Origin: Fimbriiglobus sp.
Lineage (GTDB): Bacteria > Planctomycetota > Planctomycetia > Gemmatales > Gemmataceae
NCBI GenBank assembly: GCA_025362195.1
Contig: JANYHV010000018.1
Location: forward strand, 1-43,513
DNA: 43,513 nucleotides
Direction: 5' to 3'
The first letter of the stretch is position 1. Every line of letters begins with the position of its first letter. Of this stretch, positions 1 to 43,513 are shown in pieces. The position numbers and the translations under genes are program-made. The notes under the pieces are model-generated. The model was not told the origin of the DNA and did no database searches. It worked only from the letters and a program-made list of their open reading frames with translations.

Positions 1-4
1 GCCC

Positions 5-70
5 GGCGAGCCAGGAGGGTGAGCGACTGGAGGTTCCTCGACCTCCACTCGCTCACCCTCTCGGCTCGCC
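5..70. repeat. Palindromic repeat, GTGAGCGACTGGAGG family, copy 1
   Basis: Two 30-bp arms (5-34 and 41-70) pair with about four mismatches around a 6-nt loop. The core is GTGAGCGACTGGAGG, and the outer arms begin GGCGAGCC. It lies 11 bp past the stop codon of the minus-strand acetolactate synthase gene, so it may act as its transcription terminator, although no clear T-run follows. A closely related palindrome is at 18801-18876, also just after a minus-strand stop codon, and a half-site at 19888-19903. Confidence 0.85.
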
Positions 71-81
71 ATAATTCGACG

Positions 82-1851
82 CTACGCCTTGATGATGTCC
101 TTGACGGTCATGCCGCTGGGGATCATCGGCAGGACGTGCTCCTGGTGGGGGACGTGGACGTTCAGCAGGTACGGGCCGTCGTGGTCGAGCATGGCGATCA
201 GGGCGGCGTCGAGGTCGGCCTTATCGACGATCGCCTGGCCCTTCACGCCGAACCCTTCGGCCACCTTCACGAAGTCCGGGTACGGGGTTTCTTCGCCCGA
301 CCCGAGGTACGTGTGCCCGCGGTTGGAGCCGAAGAAGCGGTCCTCCCACTGCATCACCATGCCGAGGTGCTGGTTGTTCAACAGCAGCACCTTCGCGCCG
401 ATCTTCTCGGTGTAGCAACAGGCGAGTTCTTGCACGTTCATGAGGAAACTGCCGTCGCCGTCGATGTCGATGCAGACGTGGTCCGGGTGGGCGACCTTCG
501 CGCCCATCGCCGCCGGGAGGCCGAAGCCCATCGTGCCGAGGCCGCCGGACGTGATCCACGTCCGCGGGTGGTTGAACCCGAAGTACTGGGCCGCCCACAT
601 CTGGTGCTGGCCGACGCCCGTCGAGACGATGACCTTGTCGAGTTGGCCGCGGTCCTTGAGGATTTCGTGCAGCCGCTTGATGGCCGCCTGCGGCAGGATG
701 GCGTCGTCGCGGTCGGCGAACGTCAGCGGCTCGGTCTCGCGCCACTCGTCGATCTGCTGCAACCACTCGGCGTACCGGCCGCCGGCCACGAGGTCGGTGT
801 TCTCGTCCTCGCGGACCATCGCCAGGAGCTCGGTGAGGACCTGCTTCACGTCGCCGTGAACGGGGACGTGGGCGAACTTGTTCTTGTGGATCTCGGACTT
901 GTCGATATCGACGTGGACGATCTTGCCGTGCTTGGCGAACTCGGTCAGCTTTCCCGTGACGCGGTCGTCGAAGCGGACGCCAATGGCGAGCAGCAGGTCG
1001 GCGTCGTTGACGGCGTAGTTGCTGGTGACTGTGCCGTGCATGCCCATCATTTGCAGGCACAAGTAGTGGTCGGCGGGGAAGTTGCCGATGCCGTGCAGGG
1101 TGAGCGCGACCGGGATGCCGGTCAACTCGGCGAACAGCTTGAAGACCTCGGCGGCCCCGGCGTGCGTCAGCCCGCCGCCGGCGTAGAAGATCGGCCGCTT
1201 CGAGCCGCGGATGGCGTCGAGGATCGGCTGCAACTGGGCGCGCTTGACGGCCGGGGTCGGCCGGTACCCGGGCAGGTTCATCGGCGCGTCCCAGTCGGGC
1301 ACGACCCGCTTGATCTGCACGTCCTTGGGCACGTCGATGATGATCGGGCCGGGCCGGCCGGTCGTGGCGATGTGGAACGCCTCCTTCATCACCCGCGGCA
1401 AGTCCTCCGTGCGGGTGACGAGGAAGTGGTGCTTCGTGATCGCCCGGCACACCTCGACGATGGGGGTCTCCTGGAAGGCGTCGGTGCCGATGACCGGGGT
1501 CGAGACCTGCCCGGTGATGGCGATCATCGGGATCGAGTCCATCTTGGCGTCGGCCAGGCAGGTGACGAAGTTGGTCGCCCCGGGGCCGCTGGTGGACATG
1601 CACACGCTCGGCTTGCCGGTGCTGCGGCTGTACCCGTGGGCCATGAACCCGCCGCCCTGCTCGTGCCGGGGGAGGATGGTGCGGACGCGGTCGGCGTACC
1701 GGGTGAGGGTCTGGTGGATGGGCATACTCGCGCCGCCGGGGTAGGCGAACACGGTATCGACGCCGTGGTTGATGAGGGACTGGACGAGGATGTCGGCCCC
1801 GCTCATCGGCTCGGCGGAATGGCCCTGACCCGCGGTACTCGGACTGCCCAT
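82..1851 (-). CDS. ilvB: Acetolactate synthase large (catalytic) subunit
   Basis: ThDP-dependent enzyme of valine, leucine and isoleucine synthesis; it condenses pyruvate with pyruvate or 2-oxobutyrate. The 589-residue product has the usual three parts: an N-terminal Pyr domain with [14 protein letters not shown] and the catalytic Glu64 in [12 protein letters not shown], a central FAD-type domain, and a C-terminal PP domain with the ThDP/Mg motif [13 protein letters not shown] chose the ATG at 1851 because AAGGGACGGG lies at ribosome-binding distance and the family begins near here; an open frame continues upstream to 1956, and an internal ATG at 1806 (MSGADILVQ) is another option. No regulatory subunit gene (ilvN) is adjacent, so it must be elsewhere or absent. 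The family also contains other ThDP enzymes, but the length and motifs fit biosynthetic IlvB best. Confidence 0.95.
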
Positions 1852-1921
1852 GATACCCGTCCCTTGAAGGCGACACGACTCGGAAGAGATGCGGCCGCAC
1901 TGGCGGCACTTCGCGCCAGAA

Positions 1922-1927
1922 AGTATA
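1922..1927 (-). promoter_or_regulatory. Possible -10 box of ilvB
   Basis: Read on the minus strand this is TATACT, about 70 bp upstream of the chosen ilvB start. No convincing -35 hexamer is seen at the normal distance. Tentative. Confidence 0.35.
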
Positions 1928-1960
1928 CCAACGCCGGCCCCGATTGCAGGGGCCAATCGG

Positions 1961-2325
1961 AGAGTTTCAGCGGTGGCCGGGAAGAATTTCCACCACAGAG
2001 GTAACAGAGAGCACGGAGCGGAGAAGCAAAAACTGAGAGTGTACCAGAGGGCGAACGCGGTCGGCGGTGGTGCTCGACCGGCGGAGTCTCACTCTTTGAG
2101 GCTCTCGGGTTTCTCTTCACAGAGTTTCGCCGGTGGCCGCGAAGAATTTCCACCACAGAGGCGACAGAGGGCACAGAGCAAACCGAGAAAGCCGTCGGGT
2201 CGAGACCCGACGGCTCGGGCATTCGCCTTCTCGAACACTCTGGGTTTCTGCTTCTCTGCTCTGTGCTCTCTGTTGCCTCTGTGGTGAGGATTCTTGTGTC
2301 GCCTCTGTGGTGAGTATTCTTTCTC
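1961..2325. repeat. CCACAGAGG-type dispersed repeats, two direct and one inverted group, with a central perfect hairpin
   Basis: This fills the gap between divergent ilvB and the HEAT-repeat gene. Two direct copies share CGGTGGCCG.GAAGAATTTCC followed by ACCACAGAGG and ACAGAG (about 1968-2010 and 2129-2175). Inverted copies, CTCTGTTGCCTCTGTGGTGA and GCCTCTGTGGTGAG, lie at about 2258-2314. Between them, 2191-2214 is a perfect hairpin: 10-bp arms GCCGTCGGGT/ACCCGACGGC with a CGAG loop. Open frames cross the region on both strands but look like read-through of repeats, not genes. The inverted layout could form a long cruciform or RNA hairpin. Confidence 0.8.
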
Positions 2326-2409
2326 CGGGCGCGCAAGGTGGCTTGCCCGGGGCGTTCGTGACGGGTTATCATGCGTTCTTACCACGGCCCCGCCCCGGAG
2401 CGTGCGATC

Positions 2410-3693
2410 ATGCGACGACTTCTCGCCCGCTCCCTGACGACGGCCCTCCTGCTCGCCGGCACGGCGTCGGCCCAGCCGTCGCCCCTGCCGCCGGTCTTGC
2501 CGGGTCCGGCCGCGTCGCCCGCGACCCCGCCGGCGACGCCCGCGCCGGCGGGCCCTACGGGGCTGCCGGCGACGCCCGGGGTGCCGTTCAACCCGGCCAA
2601 GGTGACGTGGCCGACGGAAGTCGGCGGGCGGACGATCTCGTCGGTCGTGGGCGACTTGCGGAACGCCGACCCGACGGTCCAGGAGGCGGCCCTGCGGGCG
2701 ATCCAGTACTTCGGCCCGGAAGCGGCCCGCAAGTTCGCCATGCGGGCCGTCATCCCGATGGTCGAGAACGCCGACCCCGGCGTGCGGACGAACGCCATCC
2801 TGCTCATCGGCGCGGTCGGGTTCGACAACGCCAAGGACTTCGACGCGGCCGTGGCCAAACTCGGCGCGCTGCTCGGGAACACGGCCAAGGGCAGCATCAT
2901 GCGGCTGCACGCGACCCGGGCGCTGGCCACCCTCGGGGCCGAGGCCCACGCCGCCATCCCGGTGCTGTGCGGCCTGGCCGACGACCCGTCCTGGGAGGTC
3001 CGGGCCGCCCTCGCCGACGCCCTCGGCCGGCTCGGCCCGGCCGTGTACGAGCAGAGCACCGTCCTCGACGGCCCGACCGCGGTGAAGGTGCCGAAGCTCA
3101 AGCGCGAGGCCAGCCGGGCGGCGATGCAGAAGCTCAGCTTCGTGCTCATCAAGGACCCGAGTTCGAGCGTCCGCATGGAGGCGTGCCAGGCGCTGATTAC
3201 CCTCGGCCCGCCGCACGTCGCCGACCCCAAGCAGTACGCCGCGGTCAGCCAGCCGTTCACGGACGCCATCGCCAGCCGGCTCAAGTTCGAGAAGGAGCCG
3301 GTCGTCAAGATTTGGCTCAACCTGCTGCACATGATGTACGACGAGCGCGTCTTCCCCGCGGCCCTCAAGCTGATCGAGGCCGAGGTCCACAACGCGGACG
3401 TCGGCATCCGCCTGCAAGCACTCGGCGCGCTCGCCATTCTCGGGCCGAAGGCGTTGCCCGCCCTCGACGAGGTCGCCCGGGCACTGCACACCGGCGACAC
3501 CCCGGTCCAGGTCGCGGCGATCCAGTCGATGGTGGCGATGGGCGAGGACTCGGCGAAAACGGTCCTGCCCGAGCTCGACCGGTTCGTGGCCGAGACGAAG
3601 CAAGCCGACGTCCGCGCCTACGCCGTCGAGGCCGTGAAGTTCCTGCGCAAGAACAAGCCCGCCCCCCCCGCCCCCGTCGTGGCCAAGCCGTAG
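2410..3693 (+). CDS. Secreted HEAT-repeat protein
   Basis: A 427-residue protein of unknown specific role. It has a signal peptide (about residues 1-22, ending TASAQ), then a Pro/Ala-rich linker, then alpha-helical HEAT/PBS-lyase-type repeats from about residue 70 to 410. These show as recurring helix pairs with phrases such as DPTVQEAALRAI, DPSWEVRAALADALGRLGP and SSVRMEACQALITLGP. Such repeats are usually protein-binding scaffolds; no catalytic motif is visible. The start at 2410 is preferred over an in-frame ATG at 2371 because it begins directly at the signal peptide and follows CCGGAG. It stands alone between ilvB (divergent) and the AsmA-like gene. Confidence 0.85.
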   Translation: MRRLLARSLTTALLLAGTASAQPSPLPPVLPGPAASPATPPATPAPAGPTGLPATPGVPFNPAKVTWPTEVGGRTISSVVGDLRNADPTVQEAALRAIQYFGPEAARKFAMRAVIPMVENADPGVRTNAILLIGAVGFDNAKDFDAAVAKLGALLGNTAKGSIMRLHATRALATLGAEAHAAIPVLCGLADDPSWEVRAALADALGRLGPAVYEQSTVLDGPTAVKVPKLKREASRAAMQKLSFVLIKDPSSSVRMEACQALITLGPPHVADPKQYAAVSQPFTDAIASRLKFEKEPVVKIWLNLLHMMYDERVFPAALKLIEAEVHNADVGIRLQALGALAILGPKALPALDEVARALHTGDTPVQVAAIQSMVAMGEDSAKTVLPELDRFVAETKQADVRAYAVEAVKFLRKNKPAPPAPVVAKP

Positions 3694-3811
3694 CCCGCGG
3701 CCCCCGTCATCCCGCCGGGCGGTCGGAATTGACCGAACCGGGCGGGCGGCGTATTGTCCCGGCCTCACACGATGACTCTCCACGGCCAAGGACGGCCAAG
3801 GGCGGCCCCGG

Positions 3812-6800
3812 ATGGCATGGCTACGCGGCGGACTGGTTCGGCTCCTCATCCTCGCCGTCGCCGCGGCGGTCGTCGGCGGCGCGTTCGTGGCCCACGACTA
3901 CGTCCGCCCGGAGCGCGTCCGCGAAGCCCTGCTCGCCACCCTGCGCGAGAAGCTGCCCGGGGTGGACGTGCAGGTCGAGTCGGCCGGGTTGCGGCTCCTC
4001 GGCGGCATCTCGGTCGAGGGCCTGACGCTCACCCGGCCGGGGGACGCCGAGCCGTTCTTCGCCGCCCCCCGGGCCACCGTGTCGCACGACAAGGAGTCGC
4101 TCGCCCAGGGGGTCGTGCAGATCCGCAAGGTCGAGATCGACGGGGCGACCCTCCGCGTGAACCGCGCGGCCGACGGCCACTTCGACCTGGAAGGCCTGCT
4201 CCCGCCGGCCCCGGCGTCCGCCGACCTCGCGCCGATCCCGACCGTCCTCGTCAAGAACGCGACCGTGTTCGTGACCGACCACCGGCCCCAGCCGGTCCCG
4301 CCGTTGGTCCTCACGGACGTGAAACTGCACCTGCTCAACGACCCCGTGGCGGTGTTGAAAGTCGAGGCCGGGTTCACGCTCGCCCCGCAGACCGCGGCCG
4401 GGACCGACCCGGCCGGCTTCCGCGTGGCGATGACCGTCGCCGCGAAGTACCACCGGCTCGACAAGTCGGTGACGGCCCGGATCGAGGTGCCCGAGTTGAC
4501 GATGGTGCCCGACCTCGCCCCGGCGTTCGCCAAAGTCCACCCGGCGCTCGCCGACTACCTGTCGCAGTTCCACGCGACCCTGGGCATCAAGGCGGACGTG
4601 AAAGTCGAGGCCGGCCTGGCCCCCAAGTACGACGTGAAGATCGACGTCCGGGACGGCCGGTTCGACGACGAGAACTTGCCCTGGCCGGTCGAGCAACTCA
4701 CCGGCACCGTGCAAGTCAAGGACGGCAAGCTCACGGTCGAGAAGGCGACGGCCCGGTTCGGCAAGGCGACCGTCGAGATCGCCCTGGAGACCCGGTCGCC
4801 CGCCGCCGGGGCCGCGCCGCCGACCGACACGCCCCAGGTGCTGCCCCCGACGATCGGCGGGGCGGCCGCCCCGGACGGCCCGCTCAAGGCCCTCGAAGAC
4901 AAGATCGAGCGGCTGCAACTGACCGTCCGGCAACTCGCCCTGGACGACGAATTCTTCGCCAAGCTGCCGCCCAAGGTCCACCGCATCCGCCGCATGTTCA
5001 GCCCGGCCGGGACCGTCGATGTCGGCGTGTCGCTCGTCCGCACCCCGACCGGCGTCAAGCAGGAACTGGAAGTCCGGCCGAACCGCGCGAGCATGAACTA
5101 CGAGAAGTTCAAGTACCCGGTGCAAGACCTCGGCGGCAACGTCAAGCTCGTGACCCTGCCCGACGGCACCAGCGAGTTCCGCGTGCAGATCACGGGCACG
5201 GCCAGCCAGCGGCGGATCGAGTTGACCGGGCGGGTCGGGAGCGAAGGCCCGGACCCGCTCATCGACTTGAAGCTGACCGGCATCAACTTCCCCATCGACG
5301 AGCGGCTGTTCGCGGCGATGCCCGCCAAGTACGCCGCGTCGCTGGGCAAGCTCCAGGCCGCCGGGCGGGGCGACTTCAGCGTGCAAATTCACCAGGCCCA
5401 GGGCGTCAACCGGTGCGAGAGCACGATCCAGGTGAGCGTCCACGAGGCGACGATCAACTACGACTACTTCCCGTACCCGCTCCGCAACATCCGCGGCCGG
5501 GTGTGCGTCCGCATCGCCGCGGCGACCCCCGACCGGCCGCTCCGGCCCGAGCTGCCCCTGGGCCCGCCGGTGGACACCGACCGCGTCGAAATCCGCAACT
5601 TCGAGGCCGCCCACGCCGACGGCAAGCTGTGGCTGGACGGCGACTCGGAGCCCGTCTCGGGCACGGCCGACCGCAAGCTGGCGCTCAGCATCAAGGGCGA
5701 GAACCTGCCGTTCGACGCGGACTTCAAGGCGGCCGTCGGCACGCTCAAAGTCGGCGACCTGTGGCGGGCCGTCGCCCCCCGCGGCACGTTCACGTTCGGC
5801 GCGGAGGTCGAGATCGTCGAGCGCGGCAGCCCGCCGCCGTCCGCGACGACCGTGCTGAGCAACGCGCCGAGCCGGCTCGTCGTGCCGACCTCGCTGACGA
5901 CCCTGCCCGGCGAGCCGCCGTTCAACCCGGCCAGCGACCTGAAACTGGCGATCAACTTCAAGGGGCCGACGGTCACGCCCGAGGGCTTCCCGTACGACCT
6001 CGAAGAGTTGAGCGGCGTCATCCAGTACGCGCAGGGCAAGGTCGATCTGAAGTCCCTGGCGGCCCACCACGGCGGCACGTCGTTGACCCTGGACGCGGCG
6101 GAAGTCCGGTTCGGCCGGGACGGCGAGGTCTGGGCGAACGTCGGCGTCGTGTCCGTGCGGCCGCTCGCGTTCGACGCCGACGTGTTGAAAGCCCTGCCGC
6201 CCAAGGCCCGGGAGGCGGTCAAGGCGTTGAAGTTCCGCGGCCCGGCCGACCTGCACTTGAAGCACCTCGTCGTCAGTTTCCCCGGCACCGGCCCGGCGAC
6301 CCCGGTCCCCGCCGTGTCGCCCGGCGCGCAGGTCGTCCGCGGGCAGACCCCGGCCGCGGCCAACCCGGTCGCGTACTGGGAGGGCGAGGTCAAGATGCAC
6401 GGCGCGAGCTTCGAGCTGGGCACCGACTTCGAGGAGGTCCACGGGACCGTCTACTCGCGGGGCCGGTACGACGGCGACCGCTGGGGGGACGTGCTCGGCA
6501 ACGCCTGGCTCGACCGGGCCACCGTGGTCCGCCAGCCGGTCACCAAGTTGAAGGCCAGCTACGCGGCCGCGGCCCAACAGCCCGACCCGGCCCGGCCCGG
6601 CACCTACGCCCCGTTCGTCGTCGCCTTCCCGGACTTGACGGCGAACGCCTACCAGGGGACCGTCGGGGGCAAGGGCCGCGTCGCCCTCGGCCGGCCCGGC
6701 GAGGACCCGGCGTTCGTCCTCGAACTCACCGCGTCCGGCGTCCGCCTCGACGAACTCGCCGCCCAGACCAAGCTGGCCGGGACCGGCGAGTTGCGCGGCC

Positions 6801-7351
6801 TGGCCCAGGGCAAAGTCCGCCTGGAATCGCAGGCCGACCCGCGGACCGGGCAAACCGTCCTCACCGGGGCCGGCCAGATCGACGTGCTCAACGGCCGCCT
6901 GTACAACCTGCCGGTCCTCCTGCCCCTGTTGAAACTGTTGAAGTTGCAGACGCCCGACCAGACGGCGTTCGAGGAGGCCCACGCCCTGTTCGAGCTGCGC
7001 GGCGACCGCCTGCGGGTGACGCAACTCGACCTGATCGGCACCGCCCTGAGCCTCGGCGGGTCGGGCGACCTGGACCTCAAGGGGGACGAGGTCCGGTTCG
7101 AGTTCTACACCGTCTGGTCGCAGGCCCTGCGGCGGTGGCTGACGACCCCGCTGGGGGACGTGACCTCGTTCCTGAGCGGCAACCTGTTCAAGATCGAGAT
7201 GGTCAAGACGCCGGGCCGGGCGATGGAGTACCGGCCGCAGATGCTCCCGGTCGTGACCGAGCCGATGAAGGCCGTGGCCGAGCGCCTGCGGAACCGCCTC
7301 GCCCCTGCCCCGACCGACCCGGCCCCCGTACAACAGCCCGGGCGACGCTAG
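3812..7351 (+). CDS. AsmA-like large envelope protein
   Basis: A 1179-residue protein with one N-terminal membrane anchor (about residues 7-27), followed by a long beta-rich body. Its C-terminal part (about residues 1020-1130, with LNGRLYNLPVLLPLLKLL and LIGTALSLGGSGDLDL) matches the layout of AsmA/DUF3971/TamB-like proteins, which form long bridges or chaperone envelope assembly and are implicated in lipid transport between membranes. That function is known for relatives, not shown here. The body has repeated phrases such as PVEQLTGTVQVKDGKLTVEKA and FPYDLEELSG that look like repeated modules. The next gene downstream is an LptF/LptG-type permease, which supports an envelope lipid role. The start ATG at 3812 has only a weak purine stretch in front; a longer overlapping open frame in another register is a shadow. 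Confidence 0.8.
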   Translation: MAWLRGGLVRLLILAVAAAVVGGAFVAHDYVRPERVREALLATLREKLPGVDVQVESAGLRLLGGISVEGLTLTRPGDAEPFFAAPRATVSHDKESLAQGVVQIRKVEIDGATLRVNRAADGHFDLEGLLPPAPASADLAPIPTVLVKNATVFVTDHRPQPVPPLVLTDVKLHLLNDPVAVLKVEAGFTLAPQTAAGTDPAGFRVAMTVAAKYHRLDKSVTARIEVPELTMVPDLAPAFAKVHPALADYLSQFHATLGIKADVKVEAGLAPKYDVKIDVRDGRFDDENLPWPVEQLTGTVQVKDGKLTVEKATARFGKATVEIALETRSPAAGAAPPTDTPQVLPPTIGGAAAPDGPLKALEDKIERLQLTVRQLALDDEFFAKLPPKVHRIRRMFSPAGTVDVGVSLVRTPTGVKQELEVRPNRASMNYEKFKYPVQDLGGNVKLVTLPDGTSEFRVQITGTASQRRIELTGRVGSEGPDPLIDLKLTGINFPIDERLFAAMPAKYAASLGKLQAAGRGDFSVQIHQAQGVNRCESTIQVSVHEATINYDYFPYPLRNIRGRVCVRIAAATPDRPLRPELPLGPPVDTDRVEIRNFEAAHADGKLWLDGDSEPVSGTADRKLALSIKGENLPFDADFKAAVGTLKVGDLWRAVAPRGTFTFGAEVEIVERGSPPPSATTVLSNAPSRLVVPTSLTTLPGEPPFNPASDLKLAINFKGPTVTPEGFPYDLEELSGVIQYAQGKVDLKSLAAHHGGTSLTLDAAEVRFGRDGEVWANVGVVSVRPLAFDADVLKALPPKAREAVKALKFRGPADLHLKHLVVSFPGTGPATPVPAVSPGAQVVRGQTPAAANPVAYWEGEVKMHGASFELGTDFEEVHGTVYSRGRYDGDRWGDVLGNAWLDRATVVRQPVTKLKASYAAAAQQPDPARPGTYAPFVVAFPDLTANAYQGTVGGKGRVALGRPGEDPAFVLELTASGVRLDELAAQTKLAGTGELRGLAQGKVRLESQADPRTGQTVLTGAGQIDVLNGRLYNLPVLLPLLKLLKLQTPDQTAFEEAHALFELRGDRLRVTQLDLIGTALSLGGSGDLDLKGDEVRFEFYTVWSQALRRWLTTPLGDVTSFLSGNLFKIEMVKTPGRAMEYRPQMLPVVTEPMKAVAERLRNRLAPAPTDPAPVQQPGRR

Positions 7352-7358
7352 CGCGTCG

Positions 7359-7517
7359 CGGGTATGGGGTGTGGGGTATCGCAGCGAAGATCGGGTATGG
7401 GATATGGGGTTTGGGGTATCGCAAACCCGAGCCTGCGCGTCCCCGAGTTCTGCGACACCCCAAACCCGACACCCGACACCCGATCTCGACTGCGATACCC
7501 CACACACCCCATACCCG
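7359..7517. repeat. Heptad-repeat palindrome without a gene (family H, copy 1)
   Basis: Two forward arrays of degenerate 7-mers (7359-7386: CGGGTAT, GGGGTGT, GGGGTAT, CGCAGCG; 7392-7426: CGGGTAT, GGGATAT, GGGGTTT, GGGGTAT, CGCAAAC) face two reversed arrays (7448-7482 and about 7491-7517) around a short core. The spacers between paired arrays also match in inverse, as CGCAGCGAAGATCGGG and CGCAGTCGAGATCGGG. It would fold as a hairpin with arms of about 65-70 bp in any transcript running from the AsmA-like gene into the permease gene. The same 7-mers and CGCA terminus flank the IVS-protein gene at 37900-38571. Confidence 0.9.
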
Positions 7518-7551
7518 GTTCAAACCGCGACCGACCCGGACGGAGACCGCG

Positions 7552-8805
7552 ATGATTCCCGGATTCGGCAAGTTGCAGTGGATGATCTTCTGGGAGTTGC
7601 TCCGCATCTTCTCCCTGACCTTGATCGGCCTGACCGGGATGTTCGTCATCGTCGGCCTCGTTCCGCTGGTCTCGCAGCACGGCCTGGGCGCGGAGCAACT
7701 CCTGCGCATCATCCCGCTGTTCGTGCCGTTCACCCTGCCGTACACCGTGCCCACGACGACCCTGTTCGCGTGCTGCGTGGTGTACGGGCGGCTGGCCAAC
7801 GACAACGAGATCGTCGCCATCAAGGCGGCCGGCATCGACCTGCTGACGATGCTCCGCCCGGCCGTCGTGTTGGGCGTGCTCGCCGGGGCGGCGACCCTCG
7901 CCATCTCGTTCACCGTGATCCCCCGGACCCAGGTCATGATCCAGGAGGAGATCATGCGCGAGCCGGAAGAGGTGCTGTACAACATGCTCAAGCGGGACCG
8001 GGTGGTCGGCCGGGAGGCCAAGTCGCAGTACGCCATGTACGTCCGCGACGTGCAGGGCAAGCGGCTCCTGGACGTGGTCATCAAGCGGAACAACAAGGAC
8101 CAGGTCAAGCAAATCCCGAATTACGGCGGGCGGAACGATTACGACTACCTGGCCCGCACGTCCCAGGCCCGGCTGAGCGTGGACCTCGCCCGCCGGGTGC
8201 TGACCGTGGACGCCGACCGGTGGGTCATCGCCGACTACTCGAACGCGAGCAACGTGAACAGCTTCGGCACGCAGCCGTACGAGATCGAACTGCCGGACAT
8301 CTTCTCGACCCGGGAGATCAAGAATCGGCCGGTCGCCCTGGAGTGGCCGGAACTCGGCGTCCGCCTCGACGAGCTGGTCAAGGAGCGGGACGCCATCGCC
8401 AAGAACAAGGACGCGAGCCAGGCCGCCGGGGCCGCGTCCGAAGACCCGGCCGTGCGCAAGGAGGTGCAGAACCAGCAGCTGCACTACGGCCAGCAGCTCA
8501 AGGACAACGACCGGAACGTCTGCAACGTCCGGTACGAGTACGCCATCCGGCCGGCCCTGGCGTTCAGTTGCCTCGTCTTCGCGTTGATCGGTGCCCCCGT
8601 CGGGGTGCTGTCGAACCGGTCGGACTACCTGAGCACGTTCGTCGTCTGCTTCCTCCCCACCATCCTGATCTACTACCCGATCCTGTTCTCCGGCCGGGGC
8701 ATGGCCATCGAGGGCAAAGTCCCCGCCGCCCTCGGCGCGTGGGGCGCGAACCTCGTCGTCGGCCTCGCCGCCCTCCTCCTCGTCTTCAAGGCGATCAAGC
8801 GGTAG
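7552..8805 (+). CDS. LptF/LptG-family (YjgP/YjgQ) permease
   Basis: A 417-residue inner-membrane protein matching the LptF/LptG family, whose members pair with the LptB ATPase to extract lipopolysaccharide and pass it to LptC/LptA. N-terminal membrane segments lie at about residues 15-37, 55-75 and 98-122, a large periplasmic domain at about 130-330, and three C-terminal segments at about 335-417 including ALIGAPVGVL. The phrase PYTVPTTTLFACCVVYGRLANDNEI is typical. ATG 7552 follows CGGAGA at good spacing. Only one such gene is here; canonical systems have an F and a G partner, so the other would be elsewhere. It is separated from the AsmA-like gene by the 159-bp heptad palindrome but probably co-transcribed. 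Confidence 0.88.
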   Translation: MIPGFGKLQWMIFWELLRIFSLTLIGLTGMFVIVGLVPLVSQHGLGAEQLLRIIPLFVPFTLPYTVPTTTLFACCVVYGRLANDNEIVAIKAAGIDLLTMLRPAVVLGVLAGAATLAISFTVIPRTQVMIQEEIMREPEEVLYNMLKRDRVVGREAKSQYAMYVRDVQGKRLLDVVIKRNNKDQVKQIPNYGGRNDYDYLARTSQARLSVDLARRVLTVDADRWVIADYSNASNVNSFGTQPYEIELPDIFSTREIKNRPVALEWPELGVRLDELVKERDAIAKNKDASQAAGAASEDPAVRKEVQNQQLHYGQQLKDNDRNVCNVRYEYAIRPALAFSCLVFALIGAPVGVLSNRSDYLSTFVVCFLPTILIYYPILFSGRGMAIEGKVPAALGAWGANLVVGLAALLLVFKAIKR

Positions 8806-8901
8806 GGCATTCAAAGCGGGGTGACAGGAATAGCCCCTGAATTGGGCGACACGCTCCGGCCGGTGATCGGGTAAAGTAGTGGTGAGAAAGGTGCGTCGCC
8901 C

Positions 8902-9458
8902 ATGCCGATCCCCGCCTTCGACCCGATCTCGAACTCGTTGCCGCCGCATCTGGGGCACGATGGTAAATTTAGGTTGCCGTTCCCCTACCGATGCACCACG
9001 GCCGAACTCTGTGATCGATTCGGCACTTCGCCAGTTCGAAGGAGAATTCTCAATGGGTTCCTGAATTTTCGATCAGAGTGCCGAAATCGTGGTATCGTCG
9101 GGTTTCACTGGCTCGCAGGCAGTTTTCTGGACGACATTGAAGTTCTCGAAGCCCGCGATCCGAGAGATATTGATGCCATTACGTTTGTTCGTGATCCGGC
9201 GTCACAAGCTGATGTTGCGGCTGCATTAGTACTACCAATTAATTTAAAGAATCATGCATACGTAAAACTACCTACTATGTCGATCACGTTTTCCTTCCCT
9301 TGAAAGTTCCACCGTCCGGACTCATCAAATCCGCGTCCTATTGGTACGGATTGTACTCCCACCGCCGGGACCAGACCTGGAAGGGGATGCTGGTTGTCGA
9401 TTTGGCGAGCGGGGCGGACGATACCGAGGCGCGTGGCGTTTTGGGAGACATGACATGA
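8902..9458 (+). pseudogene. DUF6932-like nucleotidyltransferase-type gene, frameshifted
   Basis: The first frame (8902-9303) begins MPIPAFDPISNSLPPHLG and contains LAGSFLDDIE...DPRDIDAITF, which resembles the GS...D-h-D motif of the nucleotidyltransferase fold and the uncharacterised DUF6932 family as I remember it. It then ends early. Read one base back from the A-run at 9264-9267, the sequence continues in clear coding style (TTYYVDHVFLPLKVPPSG...SYWYGLYSHRRDQTWKG) to a stop at 9456-9458. Rejoined, the product would be about 185 residues. Its stop overlaps the next gene's start (ATGA at 9455). The change could be a real mutation, a homopolymer sequencing error, or recoding, since Lys-tRNA could slip on AAAA. 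Base composition is less GC-rich than its neighbours, suggesting transfer. Confidence 0.6.
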
Positions 9459-10420
9459 TGGACAAAGCATTCGCCCGAATCCAAGTCGCTGAGTTGACTA
9501 CGCTTCTGGAGGAAGTCGGCGACGACCCGGTCATGGGCCCCCAGTTCCGCGAGCGTCTGGAGGAGGCCGAGCAGTTCCTGCGGCAAGCCGAGGAGTTGAA
9601 GTCTCCGCCGGAGCACCCTCCGTTCCCGCGCACGGCGATGTTCCTGCGCGGCGACGGGGTGCAGGGAACAGACGGGATTCGCCCGGGGTTGGCCGGCGAA
9701 ATCTTGATTCAGTACGAGAAGATGTTCGTCGAACAGGCCCTGCGCAGTGAGAGGGCGATCGCGCAAGACTCGGGGCGGAGCCGACGCCCGAAGGGGGCGA
9801 CGGCCCCGGGATTACTCTTCACCGGAACTCCGCGGGGGTCGTTCGGCCTGGTCTTCGTGCCGCTGGCTCCGGCCGATTCGACGTTGCGCGATGTCTACAT
9901 CCAGTCTTTGAATTCCGTCACGGATTCACTGATCCGAGTCGCCAGCGGAGCTTCTGCCTTTGTGGACGCGACCTCGGACGGCATCCAGTCTCCCGTATTG
10001 AGACCGATGCGACAATTGTTGAAGACTTTGGCAAAGTACGGCACGGGGTTGCGGATGGCGTTCGACGACCGCCCGCCCCAGTCGGTGTCCTCAGATCAAA
10101 TTGCAAAAGCCGTCGAACAACTTGAGCGAGATGTTAGCGAAGAACAAATCGAAGTGGTGGGTGAGTTTCGCGGCGTGACCTTGTTGACCGGACACTTCGA
10201 CTTCATGACCAGTGATTCGAAGCCCATCAGTGGGATTGTGACCGAGCAGCTTGCTCTCGAAGGATTGGACCGAATCCACGCCTTGACCAACCGCCCTTGC
10301 AAGGCGGTTTTATGGAAGACCACTTTCCGTTCAATTCAAGGAGCTCAAAGGATTTCGTATCTGCTGATCGAAATAGCAGACGTAGTTCAAGAACAGTCAC
10401 AGCGTTATCTAGAATTATGA
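9455..10420 (+). CDS. Unknown protein, partner of the DUF6932-like gene
   Basis: I do not recognise this 321-residue protein. It starts MMDKAFARIQVAELT at an ATG overlapping the stop of the frameshifted gene before it (ATGA), which indicates translational coupling. It has a helical, Glu-rich N-terminus (about 1-50), a middle part with GLLFTGTPRGSFGLVFVPL (about 130-150), helices at about 165-245, and a beta/alpha C-terminus with FRGVTLLTGHFDFMTSD and AVLWKTTFRS. There is no signal peptide or membrane segment. The pairing of a nucleotidyltransferase-type gene with a co-translated unknown is the layout of many toxin-antitoxin or defence cassettes, but no toxin motif is visible, so this is only inference. 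Its lower GC than neighbouring genes suggests acquisition. Confidence 0.7.
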   Translation: MMDKAFARIQVAELTTLLEEVGDDPVMGPQFRERLEEAEQFLRQAEELKSPPEHPPFPRTAMFLRGDGVQGTDGIRPGLAGEILIQYEKMFVEQALRSERAIAQDSGRSRRPKGATAPGLLFTGTPRGSFGLVFVPLAPADSTLRDVYIQSLNSVTDSLIRVASGASAFVDATSDGIQSPVLRPMRQLLKTLAKYGTGLRMAFDDRPPQSVSSDQIAKAVEQLERDVSEEQIEVVGEFRGVTLLTGHFDFMTSDSKPISGIVTEQLALEGLDRIHALTNRPCKAVLWKTTFRSIQGAQRISYLLIEIADVVQEQSQRYLEL

Positions 10421-10477
10421 CGCCTTGTTATCGTACTTTGTTCTACACCGACAGTCATTCACCCCGGAGGCTCCCCC

Positions 10478-10876
10478 ATGCGTACCCTGCTCGCCCTGCT
10501 GTTGCTCGCCGGCACCGCGTTCGCGGCCGACCACACCAAGGACACGCCGGACGACGTGAAGAAGGCGCTCGCGGCCAAGACGGCGGTGCTGCTCGACGTG
10601 CGCGAGCAGAAGGAGTGGGACACCGGGCACTTGAAGGACGCCGACCTGCTGCCGTTGAGCAAGCTCAAGGCGGGCGTCGGCAAGGACGAACTCGACAAGA
10701 AATTGCCGAAGGGCAAGGTCGTCTACCTGCACTGTAAGAGCGGCGGGCGGAGCCTGACGGCCGCCGACCTGTTGACCAAGCAGGGGTACGAGGTGCGGGC
10801 GCTGGCCGAGGGGTTCGACGACCTCGTCAAGGCCGGGCTGCCCAAGGCGGACGCGACGGACGCGCCGAAGAAGTAG
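10478..10876 (+). CDS. Secreted rhodanese-domain protein
   Basis: A 132-residue protein: a signal peptide (about 1-16, ending AFA) followed by a single rhodanese domain. LLDVREQKEWDTGHL is the conserved entry motif and HCKSGGRS the active-site loop; Cys86 would carry the persulfide. Single-domain periplasmic rhodaneses act in sulfur transfer or as sulfide/thiosulfate-handling proteins; the substrate here is unknown. CGGAGG lies 8-12 bases before the ATG at 10478. It stands alone, 110 bp before argJ. Confidence 0.9.
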   Translation: MRTLLALLLLAGTAFAADHTKDTPDDVKKALAAKTAVLLDVREQKEWDTGHLKDADLLPLSKLKAGVGKDELDKKLPKGKVVYLHCKSGGRSLTAADLLTKQGYEVRALAEGFDDLVKAGLPKADATDAPKK

Positions 10877-10901
10877 CGCCGCCCGCAGGTCGCCCAGCCG
10901 C

Positions 10902-10907
10902 TACACT
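10902..10907 (+). promoter_or_regulatory. Possible -10 box of argJ
   Basis: TACACT, 80 bp before the argJ start. The same hexamer occurs upstream of pstS (18382-18387, minus) and just before the permease gene at 24086. No -35 partner is clear. Confidence 0.25.
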
Positions 10908-10986
10908 TTCCCGGGCCGGGGCGCGGCGGGGCGGGAGTTCCGCCGCCGGACGCCGCCGGCCTTCCCCCCAGGCGTACCATGTCCGC

Positions 10987-12165
10987 ATGAACGGTCTGCT
11001 CTTACCCGACGGCTATCGCTTCGCCGGCATCGTCGCGAAGCTCCGCACCGAACCCGACCGCCGCGACCTGTGCGTCGTCGCGTCCGACCGGCCCGCCGCG
11101 TCGGCCGGCGTGTTCACGCAGAACCGCGTCTGCGCCGCGCCGGTGCAAATCAGCCGGCAGCGGATCGGCCGGAACACGACGCGCGGCTTCGTCGTCTGCT
11201 CCGGCAACGCCAACGCCTGCACCGGCGACCAGGGCTTGCTCGACGCCCGCCGCATGGCCGAACTGCTCGCCCGCGAACTGCACTGCGACCCGGCCGACGT
11301 GCTCGTCGCCAGCACCGGCGTGATCGGCCGGCCGCTGCCGATGGCGGTCCTCGACGCCGGCATCCCCGTCGCCGCGCGGGCCGCCCGCCCCGGTGTTGAA
11401 GCCTTCGCCGACGCCGCGCACGCGATCCTGACGACCGACACCGTGGTTAAGACGGCGAGCGCCACCGTCGGCGGCGCGACGGTCGCCGGGTTCGCCAAGG
11501 GCGCGGCGATGATCGGGCCGAACATGGCGACGATGCTCGGCTTCCTGCTGACCGACGCCGCCGTCCGCCCCGCCGACTTGCAAAGCATCCTCCGCAATGC
11601 CTGCGACGACACCTTCAACTGCATCAGCGTCGAGGGCCACACCAGCACCAACGACACCGTCTTCCTGCTGGCCAACGGCCCCGGCGAACCGCTGCACGGA
11701 GCCGCCCTGAGCGCGTTCGCGGCGGCCGTCCACGGCGTGTGCGCCGACCTGGCCATGCAGATCGCCAAGGACGCCGAGGGGGCGAACCACCTCGTCACCA
11801 TCGAAGTCGTCGGCACCCGCACGGACGCCGAGGCGCGGACGATTGCGAAGGCGGTCGCCGAGAGCGCGCTGGTCAAGACCGCCGTGTTCGGGGCCGACCC
11901 CAACTGGGGCCGCGTCGTCTCCGCCGCCGGGTACTGCGGGGTCGCCTTCGAGGAGCGCGAACTGAGCCTGACGATGGGCGACTTCAACCTGTACGAGGCC
12001 GGTCAGCCGCTGCCGTTCGACGCCAAGGCGGCGAGCGCCTACCTCCGCGACAACCGCGACGTGACCTTCCGCCTGACCCTGACGCACGGCCCCGGCCGCT
12101 GTACCTTCTACACCTGCGACCTGACCTACAAGTACGTCGAGCTGAACGCCGACTACACGACGTGA
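10987..12165 (+). CDS. argJ: Glutamate N-acetyltransferase / N-acetylornithine transferase
   Basis: Bifunctional-type ArgJ of arginine synthesis: it moves the acetyl group from N-acetylornithine to glutamate, and in the bifunctional form also uses acetyl-CoA. The 392-residue length is typical. The precursor cleaves itself at KGAAMIGPNMATML; Thr182 becomes the nucleophile at the start of the beta chain. GNANACTG, STGVIGRPLP and ADPNWGRVVSAAGY are further family signatures. No other arg genes are adjacent, so it is an isolated pathway gene. Whether it is mono- or bifunctional cannot be told from sequence by eye. Confidence 0.95.
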   Translation: MNGLLLPDGYRFAGIVAKLRTEPDRRDLCVVASDRPAASAGVFTQNRVCAAPVQISRQRIGRNTTRGFVVCSGNANACTGDQGLLDARRMAELLARELHCDPADVLVASTGVIGRPLPMAVLDAGIPVAARAARPGVEAFADAAHAILTTDTVVKTASATVGGATVAGFAKGAAMIGPNMATMLGFLLTDAAVRPADLQSILRNACDDTFNCISVEGHTSTNDTVFLLANGPGEPLHGAALSAFAAAVHGVCADLAMQIAKDAEGANHLVTIEVVGTRTDAEARTIAKAVAESALVKTAVFGADPNWGRVVSAAGYCGVAFEERELSLTMGDFNLYEAGQPLPFDAKAASAYLRDNRDVTFRLTLTHGPGRCTFYTCDLTYKYVELNADYTT

Positions 12166-12174
12166 GAGGGGGCC

Positions 12175-12289
12175 GGTCTTTTTCTTCTGGAGCTGGCTTC
12201 TGTGAGACCGATCTTACCTCCTGAGTCACTGGCTTCCGAATGAGGAAGCGGGTCCGGCCTCACAGAGGCCACCTCCAGAACAAAGACTC
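12175..12289. repeat. Long imperfect palindrome downstream of argJ
   Basis: The left arm starts GTCTTTTTCTTCTGGAGCTG and runs to TCTGTGAG; the right arm is its inverse, with GCCTCACAGAGGCC and CTCCAGAACAAAGAC. The tip is a GCTTCC/GGAAGC stem (12232-12249) with a GAATGA loop. It begins about 10 bp after the argJ stop, so it may terminate or stabilise argJ mRNA. It is followed directly by a heptad array. Confidence 0.7.
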
Positions 12290-12294
12290 GGCGG

Positions 12295-12336
12295 CTTTCC
12301 GATACCCGATACCCCACACCCGATACCCCATACCCG
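12295..12336. repeat. Solitary heptad array (family H, copy 2)
   Basis: Five consecutive reversed 7-mers, ATACCCG, ATACCCC, ACACCCG, ATACCCC and ATACCCG, occupy 12302-12336. There is no opposite array close by. It ends 6 bp before the ATG of the next gene, so it occupies the place where a ribosome-binding site would be expected; none is visible. Confidence 0.85.
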
Positions 12337-12342
12337 GTTTTC

Positions 12343-13281
12343 ATGCTCCTCGACCTGACCGACATCACGCGCACGTTCGGCGACTTCGTCGCCCTGCGTG
12401 GGGTTACGCTGCGGCTCGCGCCGGGGCGGGTCGGGCTGCTCGGGCCGAACGGGGCGGGGAAATCGACGCTGTTGAAGATTTTGATGGGCCTGCTCGCGCC
12501 GTCGTCGGGCCGCGGCGTCGTGCTCGGCGAACCGCTCGGCACGGCGGCCGACGGGGCGACGAGTTACCGCCTCCGCCGGCTCATCGGCTTCATGCCCGAG
12601 GCCGACGCGCTCGTGCCCGGCTTGACCGGCGTCGAGTACGTGGCCCTGGCCGGCGAACTGTACGGGATGCCGCGGCGGCAGGCCCAACGGCGGGCCCACG
12701 AGGTCCTGTCGTACCTGGGCCTCGAAGAAGCCCGCTACCGCCGCGTCGAAGACTACTCGGCCGGCATGAAGCAGCGCGTCAAGCTCGCGCAAGCCCTGGT
12801 CCACGACCCGCCCGCGCTGCTGCTCGACGAGCCGACGAGCGGCCTCGACCCGGCCGGCCGGGACGCGATGTTGAACCTCGTCCGCGAACTCGCCACCGAC
12901 CACGGCAAGTCGGTCATCCTCTCGACGCACCTGCTCGCCGACGTGCAGGCCGTCTGCGATCAAGTGGTGATCCTGAACGGCGGCCGGGTCCGCGGGCAGG
13001 GCACCGTCGGCGAACTGTGCGCCGTGCGGGACGACCGCTTCCGCGTCCGCCTCCAAGGCGAGCCGGCCGACACGACCGCCTTCCGCGACGACCTGACCTC
13101 CGGCGGGGTCGAAGTCCTGACCGACAACGGCCGGGGGGAACTCCGCGTCGTCGTGCCGGGCAAGTGGTCGAACTGGATGTTCTTCAAGCTGGCCGAGGCG
13201 CACAACGTCGCCGTCCGGGCCATCGTCCGCGACGACGAAACCCTCGAAGAACTCTTCCTGCGCACCATGAAGGCGGCCTGA
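12343..13281 (+). CDS. ABC transporter ATP-binding protein (first of two)
   Basis: A 312-residue ATPase of the ABC-2 exporter type. Walker A GPNGAGKST is at about residues 34-42, the Q-loop region at 80-90, the signature YSAGMKQRVKLAQAL at about 140-155, and Walker B LLLDEPTSGLDP just after. The last 90 residues form the extra C-terminal domain common in drug or lipid exporters of this type. It is followed 3 bp later by a permease gene and then, with overlap, a second ATPase gene, so the three form an operon. Its leader lacks a Shine-Dalgarno sequence because the heptad array lies directly upstream; the mRNA may start within or before it. The exported substrate cannot be told. Confidence 0.92.
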   Translation: MLLDLTDITRTFGDFVALRGVTLRLAPGRVGLLGPNGAGKSTLLKILMGLLAPSSGRGVVLGEPLGTAADGATSYRLRRLIGFMPEADALVPGLTGVEYVALAGELYGMPRRQAQRRAHEVLSYLGLEEARYRRVEDYSAGMKQRVKLAQALVHDPPALLLDEPTSGLDPAGRDAMLNLVRELATDHGKSVILSTHLLADVQAVCDQVVILNGGRVRGQGTVGELCAVRDDRFRVRLQGEPADTTAFRDDLTSGGVEVLTDNGRGELRVVVPGKWSNWMFFKLAEAHNVAVRAIVRDDETLEELFLRTMKAA

Positions 13282-13284
13282 CGG

Positions 13285-14223
13285 ATGAGTACGCCGACCG
13301 ACGCTTTGCTCCGCTACCGGCCCTGGACCGGGGACCTGCGCGGCCCGGTCCACGGGTCGCTGGCGATCGCCCGCGTGTCGCTGAAACTCATGGTCCGCCG
13401 CAAGCTCTTCTGGGCACTTTACGCGCTCGCCGCGCTCGTCTTTTTCTTCTTCTTCTACGGCCAGTACCTCGTCGTCTGGATCACGATCCAGACGGCCAAC
13501 CAGACGGTCCCGGTGTTCGGCGCGCGGGTCCGCGTGACCGACCTGCTGAAGTTCCTGGACAAGCTCAACCTCAACGGCTCGGCCCACACGTTCGGCAACT
13601 TCATCTGGTTCCAGGGGACGATCTGCATGATCGTCCTGGCCCTGGCCGGGGCGGTGCTGGTCGGCAACGACTTCCACCACGGCAGCCTGCCGTTCTACCT
13701 GTCGAAGCCGATCGGCCGGCGGCACTACGTCCTGGGCAAGTGCCTCGGCGCGGCTTTTTTCATCAACCTGTTGACCACCGTGCCGGCGCTGGTCCTGTAC
13801 CTCGAAGCCGGGCTGCTGTACGACTGGCAGACGTACTACGGCGACCACCTCCGCGAACTCTTCGGCATCCTCGCCTACGGCCTGGCCCTGACGGTCACGC
13901 TCAGCCTGTTCCTCGTCGCCTCGGCGGTCGCGGTCCGGCGGACGGTCCCGCTGGTCATGGTCTGGGCCGGGGTGTTCGTCCTGTGCCGGTCGCTGGGCAG
14001 CTTCCTCGTGGACGGCCAGCGGTTCCACCCGGCCTGGCGGCTCATCGACCTGTGGAACGACCTGTACCTCGTCGGGTTGCACTGCCTCGGGGCCGACCGG
14101 TCCGACGAGAAGCCGGACACCCAGCCGGCCTTGTGGGCCGCGTGGGCGGTCGTCGTCGGCGTCAGTGCGTTCAGTGCGCTCTACTTGCGGCGGCGGATTC
14201 AAGCCGTGGAGGTGGTCACGTGA
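13285..14223 (+). CDS. ABC-2 type permease
   Basis: A 312-residue inner-membrane protein with about six membrane segments: roughly 42-58 (LAALVFFFFFYGQYLVV), 110-132, 150-175, 195-220, 228-245 and 280-300. The LVGNDFHHGSLPFYLSKPIGRRHYVLGK stretch after the second segment is typical of ABC-2 exporters of the NatB type. It lies between two ATPase genes and overlaps the second by four bases (GTGA), showing coupled expression. Confidence 0.85.
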   Translation: MSTPTDALLRYRPWTGDLRGPVHGSLAIARVSLKLMVRRKLFWALYALAALVFFFFFYGQYLVVWITIQTANQTVPVFGARVRVTDLLKFLDKLNLNGSAHTFGNFIWFQGTICMIVLALAGAVLVGNDFHHGSLPFYLSKPIGRRHYVLGKCLGAAFFINLLTTVPALVLYLEAGLLYDWQTYYGDHLRELFGILAYGLALTVTLSLFLVASAVAVRRTVPLVMVWAGVFVLCRSLGSFLVDGQRFHPAWRLIDLWNDLYLVGLHCLGADRSDEKPDTQPALWAAWAVVVGVSAFSALYLRRRIQAVEVVT

Positions 14224-15233
14224 TCGATCAACAGGCCGCGACCGGCAGCGTCACCCCGCCGCCCCTGCGGCCGCTCGGCACGCCCGCGCCGCCGGCCCTG
14301 CTGCGCTTCGAGGACGTGTCCAAGTGGTACGGCCCGGTGCTCGCACTGAACCAGGTCTGGTTCCCGCTGCACGCCGGCATCACCGGGCTGGTCGGGGCGA
14401 ACGGCGCGGGCAAATCGACGCTCATCAAGCTGGCCACGGGGATGGTCCGGCCGACCCTCGGGCGGGTGACCGTGGCCGGGGTGGACGCCGGCGACCCGCG
14501 CGCCCGCCGGCTCGTCGGGTACTGCCCGGACCACGACGCCTTCTACGAAGACCTGACCGGCCGGCAGTTCGTCCACACGATGGCCAAGCTGTGCGGGTTC
14601 GGCCGCGGCGAGGCGCGCGACCGCACCGAGGCCGTGCTCGACCGCGTCGGCATGGCCGACCGCGCCGACCGCAAGCTGCGCGGCTACTCGAAGGGGATGC
14701 GGCAGCGCGTCAAGCTGGCCCAGGCGCTCCTCAACGACCCCAAGTTGTTGGTCCTCGACGAGCCGCTTTCGGGCGTCGATCCGGTCGGCCGGCAGGAACT
14801 CCTCGACGTGTTCCGCGGCCTCGCCGAGCAGGGCAAGGCGCTGCTCATCTCCAGCCACGAACTCGAAGAGTTGGAGAAGCTGACCGACGAGGTCATCGTC
14901 ATGGCCCGCGGCCGCATCGCCGACCGCGGCACGGTCAGCGCCATCCGCGACCGCCTGGACAACTTCCCGCTCACCGTCCGCATCGACACCCCGTCGCCGC
15001 GCCAACTCGCCCGGTCGCTGCTGGCCGACGGGATGCCCGAGGTCCTGGCGTGCGAACTCGACCCGACCGACGCCCGGTCGCTGTTGGTGAAGGTGCAACG
15101 CCCCCGCGAGTTCTTCGCCCGGTTCGGCCGGCTGGCCGTCGAAGAGATGCTCGACGTGACCCGCTTCGAGCCGCTCGACGACAGCGCGCACGCGGTGCTG
15201 GGCTACCTCCTCGGCGGAAGCGGCAAGACGTAA
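14220..15233 (+). CDS. ABC transporter ATP-binding protein (second of two)
   Basis: A 337-residue ABC-2-type ATPase. The GTG start at 14220 overlaps the permease stop codon (GTGA) and is preceded by GGAGGTGG at ideal spacing, which fixes the start. Residues 1-25 are a Pro-rich lead; Walker A GANGAGKST lies at about 58-67, the signature YSKGMRQRVKLAQAL at about 155-170, and Walker B LLVLDEPLSGVDP follows. The C-terminal 110 residues are the accessory domain of exporter ATPases. Two different ATPases flank one permease gene; a second permease that would give each ATPase its own partner is not found, because the next genes are convergent phosphate-transport genes. Confidence 0.92.
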   Translation: MIDQQAATGSVTPPPLRPLGTPAPPALLRFEDVSKWYGPVLALNQVWFPLHAGITGLVGANGAGKSTLIKLATGMVRPTLGRVTVAGVDAGDPRARRLVGYCPDHDAFYEDLTGRQFVHTMAKLCGFGRGEARDRTEAVLDRVGMADRADRKLRGYSKGMRQRVKLAQALLNDPKLLVLDEPLSGVDPVGRQELLDVFRGLAEQGKALLISSHELEELEKLTDEVIVMARGRIADRGTVSAIRDRLDNFPLTVRIDTPSPRQLARSLLADGMPEVLACELDPTDARSLLVKVQRPREFFARFGRLAVEEMLDVTRFEPLDDSAHAVLGYLLGGSGKT

Positions 15234-15242
15234 TCCCGGCGA

Positions 15243-15258
15243 GCGGCGGAGCCGCCGC
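15243..15258. terminator. Small GC hairpin between convergent genes
   Basis: GCGGCG/CGCCGC arms around GAGC, in the 25-bp gap between the second ABC ATPase and the phosphate permease gene. No T-run follows on either strand, so use as a terminator is only suggested by position. Confidence 0.3.
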
Positions 15259-17265
15259 CTAATCGCCGTCGGGGCGGTTCGGCTTGCCGGCGAGGAGGCG
15301 GATGCCCACGTTCAGCAGCATCACGAAGCTCAGCAGGACGAGGGTCGCGGCCCAGGCTTGATCTTGCTCGTCCTTGAACGGGCCGCGGGAGTACTGGAAG
15401 ATCGCGTGCGGCAGGTATGGCGTCTGGCCCCACAGGGAGGTCGGCCAGGCGTCCGTGTGGCCGGCCGTCAACAGCAGCGGGGCCGTCTCCCCGGCGATGC
15501 GGCCGACGGCCAGGAAGACGCCGGTGACCACGGCCGGGAGCGACGCCGGGAGGACGACCCGCCACAGGGTCTGGAAGCGGGTCGCGCCCAGGGCGTAGCT
15601 CGCCTGCCGGAGGGCTTCGGGCACCAGTTTCATCGACTCCTCCGCGCTGCGGATCACGACCGGCAGCATGATGACGGCCAGCGTCAACGCCCCGGCCAGG
15701 CCGGAGTACCCCCACGCCCGGCCGCCCAGCCAGACGGGGTACACGAACATCGCGTACCCGAAGATGCCGACCACGACCGACGGCACCCCGCCCAGCAACT
15801 CGGCCACGAACCGGACGGCGTCGGCCCGGCGCGACCGGCGGGTCTCGGCCAGGTAGACCGCCGTCAACAGGCCGACGGGCACGGCGAAGACGGTCGCGGC
15901 CGAAACGATCATCACGCTGCCGAGCATGGCGTGGCCGAGGCCGCCGCGGCGGACCGGGCGGTCGAGGTCGTCCTTCGGCAACTCCGTCCCGGCGGCGCGG
16001 GCCTGCCGGTACTCGGCGTAGGTGCGGTTGGGCATCGGCAGGCGGGCACGCTCGGTGAACAGCCCCGGTTCCAGGGCCACCGCCCCGCGGACGGTGATGT
16101 CCCCCAGGATGAGGAACAGCGGGACGACGGCGAGCGCGAACCCGGCCGCGAACGTGCCGATGGCGACGCGGTTCCAGACGCCGGCCCGGCCCGCGCCGAC
16201 CGCCGGCCGGGGCAACGACCGTAGCGGACCGTCCGCGGGCGTCGGCCGCAGTCGCGTGCCGTCCGGCGGCGTCAACTCGGCCGGGACGCTCGCCGGCGAC
16301 GAGACGACCCGCGGCCCGCCTTCGCCGTCCCGGGTCAGCCGGTTCAACAGCCGCCGGGCCGCGACGTTGAACACGGCCGTGACCGCGAGCAGGACGAGCG
16401 CGAGGGCGACGAGGGCGGCGCGGAACTCGGGCTCGTCGGCCTCGTGCAGTTGCGTGGCGATGCGGGACGCGATCGTGTCCCCCAGGGCGAACGGGGACAG
16501 GCCGATGACCGCCTGGTTGCCGACGAGCATGGTCACCGCCATCGTCTCCCCGAGGGCGCGGCCGAGGGCCAGGAACGCGGCCGCCGCCATGCCCGGCCGG
16601 GCGTAGGGCCAGACGATCGTGCGGATCGTCTGCCAGTGCGTCGCGCCCAGGGCCAGTGCGCCCTCCCGCTGCGACCGCGGCACGGCCCGGCAGACTTCGT
16701 AACTGATGGCCGTGATGTACGGCAGGATCATCACCGCGAGGATGACCGACGCGGCGAACAGGCCGTTCCCGCCGGTGTTCGGCCCGCCGACGAGGGTGAA
16801 CAGCTTCTGCACGGCCGGGGCCAGCGCGACCAGCCCCCAGAACCCGTACACGACGCTCGGGATCGCCGCCAGCAACTCGACCAGGAAGCGGCCGACGGTG
16901 CGGACGCGCGGCCCGGCGACCTCGGCCAGGAAGGTCGCCGCGGCGACGCCCAGCGGCACCGCCATGAGCACCGCCCCGAGGGACGTGACGACCGTGCCGT
17001 ACACGAACGTGAGCGCGCCGAAGGTCGGCCGGGGGTGCGGGTCGGCGGCCGTCGGCACCGGCTTCGGCGTCCACGCCGTGCTCGTGAACAGGTGGTACTC
17101 GCCGGCCCGGCTCAGCACCGGGTAGGCGTCCGCGACCAGCACCACCACCAGCAGCGCCGCCAGGGCGAGGACGAAGCCGCCCGCGGCCTGCACGGCGGCC
17201 CCGAACAGCCGCTCCCCCCGGGAACGCGGCCGGGCGACGGGCGGGATGGAAGAGTCGGGTGTCAC
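15259..17265 (-). CDS. pstCA: Fused phosphate ABC transporter permease PstC-PstA
   Basis: A single 668-residue protein containing both permease subunits of the high-affinity phosphate importer, which are separate proteins in most bacteria. Residues about 20-310 are PstC-like, with an EAA loop at EGALALGATHWQTIRTIVWP (201-220). A 50-residue Pro/Arg-rich linker follows, and residues about 365-660 are PstA-like, with its own EAA loop at EALRQASYALGATRFQTLWR (550-569). About twelve membrane segments are predicted in total. The GTG start at 17265 overlaps the pstS stop (GTGA), fixing start and coupling. No stop codon or frame change interrupts the join. Each half has an intact EAA loop, so both should contact PstB, whose gene is not in the window. 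Confidence 0.93.
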   Translation of the reverse strand: MTPDSSIPPVARPRSRGERLFGAAVQAAGGFVLALAALLVVVLVADAYPVLSRAGEYHLFTSTAWTPKPVPTAADPHPRPTFGALTFVYGTVVTSLGAVLMAVPLGVAAATFLAEVAGPRVRTVGRFLVELLAAIPSVVYGFWGLVALAPAVQKLFTLVGGPNTGGNGLFAASVILAVMILPYITAISYEVCRAVPRSQREGALALGATHWQTIRTIVWPYARPGMAAAAFLALGRALGETMAVTMLVGNQAVIGLSPFALGDTIASRIATQLHEADEPEFRAALVALALVLLAVTAVFNVAARRLLNRLTRDGEGGPRVVSSPASVPAELTPPDGTRLRPTPADGPLRSLPRPAVGAGRAGVWNRVAIGTFAAGFALAVVPLFLILGDITVRGAVALEPGLFTERARLPMPNRTYAEYRQARAAGTELPKDDLDRPVRRGGLGHAMLGSVMIVSAATVFAVPVGLLTAVYLAETRRSRRADAVRFVAELLGGVPSVVVGIFGYAMFVYPVWLGGRAWGYSGLAGALTLAVIMLPVVIRSAEESMKLVPEALRQASYALGATRFQTLWRVVLPASLPAVVTGVFLAVGRIAGETAPLLLTAGHTDAWPTSLWGQTPYLPHAIFQYSRGPFKDEQDQAWAATLVLLSFVMLLNVGIRLLAGKPNRPDGD

Positions 17266-18341
17266 GGGGTGAACTCGATGCGGTCCAGTTGGGCCAGGGC
17301 GGCGACCCGGAGCGGTTCGGGGAGTGGGGCGTAGTGGCGCTTGCCGGCGAGCTTCTGGCCCGTCGGCCCGAGCGCCCAGCGGAGGAAGTCGCGAGTCGCC
17401 GGGCCGTTCAAGCCCGACTGCGACCGGTACAGCACGGCGTAACTCGTGCCGACGATGGGGTACGCGTCCGGCCCCGGGGCGTCGGTCAGGTTGCGCGTCA
17501 GGGCGTGCAGGGAGTACGGCTCCTCGGCCGGGCGGGCGTCGGGCGGGCAGGCCGCCGCGGCCGCGATCCCCGCCGCCGACGCCAGCACCGAGTTGCCCGC
17601 CCGGTTGCGGACGCGGCCGAACGGCACCTCGGGGTTCTCCGCCGCGAACGTCAACTCGACGTACCCCACGGCCCCCGGCGTCCGGCTCACGTACCCGGCG
17701 ACCCCGTCGGTCCGCGACTGCGCGATGCCGACGCCCTTCGGCCAGTTCGGCAGGTTGCTCACGCCGACCGCCGCGAGGATTTCGGGCGACACCTTCGACA
17801 GGTAATCGACGAACACGAACGACGTGCCGCTCGGGTCGGCCCGGGTCACCGGCTGCACGGCCAGGTCGGGCAGCGTCAGCCCCGGGTTGAGGGCCTGCAA
17901 CCGCGGGTCGCTCCAGTTGGTGATCGCGCCCAGGTACAGGTCGGCCAGGACTTCCCCGGTGAACTCGACGGGCGGGGCGTCCGCGGGCAGGTCGGGCAAG
18001 TTGTAGATCGGCACGATCGCGCCGATCACGAGCGGGACGTGCAGGACGTCCCCGCCGGTGTCCCGGGCCTCGGCGACTTGCCGCGCGTTCATCGGGTGGT
18101 CGGTGCAGCCGAAGTCGGCGAGCCGGCGGGTCATCTCGCTGATCCCGGCCCCCGACCCCTTGCCCTGGTAGTTGACCTCGACCCGCTCGCCCGTCTCCTC
18201 GCGGTAGTAGACGGCCCAGACCCGGACGACCGGCTCGACGAACGTCGAACCGGCCCCGTGCAGCGTCACCGGCTCGACGGCGGGCGTCGCCGGCCGGCAC
18301 CCGGCGGCGAGCAGCAGGCAAAGCAGAACGGCCGGGCGCAT
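17262..18341 (-). CDS. pstS: Phosphate-binding lipoprotein PstS
   Basis: The 359-residue substrate-binding protein of the phosphate importer. It has a lipoprotein signal with lipobox LAAGC (Cys15), so it is anchored to a membrane after export. Phosphate-site phrases of the family are present: LHGAGSTFVEPVV near the N-terminus, GKGSGAGISEM, FGCTDHPM and RADPSGTSFVFVDYLS. The family's SD (as in GASD) appears here as CTD, a mild variation. It is the first gene of a two-gene unit with the fused permease, with a four-base overlap. TACACT at 18382-18387 (minus) could be its -10 box. I could not find a convincing Pho box by eye. Confidence 0.93.
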   Translation of the reverse strand: MRPAVLLCLLLAAGCRPATPAVEPVTLHGAGSTFVEPVVRVWAVYYREETGERVEVNYQGKGSGAGISEMTRRLADFGCTDHPMNARQVAEARDTGGDVLHVPLVIGAIVPIYNLPDLPADAPPVEFTGEVLADLYLGAITNWSDPRLQALNPGLTLPDLAVQPVTRADPSGTSFVFVDYLSKVSPEILAAVGVSNLPNWPKGVGIAQSRTDGVAGYVSRTPGAVGYVELTFAAENPEVPFGRVRNRAGNSVLASAAGIAAAAACPPDARPAEEPYSLHALTRNLTDAPGPDAYPIVGTSYAVLYRSQSGLNGPATRDFLRWALGPTGQKLAGKRHYAPLPEPLRVAALAQLDRIEFTP

Positions 18342-18381
18342 CGGGGGACACCAGGGCGAGAGCGGCGGCGGACGTGGGTGT

Positions 18382-18387
18382 AGTGTA
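18382..18387 (-). promoter_or_regulatory. Possible -10 box of pstS
   Basis: TACACT read on the minus strand, about 40 bp before the pstS start. No well-spaced -35 hexamer is evident. Confidence 0.25.
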
Positions 18388-18443
18388 CCCGGCCGGCCGC
18401 GCGGGTGTGTGAAGATCTGCGGTAGGCCGCGAACGCGCCCTCG

Positions 18444-18674
18444 TTACAAGCCTTGAAGCACCCGGCCGAGGATGCCGAGGGCCACGCCGACGGCCATGAG
18501 GAGGACCGGCATCTTGGCCTCCTCCCACTTGAGAATGCCGTACACGAACGCCAGCGGCGTGAACAGCAACACCCCGACGCCCCAGGGCACGCTCTCCGTC
18601 CAGGCCTTGACGAGAATCCAGACGTACCCGATGAGCGCCGCCCCCGCGCCCATGAGCATCAGCATGACGACCAT
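18444..18674 (-). CDS. Small membrane protein of unknown function
   Basis: A 76-residue protein that is almost wholly hydrophobic, with three likely membrane segments: about residues 4-23 (LMLMGAGAALIGYVWILV), 30-47 (GVGVLLFTPLAFVYGIL) and 54-73 (MPVLLMAVGVALGILGRVL). A short charged turn, KWEEAK, separates the last two. The ATG at 18674 has GGAGAG upstream. I do not recognise a family with a known role. It lies upstream of pstS in the same direction but with 102 bp between, so shared transcription is uncertain. Confidence 0.65.
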   Translation of the reverse strand: MVVMLMLMGAGAALIGYVWILVKAWTESVPWGVGVLLFTPLAFVYGILKWEEAKMPVLLMAVGVALGILGRVLQGL

Positions 18675-18800
18675 CGTTGCCCACTCTCCGCTCGACGGCC
18701 GCCGCGCCCCCCGGCACAATCGCCGGGTCGGACGAGCCTGGCCGTCGAAAAGCGTAGCGTAGTGAGACGAGTGTCGTCGAGCAAGCGGGGATGCGCGTAT

Positions 18801-18876
18801 CGACCGGCGAGCCGGAAACGTGAGCGACTGGAGGAGCAAAGACCTCCAGTCGCTCACGCTCTCAGATCGCCGGTCG
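18801..18876. repeat. Palindromic repeat, GTGAGCGACTGGAGG family, copy 2
   Basis: 34-bp arms at 18801-18834 and 18843-18876 pair with about five mismatches around AGCAAAGA. The inner 15 bp, GTGAGCGACTGGAGG, match perfectly. It ends 19 bp past the stop of the minus-strand gene at 18896, the same position that copy 1 holds relative to ilvB. Confidence 0.88.
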
Positions 18877-18895
18877 CTGATCGGCTCGCCCCGGG

Positions 18896-19765
18896 TCATT
18901 TGCCGGGCTTCGGGTTGGCGGGGGGCTTCGGCTCGACCGGCTCCCAGTTGGCCTGGATGTTGCGGTCGCCTTCCGTCCAGCTCAGGGACCACTTCTTGCC
19001 GACCAGCTTCGACTTGGTCGTCACGGTCGTGCCGGCGTGCTTGTCGTAATACGGGCCGAAGCCGTACTCGACGGACTCCGCGTGAACGTCCCCTTTGAGC
19101 GTGTACCGGCCGCCGTGGGCCATGTACACCCGGCCGGTGCCGTCGTACTGGAAAACCATGGAGTGGGTCGGCGTGACGTGCTTCTGGATCGTGACGTTCG
19201 TCGCGTTGACCGCCCGCTCCCAGGTGCCGACGAGCGGGGACGGGCCGGCCGGCCCCGGGGGGACCGGGCTGGCGGCGTCGCCGGGCTTGGGGGCGGGGGC
19301 TGTCGGCCCCGGCTTGAGGAACTCCGCCTTCTCGGCCAGCAGCGCCTTGGCGAGCGCGAGGTCGGACTTGCCGGCCGTTTCCGCCGCCTTGTCGAAGGCC
19401 TTTTCGCAGCGGGACCGCGCCGCCGAGACCTTCGTCTGGTAGTCGCTGGTCGCCACCTTGAGGCCCAGGGTCTTGGGCAACTTGCCGTCCGCCTCGAACG
19501 CCTTCTTCTCGTCCTGGAGGAGTTCGGACCGCTTGATCTTGTCGTCGATCTTGAGCTTGGCGTTGTCCAGGACGCGCTTCTCTTCCACGGCGAATTCCCC
19601 CAGCAGGGTTTCCGTCGCCTTGGCCACGTCGGTCTCGTAGGCCCGCTTGGCGGCGGTCAATTCGGCCACGCCCGCCGCGGCCGGGGGGCCGGCCTTCGGC
19701 TGGTCCTGGGCAGCGGCCGACGCGAGGAAGAACGCCGCGAGCAGGAACGCAAACGCGCGAGACAT
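18896..19765 (-). CDS. Secreted protein with helical region and lipocalin-like tail
   Basis: A 289-residue exported protein of unknown function. The signal peptide is about residues 1-19 (ending SAAAQ). Residues about 30-155 are charged and helical, likely coiled coil (TAAKRAYETDVAKATETLL and following), then a Pro-rich linker, then a beta-rich domain from about 180 to 275 beginning LVGTWERA and continuing with FQYDGTGRVYMAHGGRYTL. The LVGTWE opening is typical of small lipocalin-like or calycin domains that measure out as 90-100 residues, but I cannot assign a ligand. The ATG at 19765 is chosen because it starts the signal peptide; the frame is open further upstream to 19849. It ends beside palindromic repeat copy 2. 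Confidence 0.75.
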   Translation of the reverse strand: MSRAFAFLLAAFFLASAAAQDQPKAGPPAAAGVAELTAAKRAYETDVAKATETLLGEFAVEEKRVLDNAKLKIDDKIKRSELLQDEKKAFEADGKLPKTLGLKVATSDYQTKVSAARSRCEKAFDKAAETAGKSDLALAKALLAEKAEFLKPGPTAPAPKPGDAASPVPPGPAGPSPLVGTWERAVNATNVTIQKHVTPTHSMVFQYDGTGRVYMAHGGRYTLKGDVHAESVEYGFGPYYDKHAGTTVTTKSKLVGKKWSLSWTEGDRNIQANWEPVEPKPPANPKPGK

Positions 19766-20054
19766 GGCCGGCACTCCGAAGGGCGTCCGACCCGCCGGGC
19801 GGCGAGTTCGGACGACTGCTATGGTTGCCGAGAATTGGGTTCGGGGCAAGGGCCAAAATCGTCGCCGTCGGCGACAAGGGCGAAGAGCGTGAGCGACTGG
19901 GGAAATAATCGACTATTCTCACACTCTGCACTACATTAATAAAGTCATAAGTCGTTGCGAGTGCGGGGGTAGTGTATTCGCCATAATGGCAGAATGTATC
20001 GGTTTTGGGGATTGTTTCCCCCGCCCTCACGCTCCTAGCTCGCCGGGTCCCGGC
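19766..20054. other. Intergenic region with a repeat half-site
   Basis: This 289-bp gap holds the upstream region of the 19765 gene and the 3' flank of the DUF1080 gene. GTGAGCGACTGG at 19889-19900 is a solitary half of the palindromic family seen at 5-70 and 18801-18876. The stretch 19900-20010 is noticeably AT-richer than its surroundings. No gene is supported. Confidence 0.5.
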
Positions 20055-20807
20055 TTACTTCGTCAGCGGCTTGTACTCGATCTTCTTGAACGTGACGACG
20101 GTGCCCGGGTCGTGGCCTTGCAGGGCGAAGTGGCCCTTCGTGTACGTCGAGTCGGCGTCGGTGAACTCGATCGTCGTCTTGCCGTTCACCTTGATGGCGA
20201 TCGTGTTCCCGACGGCCGTCACCTCTTGCGTGAAGAACTCGCCGGGCTTGTGCGCGGCCGTGTTCATGACGCAAATCTCCTTCTTGTGGTCCTTCAACTT
20301 CGTCCGCCCGTCGGGGTAGAGCGAGCCGGTCTTGATGGCGTCGCCGCCGGTGGCGTTGATCTGCACCTCGTACCCGGGCGGGAAGCCGCCCTCGAACTTG
20401 GTGCGGAAGTACATGCCCGAGTTCCCCTTGTCGTTGATCATCGCCTCGACGCGGAAGACGAGGTCGGTGTAATCGTTCTTCTCGCTGAACAGGTGGCTGC
20501 TCGGGCCGGACCCGACGAGCAGGCCGTCCTTGACCTGCCACAGCGGGACGACGCTGCCGTCCTTGAGCTTGGCGTCGTACCCGACGAGCGTGTCGCCGTC
20601 CTTCTTGGCGAGGATCTCGGCGAACGCGCCGTTCGCCTTCGGGTGGATCTTCCAGCCGGTCAGGTCCTTGCCGTTGAACAGCGACACCCAGCCGTCGGCG
20701 GGGGCATTGTCGGCGCTCTTGTCCTGGGCGGGCGCAGTGCCGGAGCCGAGAATTGCGGCCGCGAGCGCAGTCAGACCCAGGCGGAACCCGTTGCGAGAAC
20801 GAAACAT
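20055..20807 (-). CDS. Secreted DUF1080 (3-keto-disaccharide hydrolase-type) protein
   Basis: A 250-residue exported protein. A signal peptide (about 1-27, ending APAQ) is followed by one DUF1080 domain, a concanavalin-like beta sandwich. DGWVSLFNGKDLTGWKIH is the hallmark opening; NSGMYFRTKFEGGFPPGYEVQI and GHFALQGHDPGTVVTFKKIE are the other conserved strands. Some family members hydrolyse 3-keto-glycosides, and planctomycetes carry many copies; substrate here is unknown. GAGGTG lies 7 bases before the ATG at 20807, fixing the start over longer open frames upstream. It diverges from the YTV repeat protein gene. Confidence 0.9.
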   Translation of the reverse strand: MFRSRNGFRLGLTALAAAILGSGTAPAQDKSADNAPADGWVSLFNGKDLTGWKIHPKANGAFAEILAKKDGDTLVGYDAKLKDGSVVPLWQVKDGLLVGSGPSSHLFSEKNDYTDLVFRVEAMINDKGNSGMYFRTKFEGGFPPGYEVQINATGGDAIKTGSLYPDGRTKLKDHKKEICVMNTAAHKPGEFFTQEVTAVGNTIAIKVNGKTTIEFTDADSTYTKGHFALQGHDPGTVVTFKKIEYKPLTK

Positions 20808-21160
20808 TTGAGGCACCTCAACGCAGGAAATGGGACGAGCGGGGCGGGAAAATTCATCGCCCCGGGTGGCGGAGCCGGTCGGGCAGCGGCACTCTGAAAG
20901 CCTACGCAAACTAGGGCGAAACGGCGATATCCCGGGCGCGGTTGGGAGAATCAGCGCGGGGGAATGGAAAAAATGCACAGTTTGGCTGAGATGTGGTTGT
21001 CGTGCCGGTTGAGGATATCTATCCTTGGGTTCGTAATAGGTGATCCCGGCGATCTGGGCAAGACGCCCGGCCGGGCCTAATCCTCCGCACACGTGGTTGG
21101 TCGCCCCCGGTAACGGATTCCGAAGCCGACCGTGTTTGATTCACACCTGGAGAGACTTCG
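20808..21160. other. Divergent control region, DUF1080 and YTV-protein genes
   Basis: 353 bp between two genes transcribed away from each other. It must contain both promoters, but I see no clear -35/-10 pair. GGAGAG at about 21149-21154 is the ribosome-binding site for the YTV protein. Open frames reading across it look non-coding. Confidence 0.5.
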
Positions 21161-22876
21161 ATGAAGCGACGCGTTCTTACGGCAGCCGTCCTCGGTGCCG
21201 CGGCCTGGTTCTCCCTGACCCCGGCGACGGCCTCCGCGTTCGGCGGCCGGCTGTTCCGCGGCAACGCCGGCGGCTCGTGCGGCGGTTGCGCCGCCCCGGC
21301 CCCCGCGGCCTGTGGCGTCGGCTCGACCAGTGGCTACGCCCAAGGCGGCGTGGCCGGCGGCTGCGGCGACACCGGCACGATGACCGGTTCCACCGGCGGC
21401 GACTGCGGCGCGGCCGTGGCGGCCGCCCCGACCTACACGACGCAAACGGTCACCCGTTACCGTCAAGAAACCCGCCAAGAGAAGTACACGTACACGGCCA
21501 GCGAAGCGGTCACCTCGACCGAAGCCCGCACCGTGACCGAGTACGCCCAAGTCTCGAAGCAAGTCCCGTTCACGTACACCGTCAACGAGATGGTCACCGT
21601 CTCCGAGCCGCGCCAGGTCACCGAGTGCACCCGCGTCTCGAAGCAAGTCCCGTTCACGTACACCGTCAACGAGATGATCACCGTCTCCGAGCCGCGCCAG
21701 GTCACCGAGTACCAGCAGGTCTCGAAGCAAGTCCCGTACACGTACACCGTCAACGAGATGGTCACCGTCTCCGAGCCGCGCCAGGTCACGACGTACAACG
21801 CCGTCACGACCGCCCAGCCGTACACGTACAACGTGTCCGAGCCGGTCACGACCATGACGACGCGGAACGTGGTCACGTGCGTCCCGACGACGACGACGGT
21901 CATGGTCCCCGTGACCCGCACCGTGGCCGTCGCGGCCGCCCCGTCCGTCGGCGACTGCGGGAGCGGCATGGCCGGTTCCCCGGCCGGCGACTGCGGCTCG
22001 TCCGCCGCCACCGGCGGGTGCGCCCCGGCCGCCGCCTGTGCCCCGGCCTGCGAGCCGGCCTGCACGCCCAAGCGGCGCGGCCTGTTCGCCCGCCTGTGCA
22101 ACAAGGGCGGCGATAGCGTCGCCGTCTCCTACGCCCCGGCCGCCTCGGCCTGCGGCGGGTCGAGCGTCGCCACCGGCGGCTGCGGTTCGTCCGCCCCGGC
22201 CATGACGTACCAGACCGTCACCGAGATGGTCGCCCAAACCCGGACCGTCATGACCCAACAGGTCTCGACCGTTCAAGTCCCGGTCACGAGCTACGTCACC
22301 GTCGCCAAGACCGGCACCCGCAACGTCACGAGCATGGTCCCCACGACCTCGACCGTGAACGTGAACGTGACCAAGTGCGTCCCGACGACCAAGACCGGCA
22401 CGAACACCGTCGTCGAAAGCATCCCGACCACGAAGACGGTCAACGTGAACGTGACCAAGTGCGTCCCGACGACCAAGACCGGCGTGAACACCGTGTACGA
22501 GAACGTCTTCACCACGAAGACGGTCAACGTGAACGTGACCAAGTGCGTCCCGACGACCAAGACCGGCACGAATACCGTCGTCGAGAGCGTCCCGACCACC
22601 AAGACCGTCCAAGTCCCGGTGACCAAGATGGTCAACGTGACGAAGGAAGGCACCCGCTCGGTGACCGTCAACGTCCCGTACACCGAGACGATCCAAGTCG
22701 CCGTCGCCGCCCCGGTCATGGCTTCCGGCTGCGGTAGCATCAGCGACGCCGGCTCGTCCTACGCCGCCGCGGCCGCCGTCTCCGGCGACTCGGCCGGTAG
22801 CTGCGGCCGTCCGAAACTGCTCGGCCGCCTCAAGGGCCTGTTCTCCCGCGGCGGGAGCTGCGGCGGGTGCAACTAA
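21161..22876 (+). CDS. Secreted cysteine-rich YTV-type repeat protein
   Basis: A 571-residue exported protein, probably a cell-envelope component. Signal peptide about 1-25 (ending TASA). Two tandem arrays share a 28-residue period: three units at about residues 126-209 (core SKQVPFTYTVNEMVTVSEP) and three at about 399-482 (core VNVNVTKCVPTTKTG), with degenerate units around each. Between and around them are Gly/Cys-rich patches (GGSCGGC at the start, CAPACEPACTPKRRG in the middle, RGGSCGGCN at the end). The YTV motif matches a planctomycete-restricted repeat family associated with cysteine-rich surface proteins; that link is from memory of the family. Cysteine patches could cross-link chains. 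Codons are strongly biased to C-ending, as in highly expressed genes. GGAGAG precedes ATG; a terminator follows. Confidence 0.82.
   Translation: MKRRVLTAAVLGAAAWFSLTPATASAFGGRLFRGNAGGSCGGCAAPAPAACGVGSTSGYAQGGVAGGCGDTGTMTGSTGGDCGAAVAAAPTYTTQTVTRYRQETRQEKYTYTASEAVTSTEARTVTEYAQVSKQVPFTYTVNEMVTVSEPRQVTECTRVSKQVPFTYTVNEMITVSEPRQVTEYQQVSKQVPYTYTVNEMVTVSEPRQVTTYNAVTTAQPYTYNVSEPVTTMTTRNVVTCVPTTTTVMVPVTRTVAVAAAPSVGDCGSGMAGSPAGDCGSSAATGGCAPAAACAPACEPACTPKRRGLFARLCNKGGDSVAVSYAPAASACGGSSVATGGCGSSAPAMTYQTVTEMVAQTRTVMTQQVSTVQVPVTSYVTVAKTGTRNVTSMVPTTSTVNVNVTKCVPTTKTGTNTVVESIPTTKTVNVNVTKCVPTTKTGVNTVYENVFTTKTVNVNVTKCVPTTKTGTNTVVESVPTTKTVQVPVTKMVNVTKEGTRSVTVNVPYTETIQVAVAAPVMASGCGSISDAGSSYAAAAAVSGDSAGSCGRPKLLGRLKGLFSRGGSCGGCN
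21536..21787 (+). repeat. Three tandem 84-bp units in the YTV protein gene
   Basis: Three in-frame copies of an 84-bp unit coding TE.xxVSKQVP[F/Y]TYTVNEM (then [V/I]TVSEPRQV), differing at only a few positions. The near-identity at DNA level suggests recent expansion or gene conversion. Confidence 0.9.
22355..22606 (+). repeat. Second array of three tandem 84-bp units
   Basis: Three in-frame copies coding VNVNVTKCVPTTKTG[T/V]NTV plus a variable end (VESIPTTKT, YENVFTTKT, VESVPTTKT). It has the same 84-bp length as the first array despite different sequence. Confidence 0.9.
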
Positions 22877-22903
22877 GCACGCCCGCGATACCCGATAACC
22901 CCG

Positions 22904-22935
22904 AAACCCCCCGGCCCAAAGTCGGGGGGTTTCTT
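22904..22935 (+). terminator. Rho-independent terminator of the YTV protein gene
   Basis: A perfect 10-bp stem, AAACCCCCCG/CGGGGGGTTT, with a 9-nt loop, running into TTTCTTC, 27 bp after the stop codon. Confidence 0.88.
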
Positions 22936-22958
22936 CGTGAACACTCCCGCCCGTCATT

Positions 22959-23999
22959 TCACTTGATGTCCAGGACGCGCAGGTTGCGGAAGAGGATGTC
23001 CGTCGTCGGGTCGTGGCCCTGGATCGACAGGTGCCCGGCGGCGGTGCGCAGGCCCTTGCGTGCGTTGGCGTCGCGCGGCCGGTCGTCCGTCCAGCTCACG
23101 ACCGGCTCGCCGTTGACCCACGTCCGGAGCGCCGGCCCGACAGCCAGGACGGTCATCGTGAACCATTCATCGTCGTTACTCACGACCTTGCGGGCCGGCA
23201 CGCGGCGGTAGATCGCCCCGGTCCCGAAGTCGGTCGGCTTGGTCCGGTCGCCGCCGGCGAACCCGTTGTGAATCTGGGCCTCGTACCCGGCCTGGTACTC
23301 GCCCGGCAGGCAGCGGAAGAAGACGCCCGAGTTGAGGTTCTTGCCGCGCGTCTTGCAGTCGAATCGCAGCAGGAAGTCGGCGTGCGTCGAAGTCGTCTGC
23401 AAGTCGCCGGGACCGTTCACGACGCGCAACTCGCCGTCGGCCGTCACGTCGAACTTCGACCGTTCCCGCTTCGCGTCCCCGGCGTAAGCCTTCCAGCCGT
23501 CGAGGGTCTTGCCGTCGAAGATCGGCGTCGTGCCGGTGGGACGGAGCATGAATTGGTGGACGACGAGTCGGACCCCGCGGGGCACGGCGAGTGTCGCAGT
23601 GGCCCGCGCCGTCGCGAAGTCGCACCGGAAGCTCGATGTCGTGGGCTTGTCGGCGTCGGCCGTGAGAAGTGGGGTTTTGGACGCGACGCCTTGGGAAGCC
23701 AAAGTCATCGAAACCTCGCCGGAGGCCGCCGGGTCGAGCCGCGCGTAGGAGTAAGTCGCCACCAACTCGCACTGCGGGGTCGCCGCGAGCGACACGCTGA
23801 GCGGCCTGTCCGCCGGCGCGGTCAACACCAGCTTACCGTCTTCAACGGTGGCCCCGTCGGGCCAGCCGAACGCCGATTCGCCGTCGAACAGCTTGACCCA
23901 GCCGTCGGCGATCTGCTTGGGCGTGAGGGGCACGGGGTCGGCCGCCGGCGCGGGACTAGTCAGCAGGCACAGCGCGAGTAGGGCGAGGGTGCGGGTCAC
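22959..23999 (-). CDS. Secreted protein with two DUF1080-like modules
   Basis: A 346-residue exported protein. Signal peptide about 1-19 (ending APAA). Residues about 30-150 begin DGWVKLFDGESAFGW, like a DUF1080 opening, but the rest of that module is short and divergent. Residues about 157-346 hold a full DUF1080 domain, IFDGKTLDGWKAY at its start, NSGVFFRCLPGEYQAGYEAQI in the middle and GHLSIQGHDPTTDILFRNLRV at the end. Glycoside-acting function is known only for some relatives. The start is GTG at 23999 with GAGG seven bases before. It converges on the YTV gene's terminator and diverges from the large permease gene. Confidence 0.88.
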   Translation of the reverse strand: MTRTLALLALCLLTSPAPAADPVPLTPKQIADGWVKLFDGESAFGWPDGATVEDGKLVLTAPADRPLSVSLAATPQCELVATYSYARLDPAASGEVSMTLASQGVASKTPLLTADADKPTTSSFRCDFATARATATLAVPRGVRLVVHQFMLRPTGTTPIFDGKTLDGWKAYAGDAKRERSKFDVTADGELRVVNGPGDLQTTSTHADFLLRFDCKTRGKNLNSGVFFRCLPGEYQAGYEAQIHNGFAGGDRTKPTDFGTGAIYRRVPARKVVSNDDEWFTMTVLAVGPALRTWVNGEPVVSWTDDRPRDANARKGLRTAAGHLSIQGHDPTTDILFRNLRVLDIK

Positions 24000-24085
24000 G
24001 GGCGGTCCTCGGGGCGTCGGGGGGAACTGCCCGCCATCTTACCCGCTTCGTGGCCGCCGTGCGGGGATGGCTTTACACTGACGCG

Positions 24086-26224
24086 ATGACCCCACCCACC
24101 GCACGCCGGAGACTTTGGGCCCGCGCCTGGCCGTGGCTGGCCGTCGCCGGTTGGTTCGCCGGGCTGATCGCGCTGGGCTACTTCGGGCAGCGCGAAGGCT
24201 GGTCGCCCGGCCGCACGGTCGCCGCGGCGCTCGCCTGGACGGCGGTCCCGGCGGTCCTGTTCCGCACGGCCGTGCGCAACATGTTCGGCCCCGTCTTCGT
24301 CTACGAGATCGTCCGCCTCGGCCGGCGGCGCAGCACCACCTTTTGGCGGCTGCTCTACGTCCTGGGCGTGATGGCCGTGCTGGCGCTGATGTACTTTTCC
24401 TGGCTCGAGGACGTGCGGTACTCGAGCCGCGGCGGGACGATCAACCCGGTCAAGCTCGCCGAGTTCGCCACCGAGTTCTTCTACGTCTTCCAGGGCTTGC
24501 AGTACCTCTTCGTCGTCGTGCTGACGCCGGCCTACGTCGCCGGGTGCATCGCCGACGAGAAGGAGCGGAAGACCCTCGAATTCCTGCTGGCCACCGACCT
24601 GACCGGGCACGAGATCGTCTTCGGCAAGCTGGCCGCCCGGGTGATGACCCTGCTCATGTACGTGCTCGCCGGGCTGCCGGTGATCGCCTTCCTGCAACTC
24701 TTCGGCGGCATCGACCCCGACCTGCTGCTCGCCGGGACGGCTGCGACCGTCGGCACGGTGTTGGGGCTGTCGGCCCTGTCGATCTTCTTCTCGGTGAGCC
24801 TGAAGAAGCCGCGCGACGCCATCGCCCTGACGTACCTGGCCGTCGCCCTGTACGCCGTCGCGTCCGCCGGCCTCGGCGGGCTGACGCAAGGCTTGGCCCG
24901 CGCGACGGGGTGGGGCACGCTCGCCGTCGTCGGCGGCCACACCATCGCCTGGCAGGAGTTTTTCGAGGTGCTGCGGGACGGCTTCGACTGGATCGCCTCG
25001 GGCAACGTCGTGTACGCCGCACTCGTCTACGTGGCGAATTCGCGCGGCACGGTCACCGCGGCCGGCATCAACGCGGTCCTGTTGAAGTTCAGCGTCTTCT
25101 GGGGCGTCGTCGGCGTCGCCCTGCTGGCGTACTCCGTCACCCGCCTCCGCGCCATCGCCCTCGCCCAGAGTTACGGCACGCCCCAACAGGTGCGGCGCGA
25201 CCGGCGCGGGCGGGCCGTCGGCGCGTGGCGGAACCGGCCGCGGGTCGGCGACGACGCAATGGTCTGGAAGGAAGTCTTCGCCGACGGGGCCGGGCGGGGC
25301 GGGTGCCTCGGCACGATGATGACGGCGGCGATTTTCTCGATGATCTTCGTCGTCCCGGTGATCGGCGTCTTCGTCCTGTGCGTACAGTTCATCCCCGTCC
25401 TCCACGACCTCTTCGGCCTGTACGCCGTGCCGAGTTCGTTCGCCAAGGACTTCGGGCTATTTTCCGAAGGGATGAACGTCTGGGCCCGCATCGCCACCGG
25501 CGTGCTGAGTACGCTGGCGATGCTCGGGGCGGCCGTCCGCGGGGCGGGGACAGTGTCCGGGGAGCGCGACCGGGACACCTGGATCAGCCTGATCTCGACG
25601 CCGCTGACGGCCGCCGAAATGCTCCGCGGCAAGTTCCTCGGCGTCGTCCTGGGGATGCGGCGAATCTACACGGCGTTGCTCCTGGTGTGGGCGACGGCGC
25701 TCGCCTTCGGGGCGGTCGAGCCGGTCCTCGTCGTCGCGTGCATTGTGTTCCTGGCGGTCTACGTCACGGCGTTCGCGTGGCTCGGCATCTTCTGCTCGAT
25801 CACGGCCCGCACGACGATGATCGCCACCGTCCGCGCGATCCTCGCCGCCGGGTTCTTCGCCGGCGGCTACCTGATCGTCGGCCAACTCTGCTGCTGCCTG
25901 CCGGTCTTCCTGGTCCTCGACACCCGGATGCTGGGGAGCCGTAACGCGGCCGGCGAGTCGCTGGAGTCGATCGGACTGGTCATCCTGGGGTGCGTGCCGT
26001 CGCTGGTCATGGGCTGGCTGCCGATGCACGACTTGAACGGCAAGCGGGACGAATTGCTCATGTTTCAAAGCTCGACCGCGACGATCGGCGTGTTCGCGCC
26101 GGTCGTCGGGTTGGTCGTCTGGGCCGGCTTCGCCGCAATCCTGGCGGCCGCGTCGCACGCCCGCTTCGCCGGCCTGAGCAACCGCGGGGCCGATCAACCG
26201 CCGCGCTTCGAGAGACGCCCATGA
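24086..26224 (+). CDS. Large ABC-2 type permease with two membrane halves
   Basis: A 712-residue membrane protein. The first half (about 10-360) has membrane segments near 15-35, 47-64, 90-108, 130-150, 180-205, 220-245, 255-280 and 330-352, and the phrase GCIADEKERKTLEFLLATDLTGHEIVFGK, typical of the cytoplasmic loop of ABC-2 exporters. The second half (about 400-710) repeats this with SGERDRDTWISLISTPLTAAEMLRGK. So it looks like an internally duplicated permease with both loops intact. No ATPase gene is adjacent, so it would use one encoded elsewhere, possibly those at 12343 or 14220. The ATG at 24086 is chosen; a GTG at 24050 is an alternative. TACACT at 24074-24079 lies so close that a leaderless mRNA is possible. 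Its end overlaps tsaC (ATGA). Confidence 0.85.
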   Translation: MTPPTARRRLWARAWPWLAVAGWFAGLIALGYFGQREGWSPGRTVAAALAWTAVPAVLFRTAVRNMFGPVFVYEIVRLGRRRSTTFWRLLYVLGVMAVLALMYFSWLEDVRYSSRGGTINPVKLAEFATEFFYVFQGLQYLFVVVLTPAYVAGCIADEKERKTLEFLLATDLTGHEIVFGKLAARVMTLLMYVLAGLPVIAFLQLFGGIDPDLLLAGTAATVGTVLGLSALSIFFSVSLKKPRDAIALTYLAVALYAVASAGLGGLTQGLARATGWGTLAVVGGHTIAWQEFFEVLRDGFDWIASGNVVYAALVYVANSRGTVTAAGINAVLLKFSVFWGVVGVALLAYSVTRLRAIALAQSYGTPQQVRRDRRGRAVGAWRNRPRVGDDAMVWKEVFADGAGRGGCLGTMMTAAIFSMIFVVPVIGVFVLCVQFIPVLHDLFGLYAVPSSFAKDFGLFSEGMNVWARIATGVLSTLAMLGAAVRGAGTVSGERDRDTWISLISTPLTAAEMLRGKFLGVVLGMRRIYTALLLVWATALAFGAVEPVLVVACIVFLAVYVTAFAWLGIFCSITARTTMIATVRAILAAGFFAGGYLIVGQLCCCLPVFLVLDTRMLGSRNAAGESLESIGLVILGCVPSLVMGWLPMHDLNGKRDELLMFQSSTATIGVFAPVVGLVVWAGFAAILAAASHARFAGLSNRGADQPPRFERRP

Positions 26225-27180
26225 CGCCGACCCGCCGCATCCCCCTCGACCCGCTGACCGACGAAGTCCTTCAACTCGCCGCGGACGCCCTCCGCGCCGG
26301 CGAGTTGATCGCCTTCCCGACCGAGACCGTCTACGGCCTGGGCGCGAACGCCCTCGACCCGGCCGCCGTGGCTAAAATTTTCGCCGCCAAGGGCCGGCCG
26401 GCGACGAACCCGCTGATCGTCCACGTCGCCGACGAGTCCCAGGTCGGGCAGGTCGTGGCGGCGTGGCCGGACGAGGCGCGCAAACTCGCGGCGGAGTTCT
26501 GGCCCGGCCCGCTGACCGTCGTCGTGCCGAAGGCGTTGAACGTGCCGGACGCCGTGACCGCCGGCGGGCTGACCGTCGCCGTCCGCTGCCCGGCGCTGGC
26601 GTCGGCCCGCGCGATCATCGCCGCCGCCGGCGTGCCGGTCGCGGCCCCGAGCGCGAACCGGTCCGGCGAACTCAGCCCGACGACGGCCGACCACGTGTTG
26701 AAGAGCCTGGCCGGCAAAGTCCACCTCGTGTTCGACGGCGGCCCGTGCGCCGGCGGCCTCGAATCGACGGTGGTCGCGCTGACGAGTTTCCAGCCCCGCC
26801 TCTTGCGCCCCGGCCCGATCACGGTGGCACAGCTCGAAGCGGTCCTCGGCCCGATCGACGCGACCCCGCCGAAGCTGACCGCCGACGCGCCGATGCCCGG
26901 CCCGGGAATGCTGCCCAAGCACTACGCCCCGCGGACGCCGCTCGAATGCGCCGAGAGTGAACCCGAGTGGCTGTTCCTGATCGACCTGTACGAGACGGCC
27001 GGTCTGAAGGTCGGCCGCGCCCGGTTCGACGGCGACCCGGCCCGCGTCATGGCAACCCTGTACGCCGAGTTGCACGCCCTCGACGACGCCGGGCACGACC
27101 GCCTGATCGCCCTACTCCCCCCGCCGACCGACGAGACCCGCGCCATCCGCGACCGGTTAGCGCGGGCGTCCCTGGATTAA
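26221..27180 (+). CDS. tsaC: L-threonylcarbamoyladenylate synthase (Sua5/TsaC type)
   Basis: A 319-residue enzyme that makes threonylcarbamoyl-AMP from threonine, bicarbonate and ATP for the universal t6A37 modification of ANN-decoding tRNAs. The YrdC domain fills residues about 10-200: IAFPTETVYGLGANA, the KGRPATNPL substrate loop and APSANRSGELSPT are all present. PGMLPKHYAPRTPL is the linker typical of the longer Sua5 form, and the last 90 residues form the short Sua5 domain. The ATG overlaps the permease stop (ATGA), so translation is coupled to an unrelated membrane protein. Partners TsaB, TsaD and TsaE are not in the window. Confidence 0.93.
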   Translation: MTPTRRIPLDPLTDEVLQLAADALRAGELIAFPTETVYGLGANALDPAAVAKIFAAKGRPATNPLIVHVADESQVGQVVAAWPDEARKLAAEFWPGPLTVVVPKALNVPDAVTAGGLTVAVRCPALASARAIIAAAGVPVAAPSANRSGELSPTTADHVLKSLAGKVHLVFDGGPCAGGLESTVVALTSFQPRLLRPGPITVAQLEAVLGPIDATPPKLTADAPMPGPGMLPKHYAPRTPLECAESEPEWLFLIDLYETAGLKVGRARFDGDPARVMATLYAELHALDDAGHDRLIALLPPPTDETRAIRDRLARASLD

Positions 27181-27235
27181 AGCGGAGACTGAGTGATCGT
27201 AGCGGGACACCCGTTGTGGGTGGACGGGGGTTCTC

Positions 27236-27402
27236 GGCTCCGCCGCAGGCGACTCTTGTTAGCCCGACGCACGAGCGAGGGTCGATGGGTCGTTGACGAT
27301 GTTCGCAGTCGTCGGCCGTGCGGTCATCGACGACCGCCTTGCCCTCGACCGCTCGACCCTCGCTAGCGCGTCGGGCTAACAAGAGTCGCCTGCGGCGGAG
27401 CC
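27236..27402. repeat. Short element with 35-bp perfect inverted ends
   Basis: 27236-27270 and 27368-27402 are exact inverse copies over 35 bp (core GACTCTTGTTAGCCCGACGC), and pairing continues imperfectly inward through GAGCGAGGGTCG and CGACCCTCGCT. The 70-90 bp centre holds further short palindromes and no gene. It sits between the convergent tsaC and CotH-like genes, so it may also terminate both. Its size and lack of coding capacity are those of a MITE-like repeat. Confidence 0.88.
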
Positions 27403-27434
27403 AGCTTCGCAATCTCCGCCGCTCGCCCGGGCCG

Positions 27435-29495
27435 TCACTTGTCCACCCGGACGGCGACCGGCGCGCTCCAGTGGCCGCACCGCCCGGTGTCGTCGCGCCA
27501 GCGTGCCCGAACGCGGTACTCGCCGGCCTCGGCGAAGACGCCCGCCGGAACGTCGATGGTGGTCCCCGCGGCCGTCTCCGCCTGCCACACGGCGACGAGT
27601 TCGTACCGGCCGAGTTGGCCGACCCGGCCGACCCGCCACTCGAGCGCAACCGGCTTTCGACCGGCGGGCGATGCGAACGCCGTCGCCCGGAACTGCCGGG
27701 CGGCACCGGGGGCTTCGGTCGCCGTCGGGGTCCGCGGGATTTTGTCGTCCGCGGCTTCTCCGGCCAGGTGGCCCCAGCCGTAGCCGCGCGGGTCGCCGTC
27801 GTTCGGGGCGTAGTTCTTGACCGGCCGCGAGTCGGTGCAGAATTCGACGACGTACTTGCGGAAGCCGGCGAAGTCGTTCGTCGCCAGGGTCCGCGTCCAC
27901 GGCCCGCCGAAGTGGTCGCCCTTGGCGGGGTTGACGAAGTACGACCCCTTCTGGTTCATCCGCGGGTGCTGGTTCCAGACGGCCGCGTCGAGGCCGGGCC
28001 AATCGACCGGGTGGCCCTTCGGCGTCAGGGCGGCCCCGAGGTCGGCCGCGAGTTGGCCGACCTGCCCGCCGGCCGGCCGGGCGTCCGCGGCGAACAGGTC
28101 GAGGACTTCCCGCGCGCGGTTGCGGTACGCGACGGCGATCGCCGGGTGGTCCAGGCACGCCATCGCGTCGATGTGCCCGGGCTGGTGCTGCCGGGGGACG
28201 AACATCATGTCGTTGTCCCACGGGACCGGGTGCCAGTGCCCGGACGGGTGGCGGTAGTACCCGTGGTTCCCGTCCGGCCGCAAATCGACGTTCGCCAGCA
28301 GCCGGTTCAGGGCGTGGAAGCTGAAGTAACTCGGCAGGTCGAGGTTCGCCCGCCACCACTCTTCCTTCGGGTTCGACCGGGCACCGGCGAGGAACGCGTC
28401 CCACCGCTTGTCGGCCCCGGTCATTCCCTTCGGCGTGTGCTTGATACCGCTCTGGATGCTGACCACCAACCCGTCCGGGAGGGCCGGCCCGCCGAGCAGG
28501 GCCGGCGTCATGTCGCCGACGGCCGCGTACACGCCCCACAGGTCGCCCGCGAACTGGTCCTTCGCGGACACTTCTTCGGCCCCGGCGACGACCCGCCACT
28601 GGACCCACGTGACCGGCGGGCTGGGCACCCCGGCGAGCCGGTACGCCCGCATCGACAGGACTTCGTCCAGGCCGGCGATTCCCCGCAACACCGGCTCGTA
28701 CGGCGTCGATCCGCCGGGGTTCAAGGCGAGGCCGGCGCACGCCTCCGGGAACGGCACCCCGTCGTGGTCGGCGAGCGGCAGTTCCCGGCCGCGGGGGAAC
28801 TTCAGGCCCCACTTGTTCTTGCCGGAGATGTACGCGCTCCCCTGGCCCCGGTTCCCGAACGAGACGTGGTCGGAGACGACGCCCCGGTACACGACCGTGC
28901 CGGCGTGCTTCTGCTTGTGGAACTTGTCGTCCCACTGGCTCCGGGCCACGTCGTCGGCCTTGGCGATCAGGTGCAACGACTGCAGCGTGCCGAGGAACGC
29001 CGCCGAGTACGCGACTGCCGGCGACTTGCCCGGGTCGCGGCTCCCGGCCCACGCGGCCGGGCCGGCGTCGCACCACCAGGCGTAGTTGGGGCACCCGTCG
29101 TCCGCGGGCCACCGGGTCGTTTTCCCGCCGCGGTCGGTCGGCACGATCCGGTACCGGACCAGCCGCCGGTGCTTCTGGTACTCGGCCGGGACGCGGGCAC
29201 TGAACACGCCGTCCCCGGCCTTGGCGTCGCCGTCCCGGCCGTCGTCGTGCAGCGGCAGGTCCGTCCATTCCGCCTCATACGCCGGGTCGGCGAGGGCGAT
29301 GTACTTGCCCGGCTCGACCGCCTGGACTTTGAGCGTGGCGTCGACCGTGTCGGGCGGGAGCGTGGCCGTCACCAGGACGACCTCGCCGGGCACCGGCCTG
29401 GCCGGCTCGTGGCGGACGACCGGGACCGCGTTCGGCGCGGCCGCGACGGCACTCGCGGCGAAGACCACGGCGGCAATCGAAAGGGCGCAACGCAT
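27435..29495 (-). CDS. Secreted CotH-like kinase-family protein
   Basis: A 686-residue exported protein. Signal peptide about 1-20 (ending AVAAAP). Residues about 30-125 look like an Ig-like/choice-of-anchor beta domain with a DDGRDGDAKAGDGVFSA motif. Residues about 150-500 resemble the CotH atypical kinase fold: SAYISGKNKWGLKFPRG near the start and YYRHPSGHWHPVPWDNDMMF, where the Asp pair of PWDND matches the metal-binding site. Residues about 590-686 form another beta domain. CotH kinases phosphorylate spore-coat or secreted proteins in Bacillus; planctomycetes have many uncharacterised relatives. ATG 29495 is chosen because it starts the signal peptide; the frame is open to 29540. Confidence 0.75.
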   Translation of the reverse strand: MRCALSIAAVVFAASAVAAAPNAVPVVRHEPARPVPGEVVLVTATLPPDTVDATLKVQAVEPGKYIALADPAYEAEWTDLPLHDDGRDGDAKAGDGVFSARVPAEYQKHRRLVRYRIVPTDRGGKTTRWPADDGCPNYAWWCDAGPAAWAGSRDPGKSPAVAYSAAFLGTLQSLHLIAKADDVARSQWDDKFHKQKHAGTVVYRGVVSDHVSFGNRGQGSAYISGKNKWGLKFPRGRELPLADHDGVPFPEACAGLALNPGGSTPYEPVLRGIAGLDEVLSMRAYRLAGVPSPPVTWVQWRVVAGAEEVSAKDQFAGDLWGVYAAVGDMTPALLGGPALPDGLVVSIQSGIKHTPKGMTGADKRWDAFLAGARSNPKEEWWRANLDLPSYFSFHALNRLLANVDLRPDGNHGYYRHPSGHWHPVPWDNDMMFVPRQHQPGHIDAMACLDHPAIAVAYRNRAREVLDLFAADARPAGGQVGQLAADLGAALTPKGHPVDWPGLDAAVWNQHPRMNQKGSYFVNPAKGDHFGGPWTRTLATNDFAGFRKYVVEFCTDSRPVKNYAPNDGDPRGYGWGHLAGEAADDKIPRTPTATEAPGAARQFRATAFASPAGRKPVALEWRVGRVGQLGRYELVAVWQAETAAGTTIDVPAGVFAEAGEYRVRARWRDDTGRCGHWSAPVAVRVDK

Positions 29496-29616
29496 CGGCG
29501 TGGTCCTGCAACGTCGGGCGGTCCGGAACCGGTTCTCCACTCTGTTTTAGGCACCGCCGGCGCGTCCGGGCCGGTATTCGGTGCGGGAAAGTGCGTCGCG
29601 GTCGTGACGGGTGCCG

Positions 29617-29663
29617 ACGAAAACACCCGGGCGAGGGGGGAAGCCCTCGGCCCGGGTGCGTGG
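29617..29663 (-). terminator. Terminator of rplQ
   Basis: On the minus strand, CACCCGGGCCGAGGG pairs with CCCTCGCCCGGGTG (29624-29658) and is followed by TTTTCG. It begins 14 bp after the rplQ stop and closes the ribosomal protein cluster. Confidence 0.88.
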
Positions 29664-29671
29664 GGACATTT

Positions 29672-30190
29672 TTAGCTCTGGACGGCCAGCGACGGGGCCG
29701 GGGCGGCTTCCTTGTTGGTCGTGCCCTGGACCTTGGCTTCGCCTTCCTTCATGAACTCGATGATCGACTGCTCGCCGGCGTCGCCGAGGCGGCGGGTGTG
29801 CATCTTGAGGATGCGCGTGTACCCGCCCGGGCGGGTCTTGAACCGCGGCCCGATGACGTTGAACAGCTTCTTCAGGACGGTGTCGTTCGTCTCGACGAGT
29901 TCGCCCGACTTGTCGTACACCCCGGTGCCGGCCATCGGCCCGAGGTGCATGATCGCTTGCCGGCGGAAGTGGAGGGACTTGATCTTGCCCTCCTTGGTCC
30001 CGTCGTCCACGAGCGCCGCCTTCTTGGCGAGGGTGACGAGCTTCTCGATGAACGGCCGCAGCGACTTCGCCTTGGGCGTCGTCGTCTTGATGCTCTCGTG
30101 CGTGATCAGCGACCGGCTCAAGTTCCGGTACAGGGCCAGCCGGTGGCTGGCGTTCCGGTTGAGTTGCCGGCCTGCGATTCTGTGGCGCAT
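29672..30190 (-). CDS. rplQ: Ribosomal protein L17
   Basis: A 172-residue large-subunit protein. The N-terminus MRHRIAGRQLNRNASHRLAL and LITHESIKTTTPKAKSLRP are the L17 signatures. GDAGEQSIIEFM closes the conserved core, followed by a 20-residue Ala/Pro-rich tail. It is longer than the roughly 120-residue E. coli protein, with an insert around residues 70-110. It is separated from rpoA by a TolB-like gene and a terminator, so unlike in most bacteria it needs its own promoter. A GGGGCG/CGCCCC hairpin at 30212-30228 lies in its short leader. Confidence 0.96.
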   Translation of the reverse strand: MRHRIAGRQLNRNASHRLALYRNLSRSLITHESIKTTTPKAKSLRPFIEKLVTLAKKAALVDDGTKEGKIKSLHFRRQAIMHLGPMAGTGVYDKSGELVETNDTVLKKLFNVIGPRFKTRPGGYTRILKMHTRRLGDAGEQSIIEFMKEGEAKVQGTTNKEAAPAPSLAVQS

Positions 30191-30211
30191 GTCAATAAAC
30201 CTCTCGGCAAA

Positions 30212-30228
30212 GGGGCGGCAAACGCCCC
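30212..30228 (-). promoter_or_regulatory. Hairpin in the rplQ leader
   Basis: GGGGCG and CGCCCC with a 5-nt loop, about 22 bp before the rplQ start. It could hide or regulate the ribosome-binding site. No experimental precedent known to me for this sequence. Confidence 0.35.
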
Positions 30229-30233
30229 GGGTT

Positions 30234-30264
30234 AAAAAGGCCCCCCCGTGCCAAGGAAGGGGGC
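30234..30264 (-). terminator. Terminator between the TolB-like gene and rplQ
   Basis: On the minus strand, GGCCCCCTTCCTTGGCAC folds back on GGGGGGGCC and is followed by TTTTTAA. It would end transcripts from rpoA or the TolB-like gene before rplQ. Confidence 0.85.
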
Positions 30265-30274
30265 CACGTCACAC

Positions 30275-30291
30275 CTGTCCGGACCGGACAG
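30275..30291. other. 17-bp palindrome CTGTCCGG-A-CCGGACAG
   Basis: A perfect inverted repeat with a one-base centre, between the TolB-like stop and the terminator, upstream of rplQ. The symmetry is that of a dimeric repressor site, but it could be chance in a GC-rich region. Confidence 0.4.
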
Positions 30292-30300
30292 TCCGTCAGC

Positions 30301-31836
30301 TTACGGGTCGCGCGTGTTACTCACAAAGGCAATTCGCTTGCCGTCCGGCGACCACGACGACACGTTGATCGTCCCCTGGCCGCCGTAGAGGTAAGCGATG
30401 ACCCGCGCCGGCCCGCCGGCGGTGGGGAACAGCCGCAGGCAAACCCGCTTGTAAAACGGGTGGTCGGCCGGGGCCACGTCACCCTTCGCGTAGGAAATCA
30501 CGACGACCGACTTGCCGTCCGGCGACACGTGCGGGAACCAGTTGTGGAACCCGTCGTCGGTCACCTGCGTCTGGCCACTGCCGTCGGCGGTCATCTTCCA
30601 GATTTGCATCGACCCGGTGCGCTCGGAGTTGAAGTAAATCGTCTTGCCGTCGGGCGTGAACTCGGGGCCGTCATCGACCCCCTTGGCCGTGGTCAGGCGG
30701 ACCTCGTCGCCGCCCGCGACCGGGGTGCGGTAGATGTCGATGTCGCCGTCCCGTGCCCCGGCGTAGAGGAGCGATTGGCCGTCCGGCGACCAGCCGTGCA
30801 GGTACGACGGACCCTTGGCCGTGACGAGCTTGGGCGTCCCGCCGGCGGCGCTCAGCGTGTAAATCATCGACTTGCCGTCGTGGTCCTTGCTGTGGTGGCT
30901 GATGCCGAGCACCTTGCCGTCGGGCGACAGGACGTGGTCGTTGTTGTTCTTGACGGCGAACGCGGTGTCGATCTCGGCGGCCCGGCCGGCGGCGAAGTCG
31001 AAGCGGTAGAGCTTGCCGTTGCGGTTGTAGACGAGCGACTTGCCGTCGGCGGCCCAGTTCGGGGCCTGCATCGAGTCGGCCACGCTGGAGATCACCTTGC
31101 GGCGGCCGGTCTCGATGTCGAGGGTTTCGAGCCGGCTGCCGATGTAGTCGCGGTACGGCTCGAAGTCGTCGGGGGCGGGGAGGGTGATCCGCACGTTCGA
31201 GAAGACGCCCTTTTCGACGGCGTCGGGGTTGTGCGAGCAGACGAACAGCCCGACGTACACCTCGTCGCCCAGGTCGAGTTCGACCGGTTCGGCGGCCAGC
31301 AGTTCGTCGCCGAACTTGGCCACGGCCATCGTCAGCTTCGACCCCTTGCGGGACAGGCGGATCACGTCCGGGGCTTTGACGGTCGAGACCACTTGTTCGG
31401 TCAGGCCACCGGGCTTGCGGCGGAACTGCAGCGAGGTCAAGCCGTCGCCGTGGACCGCGACATCGGCGTAAGCCGAGTCGGCGGCGAGGCTGGTGCGGAC
31501 GATCCAGCCCAGCTTGCGGTGCGGATCGACGCCGTCGCCGAGGAGCTTGACGCGGGCGTCGAGGATGAGGTCGCCTTTGACCTTCTTCCAGACGACGTGG
31601 AACTCGTCCTTCTCTTTCCACATGTTGGTGCCGGCCCCCGACACCGCGTACTGGTCGAGGCCGGCGTCCCAGGCCGACGCCCCGGTGTGCTTCACCGGAC
31701 CGACGTCGGAAGACTGCGTGAAGATCCCGAGCTTGGGCGCGGCCGGAGATTCGGCCGGGTTCGCCCCGCTGCGCGAAACGACGACCGACGCCAGGATCGT
31801 TGCGAACGCACACGCGAGTAGTGCCGGCCGAATCAT
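30301..31836 (-). CDS. Secreted TolB-like beta-propeller protein inside the alpha operon
   Basis: A 511-residue exported protein. Signal peptide about 1-25. Residues about 35-225 resemble a DUF1349-type concanavalin-like domain. Residues about 230-505 are TolB/WD40-like propeller repeats, each marked by SPDGK or a variant (APNWAADGKSLVY, HVLSPDGKVLGIS, GWSPDGQSLLYAG, FTPDGKTIYFNS, HVSPDGKSVVVIS, SWSPDGKRIAFVS). Relatives bind proteins or sugars at the cell surface; role here unknown. Its place between rpoA and rplQ, normally adjacent, is striking. A hairpin (31871-31900) precedes it and a true terminator follows it, so it may be partly insulated from the ribosomal genes. Confidence 0.85.
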   Translation of the reverse strand: MIRPALLACAFATILASVVVSRSGANPAESPAAPKLGIFTQSSDVGPVKHTGASAWDAGLDQYAVSGAGTNMWKEKDEFHVVWKKVKGDLILDARVKLLGDGVDPHRKLGWIVRTSLAADSAYADVAVHGDGLTSLQFRRKPGGLTEQVVSTVKAPDVIRLSRKGSKLTMAVAKFGDELLAAEPVELDLGDEVYVGLFVCSHNPDAVEKGVFSNVRITLPAPDDFEPYRDYIGSRLETLDIETGRRKVISSVADSMQAPNWAADGKSLVYNRNGKLYRFDFAAGRAAEIDTAFAVKNNNDHVLSPDGKVLGISHHSKDHDGKSMIYTLSAAGGTPKLVTAKGPSYLHGWSPDGQSLLYAGARDGDIDIYRTPVAGGDEVRLTTAKGVDDGPEFTPDGKTIYFNSERTGSMQIWKMTADGSGQTQVTDDGFHNWFPHVSPDGKSVVVISYAKGDVAPADHPFYKRVCLRLFPTAGGPARVIAYLYGGQGTINVSSWSPDGKRIAFVSNTRDP

Positions 31837-31870
31837 CGCGGGCCTACTTTTCGACAGGAGGGGTTCACGG

Positions 31871-31900
31871 CACCGGCCGACGAGTAATCGTCGGCCGGTG
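31871..31900. terminator. Hairpin between rpoA and the TolB-like gene
   Basis: A perfect 13-bp stem, CACCGGCCGACGA/TCGTCGGCCGGTG, with loop GTAA. No T-run follows on the minus strand, so it may attenuate, stabilise the upstream mRNA or be a processing site. Confidence 0.6.
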
Positions 31901-31914
31901 CGCGTCGGAAGTCG

Positions 31915-32913
31915 TTACCGCTTGGCGATCCGCATGCCGAGCTTCAAGTTCCGCTCTTCGAGCTTGCCCTTGACCTCTTTGAGCGTCGTCTCGCCGAAGT
32001 TGCGGACTTCGAGGAGTTCTTCCTCGCTGCGAATCACCAGGTCGCGGACCGTCGTGATGCCTTCGCTTTCGAGGCAATTGGTCGCCCGCACCGACAGTTC
32101 GAGTTCGGCCAGGCTCATGTTCAGCTTGCGCTCGAGTTCCACGTCCGACGACGACGGGCCGGCCGACATGCCGATCTCGATCGCGCCCTCGTCGAGCGGG
32201 ACTTCCGGGCCGGCTTCGGCGTACTGGATGAACGGGTTCAGGTGCTTGCGGAGAATCTTCGCGGCCTCGACGATCGCCATCTGCGGGCTGACCGTGCCGT
32301 TCGTCCAGATTTCCATGACCAGGCGGTCGTAGTTGGTCTTCTGGCCGACCCGCGTCTCTTCGATGTCGTACTTGACGCGGACGACCGGCGAGAAGCTGGA
32401 GTCCACCGGGATGACGCCGATCTCGCGCTCCTTCAGGTTCTCCTCGGCGATGCGGTAGCCGCGGCCGCTCTCGACGACCATCTCCATGACGAACGGCACG
32501 TCGGCCGTCATCGTGCAAATGTGGTGGTCCGGGTTGATGATCTGCACCGACTCGTCGTGCTGAATGTCGGACGCCTTGACCTCGCCGGCCCCGTGCTTGT
32601 CGATGCGGATGGTTTTGGGCTGGTCGGACGTGTTCTTGACGACGAGGGACTTGATGTTCAGGACGATGTCGGTCGCGTCCTCGACGACGCCGGGGATCGT
32701 GCTGATCTCGTGCTGGATGCCCTGAATGATGATGCGGGTGACCGCACTGCCTTCGAGGGACGACAGCAGGATGCGCCGCAGGCTGTTGCCGACGGTCATG
32801 CCGAAGCCGCGCTCGAACGGCTCCGCGTAGAACTTGCCGTAGGTGTCGCTCAGGGTCGAGCGGTCGGACGCGACACGGTTGGGCAATTCCAGCCCACGCC
32901 AACGAATACGCAT
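31915..32913 (-). CDS. rpoA: RNA polymerase alpha subunit
   Basis: A 332-residue protein. The N-terminal assembly domain (about 1-230) includes [26 protein letters not shown], and the C-terminal domain (about 255-320) ends with [19 protein letters not shown] and [14 protein letters not shown], the DNA- and activator-contacting helices. The ATG at 32913 follows GGAGGAG, a strong ribosome-binding site; the frame is open further upstream but this start gives the family's [11 protein letters not shown] beginning. Confidence 0.97.
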
Positions 32914-33080
32914 AAGAACTCCTCCGGGCACGCGAACGGACAGCTTACCGCGCCCAGGCCCCCGCGTGCGACGTGCGGGGGAGGTCGGGCGCACAGCAAG
33001 TCGCCGCGGCCGAAACTTCGAGAAACAAAAAGCCGCCGGGCTTCGCGGGCACGACGGCAAGATCCATGATATGCCGGCGG

Positions 33081-33716
33081 TTAACGCGTGGCGATTTCGA
33101 TGATGAGTTGCTCGCGGATCTCACTGATGCGCGGGTCCACGTCCGACCGGGACGGCATGCGGATCAGCACGCCTTCCGGCTCCTCGGCGCTGATGATCGA
33201 CAAGAAGTCCGGCACTTGCGGGGGCATTTCTTGCAGCGAAATCTTGGCGAGTTGCGTCGAGCGGGCGCGGGTCTTGACTTTGACCTTGTCGCCCGGCTTG
33301 AGCAACATGCTCGGGATGTCGCACTTCTTGCCGTTCACTTCGACGTGGCCGTGGCAGACCATCTGGCGGGCCATGTTCCGCGACTTGGCGAAGCCGAGGC
33401 GGGTGATGACGTTGTCGAGCCGGCGTTCGAGGATCGACAACAGGGTTTCGCCGGTGTTCGACGGCGACCGCGTGGCGAGGTCGAAGTAGCGGCGGAACTG
33501 GGCTTCGAGCACGCCGTAGAACCACTTCAGGCGCTGCTTTTCGCGGAGGCGCAGGCCGTATTCGGACTGCTTCGAGCGGCGCAGGCCGTGCATACCGGGC
33601 GGCGGGGCTTCGCGGTCGATCGGGCACTTCGGCGAGAAGCACCGCGAACCCTTGAGGAACAATTTCATCTGCTCGCGGCGGCACCGCTTGCAGACCGAGT
33701 CGAGGAACCTGGCCAT
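33081..33716 (-). CDS. rpsD: Ribosomal protein S4
   Basis: A 211-residue primary 16S rRNA-binding protein, one of the first to assemble on the small subunit. The N-terminus has four cysteines (Cys9, Cys12, Cys26, Cys31) arranged as in the zinc-binding S4 type. The S4 RNA-binding domain is at about 100-165 ([35 protein letters not shown]). It is preceded by a 192-bp leader with three hairpins, longer than the other gaps in this cluster. Confidence 0.97.
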
Positions 33717-33908
33717 TGCAAACCTCAGCGGGAACAGTCAGTGCTTTGAATCAGGGGTCAGCGTCGTCGAGCGTCACAAGAAACGACGCACGGAACGACA
33801 AATGGCGAGCCGAACCCCTGGGTCGGTTCTCGCCGGTACCAGAAACGAAATCGTACCGGTCGCCACACTGACACGGACGCCGGTACGCGATTCGCCTGGA
33901 CGAACGGA
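33717..33908 (-). promoter_or_regulatory. Structured leader between rpsK and rpsD
   Basis: Three short stems can form: GCGTCGT/ACGACGC (33761-33789), GGCGAG...CTCGCC (33804-33834) and CCGGTAC/GTACCGG (33833-33859). S4 is known to repress its own synthesis through a structured mRNA leader in several bacteria, so this could be its target or an internal promoter region. That is inference. Confidence 0.35.
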
Positions 33909-34289
33909 CTAGACGCGGCGCTTTTTGGGCGGGCGGCAGCCGTTGTGCGGGAGGGGTGTCACGTCTTCGATCGACTTGACGTTCATGCCCGAGGCTTGGA
34001 GGGCGGTGATGGCCGATTCGCGGCCGGCCCCCGGCCCTTTGACGCGGACTTCGACCTCGCGGAGGCCGAACTTCGCGGCCTTGCCGGCGCACTCTTCGGC
34101 GGCCCGCTGGGCGGCGAAGGGGGTCGATTTACGACTGCCCTTGAAGCCCACGGCCCCGCCGGACACCGAGCACAGCGTGTCGCCGTTGGTGTCCGTGATG
34201 GTCACGATGGTGTTATTGAACGTCGATTGCACGTGGGCCACGCCCCGGCTCACGTTGCGACGTTGTTTCTTCTTCTTCGACTTTGCCAT
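33909..34289 (-). CDS. rpsK: Ribosomal protein S11
   Basis: A 126-residue small-subunit platform protein. A Lys-rich start ([13 protein letters not shown]) is followed by [40 protein letters not shown] and the conserved end [20 protein letters not shown]. Length and sequence are typical. Confidence 0.97.
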
Positions 34290-34351
34290 AGTCTTGCGGT
34301 TCTCAGCAATGAGCTGGTGCTAACAGGAAAGAAAGAGTCGCCCGCCGTCCG

Positions 34352-34732
34352 TTACTTGTCCTTGACGCCCTTCTTACCGGCGACCGTCTTGCGCGGACCC
34401 TTGCGGGTGCGGGCGTTCGTCTTGGAGCGCTGGCCCCGGCACGGCAAGTTCTTGCGGTGGCGGTCGCCGCGGTACGACTTGATTTCCTTGAGCCGGGCGA
34501 TGTTGGCCCCGTCGAAGCGGCGCAGGGCACCCTCGACGAGGTAGTCGCGGTCGATGATGACGGCGAGCTTGGCCACGTCGTCGTCCGTCAACTCGCTGGC
34601 GCGGCGCTGCGGGTCGAGGCCGACCTTCTCGCAGAGTTCGAGCGACGTGGTCGGCCCGATCCCCTTGAGGTACCGGAGGGAAATGTGGGTCGGCTTGTTC
34701 GGCGGGATGTCAACGCCTTGGATCCGGGGCAT
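34352..34732 (-). CDS. rpsM: Ribosomal protein S13
   Basis: A 126-residue small-subunit head protein. MPRIQGVDIPPNKPTHISLR opens the family, and the end carries SYRGDRHRKNLPCRGQRSKT and NARTRKGPRKTV, the tail that reaches the tRNA sites. It starts 12 bp after rpmJ, so the two are co-transcribed. Confidence 0.97.
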   Translation of the reverse strand: MPRIQGVDIPPNKPTHISLRYLKGIGPTTSLELCEKVGLDPQRRASELTDDDVAKLAVIIDRDYLVEGALRRFDGANIARLKEIKSYRGDRHRKNLPCRGQRSKTNARTRKGPRKTVAGKKGVKDK

Positions 34733-34744
34733 CGGGGAGCTTCC

Positions 34745-34858
34745 TTAACCTTGGCGTTGCTTGTGGCGGGGATCGACGCAGATGACCCGGACGACGCCGT
34801 GCCGCTTGATCATTTTGCACTTGTCGCACATGACTTTGACGCTGCTGCGGACCTTCAT
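34745..34858 (-). CDS. rpmJ: Ribosomal protein L36
   Basis: A 37-residue protein: it begins [20 protein letters not shown] and ends DPRHKQRQG. Cys11, Cys14, Cys27 and His32 are the zinc ligands of the C+ form. The start follows TGAGGT at proper spacing. It is the first gene of this cluster; the spc-operon genes that usually precede it (secY, adk, map, infA) are missing, since the upstream neighbour is divergent. Confidence 0.95.
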
Positions 34859-35313
34859 GACACCGACCTCACGTTCGCTTCGCCCAGTTCAGCCCATAAA
34901 CCATCAAATTATCACGCCCCCGAAGGCCCACAAGGCGAACCGGCGCGGAAAATCCCGCGGCCCCGGTCGGACTGACCGGCGCGATTACGGGCCTTTGTGA
35001 GGAATACTCATTCTAGCAACATCTCGCACGATCAGTCTCGCAGGCTTAACTCTCAAGATTCACTGCAGTGTTCTGCAATTCTCCTAAACTGTGCATTCTT
35101 CGCAAGTAAGGACGACGCACCGGCCGGATTTCAGGCGGTACGCTATTGTGACCGTCCACATAATCCCCGGGCGAAAGCGTGCGGAATTAGCCAATTACGC
35201 CGGATTTGCCGGGTTTATGGTTGAGGGGCCGGGCGGATCGGTCTAGAAAGGGTGCTTCCCGGCCGTCGTCCTGGCCGGGAAGCACACCTTGTTCCGCATC
35301 CAGGAGATGACTG
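34859..35313. promoter_or_regulatory. Divergent control region, ribosomal cluster and secreted protein
   Basis: 455 bp, AT-richer than the genes on both sides. On the minus strand TTGTGG (34928-34933) and TAATTT (34906-34911) are 16 bp apart and could be the promoter of the rpmJ cluster. At 35251-35286 a strong hairpin (GGTGCTTCCCGGCC pairing with GGCCGGGAAGCAC) would lie in the 5' leader of the rightward gene. No gene is supported in the gap. Confidence 0.45.
35251..35286 (+). promoter_or_regulatory. 5' leader hairpin of the 35314 gene
   Basis: A 13-bp near-perfect stem, with arms 35251-35264 and 35273-35285 and an 8-nt loop, about 28 bp before the start codon. The sequence after it has no T-run. 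It could stabilise the mRNA or be a regulator site. Confidence 0.5.
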
Positions 35314-35895
35314 ATGGGTTCGATTTCGATGGCCTTGTGCGCCGCCGGGTTCTTGGCCGCTGCCCCCGTGCCGAGTCTGGTGCCGACCTTCGCCCCGACT
35401 TACGGCAAGGCCCTGCTGCTCGCCCAGGAGCAGAAGAAGCCGGTCGCGGTGTTCATCGGCCAGGGGGCCGAGGGGTTCGACAAGCTCGTGACCGACGGCG
35501 GCCTGACCGTAGACGCGGCCCGGGCGCTCAAGGCCGAGTACGTCTGCCTGTACGTGGACGCGACGACCGAAGCGGGTAAGGACCTGGCCGGGTCGTTCCA
35601 GATGACCGAAGGGGTCATCCTCAGCGACCGCAGTGGCGGCCTGCAGGCCCTCCGGCACGAGGGCGCGATCTCGCCCGTCGTGCTGAACAGCTACGCCGTG
35701 ACGTACTCGCAGCCGGCGCTGGCCGTGACGCAGACGAGCTACTCGGGCCGCACGTCGCTCTTCGGGGCGACGGACAACCGGCCGGTGATGAACGCCGTGG
35801 TCAACGTCCGGGACACCGTGTTCCCGAACGCCCCCGGCTACCTCTTCCCGGCCCGCAGTAGTTGCCCGAACGGCCGCTGCCCGAACGCCCGGTAA
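35314..35895 (+). CDS. Exported thioredoxin-like protein of unknown function
   Basis: A 193-residue protein with a hydrophobic N-terminus (about 1-20, [14 protein letters not shown]) that may be a signal peptide. Residues about 28-120 have the alternating helix-strand layout of a thioredoxin-like fold: [20 protein letters not shown] at the beginning and [15 protein letters not shown] later, but no CxxC is present. The end is rich in Ser, Arg and Asn with [12 protein letters not shown]. It is likely not redox active. GGAGATGA precedes the ATG. A leader hairpin lies upstream. No firm family assignment. Confidence 0.65.
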
Positions 35896-36023
35896 CCCCG
35901 GCCTCCGCCAACCCGCCCCGACCGCCGGTTTCGGCCTGTGCCCCCGGCGGGCCGTGGAGTAGAACGGCACTGTACGGTATCCCACCGTCGGTGCCCTTCT
36001 CTCCCTGGTGCGTCGAGGTTTTC

Positions 36024-37898
36024 ATGTCTGCGATTCAAGAACTCGAGTCGGTCACGATTCGCTTCGCCGGCGACTCCGGCGACGGGATGCAACTCGCCGG
36101 GACGCAATTCACGAACACGTCCGCGATCCTCGGCAACGACATCGCCACCTTCCCGGACTTCCCCGCCGAGATCCGCGCCCCCGCCGGCACCTTACCCGGC
36201 GTCTCGGGCTTCCAGGTCCACTTCTCGTCCACCGACATTCACACGCCCGGCGACGTTGTCAACTGCCTCGTCGTCATGAACGCGGCGGCGCTCAAGACCA
36301 ACCTCCGCGACCTCGAACCCGGCGGGTTCTTGATCGTCAACTCCGAGTCGTTCGGCGTGTCGGACCTGGACAAGGCGAAGTACAAAATCTCCCCATTAGA
36401 GGACGGCTCGCTGGCCGGCTACCGCGTGGTGCGGGTGCCGATCACCAAGCTGACCCGCGAGTCGGTCGCCGAGTGCAAGCTCAGCCCGCGCGAGGCCGAC
36501 CGGTGCAAGAACTTCTTCGCCCTGGGCCTCGTTTACTGGATGTACGAGCGGCCGTTGGAAGTCACCATGAAGTGGGTCCGCGAGAAGTTCGCCACGAACC
36601 CGCAGTTCGTGGACGCCAACATCCGCGCCTTGAAGGCCGGGTACAACTACGGCGAGACGGTCGAACTCCTGCCGGTCCAGTACCGCGTCGCCAAGGCCAA
36701 GACCGCCCCGGGCACGTACCGCAAGATCACCGGCAACGACGCGCTCGCCATCGGCCTGGCCGCGGCGGCGAAGCTGGCGAACAAGACCCTCGTCTTCTCC
36801 GGCTACCCGATCACTCCGGCCAGTTCGGTGATGGAGGCGCTGGCCACCCCGGACATGCGGCGGTACGGCATCAAGGTGCTGCAAGCCGAGGACGAGATCG
36901 CCGCGTGCGGGATCGCCATCGGCGCGAGCTTCGCCGGGGCCATCGGCGTCACGGCCACCAGCGGGCCGGGCATCTGCCTCAAGGCCGAGGCGGTCAACCT
37001 GGCCGTCATGACCGAGTTGCCGCTGGTGATCCTTAACATCCAGCGCGGCGGCCCGAGCACCGGTTTGCCGACGAAGACCGAGCAGTCGGACCTGTTGCAA
37101 GTGCTGTTCGGCCGCAACGGCGAAAGCCCGGTCGCGGTCATCGCCCCGTGTACTCCCGGCGACTGCTACGAGATGGCCGTCGAAGCGGTCCGGCTCGCCA
37201 CGCAGTTCATGACCCCGGTCTACCTGCTGTCCGACGGCTACCTGGCCAACGGGTCCGAGCCGTGGAAGTTGCCCGACCTGGCGACGCAGAAGCCGATCGT
37301 GATTAACCACCCGACGGCGCACAATAGCGAGGGTTGGACCGGCGCGGGTCACGAGGTCGGCGAGGGGTCGGCGTCGCAGTACCTGCCGTACAAGCGGAAC
37401 GAGCACCTGGTCCGCCCGTGGGCCATCCCGGGCACGCCGGGGTTGGAGCACCGCATCGGCGGCATCGAGAAGCAGGACGTGACCGGCAACATCAACTACG
37501 AGCCGGCCAACCACGAGCACATGGTCCACACGCGGTGGAAGAAGGTCGAAGCGATCGCCAACGTCATCCCCGACCTGGCCGTGACCGGCGACCTCGACGC
37601 CGACCTGCTCGTCGTCGGCTGGGGCGGCACCTTCGGCAGCATCACGACGGCCGTCGAGCGCGCCCGCAAGCAGGGGATCAAGGTCGCCCAGGCCCACTTC
37701 CGCTACCTCAACCCGATGCCCAAGAACACCGCCGAAGTGTTGAAGAAGTACCCCAAGATCCTCGTCCCCGAGCTAAACTCCGGCCAGTTGTGCTGGCTCC
37801 TGCGGGCGAAGTACCTCGCGCCGGCCGAAGGGTTGAACAAGATCCAGGGCAAGCCGTTCCTCGTCAGCGAGATCCTGTCGGCGATCGAAAAGCAGTAA
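36024..37898 (+). CDS. korA: 2-oxoacid:ferredoxin oxidoreductase, fused gamma-alpha subunit
   Basis: A 624-residue subunit of the ThDP enzyme that turns a 2-oxoacid (probably 2-oxoglutarate) plus CoA into acyl-CoA, CO2 and reduced ferredoxin. Residues about 10-190 are the gamma domain ([20 protein letters not shown]), and residues about 215-624 the alpha part ([35 protein letters not shown]). Gamma-alpha fusion is normal for the KorAB class. The ATG at 36024 gives the family N-terminus; a longer open frame upstream is not conserved-looking. Its partner korB follows, but 687 bp away because an IVS-type element lies between. Substrate (2-oxoglutarate against pyruvate) is inferred from overall similarity. 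Confidence 0.93.
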
Positions 37899-37899
37899 A

Positions 37900-38571
37900 A
37901 ATCGGGTGTCGGGTGTCGGGTTTGGGGTGTCGCAGAAGTTTCGGGTCGTCTTGGACTGTGTCCCTCGACGATTCGTGGGTTCGGTTTGATCGGCGGGGCT
38001 TGTTGCGGAGAGGTTTGGAGGTGCCGACGTGCCACTGCAAACTTACCGCGACCTGGACGTGTGGCAGGCGGGGATCGAGTTGGTCGAGAAGGTGTACTTC
38101 TTGGCCAAGTCGCTACCGGACGACGAGAGGTACGGCATGACGAGCCAACTCCGGCGGGCGGTGATTTCGATCCCGCTAAACATCGCCGAAGGTTACGGCC
38201 GCAGCCACCGCGGCGACTACCTCCGCTGCTTGTCCTTTTCTCAAGGCTCCTTGAAGGAAGTCGAGACCCTCTTGATCATCATCGGCCGCCTCAAGTGTGC
38301 CGAGCGATTCGCGCTGCAACCTTGCTGGGAACTGTGCCAACGAATCGGCAAAATGCTCACCCGCTTGATGCAATCCCTGTCCGGAACGACACGCCCCCCG
38401 ACACCCACCCCCTACAAGAAGCCCAATGAACAAAACCACTGAATCGACTCAGTAACACACAAAGAATCCTTATCGATCCCGCCGTCGATTCGAATCCGAT
38501 CAAGAGACACAACGAACAAAACCAATCGTCCGATTCTGCGACACCCCATACCCGACACCCGACACCCGATT
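37900..38571. mobile_element. Inverted-repeat element carrying an IVS-type four-helix-bundle gene
   Basis: A 672-bp unit between korA and korB. The left end (37900-37937) reads AAT then CGGGTGT, CGGGTGT, CGGGTTT, GGGGTGT, CGCAGAA; the right end (38534-38571) is its inverse with one 7-mer changed. Inside each, at matching distance (22-23 bp), lies a second inverted pair: CTGTGTCCCTCGACGATTCG at 37956-37975 and its near-inverse CGAATCCGATCAAGAGACAC from 38491. So the ends match over about 75 bp. It carries one gene. Absence of a transposase is notable; no clear target duplication is seen. Calling it mobile is inference from structure and from its position splitting a two-subunit enzyme operon. 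Confidence 0.75.
38029..38442 (+). CDS. Four-helix-bundle protein of the 23S rRNA intervening-sequence family
   Basis: A 137-residue helical protein of the PF05635/TIGR02436 type. DLDVWQAGIELVEKVYFLAK, YGMTSQLRRAVISIPLNIAEG, YGRSHRGDYLRCLSFSQGSL and KEVETLLIIIGRL are the four helices in order. Relatives are encoded in intervening sequences within 23S rRNA genes and, as bAvd, in diversity-generating retroelements, where they bind nucleic acid or reverse transcriptase. Neither a 23S rRNA gene nor a reverse transcriptase is here. The GTG start at 38029 has GGAGG upstream. The last 25 residues are Pro/Thr-rich and non-conserved. It is flanked by the inverted heptad arrays. Confidence 0.88.
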   Translation: MPLQTYRDLDVWQAGIELVEKVYFLAKSLPDDERYGMTSQLRRAVISIPLNIAEGYGRSHRGDYLRCLSFSQGSLKEVETLLIIIGRLKCAERFALQPCWELCQRIGKMLTRLMQSLSGTTRPPTPTPYKKPNEQNH

Positions 38572-38585
38572 CCGCTAAGGAAACA

Positions 38586-39602
38586 ATGTCCACCACACTA
38601 AGCCTCCCCACCCTGACCACCAAAGACCTCACCACCGACCAGGACGTGCGGTGGTGCCCCGGGTGCGGGGACTACTCCATCCTCGCGCAGATGAAGAAGG
38701 CCCTGCTCGGGGTCGGCGTGCCGCGCGAGAAGATGGTGTTCGTCTCGGGGATCGGCTGCTCGTCCCGCTTCCCCTACTACATGAACACCTACGGCTTCCA
38801 CACCATCCACGGCCGCGCGCCCACGTTCGCCACCGGGGTTAAGCTCGCCAACCCGGACTTGCAGGTCTGGATGGTCACCGGCGACGGCGACGGCTTCTCC
38901 ATCGGCGGCAACCACACGATGCACCTGTTGCGCCGCAACGTGGACATCAAGGTCTTGCTCTTCAATAACGAGATCTACGGGTTGACGAAGGGCCAGTACT
39001 CGCCGACGAGCCGGACCGGGACCAAGTCGAAGACCAGCGTCACCGGGTCGATCGAGTCGCCGATCCGCCCGTTGACGTTGGCCCTCGCGGCCGAGGCGAC
39101 CTTCGTCGCGCGGACCATCGACATCGACATCCACAACCTCGTCGCCATCCTGCAGCGGGCGGCGGCGCACAAGGGGACCGCGTTCGTCGAGATTTATCAG
39201 AACTGCAAGATCTTCAACGACGACGTGTGGGCCTACGCGACCGACCGGACCATGAAGTCCGAGAACTTGCTGTACCTCGAACACGGCAAGCCGATGGTCT
39301 TCGGCAAGAACCGCGACAAGGGCATCCGGCTGATCGGCCTGAAGCCCGAAGTCGTGGTCATCGGTAAGGACTGCGCCCTCGACGACCTGCTCGTCCACGA
39401 CGAGACCGACGCCGTTGCCGCGTCCCTGTTGAGCCGCATGAGCAACCCCGAGTTCCCCGAGCCGGTCGGCGTCGTTTACGCGGTCCGCAAGCCGACCTAC
39501 GAGGAGTTGGTGCAACAGCAGATCGACGCCTCGCTGGCCAAGAAAGGCCCCGGCAAGCTGGCCGACCTGTTCGAGTCCGAAGACCTGTGGACCGTCGAGT
39601 AA
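38586..39602 (+). CDS. korB: 2-oxoacid:ferredoxin oxidoreductase, beta subunit
   Basis: A 338-residue catalytic subunit that holds ThDP and an iron-sulfur cluster. RWCPGCGDYSIL (Cys24, Cys27), GIGCSSRFPYYM (Cys58) and a later QNCKIF cysteine are candidate cluster ligands. MVTGDGDGFSIGGNH and LLFNNEIYGLTKGQYSPTS form the ThDP-Mg motif. It pairs with korA; AAGGAA before the ATG lies just outside the right end of the IVS element, so translation should be intact. Transcription must pass through the element's palindromic ends. Confidence 0.94.
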   Translation: MSTTLSLPTLTTKDLTTDQDVRWCPGCGDYSILAQMKKALLGVGVPREKMVFVSGIGCSSRFPYYMNTYGFHTIHGRAPTFATGVKLANPDLQVWMVTGDGDGFSIGGNHTMHLLRRNVDIKVLLFNNEIYGLTKGQYSPTSRTGTKSKTSVTGSIESPIRPLTLALAAEATFVARTIDIDIHNLVAILQRAAAHKGTAFVEIYQNCKIFNDDVWAYATDRTMKSENLLYLEHGKPMVFGKNRDKGIRLIGLKPEVVVIGKDCALDDLLVHDETDAVAASLLSRMSNPEFPEPVGVVYAVRKPTYEELVQQQIDASLAKKGPGKLADLFESEDLWTVE

Positions 39603-39655
39603 ACCCCGCCGGTGGTGGCAAAATTCCCGACGCGAACCGGACCCGGAGCCTGCCG

Positions 39656-40690
39656 ATGCCGATCCCCACGGTTTGCCCTTCTTGCGGCGCACGGCTGGCC
39701 GCCGCCGACGGCGTCGCAGGCCGACCCGTGTCGTGCCCCGAGTGCCGAACGCCCCTCGCGGCCGACCCGCCCGACGACGGCGGCTTCGAGGTGATCGACT
39801 CGCCACCGCCCGTGCGTGCCCGGGCCAAAGTGATCGCGGTCAGACCGGCCGACTCCGCTCGCCCGGCGTCCGTCAAGAAACCAACCCGCCACCGGGACGA
39901 GGAGGACGACGACCGCCCGCGGTCCAGGGCCAAGTCGGCGAAGTCGGCGAAGATCGGCAAGAAGCCGCTCCTGATTGCCGGCGGGGTGGTCGTGCTCTTC
40001 GGCCTGCTCGCGGCGTGCGGCGGCGGCTACTGGGCGTTCGGCGAGTCGATCCTGCACCCCGCCCCCTCGGGCTGGACGACGGTTTCGGACTCAGAGGGCC
40101 GCTACCGCATTTTCATGCCTGGCAAGGCGTACAGTCACGAGGAGACGTACCGAACCAGCGACTCGCCGATCCGGACTTCGATCAAGCCCACTAACCCCGG
40201 TCATTATTGCCGTAGTCAAGGGATCACCTTCCACGTCCAAAGTTGGCCGCTGCTTGCTGGGTTGTCTCCACCGACAACGCCGGAGGAGCTACATAAAATG
40301 TGTGTTAGCTCGACTGGAATTGGAAGGAATCGTGAAACGCTGGTCGCCGTGCAAATTTCCGGTCGCCCGGGAGCGGAGTTGCGAACGTACACGAATCCTA
40401 ACTGGATGGCCGACACCCCCCCGTTCATCGTCCCAGTTCCGGACTCGTTCCCGCCCCCCGAGAAGCAACGCTTAGAAGCGGCAAATCGCAAGAAGTTGGA
40501 AGACCACGCGGCTGGGCAGGCCAAGCGGGACCGAGACAATCAGTTGGCTCGTCGATTGTCGGGCCAACACACGGTCTGTTATATCGTTGCCTCGGAACAC
40601 CGCTTGTACGTCATCGACGCCACTACTGTGAGTGAGTACCCCGAAGAAGGCCTACTCAAGATCCTCCGCGACTCCTTCGTGATCCGATGA
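39656..40690 (+). CDS. Zinc-ribbon, single-pass membrane protein
   Basis: A 344-residue protein. Residues 1-35 form a zinc ribbon (Cys7, Cys10, Cys27, Cys30), residues 36-103 a charged disordered linker, about 104-128 a membrane segment (LLIAGGVVVLFGLLAACGGGYW), and 130-344 an outside domain that starts WTTVSDSEGRYRIFMPG. This N-in zinc ribbon plus membrane anchor layout is common in planctomycetes; function unknown. Codons become clearly less GC-rich in about the last 160 residues, hinting at a mosaic origin. Its end overlaps the next gene by ATGA. Confidence 0.75.
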   Translation: MPIPTVCPSCGARLAAADGVAGRPVSCPECRTPLAADPPDDGGFEVIDSPPPVRARAKVIAVRPADSARPASVKKPTRHRDEEDDDRPRSRAKSAKSAKIGKKPLLIAGGVVVLFGLLAACGGGYWAFGESILHPAPSGWTTVSDSEGRYRIFMPGKAYSHEETYRTSDSPIRTSIKPTNPGHYCRSQGITFHVQSWPLLAGLSPPTTPEELHKMCVSSTGIGRNRETLVAVQISGRPGAELRTYTNPNWMADTPPFIVPVPDSFPPPEKQRLEAANRKKLEDHAAGQAKRDRDNQLARRLSGQHTVCYIVASEHRLYVIDATTVSEYPEEGLLKILRDSFVIR

Positions 40691-41196
40691 TTTGCCCCGC
40701 CTGCTACGTCCCGAATACCCCCGGCGTGGACTTGTGCCGGCGGTGCGGGTCCGACCTGACGGCCGACGACCGGCCGACGCCGCACGACCGCGTCGAGCGC
40801 AGCCTGATGGCCGACGCCGTCAGCGTCCTCGACCCGCGGCCGGCCGTGACGGTGACCGCCGACCTGCCGCTGCGCGAGGTGATGCGCCGCATGATCGCGG
40901 CCGAAGTGGGGGCGGTGCTCGTCGTGGACGCGGCCGGCCTGCTCGTCGGCATCCTGACCGAGCGCGACTTCCTGACCCGCGTCGCCGGGTCCCCCGGGTT
41001 CGCCGACGGCCCCGTCCGGGACGTCATGACCCGCGACCCCGAGACGGTCGCGGCGACCGACCCGCTGATGTTCGCGCTGGGCAAAATGGCGACCGGCAAC
41101 TACCGGCACATCCCGATCGTGACCGCCGGCCGCCCCGTCGGCGTCCTGTCCGTCCGCGACGTGCTGCGGCACATCGTGTCGCAAGCCGGCGCGTGA
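40687..41196 (+). CDS. CBS-domain protein with N-terminal zinc ribbon
   Basis: A 169-residue soluble protein. Residues 1-22 contain CPAC and CRRCG (Cys3, Cys6, Cys17, Cys20), a zinc ribbon. Residues about 40-165 are a tandem CBS pair: VGAVLVVDAAGLLVGILTER with DFLTRV in the first, VRDVMTRDPETVAATDPL and HIPIVTAGRPVGVLSVRDVL in the second. CBS pairs sense adenine nucleotides and regulate partners. It is translationally coupled (ATGA) to the membrane zinc-ribbon protein, suggesting they work together. Confidence 0.88.
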   Translation: MICPACYVPNTPGVDLCRRCGSDLTADDRPTPHDRVERSLMADAVSVLDPRPAVTVTADLPLREVMRRMIAAEVGAVLVVDAAGLLVGILTERDFLTRVAGSPGFADGPVRDVMTRDPETVAATDPLMFALGKMATGNYRHIPIVTAGRPVGVLSVRDVLRHIVSQAGA

Positions 41197-41214
41197 GGGC
41201 GGCGTTTTCGTGCC

Positions 41215-41400
41215 TTAAATAATGGGCGCGACGGCGGACCGGGCGGCGAGTTCGCGGCCCAGGGGCGAAGTGGCGAATTCCGGGGACCGTGCGACCTGCG
41301 CGACAACGGACCGCACGGAGAGGGCCAGCAGAACGCTGGCGATTTGTCCGGCGGACGGTTTGAATCCGACGCCCGTGACTAGGCCGCGTGGACAGATTAC
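41215..41400 (-). pseudogene. Possible 3' remnant of an unknown gene
   Basis: Minus strand, ending A-P-I-I-stop at 41215. The stretch GFKPSAGQIASVLLALSVRS is plausible protein, but the upstream part runs straight into IS5-like sequence. It may be a gene truncated by that insertion; it could also be non-coding. Confidence 0.25.
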
Positions 41401-41443
41401 GGTTTTTTCCCCCGAGAAATTACGTAATCCCCGAGGGTTTACC

Positions 41444-41593
41444 ATGCGTCGCCACGAGATCTCGGACGCAGACTGGGACCGGGTTCGGGCGTTGCTCCCG
41501 CGCCGCCCCGGCCCCGCCGCCCTGGACCGGTTGTTCCTGAATGCCGTCCTCTGGGTCGCCAAGACCGGCGCGCCGTGGCGGGACCTGCCCGGC
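41444..41593 (+). pseudogene. IS5-family transposase, N-terminal fragment
   Basis: About 50 residues, MRRHEISDADWDRVRALLP through WVAKTGAPWRDLPG, match the start of IS5-type transposases (DUF4096-like domain). After G50 the similarity ends at CTTTGCACACCATAGC, where another repeat begins, so more than four fifths of the gene, including the DDE site, are missing. Confidence 0.8.
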
Positions 41594-41596
41594 TTT

Positions 41597-41655
41597 GCAC
41601 ACCATAGCCCCTTTATGAGAGCTATGGTGTGCAGCCGGGGCTTATGGTGTGCAGG
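41597..41655. repeat. GCTATGGTGTGCAG repeat cluster
   Basis: A palindrome, GCACACCATAGC/GCTATGGTGTGC (41597-41608, 41621-41632), is followed by a direct copy, GCTTATGGTGTGCAGGCAGCC (from 41640). A fourth copy, CTTATGATGTGCAGGCCGCC, lies at 43491-43510 at the window edge. They border the truncated transposase and the region carrying IS630, and may be the ends of a larger mobile unit. Confidence 0.6.
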
Positions 41656-41673
41656 CAGCCGATTTACAGAGGC

Positions 41674-41712
41674 CAAGCCCGCGGGAGGGTTAAGTTCTTC
41701 CCCGCGGGCTTG
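41674..41712. terminator. Hairpin at the end of the dCTP-deaminase-like gene
   Basis: A 12-bp perfect stem, CAAGCCCGCGGG/CCCGCGGGCTTG, with a 15-nt loop. It overlaps the stop codon of the minus-strand gene ending at 41690. A TTGTTTG run follows on the plus side. Confidence 0.6.
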
Positions 41713-42207
41713 TTTGCCCCTGGGTTCTAGATTGGCCCTGTTTTAGTGCGAGGTCGGGTGCGCTGGAGATAGTTGCGACGGTCAGCTGCGCGAGGGGGTC
41801 GCCTTCCTTCAGCACGAACGTAAACGGGCCGAGGTTGGTGATTTCTAAAGTAACCGTCCCGCCCCACCCGGCATGGATAGTTGGGGCGGTGAAGTGAACT
41901 AGAAGCCCTGTCCTGGCCCGTGTACTCTTGGCGTCTACGAAACAGATCAACTCGGGATGACGCTGAAGTTTACCTGGCTCATCAGGATTTACAGTCGGTG
42001 TACCTATCTTTTCCTTCGTCTGCCATAAGACGAAACCAAACCGGCGGACGACGACCTCGTTGCCGCGCCGGTACACTAACAGATCGCCCGAGTCGTCCCC
42101 ATCCGGGATCGGCACCTGTTTCGTCTTGAAATTTTCCCACTTAAACGTGCCGACCCGGAGTTCCGGGTAGCCGCCGTGGTCAGGTCTGCCAGTGTTTAAG
42201 GCGTCGC
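41690..42207 (-). pseudogene. dcd: dCTP deaminase/dUTPase-like gene, 5' end lost to IS630
   Basis: The minus strand reads a protein whose core, FVDAKSTRARTGLLVHFTAP then TIHAGWGGTVTLEITNLGPF and GDPLAQL, is that of trimeric dCTP deaminases, which make dUTP (or dUMP) from dCTP. The frame is open up to the IS630 boundary at 42207, so codons for the N-terminal part are missing. The flank on the other side of the IS (43378 onward) does not continue the frame convincingly, so the gene was probably also rearranged. The last 20 residues are read through a terminator hairpin and may not be native. Confidence 0.65.
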
Positions 42208-42209
42208 TA

Positions 42210-43375
42210 GTGTCCTGAATCGGAAGTCCGGTGAATAATCTTGCGCTCCGTCGCCGAGGCCGTTACGCTCTCGGGAAAGGAGACATGGCATGGCACGCCC
42301 GAAGCCCAAACTCACCCTGTCCGACGACGAGCGCCGCAAACTCACCACCTGGGCCGGCCGGCCCAAGAGCACCCAGCGACTCGCCCTCCGCGCCCGCATC
42401 GTCTTGGCCTGTGCCGACGAGCCGTGCAACACCGTCGCCGCCGCCGAACTCGGCGTCTGCAACGCCACCGTCGGCACCCGGCGGAATCGCTTCGTGGCCA
42501 AGCGGCCCGACGGCCTCGTCGACGAACCGCGGCCCGGTGCCCCCCGCCCCGTCACCGACGCCGAGGTCGAGCGGGTCGTCACCCGGACGCTGGAGACGAA
42601 GCCCGAGAACGCCACCCACTGGAGCACCCGCACGATGGCGAAGGCGGCCGGCATGTCGCAGTCGGCCGTCAGCCGCATCTGGCGCGCCTCCGAACTCAAG
42701 CCCCATCTGTACGACACCTTCACGCTGTCCACCGACCCGTTCTTCGTCGGGAAGGTGCGCGACGTCGTCGGCCTCTCCCTCGCCCCGCCGGAGAAGGCGA
42801 TCGTGCTGTCGGTGGACGAGAAGAGCCAGGTGCAGGCGCTCGACCGCACCCAGCCGATCCTGCCCATGACGCCCGGCCAGGCCGAGCGCGGCACCCACGA
42901 CTACGTCCGCCACGGCGTCACCTCGCTGTTCGCCGCCCCGAACGTGGCGACGGGGGAGGTCATCGGGACGTGCCACCGCCGGCACCGCCACCAGGAGTTC
43001 CTGAAATTCCTCGACCACGTGGACGCCACTCTGGTGAAGGGGCCGGGCGTGAGCGTCCACCTCGTGCTGGACAACTACGCGACCCACAAGACGCCGGCCG
43101 TCAAGCGGTGGCTGCTGCGGCACCCCGAGTACCACCTGCACTTCATCCCGACGAGCAGTTCGTGGCTGAATCAAGTCGAGCGGTTCTTCGCCGAGATCAC
43201 CGAGAAGTGCATCCGCCGCGGGGCGTTCAAGAGCGTCGCGTCGTTGGAGAAGGCCATCGCCGACTACCCGACGGCGCACAACGCGAACCCGAAAGCGTTC
43301 GCTTGGGTCGCCGATGCCGACGCGATCCTGGATCGGGTCAAGAGAGTTTGCGAACGGACTTCCGATTCAGGACAC
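42210..43375 (+). mobile_element. IS630-family insertion sequence
   Basis: 1166 bp bounded by 21-bp perfect inverted repeats starting GTGTCCTGAATCGGAAG at 42210-42230 and inverse at 43355-43375. TA flanks both ends (42208-42209 and 43376-43377), the target duplication typical of IS630. It encodes one full-length transposase. It appears intact and recent. Confidence 0.95.
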
Positions 43376-43378
43376 TAG
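42290..43378 (+). CDS. IS630-family transposase
   Basis: A 362-residue DDE transposase. Residues about 1-140 carry helix-turn-helix DNA-binding domains (VAAAELGVCNATVGTRRNRF, MAKAAGMSQSAVSRIWRA). The catalytic core has the first Asp in VLSVDEKSQ, the second in HLVLDNYATHK and the Glu in SWLNQVERFFAE. The frame runs through the right inverted repeat, so the last residues (SDSGH) are coded by the repeat, and the stop TAG is made from the target TA plus the flanking G. ATG 42290 follows AAAGGAGA. Confidence 0.94.
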   Translation: MARPKPKLTLSDDERRKLTTWAGRPKSTQRLALRARIVLACADEPCNTVAAAELGVCNATVGTRRNRFVAKRPDGLVDEPRPGAPRPVTDAEVERVVTRTLETKPENATHWSTRTMAKAAGMSQSAVSRIWRASELKPHLYDTFTLSTDPFFVGKVRDVVGLSLAPPEKAIVLSVDEKSQVQALDRTQPILPMTPGQAERGTHDYVRHGVTSLFAAPNVATGEVIGTCHRRHRHQEFLKFLDHVDATLVKGPGVSVHLVLDNYATHKTPAVKRWLLRHPEYHLHFIPTSSSWLNQVERFFAEITEKCIRRGAFKSVASLEKAIADYPTAHNANPKAFAWVADADAILDRVKRVCERTSDSGH

Positions 43379-43466
43379 GTTGTCGATGCTCAGCCGCTTT
43401 GCAACAGCCGTCGGCGTGCCAGTCGCCGAACTAGTCGCCGAACCGAAGAGTTCGCAGTCGGACTGA
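43377..43466 (+). pseudogene. Possible 3' end of a helix-turn-helix regulator gene
   Basis: Just past the IS630 right end the plus strand reads RLSMLSRFATAVGVPVAEL and ends KSSQSD-stop. The phrase resembles the last helix of XRE-type DNA-binding domains. The left flank does not supply its beginning (a stop lies in frame), so it is at most a remnant. Confidence 0.35.
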
Positions 43467-43513
43467 TTTTCACGCAGATGCCCCAACCCGCTTATGATGT
43501 GCAGGCCGCCGCT

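Follow-up and report, generated by a model that had tools for sequence, protein, structure and literature searches.

To our knowledge, the S23 protein family (PF05635) has been without a known function since its discovery in the intervening sequences (IVS) of 23S rRNA. IVS with an S23p gene and terminal inverted repeats are described from the 23S rRNA of Leptospira and Coxiella, and the Coxiella IVS has tandem heptamers (GACAGAT) ahead of its gene (PMC4990558). The same paper reports excision by RNase III for Coxiella, states that the S23 protein is a pentamer, and is also our source for a proposal of 1993, cited there, that S23 IVS are mobile.

The element described here is located between the genes korA and korB of Fimbriiglobus sp., within a window of 43,513 nt (the whole stretch of DNA that was analysed). 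It resembles the 23S rRNA IVS in having a PF05635 gene within terminal inverted repeats, in its size range (about 0.4-0.7 kb) and in arms that can form one stem, but differs from them in its position in an operon gap and in the many gene-less pairs of the same unit that occur in the genome. The novelty that the first-pass annotation attributed to this locus has to be narrowed, as S23 elements with terminal inverted repeats are already known from 23S rRNA (PMC4990558). The stand-alone form, with its private unit and its family of gene-less copies within one genome, is the part for which the open-access literature that we searched gave no description.

A comparable organisation is known from REPINs and their RAYT genes (TnpA-REP; PMC3116915, PMC2817692), which likewise combine many short, gene-less inverted pairs of a lineage-private unit with one associated gene that has repeats on both sides. 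However, RAYT is a Y1 HUH transposase and REPINs consist of single REP palindromes, whereas the gene reported here encodes a four-helix-bundle S23 protein and the arms are tandem heptad arrays. The TAACTGA repeats of Beggiatoaceae and cyanobacteria are also intergenic tandem heptamers at many sites, and cyanobacteria likewise possess S23 genes with inverted heptad arms; these repeats, however, are reported to be in direct orientation, with 169 direct sets versus one inverted, and to have no associated gene (PMC4679880).

In a structure search, the S23 profile matched 2gsc and 2rld, with five chains each, and no Avd structure. By homology with these matches the S23 protein is probably a pentameric ring of four-helix bundles; no known catalytic domain is found in it. 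The Avd (bAvd) protein of diversity-generating retroelements has a four-helix-bundle pentamer fold as well. The present element of 0.7 kb has neither a reverse transcriptase nor template/variable repeats, nor any other gene. A defence or phage origin was likewise considered and rejected, as no PADLOC or PHROG family and no phage match was obtained.

The element between korA and korB

In the genome of the window (G000; a draft of 5.66 Mb, 87% complete, in which the window is contig 411) the element has a size of 0.67 kb. Its arms are two inverted arrays of 38 nt each, 596 nt apart and 97% complementary, with the pattern AAT-(CGGGTGT)n-CGCAGAA. The left (upstream) array at 37900-37937 on the forward strand reads AAT-CGGGTGT-CGGGTGT-CGGGTTT-GGGGTGT-CGCAGAA, and the right (downstream) array at 38534-38571 on the reverse strand is complementary to it at 37 of 38 positions. 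The sole gene between the arms (38029-38442, forward strand) has a GTG start and encodes an S23 four-helix-bundle protein of 137 aa, which matches PF05635 at 109 bits (cut-off 33.8) and also TIGR02436; it is oriented in sense relative to korAB. Two spacers without strand assignment, at 37938-38028 between left array and gene and at 38443-38533 between gene and right array, do not align with those of the orthologous element in the sister species (G001).

The inverted repeat reaches a score of 35, compared with a maximum of 15 among 682 sliding controls of the same geometry over the 43.5 kb and of 14 in 2000 first-order Markov shuffles. Likewise, the motif CGGGTGTCGGGTG was matched six times in the window, where 0.23 matches would be expected. 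The initial description of a PF05635 gene between inverted heptad arrays is thus borne out. A second inverted pair, said to lie equidistantly inside the arms, could not be recovered: the only candidate (37967-37976 / 38521-38530) is 10 nt long with nine matches, and its inward distance from the arm is 29 nt on the left but 3 nt on the right.

Both neighbours are on the forward strand and were assigned by their Pfam domains. The stop of the korA-type gene (2-oxoacid:ferredoxin oxidoreductase alpha/gamma; 35862-37898) lies 1 nt before the element, and the korB-type gene (TPP enzyme C domain; 38586-39602) starts 14 nt past it. The element was said to split korA and korB, which is correct in that it separates the two genes, but neither gene is broken, given the korA stop at 37898 and the korB start at 38586. 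No Rfam family is found between 35500 and 41000 of the window, and the element is not within a 23S rRNA gene. A second copy of the CGGGTGT heptad family, overlooked in the first-pass annotation, is located at about 7359-7521 (no strand assigned). It is gene-less and nested, with two arrays per side around a loop of about 30 nt.

Inverted arrays at PF05635 loci and their genomic settings

The architecture of the window element is found at many other PF05635 genes. We surveyed 125 loci from planctomycete relatives, from cyanobacterial and Gemmatimonadota plasmids and from named genomes of several phyla, taking as score the best ungapped match between the two flanks, the right one being reverse-complemented. 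A gene-spanning inverted repeat with a score of at least 16 is present in 90 of the 125 loci, compared with 23 of 1500 cross-locus pairings (1.5%), and pairings in direct orientation within loci reach this threshold in 8%. This search had been suggested as a check on the window element, and its outcome agrees with the suggestion: the inverted-array architecture around PF05635 genes is general and occurs in several phyla. The period of the arms is 7 in 70 loci and 8 in 15 loci, the latter mostly from Rhizobiales and not independent because they are orthologous. Both arms of a locus have a common unit, and this unit varies from locus to locus. We do not claim a common core of all units, which is weak and barely above letter-shuffled controls.

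The korA-korB gap measures 687 nt with the element in G000 and 628 nt in G001 (the Fimbriiglobus MAG at locus L178 represents the same DNA as G001). Element-free gaps, which had been proposed as a further check, are found in G002 and most other relatives having both genes, with a length of 24-291 nt. Neither of the two outcomes that would have contradicted the first-pass annotation thus occurred. In G019 (99 nt) and G011 (135 nt) the gap contains gene-less arrays of other units, and the unit in G011 is similar to the one at an S23 element of this same genome (L044). The different array families in the gaps of G019 and G011 indicate independent landings at korA-korB. No recent jump of any gene-bearing copy was found, and the window element occupies the same site in G001. 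Such same-site persistence of gene-bearing copies also fits a gene retained by the host.

S23 elements with heptad-like arms are located in the 23S rRNA of Sporomusa and Alkaliphilus, where they represent classical IVS. The four near-identical copies in Sporomusa were considered as recent jumps, but this was rejected, as the copies represent four rRNA operons, so that the sequences around them are identical as well. In three Clostridia MAGs, S23 elements with GGTTAGA-type arms are inserted into RNase P RNA (RF00010; L217 1323-2095, L225 1329-2095, L223 1343-1964). The helix concerned is that at model positions 126-150; the elements occupy its loop, and their arms lengthen the stem.

A different setting is shared by Brucella, Ochrobactrum, Phyllobacterium, Mesorhizobium and other Rhizobiales (L186-L204), in which a single S23 element, orthologous throughout, has arms composed of octads (TAGGGGAG/TAAGGGAG). 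A glutamine-synthetase-type gene lies on one side of it and an FAD-oxidoreductase gene on the other, its arms begin at the stop codon of the former, and it keeps this locus across genera. Two further settings may be mentioned from cyanobacterial plasmids: in Nostoc (L175) S23 lies between the two ribonucleotide reductase subunit genes and antisense to them, and in Anabaena (L176) it is found within a type I-D CRISPR locus, flanked by cas6 and cas4.

Gene-less copies and private units

The gene-less copies were surveyed at 40 fetched sites in G000 and G001. Adjacent arrays are always paired with the same polarity (32 +/- pairs, no -/+ pair), typically with four units per arm (range 2-16) and loops of 27-109 nt, and several copies are nested, as is the one at 7359-7521 of the window. 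The inner end of the array is CGCAGA in 40 of 75 arrays, followed in frequency by GGTCAG/GGTCGG/GGTCGA, and the outer end is AAT or GAT in 35 of 75. The loops are mutually unrelated, save for one orthologous pair and short matches. We considered that gene-less copies are internal deletions of the gene-bearing copy, and rejected this, as their loops are without a recognisable S23 remnant.

Orthologous loci of G000 and G001 are about 85-90% identical. At two of them (L133/L233 and L148/L240) a gene-less copy is present in G000 and absent from G001, while several others have the copy in both species. The earlier claim of a mobile or amplifying element is therefore supported as far as gene-less copies are concerned, which are present or absent at orthologous sites between sister species, but not for the gene-bearing copy, which is found at one korA-korB site in both Fimbriiglobus species having it. 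Target-site duplications show no excess over a between-element control, with only two cases of 7-8 nt, among them possibly a 7-nt duplication (TCTTCGA) at L133.

Each unit is largely private to the genomes that possess the corresponding S23 gene. In pattern searches (for CGGGTGT with 20 nt and at most one mismatch), in which a site is tallied several times because matches overlap along the arrays, CGGGTGT was matched 159 times in G000 and 97 times in G001, and never in G002, G003, G008, G012 and G034. The unit ATTGAAG of the second S23 gene in G000 (L002) has 47 matches there, AGTGGTC of the extra S23 gene in G001 (L003) has 14, and AGTAGGC, the unit of G008, has 169 in that genome; each of the three is missing from five other genomes. 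AGTTTTC is carried by the S23 genes of both G005 and G025 and has 182 and 32 matches in them, respectively, but none in six others. As a further unit, TGAAGGGG is found at L019.

Random chunks of G034, which has seven S23 genes, contain nine inverted periodic pairs in 400 kb. Six of these closely match arms of S23 elements of the same genome, including units of period 8 and period 10. In 800 kb sampled from four S23-negative genomes there is no pair of period 7 or 8 and one weak pair of period 9. The richness in arrays varies among S23-positive genomes, since small samples of G003 (200 kb), G047 (120 kb) and G054 (140 kb) yielded no gene-less arrays, and the sampled chunks of G002 and G012 one or two pairs. 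An orphan inverted array, AGTTCCGAGTTTCGAGTTT, occurs in G034 (C1:1850001-1870000; L273-L292), where no S23 gene matches it; it possibly represents a relic family.

The distances between S23 proteins are correlated with the distances between their units (Mantel r 0.356), and the correlation persists when the GC content of locus and unit is controlled (partial r 0.279 for all loci and 0.385 for planctomycetes, p 0.0005). This pattern fits a recognition of the unit by the S23 protein, although a common ancestry of gene and arms may account for part of it.

Proposed spread or retention, and alternative explanations

We consider that array-bounded DNA is spread or retained in an S23-dependent and host-assisted manner, and that the window element is a stand-alone relative of the S23 IVS of 23S rRNA, a reading to which we give about an even chance. 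The S23 gene, probably without a promoter of its own, lies between inverted arrays whose unit belongs to this gene alone, and its protein would recognise this unit either in the form of double-stranded DNA or in that of the hairpin that the unit makes. In a host-assisted reaction, the gene-bearing element and the many gene-less pairs might then multiply or persist in trans. This logic would follow that of REPIN and RAYT, with an S23 gene and without a transposase. We further propose that pairing of the arms into a stem is what makes the element tolerable within operon gaps and within the loops of structured RNAs. In favour of this reading are the recurrence of the architecture in several phyla, the link of each gene to one unit with gene-less copies in its genome, the lack of arrays of period 7 or 8 in the sampled S23-negative genomes, the presence or absence of gene-less copies in sister species, the sense orientation of S23, the purifying selection on the gene that was tested, the correlation of unit and protein, and the five-chain structures. 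Against it stand the lack of recent jumps of a gene-bearing copy, of general target-site duplications and of a known catalytic domain, the S23-positive samples without gene-less arrays, and the orphan array in G034. The recognition by the S23 protein, the transposition-like step and the enzyme behind it are what we infer.

Within single gene-less elements the two arms are about as alike as at family level (0.890 versus 0.881, p 0.14), so that nothing points to their co-evolution beyond the family, and the unit is therefore held constant in trans and not by pairing. The evidence as a whole speaks for a factor that acts in trans and is specific to the unit, and the S23 protein suggests itself for this role.

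A rather unlikely alternative is that S23 is a domesticated nucleic-acid-binding protein, retained by the host as a regulator, with the arrays as its dispersed binding sites or hairpin terminators that were multiplied long ago by other means. Purifying selection acts on S23 in the one gene tested, the window gene against its G001 orthologue, where dN/dS is 0.028 (an approximate value because the dS of 0.955 is close to saturation). Such a regulator would also be expected to persist by vertical descent, as is seen in two species at korA-korB and across Rhizobiales in the glutamine-synthetase/oxidoreductase gap. The arms of orthologues, which stay conserved while the loops diverge, fit it as well, and the recognition in trans that it predicts agrees with the correlation of unit and protein. 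However, units private to one or two species, the patchy occurrence of S23 (32 of 59 relatives) and the gain or loss of copies between sister species represent a turnover that would be fast for a host regulon. Gene-less pairs also have no consistent orientation to neighbouring genes (6 ++, 11 --, with neighbours called by reading-frame GC bias).

Alternatively, the element may behave as an intervening sequence at the RNA level, in which the arms pair, RNase III cuts, and reinsertion proceeds via an RNA or cDNA intermediate. We regard this as clearly improbable. It would account for the orientation of planctomycete S23 genes (42 in sense with both neighbours, 2 antisense to both, by reading-frame GC bias), for the elements in 23S rRNA and in RNase P RNA (in the latter, a native helix is lengthened by the arms), and for the strong stem predicted in the window transcript (z -7.4), and it agrees with the published excision by RNase III in Coxiella (PMC4990558). 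The arms, however, bear no mark of selection as RNA, as G.U mismatches are not in excess over A.C mismatches (72:61) and covariation within elements does not exceed the family level. The gene-less copies are likewise randomly oriented, and array-full G008 and G001 have no reverse transcriptase match (PF00078; both are drafts, with G001 86% and G008 94% complete).

It is very improbable that these are REPIN- or MITE-like repeats of the ordinary kind, which owe their movement to an unlinked transposase while S23 is a passenger. REPINs and MITEs are similar in size and copy number, in having inverted ends and in their intergenic position, and Y1 transposases are common in the family, yet the array-rich G001, G008 and G025 are without a PF01797 match. 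Moreover, the unit tracks the S23 gene and not a transposase, and S23 is the sole gene within the arms. The drafts of G008 and G001 yield no match to either a Y1 transposase or a reverse transcriptase, which adds to the case for the S23-dependent, host-assisted spread or retention. As far as detectable, neither enzyme is needed in the same genome, in agreement with the earlier impression of an element without a visible transposase. The chance that slippage-born short tandem repeats happen to flank the gene is practically negligible, since the number of units per arm does vary but the cross-locus, S23-negative-genome and sliding or shuffle controls, the strict +/- polarity and the fixed inner ends all argue against it.

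A private unit together with gene-less copies turns the unknown function of S23 into a direct question, namely the binding of its own versus a foreign unit. If S23 also drives the gain of copies, this would constitute a strategy by which a mobile element does without its own transposase, and would make it a candidate origin of dispersed, unexplained heptamer repeats. Tentatively, and with rather less than even confidence, these could be widespread DNA elements that multiply with a single small four-helix-bundle protein as the sole factor that they encode, each protein reading its own tandem heptad. They might then be the origin of some unexplained heptamer repeats in planctomycetes, cyanobacteria and others, with the IVS of 23S rRNA as their best known, though atypical, members.

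The window also contains repetitive structures of other kinds. An inverted-repeat cluster with AAGAATTTCCACCACAGAGGCGACAGAG units is located at 1982-2321, and an inverted repeat of 57 nt (93%; GGCTCCGCCGCAGGCGACTCTTGTTAGCCCGACGC...) at 27236-27402, which is not heptad-based and has similar letters in G001 (L236). A complete-looking insertion sequence with perfect inverted ends of 24 nt (CTAGTGTCCTGAATCGGAAGTCCG) extends from 42207 to 43378 and has a reading frame of 362 aa (42290-43378), identified by eye as IS630-like.
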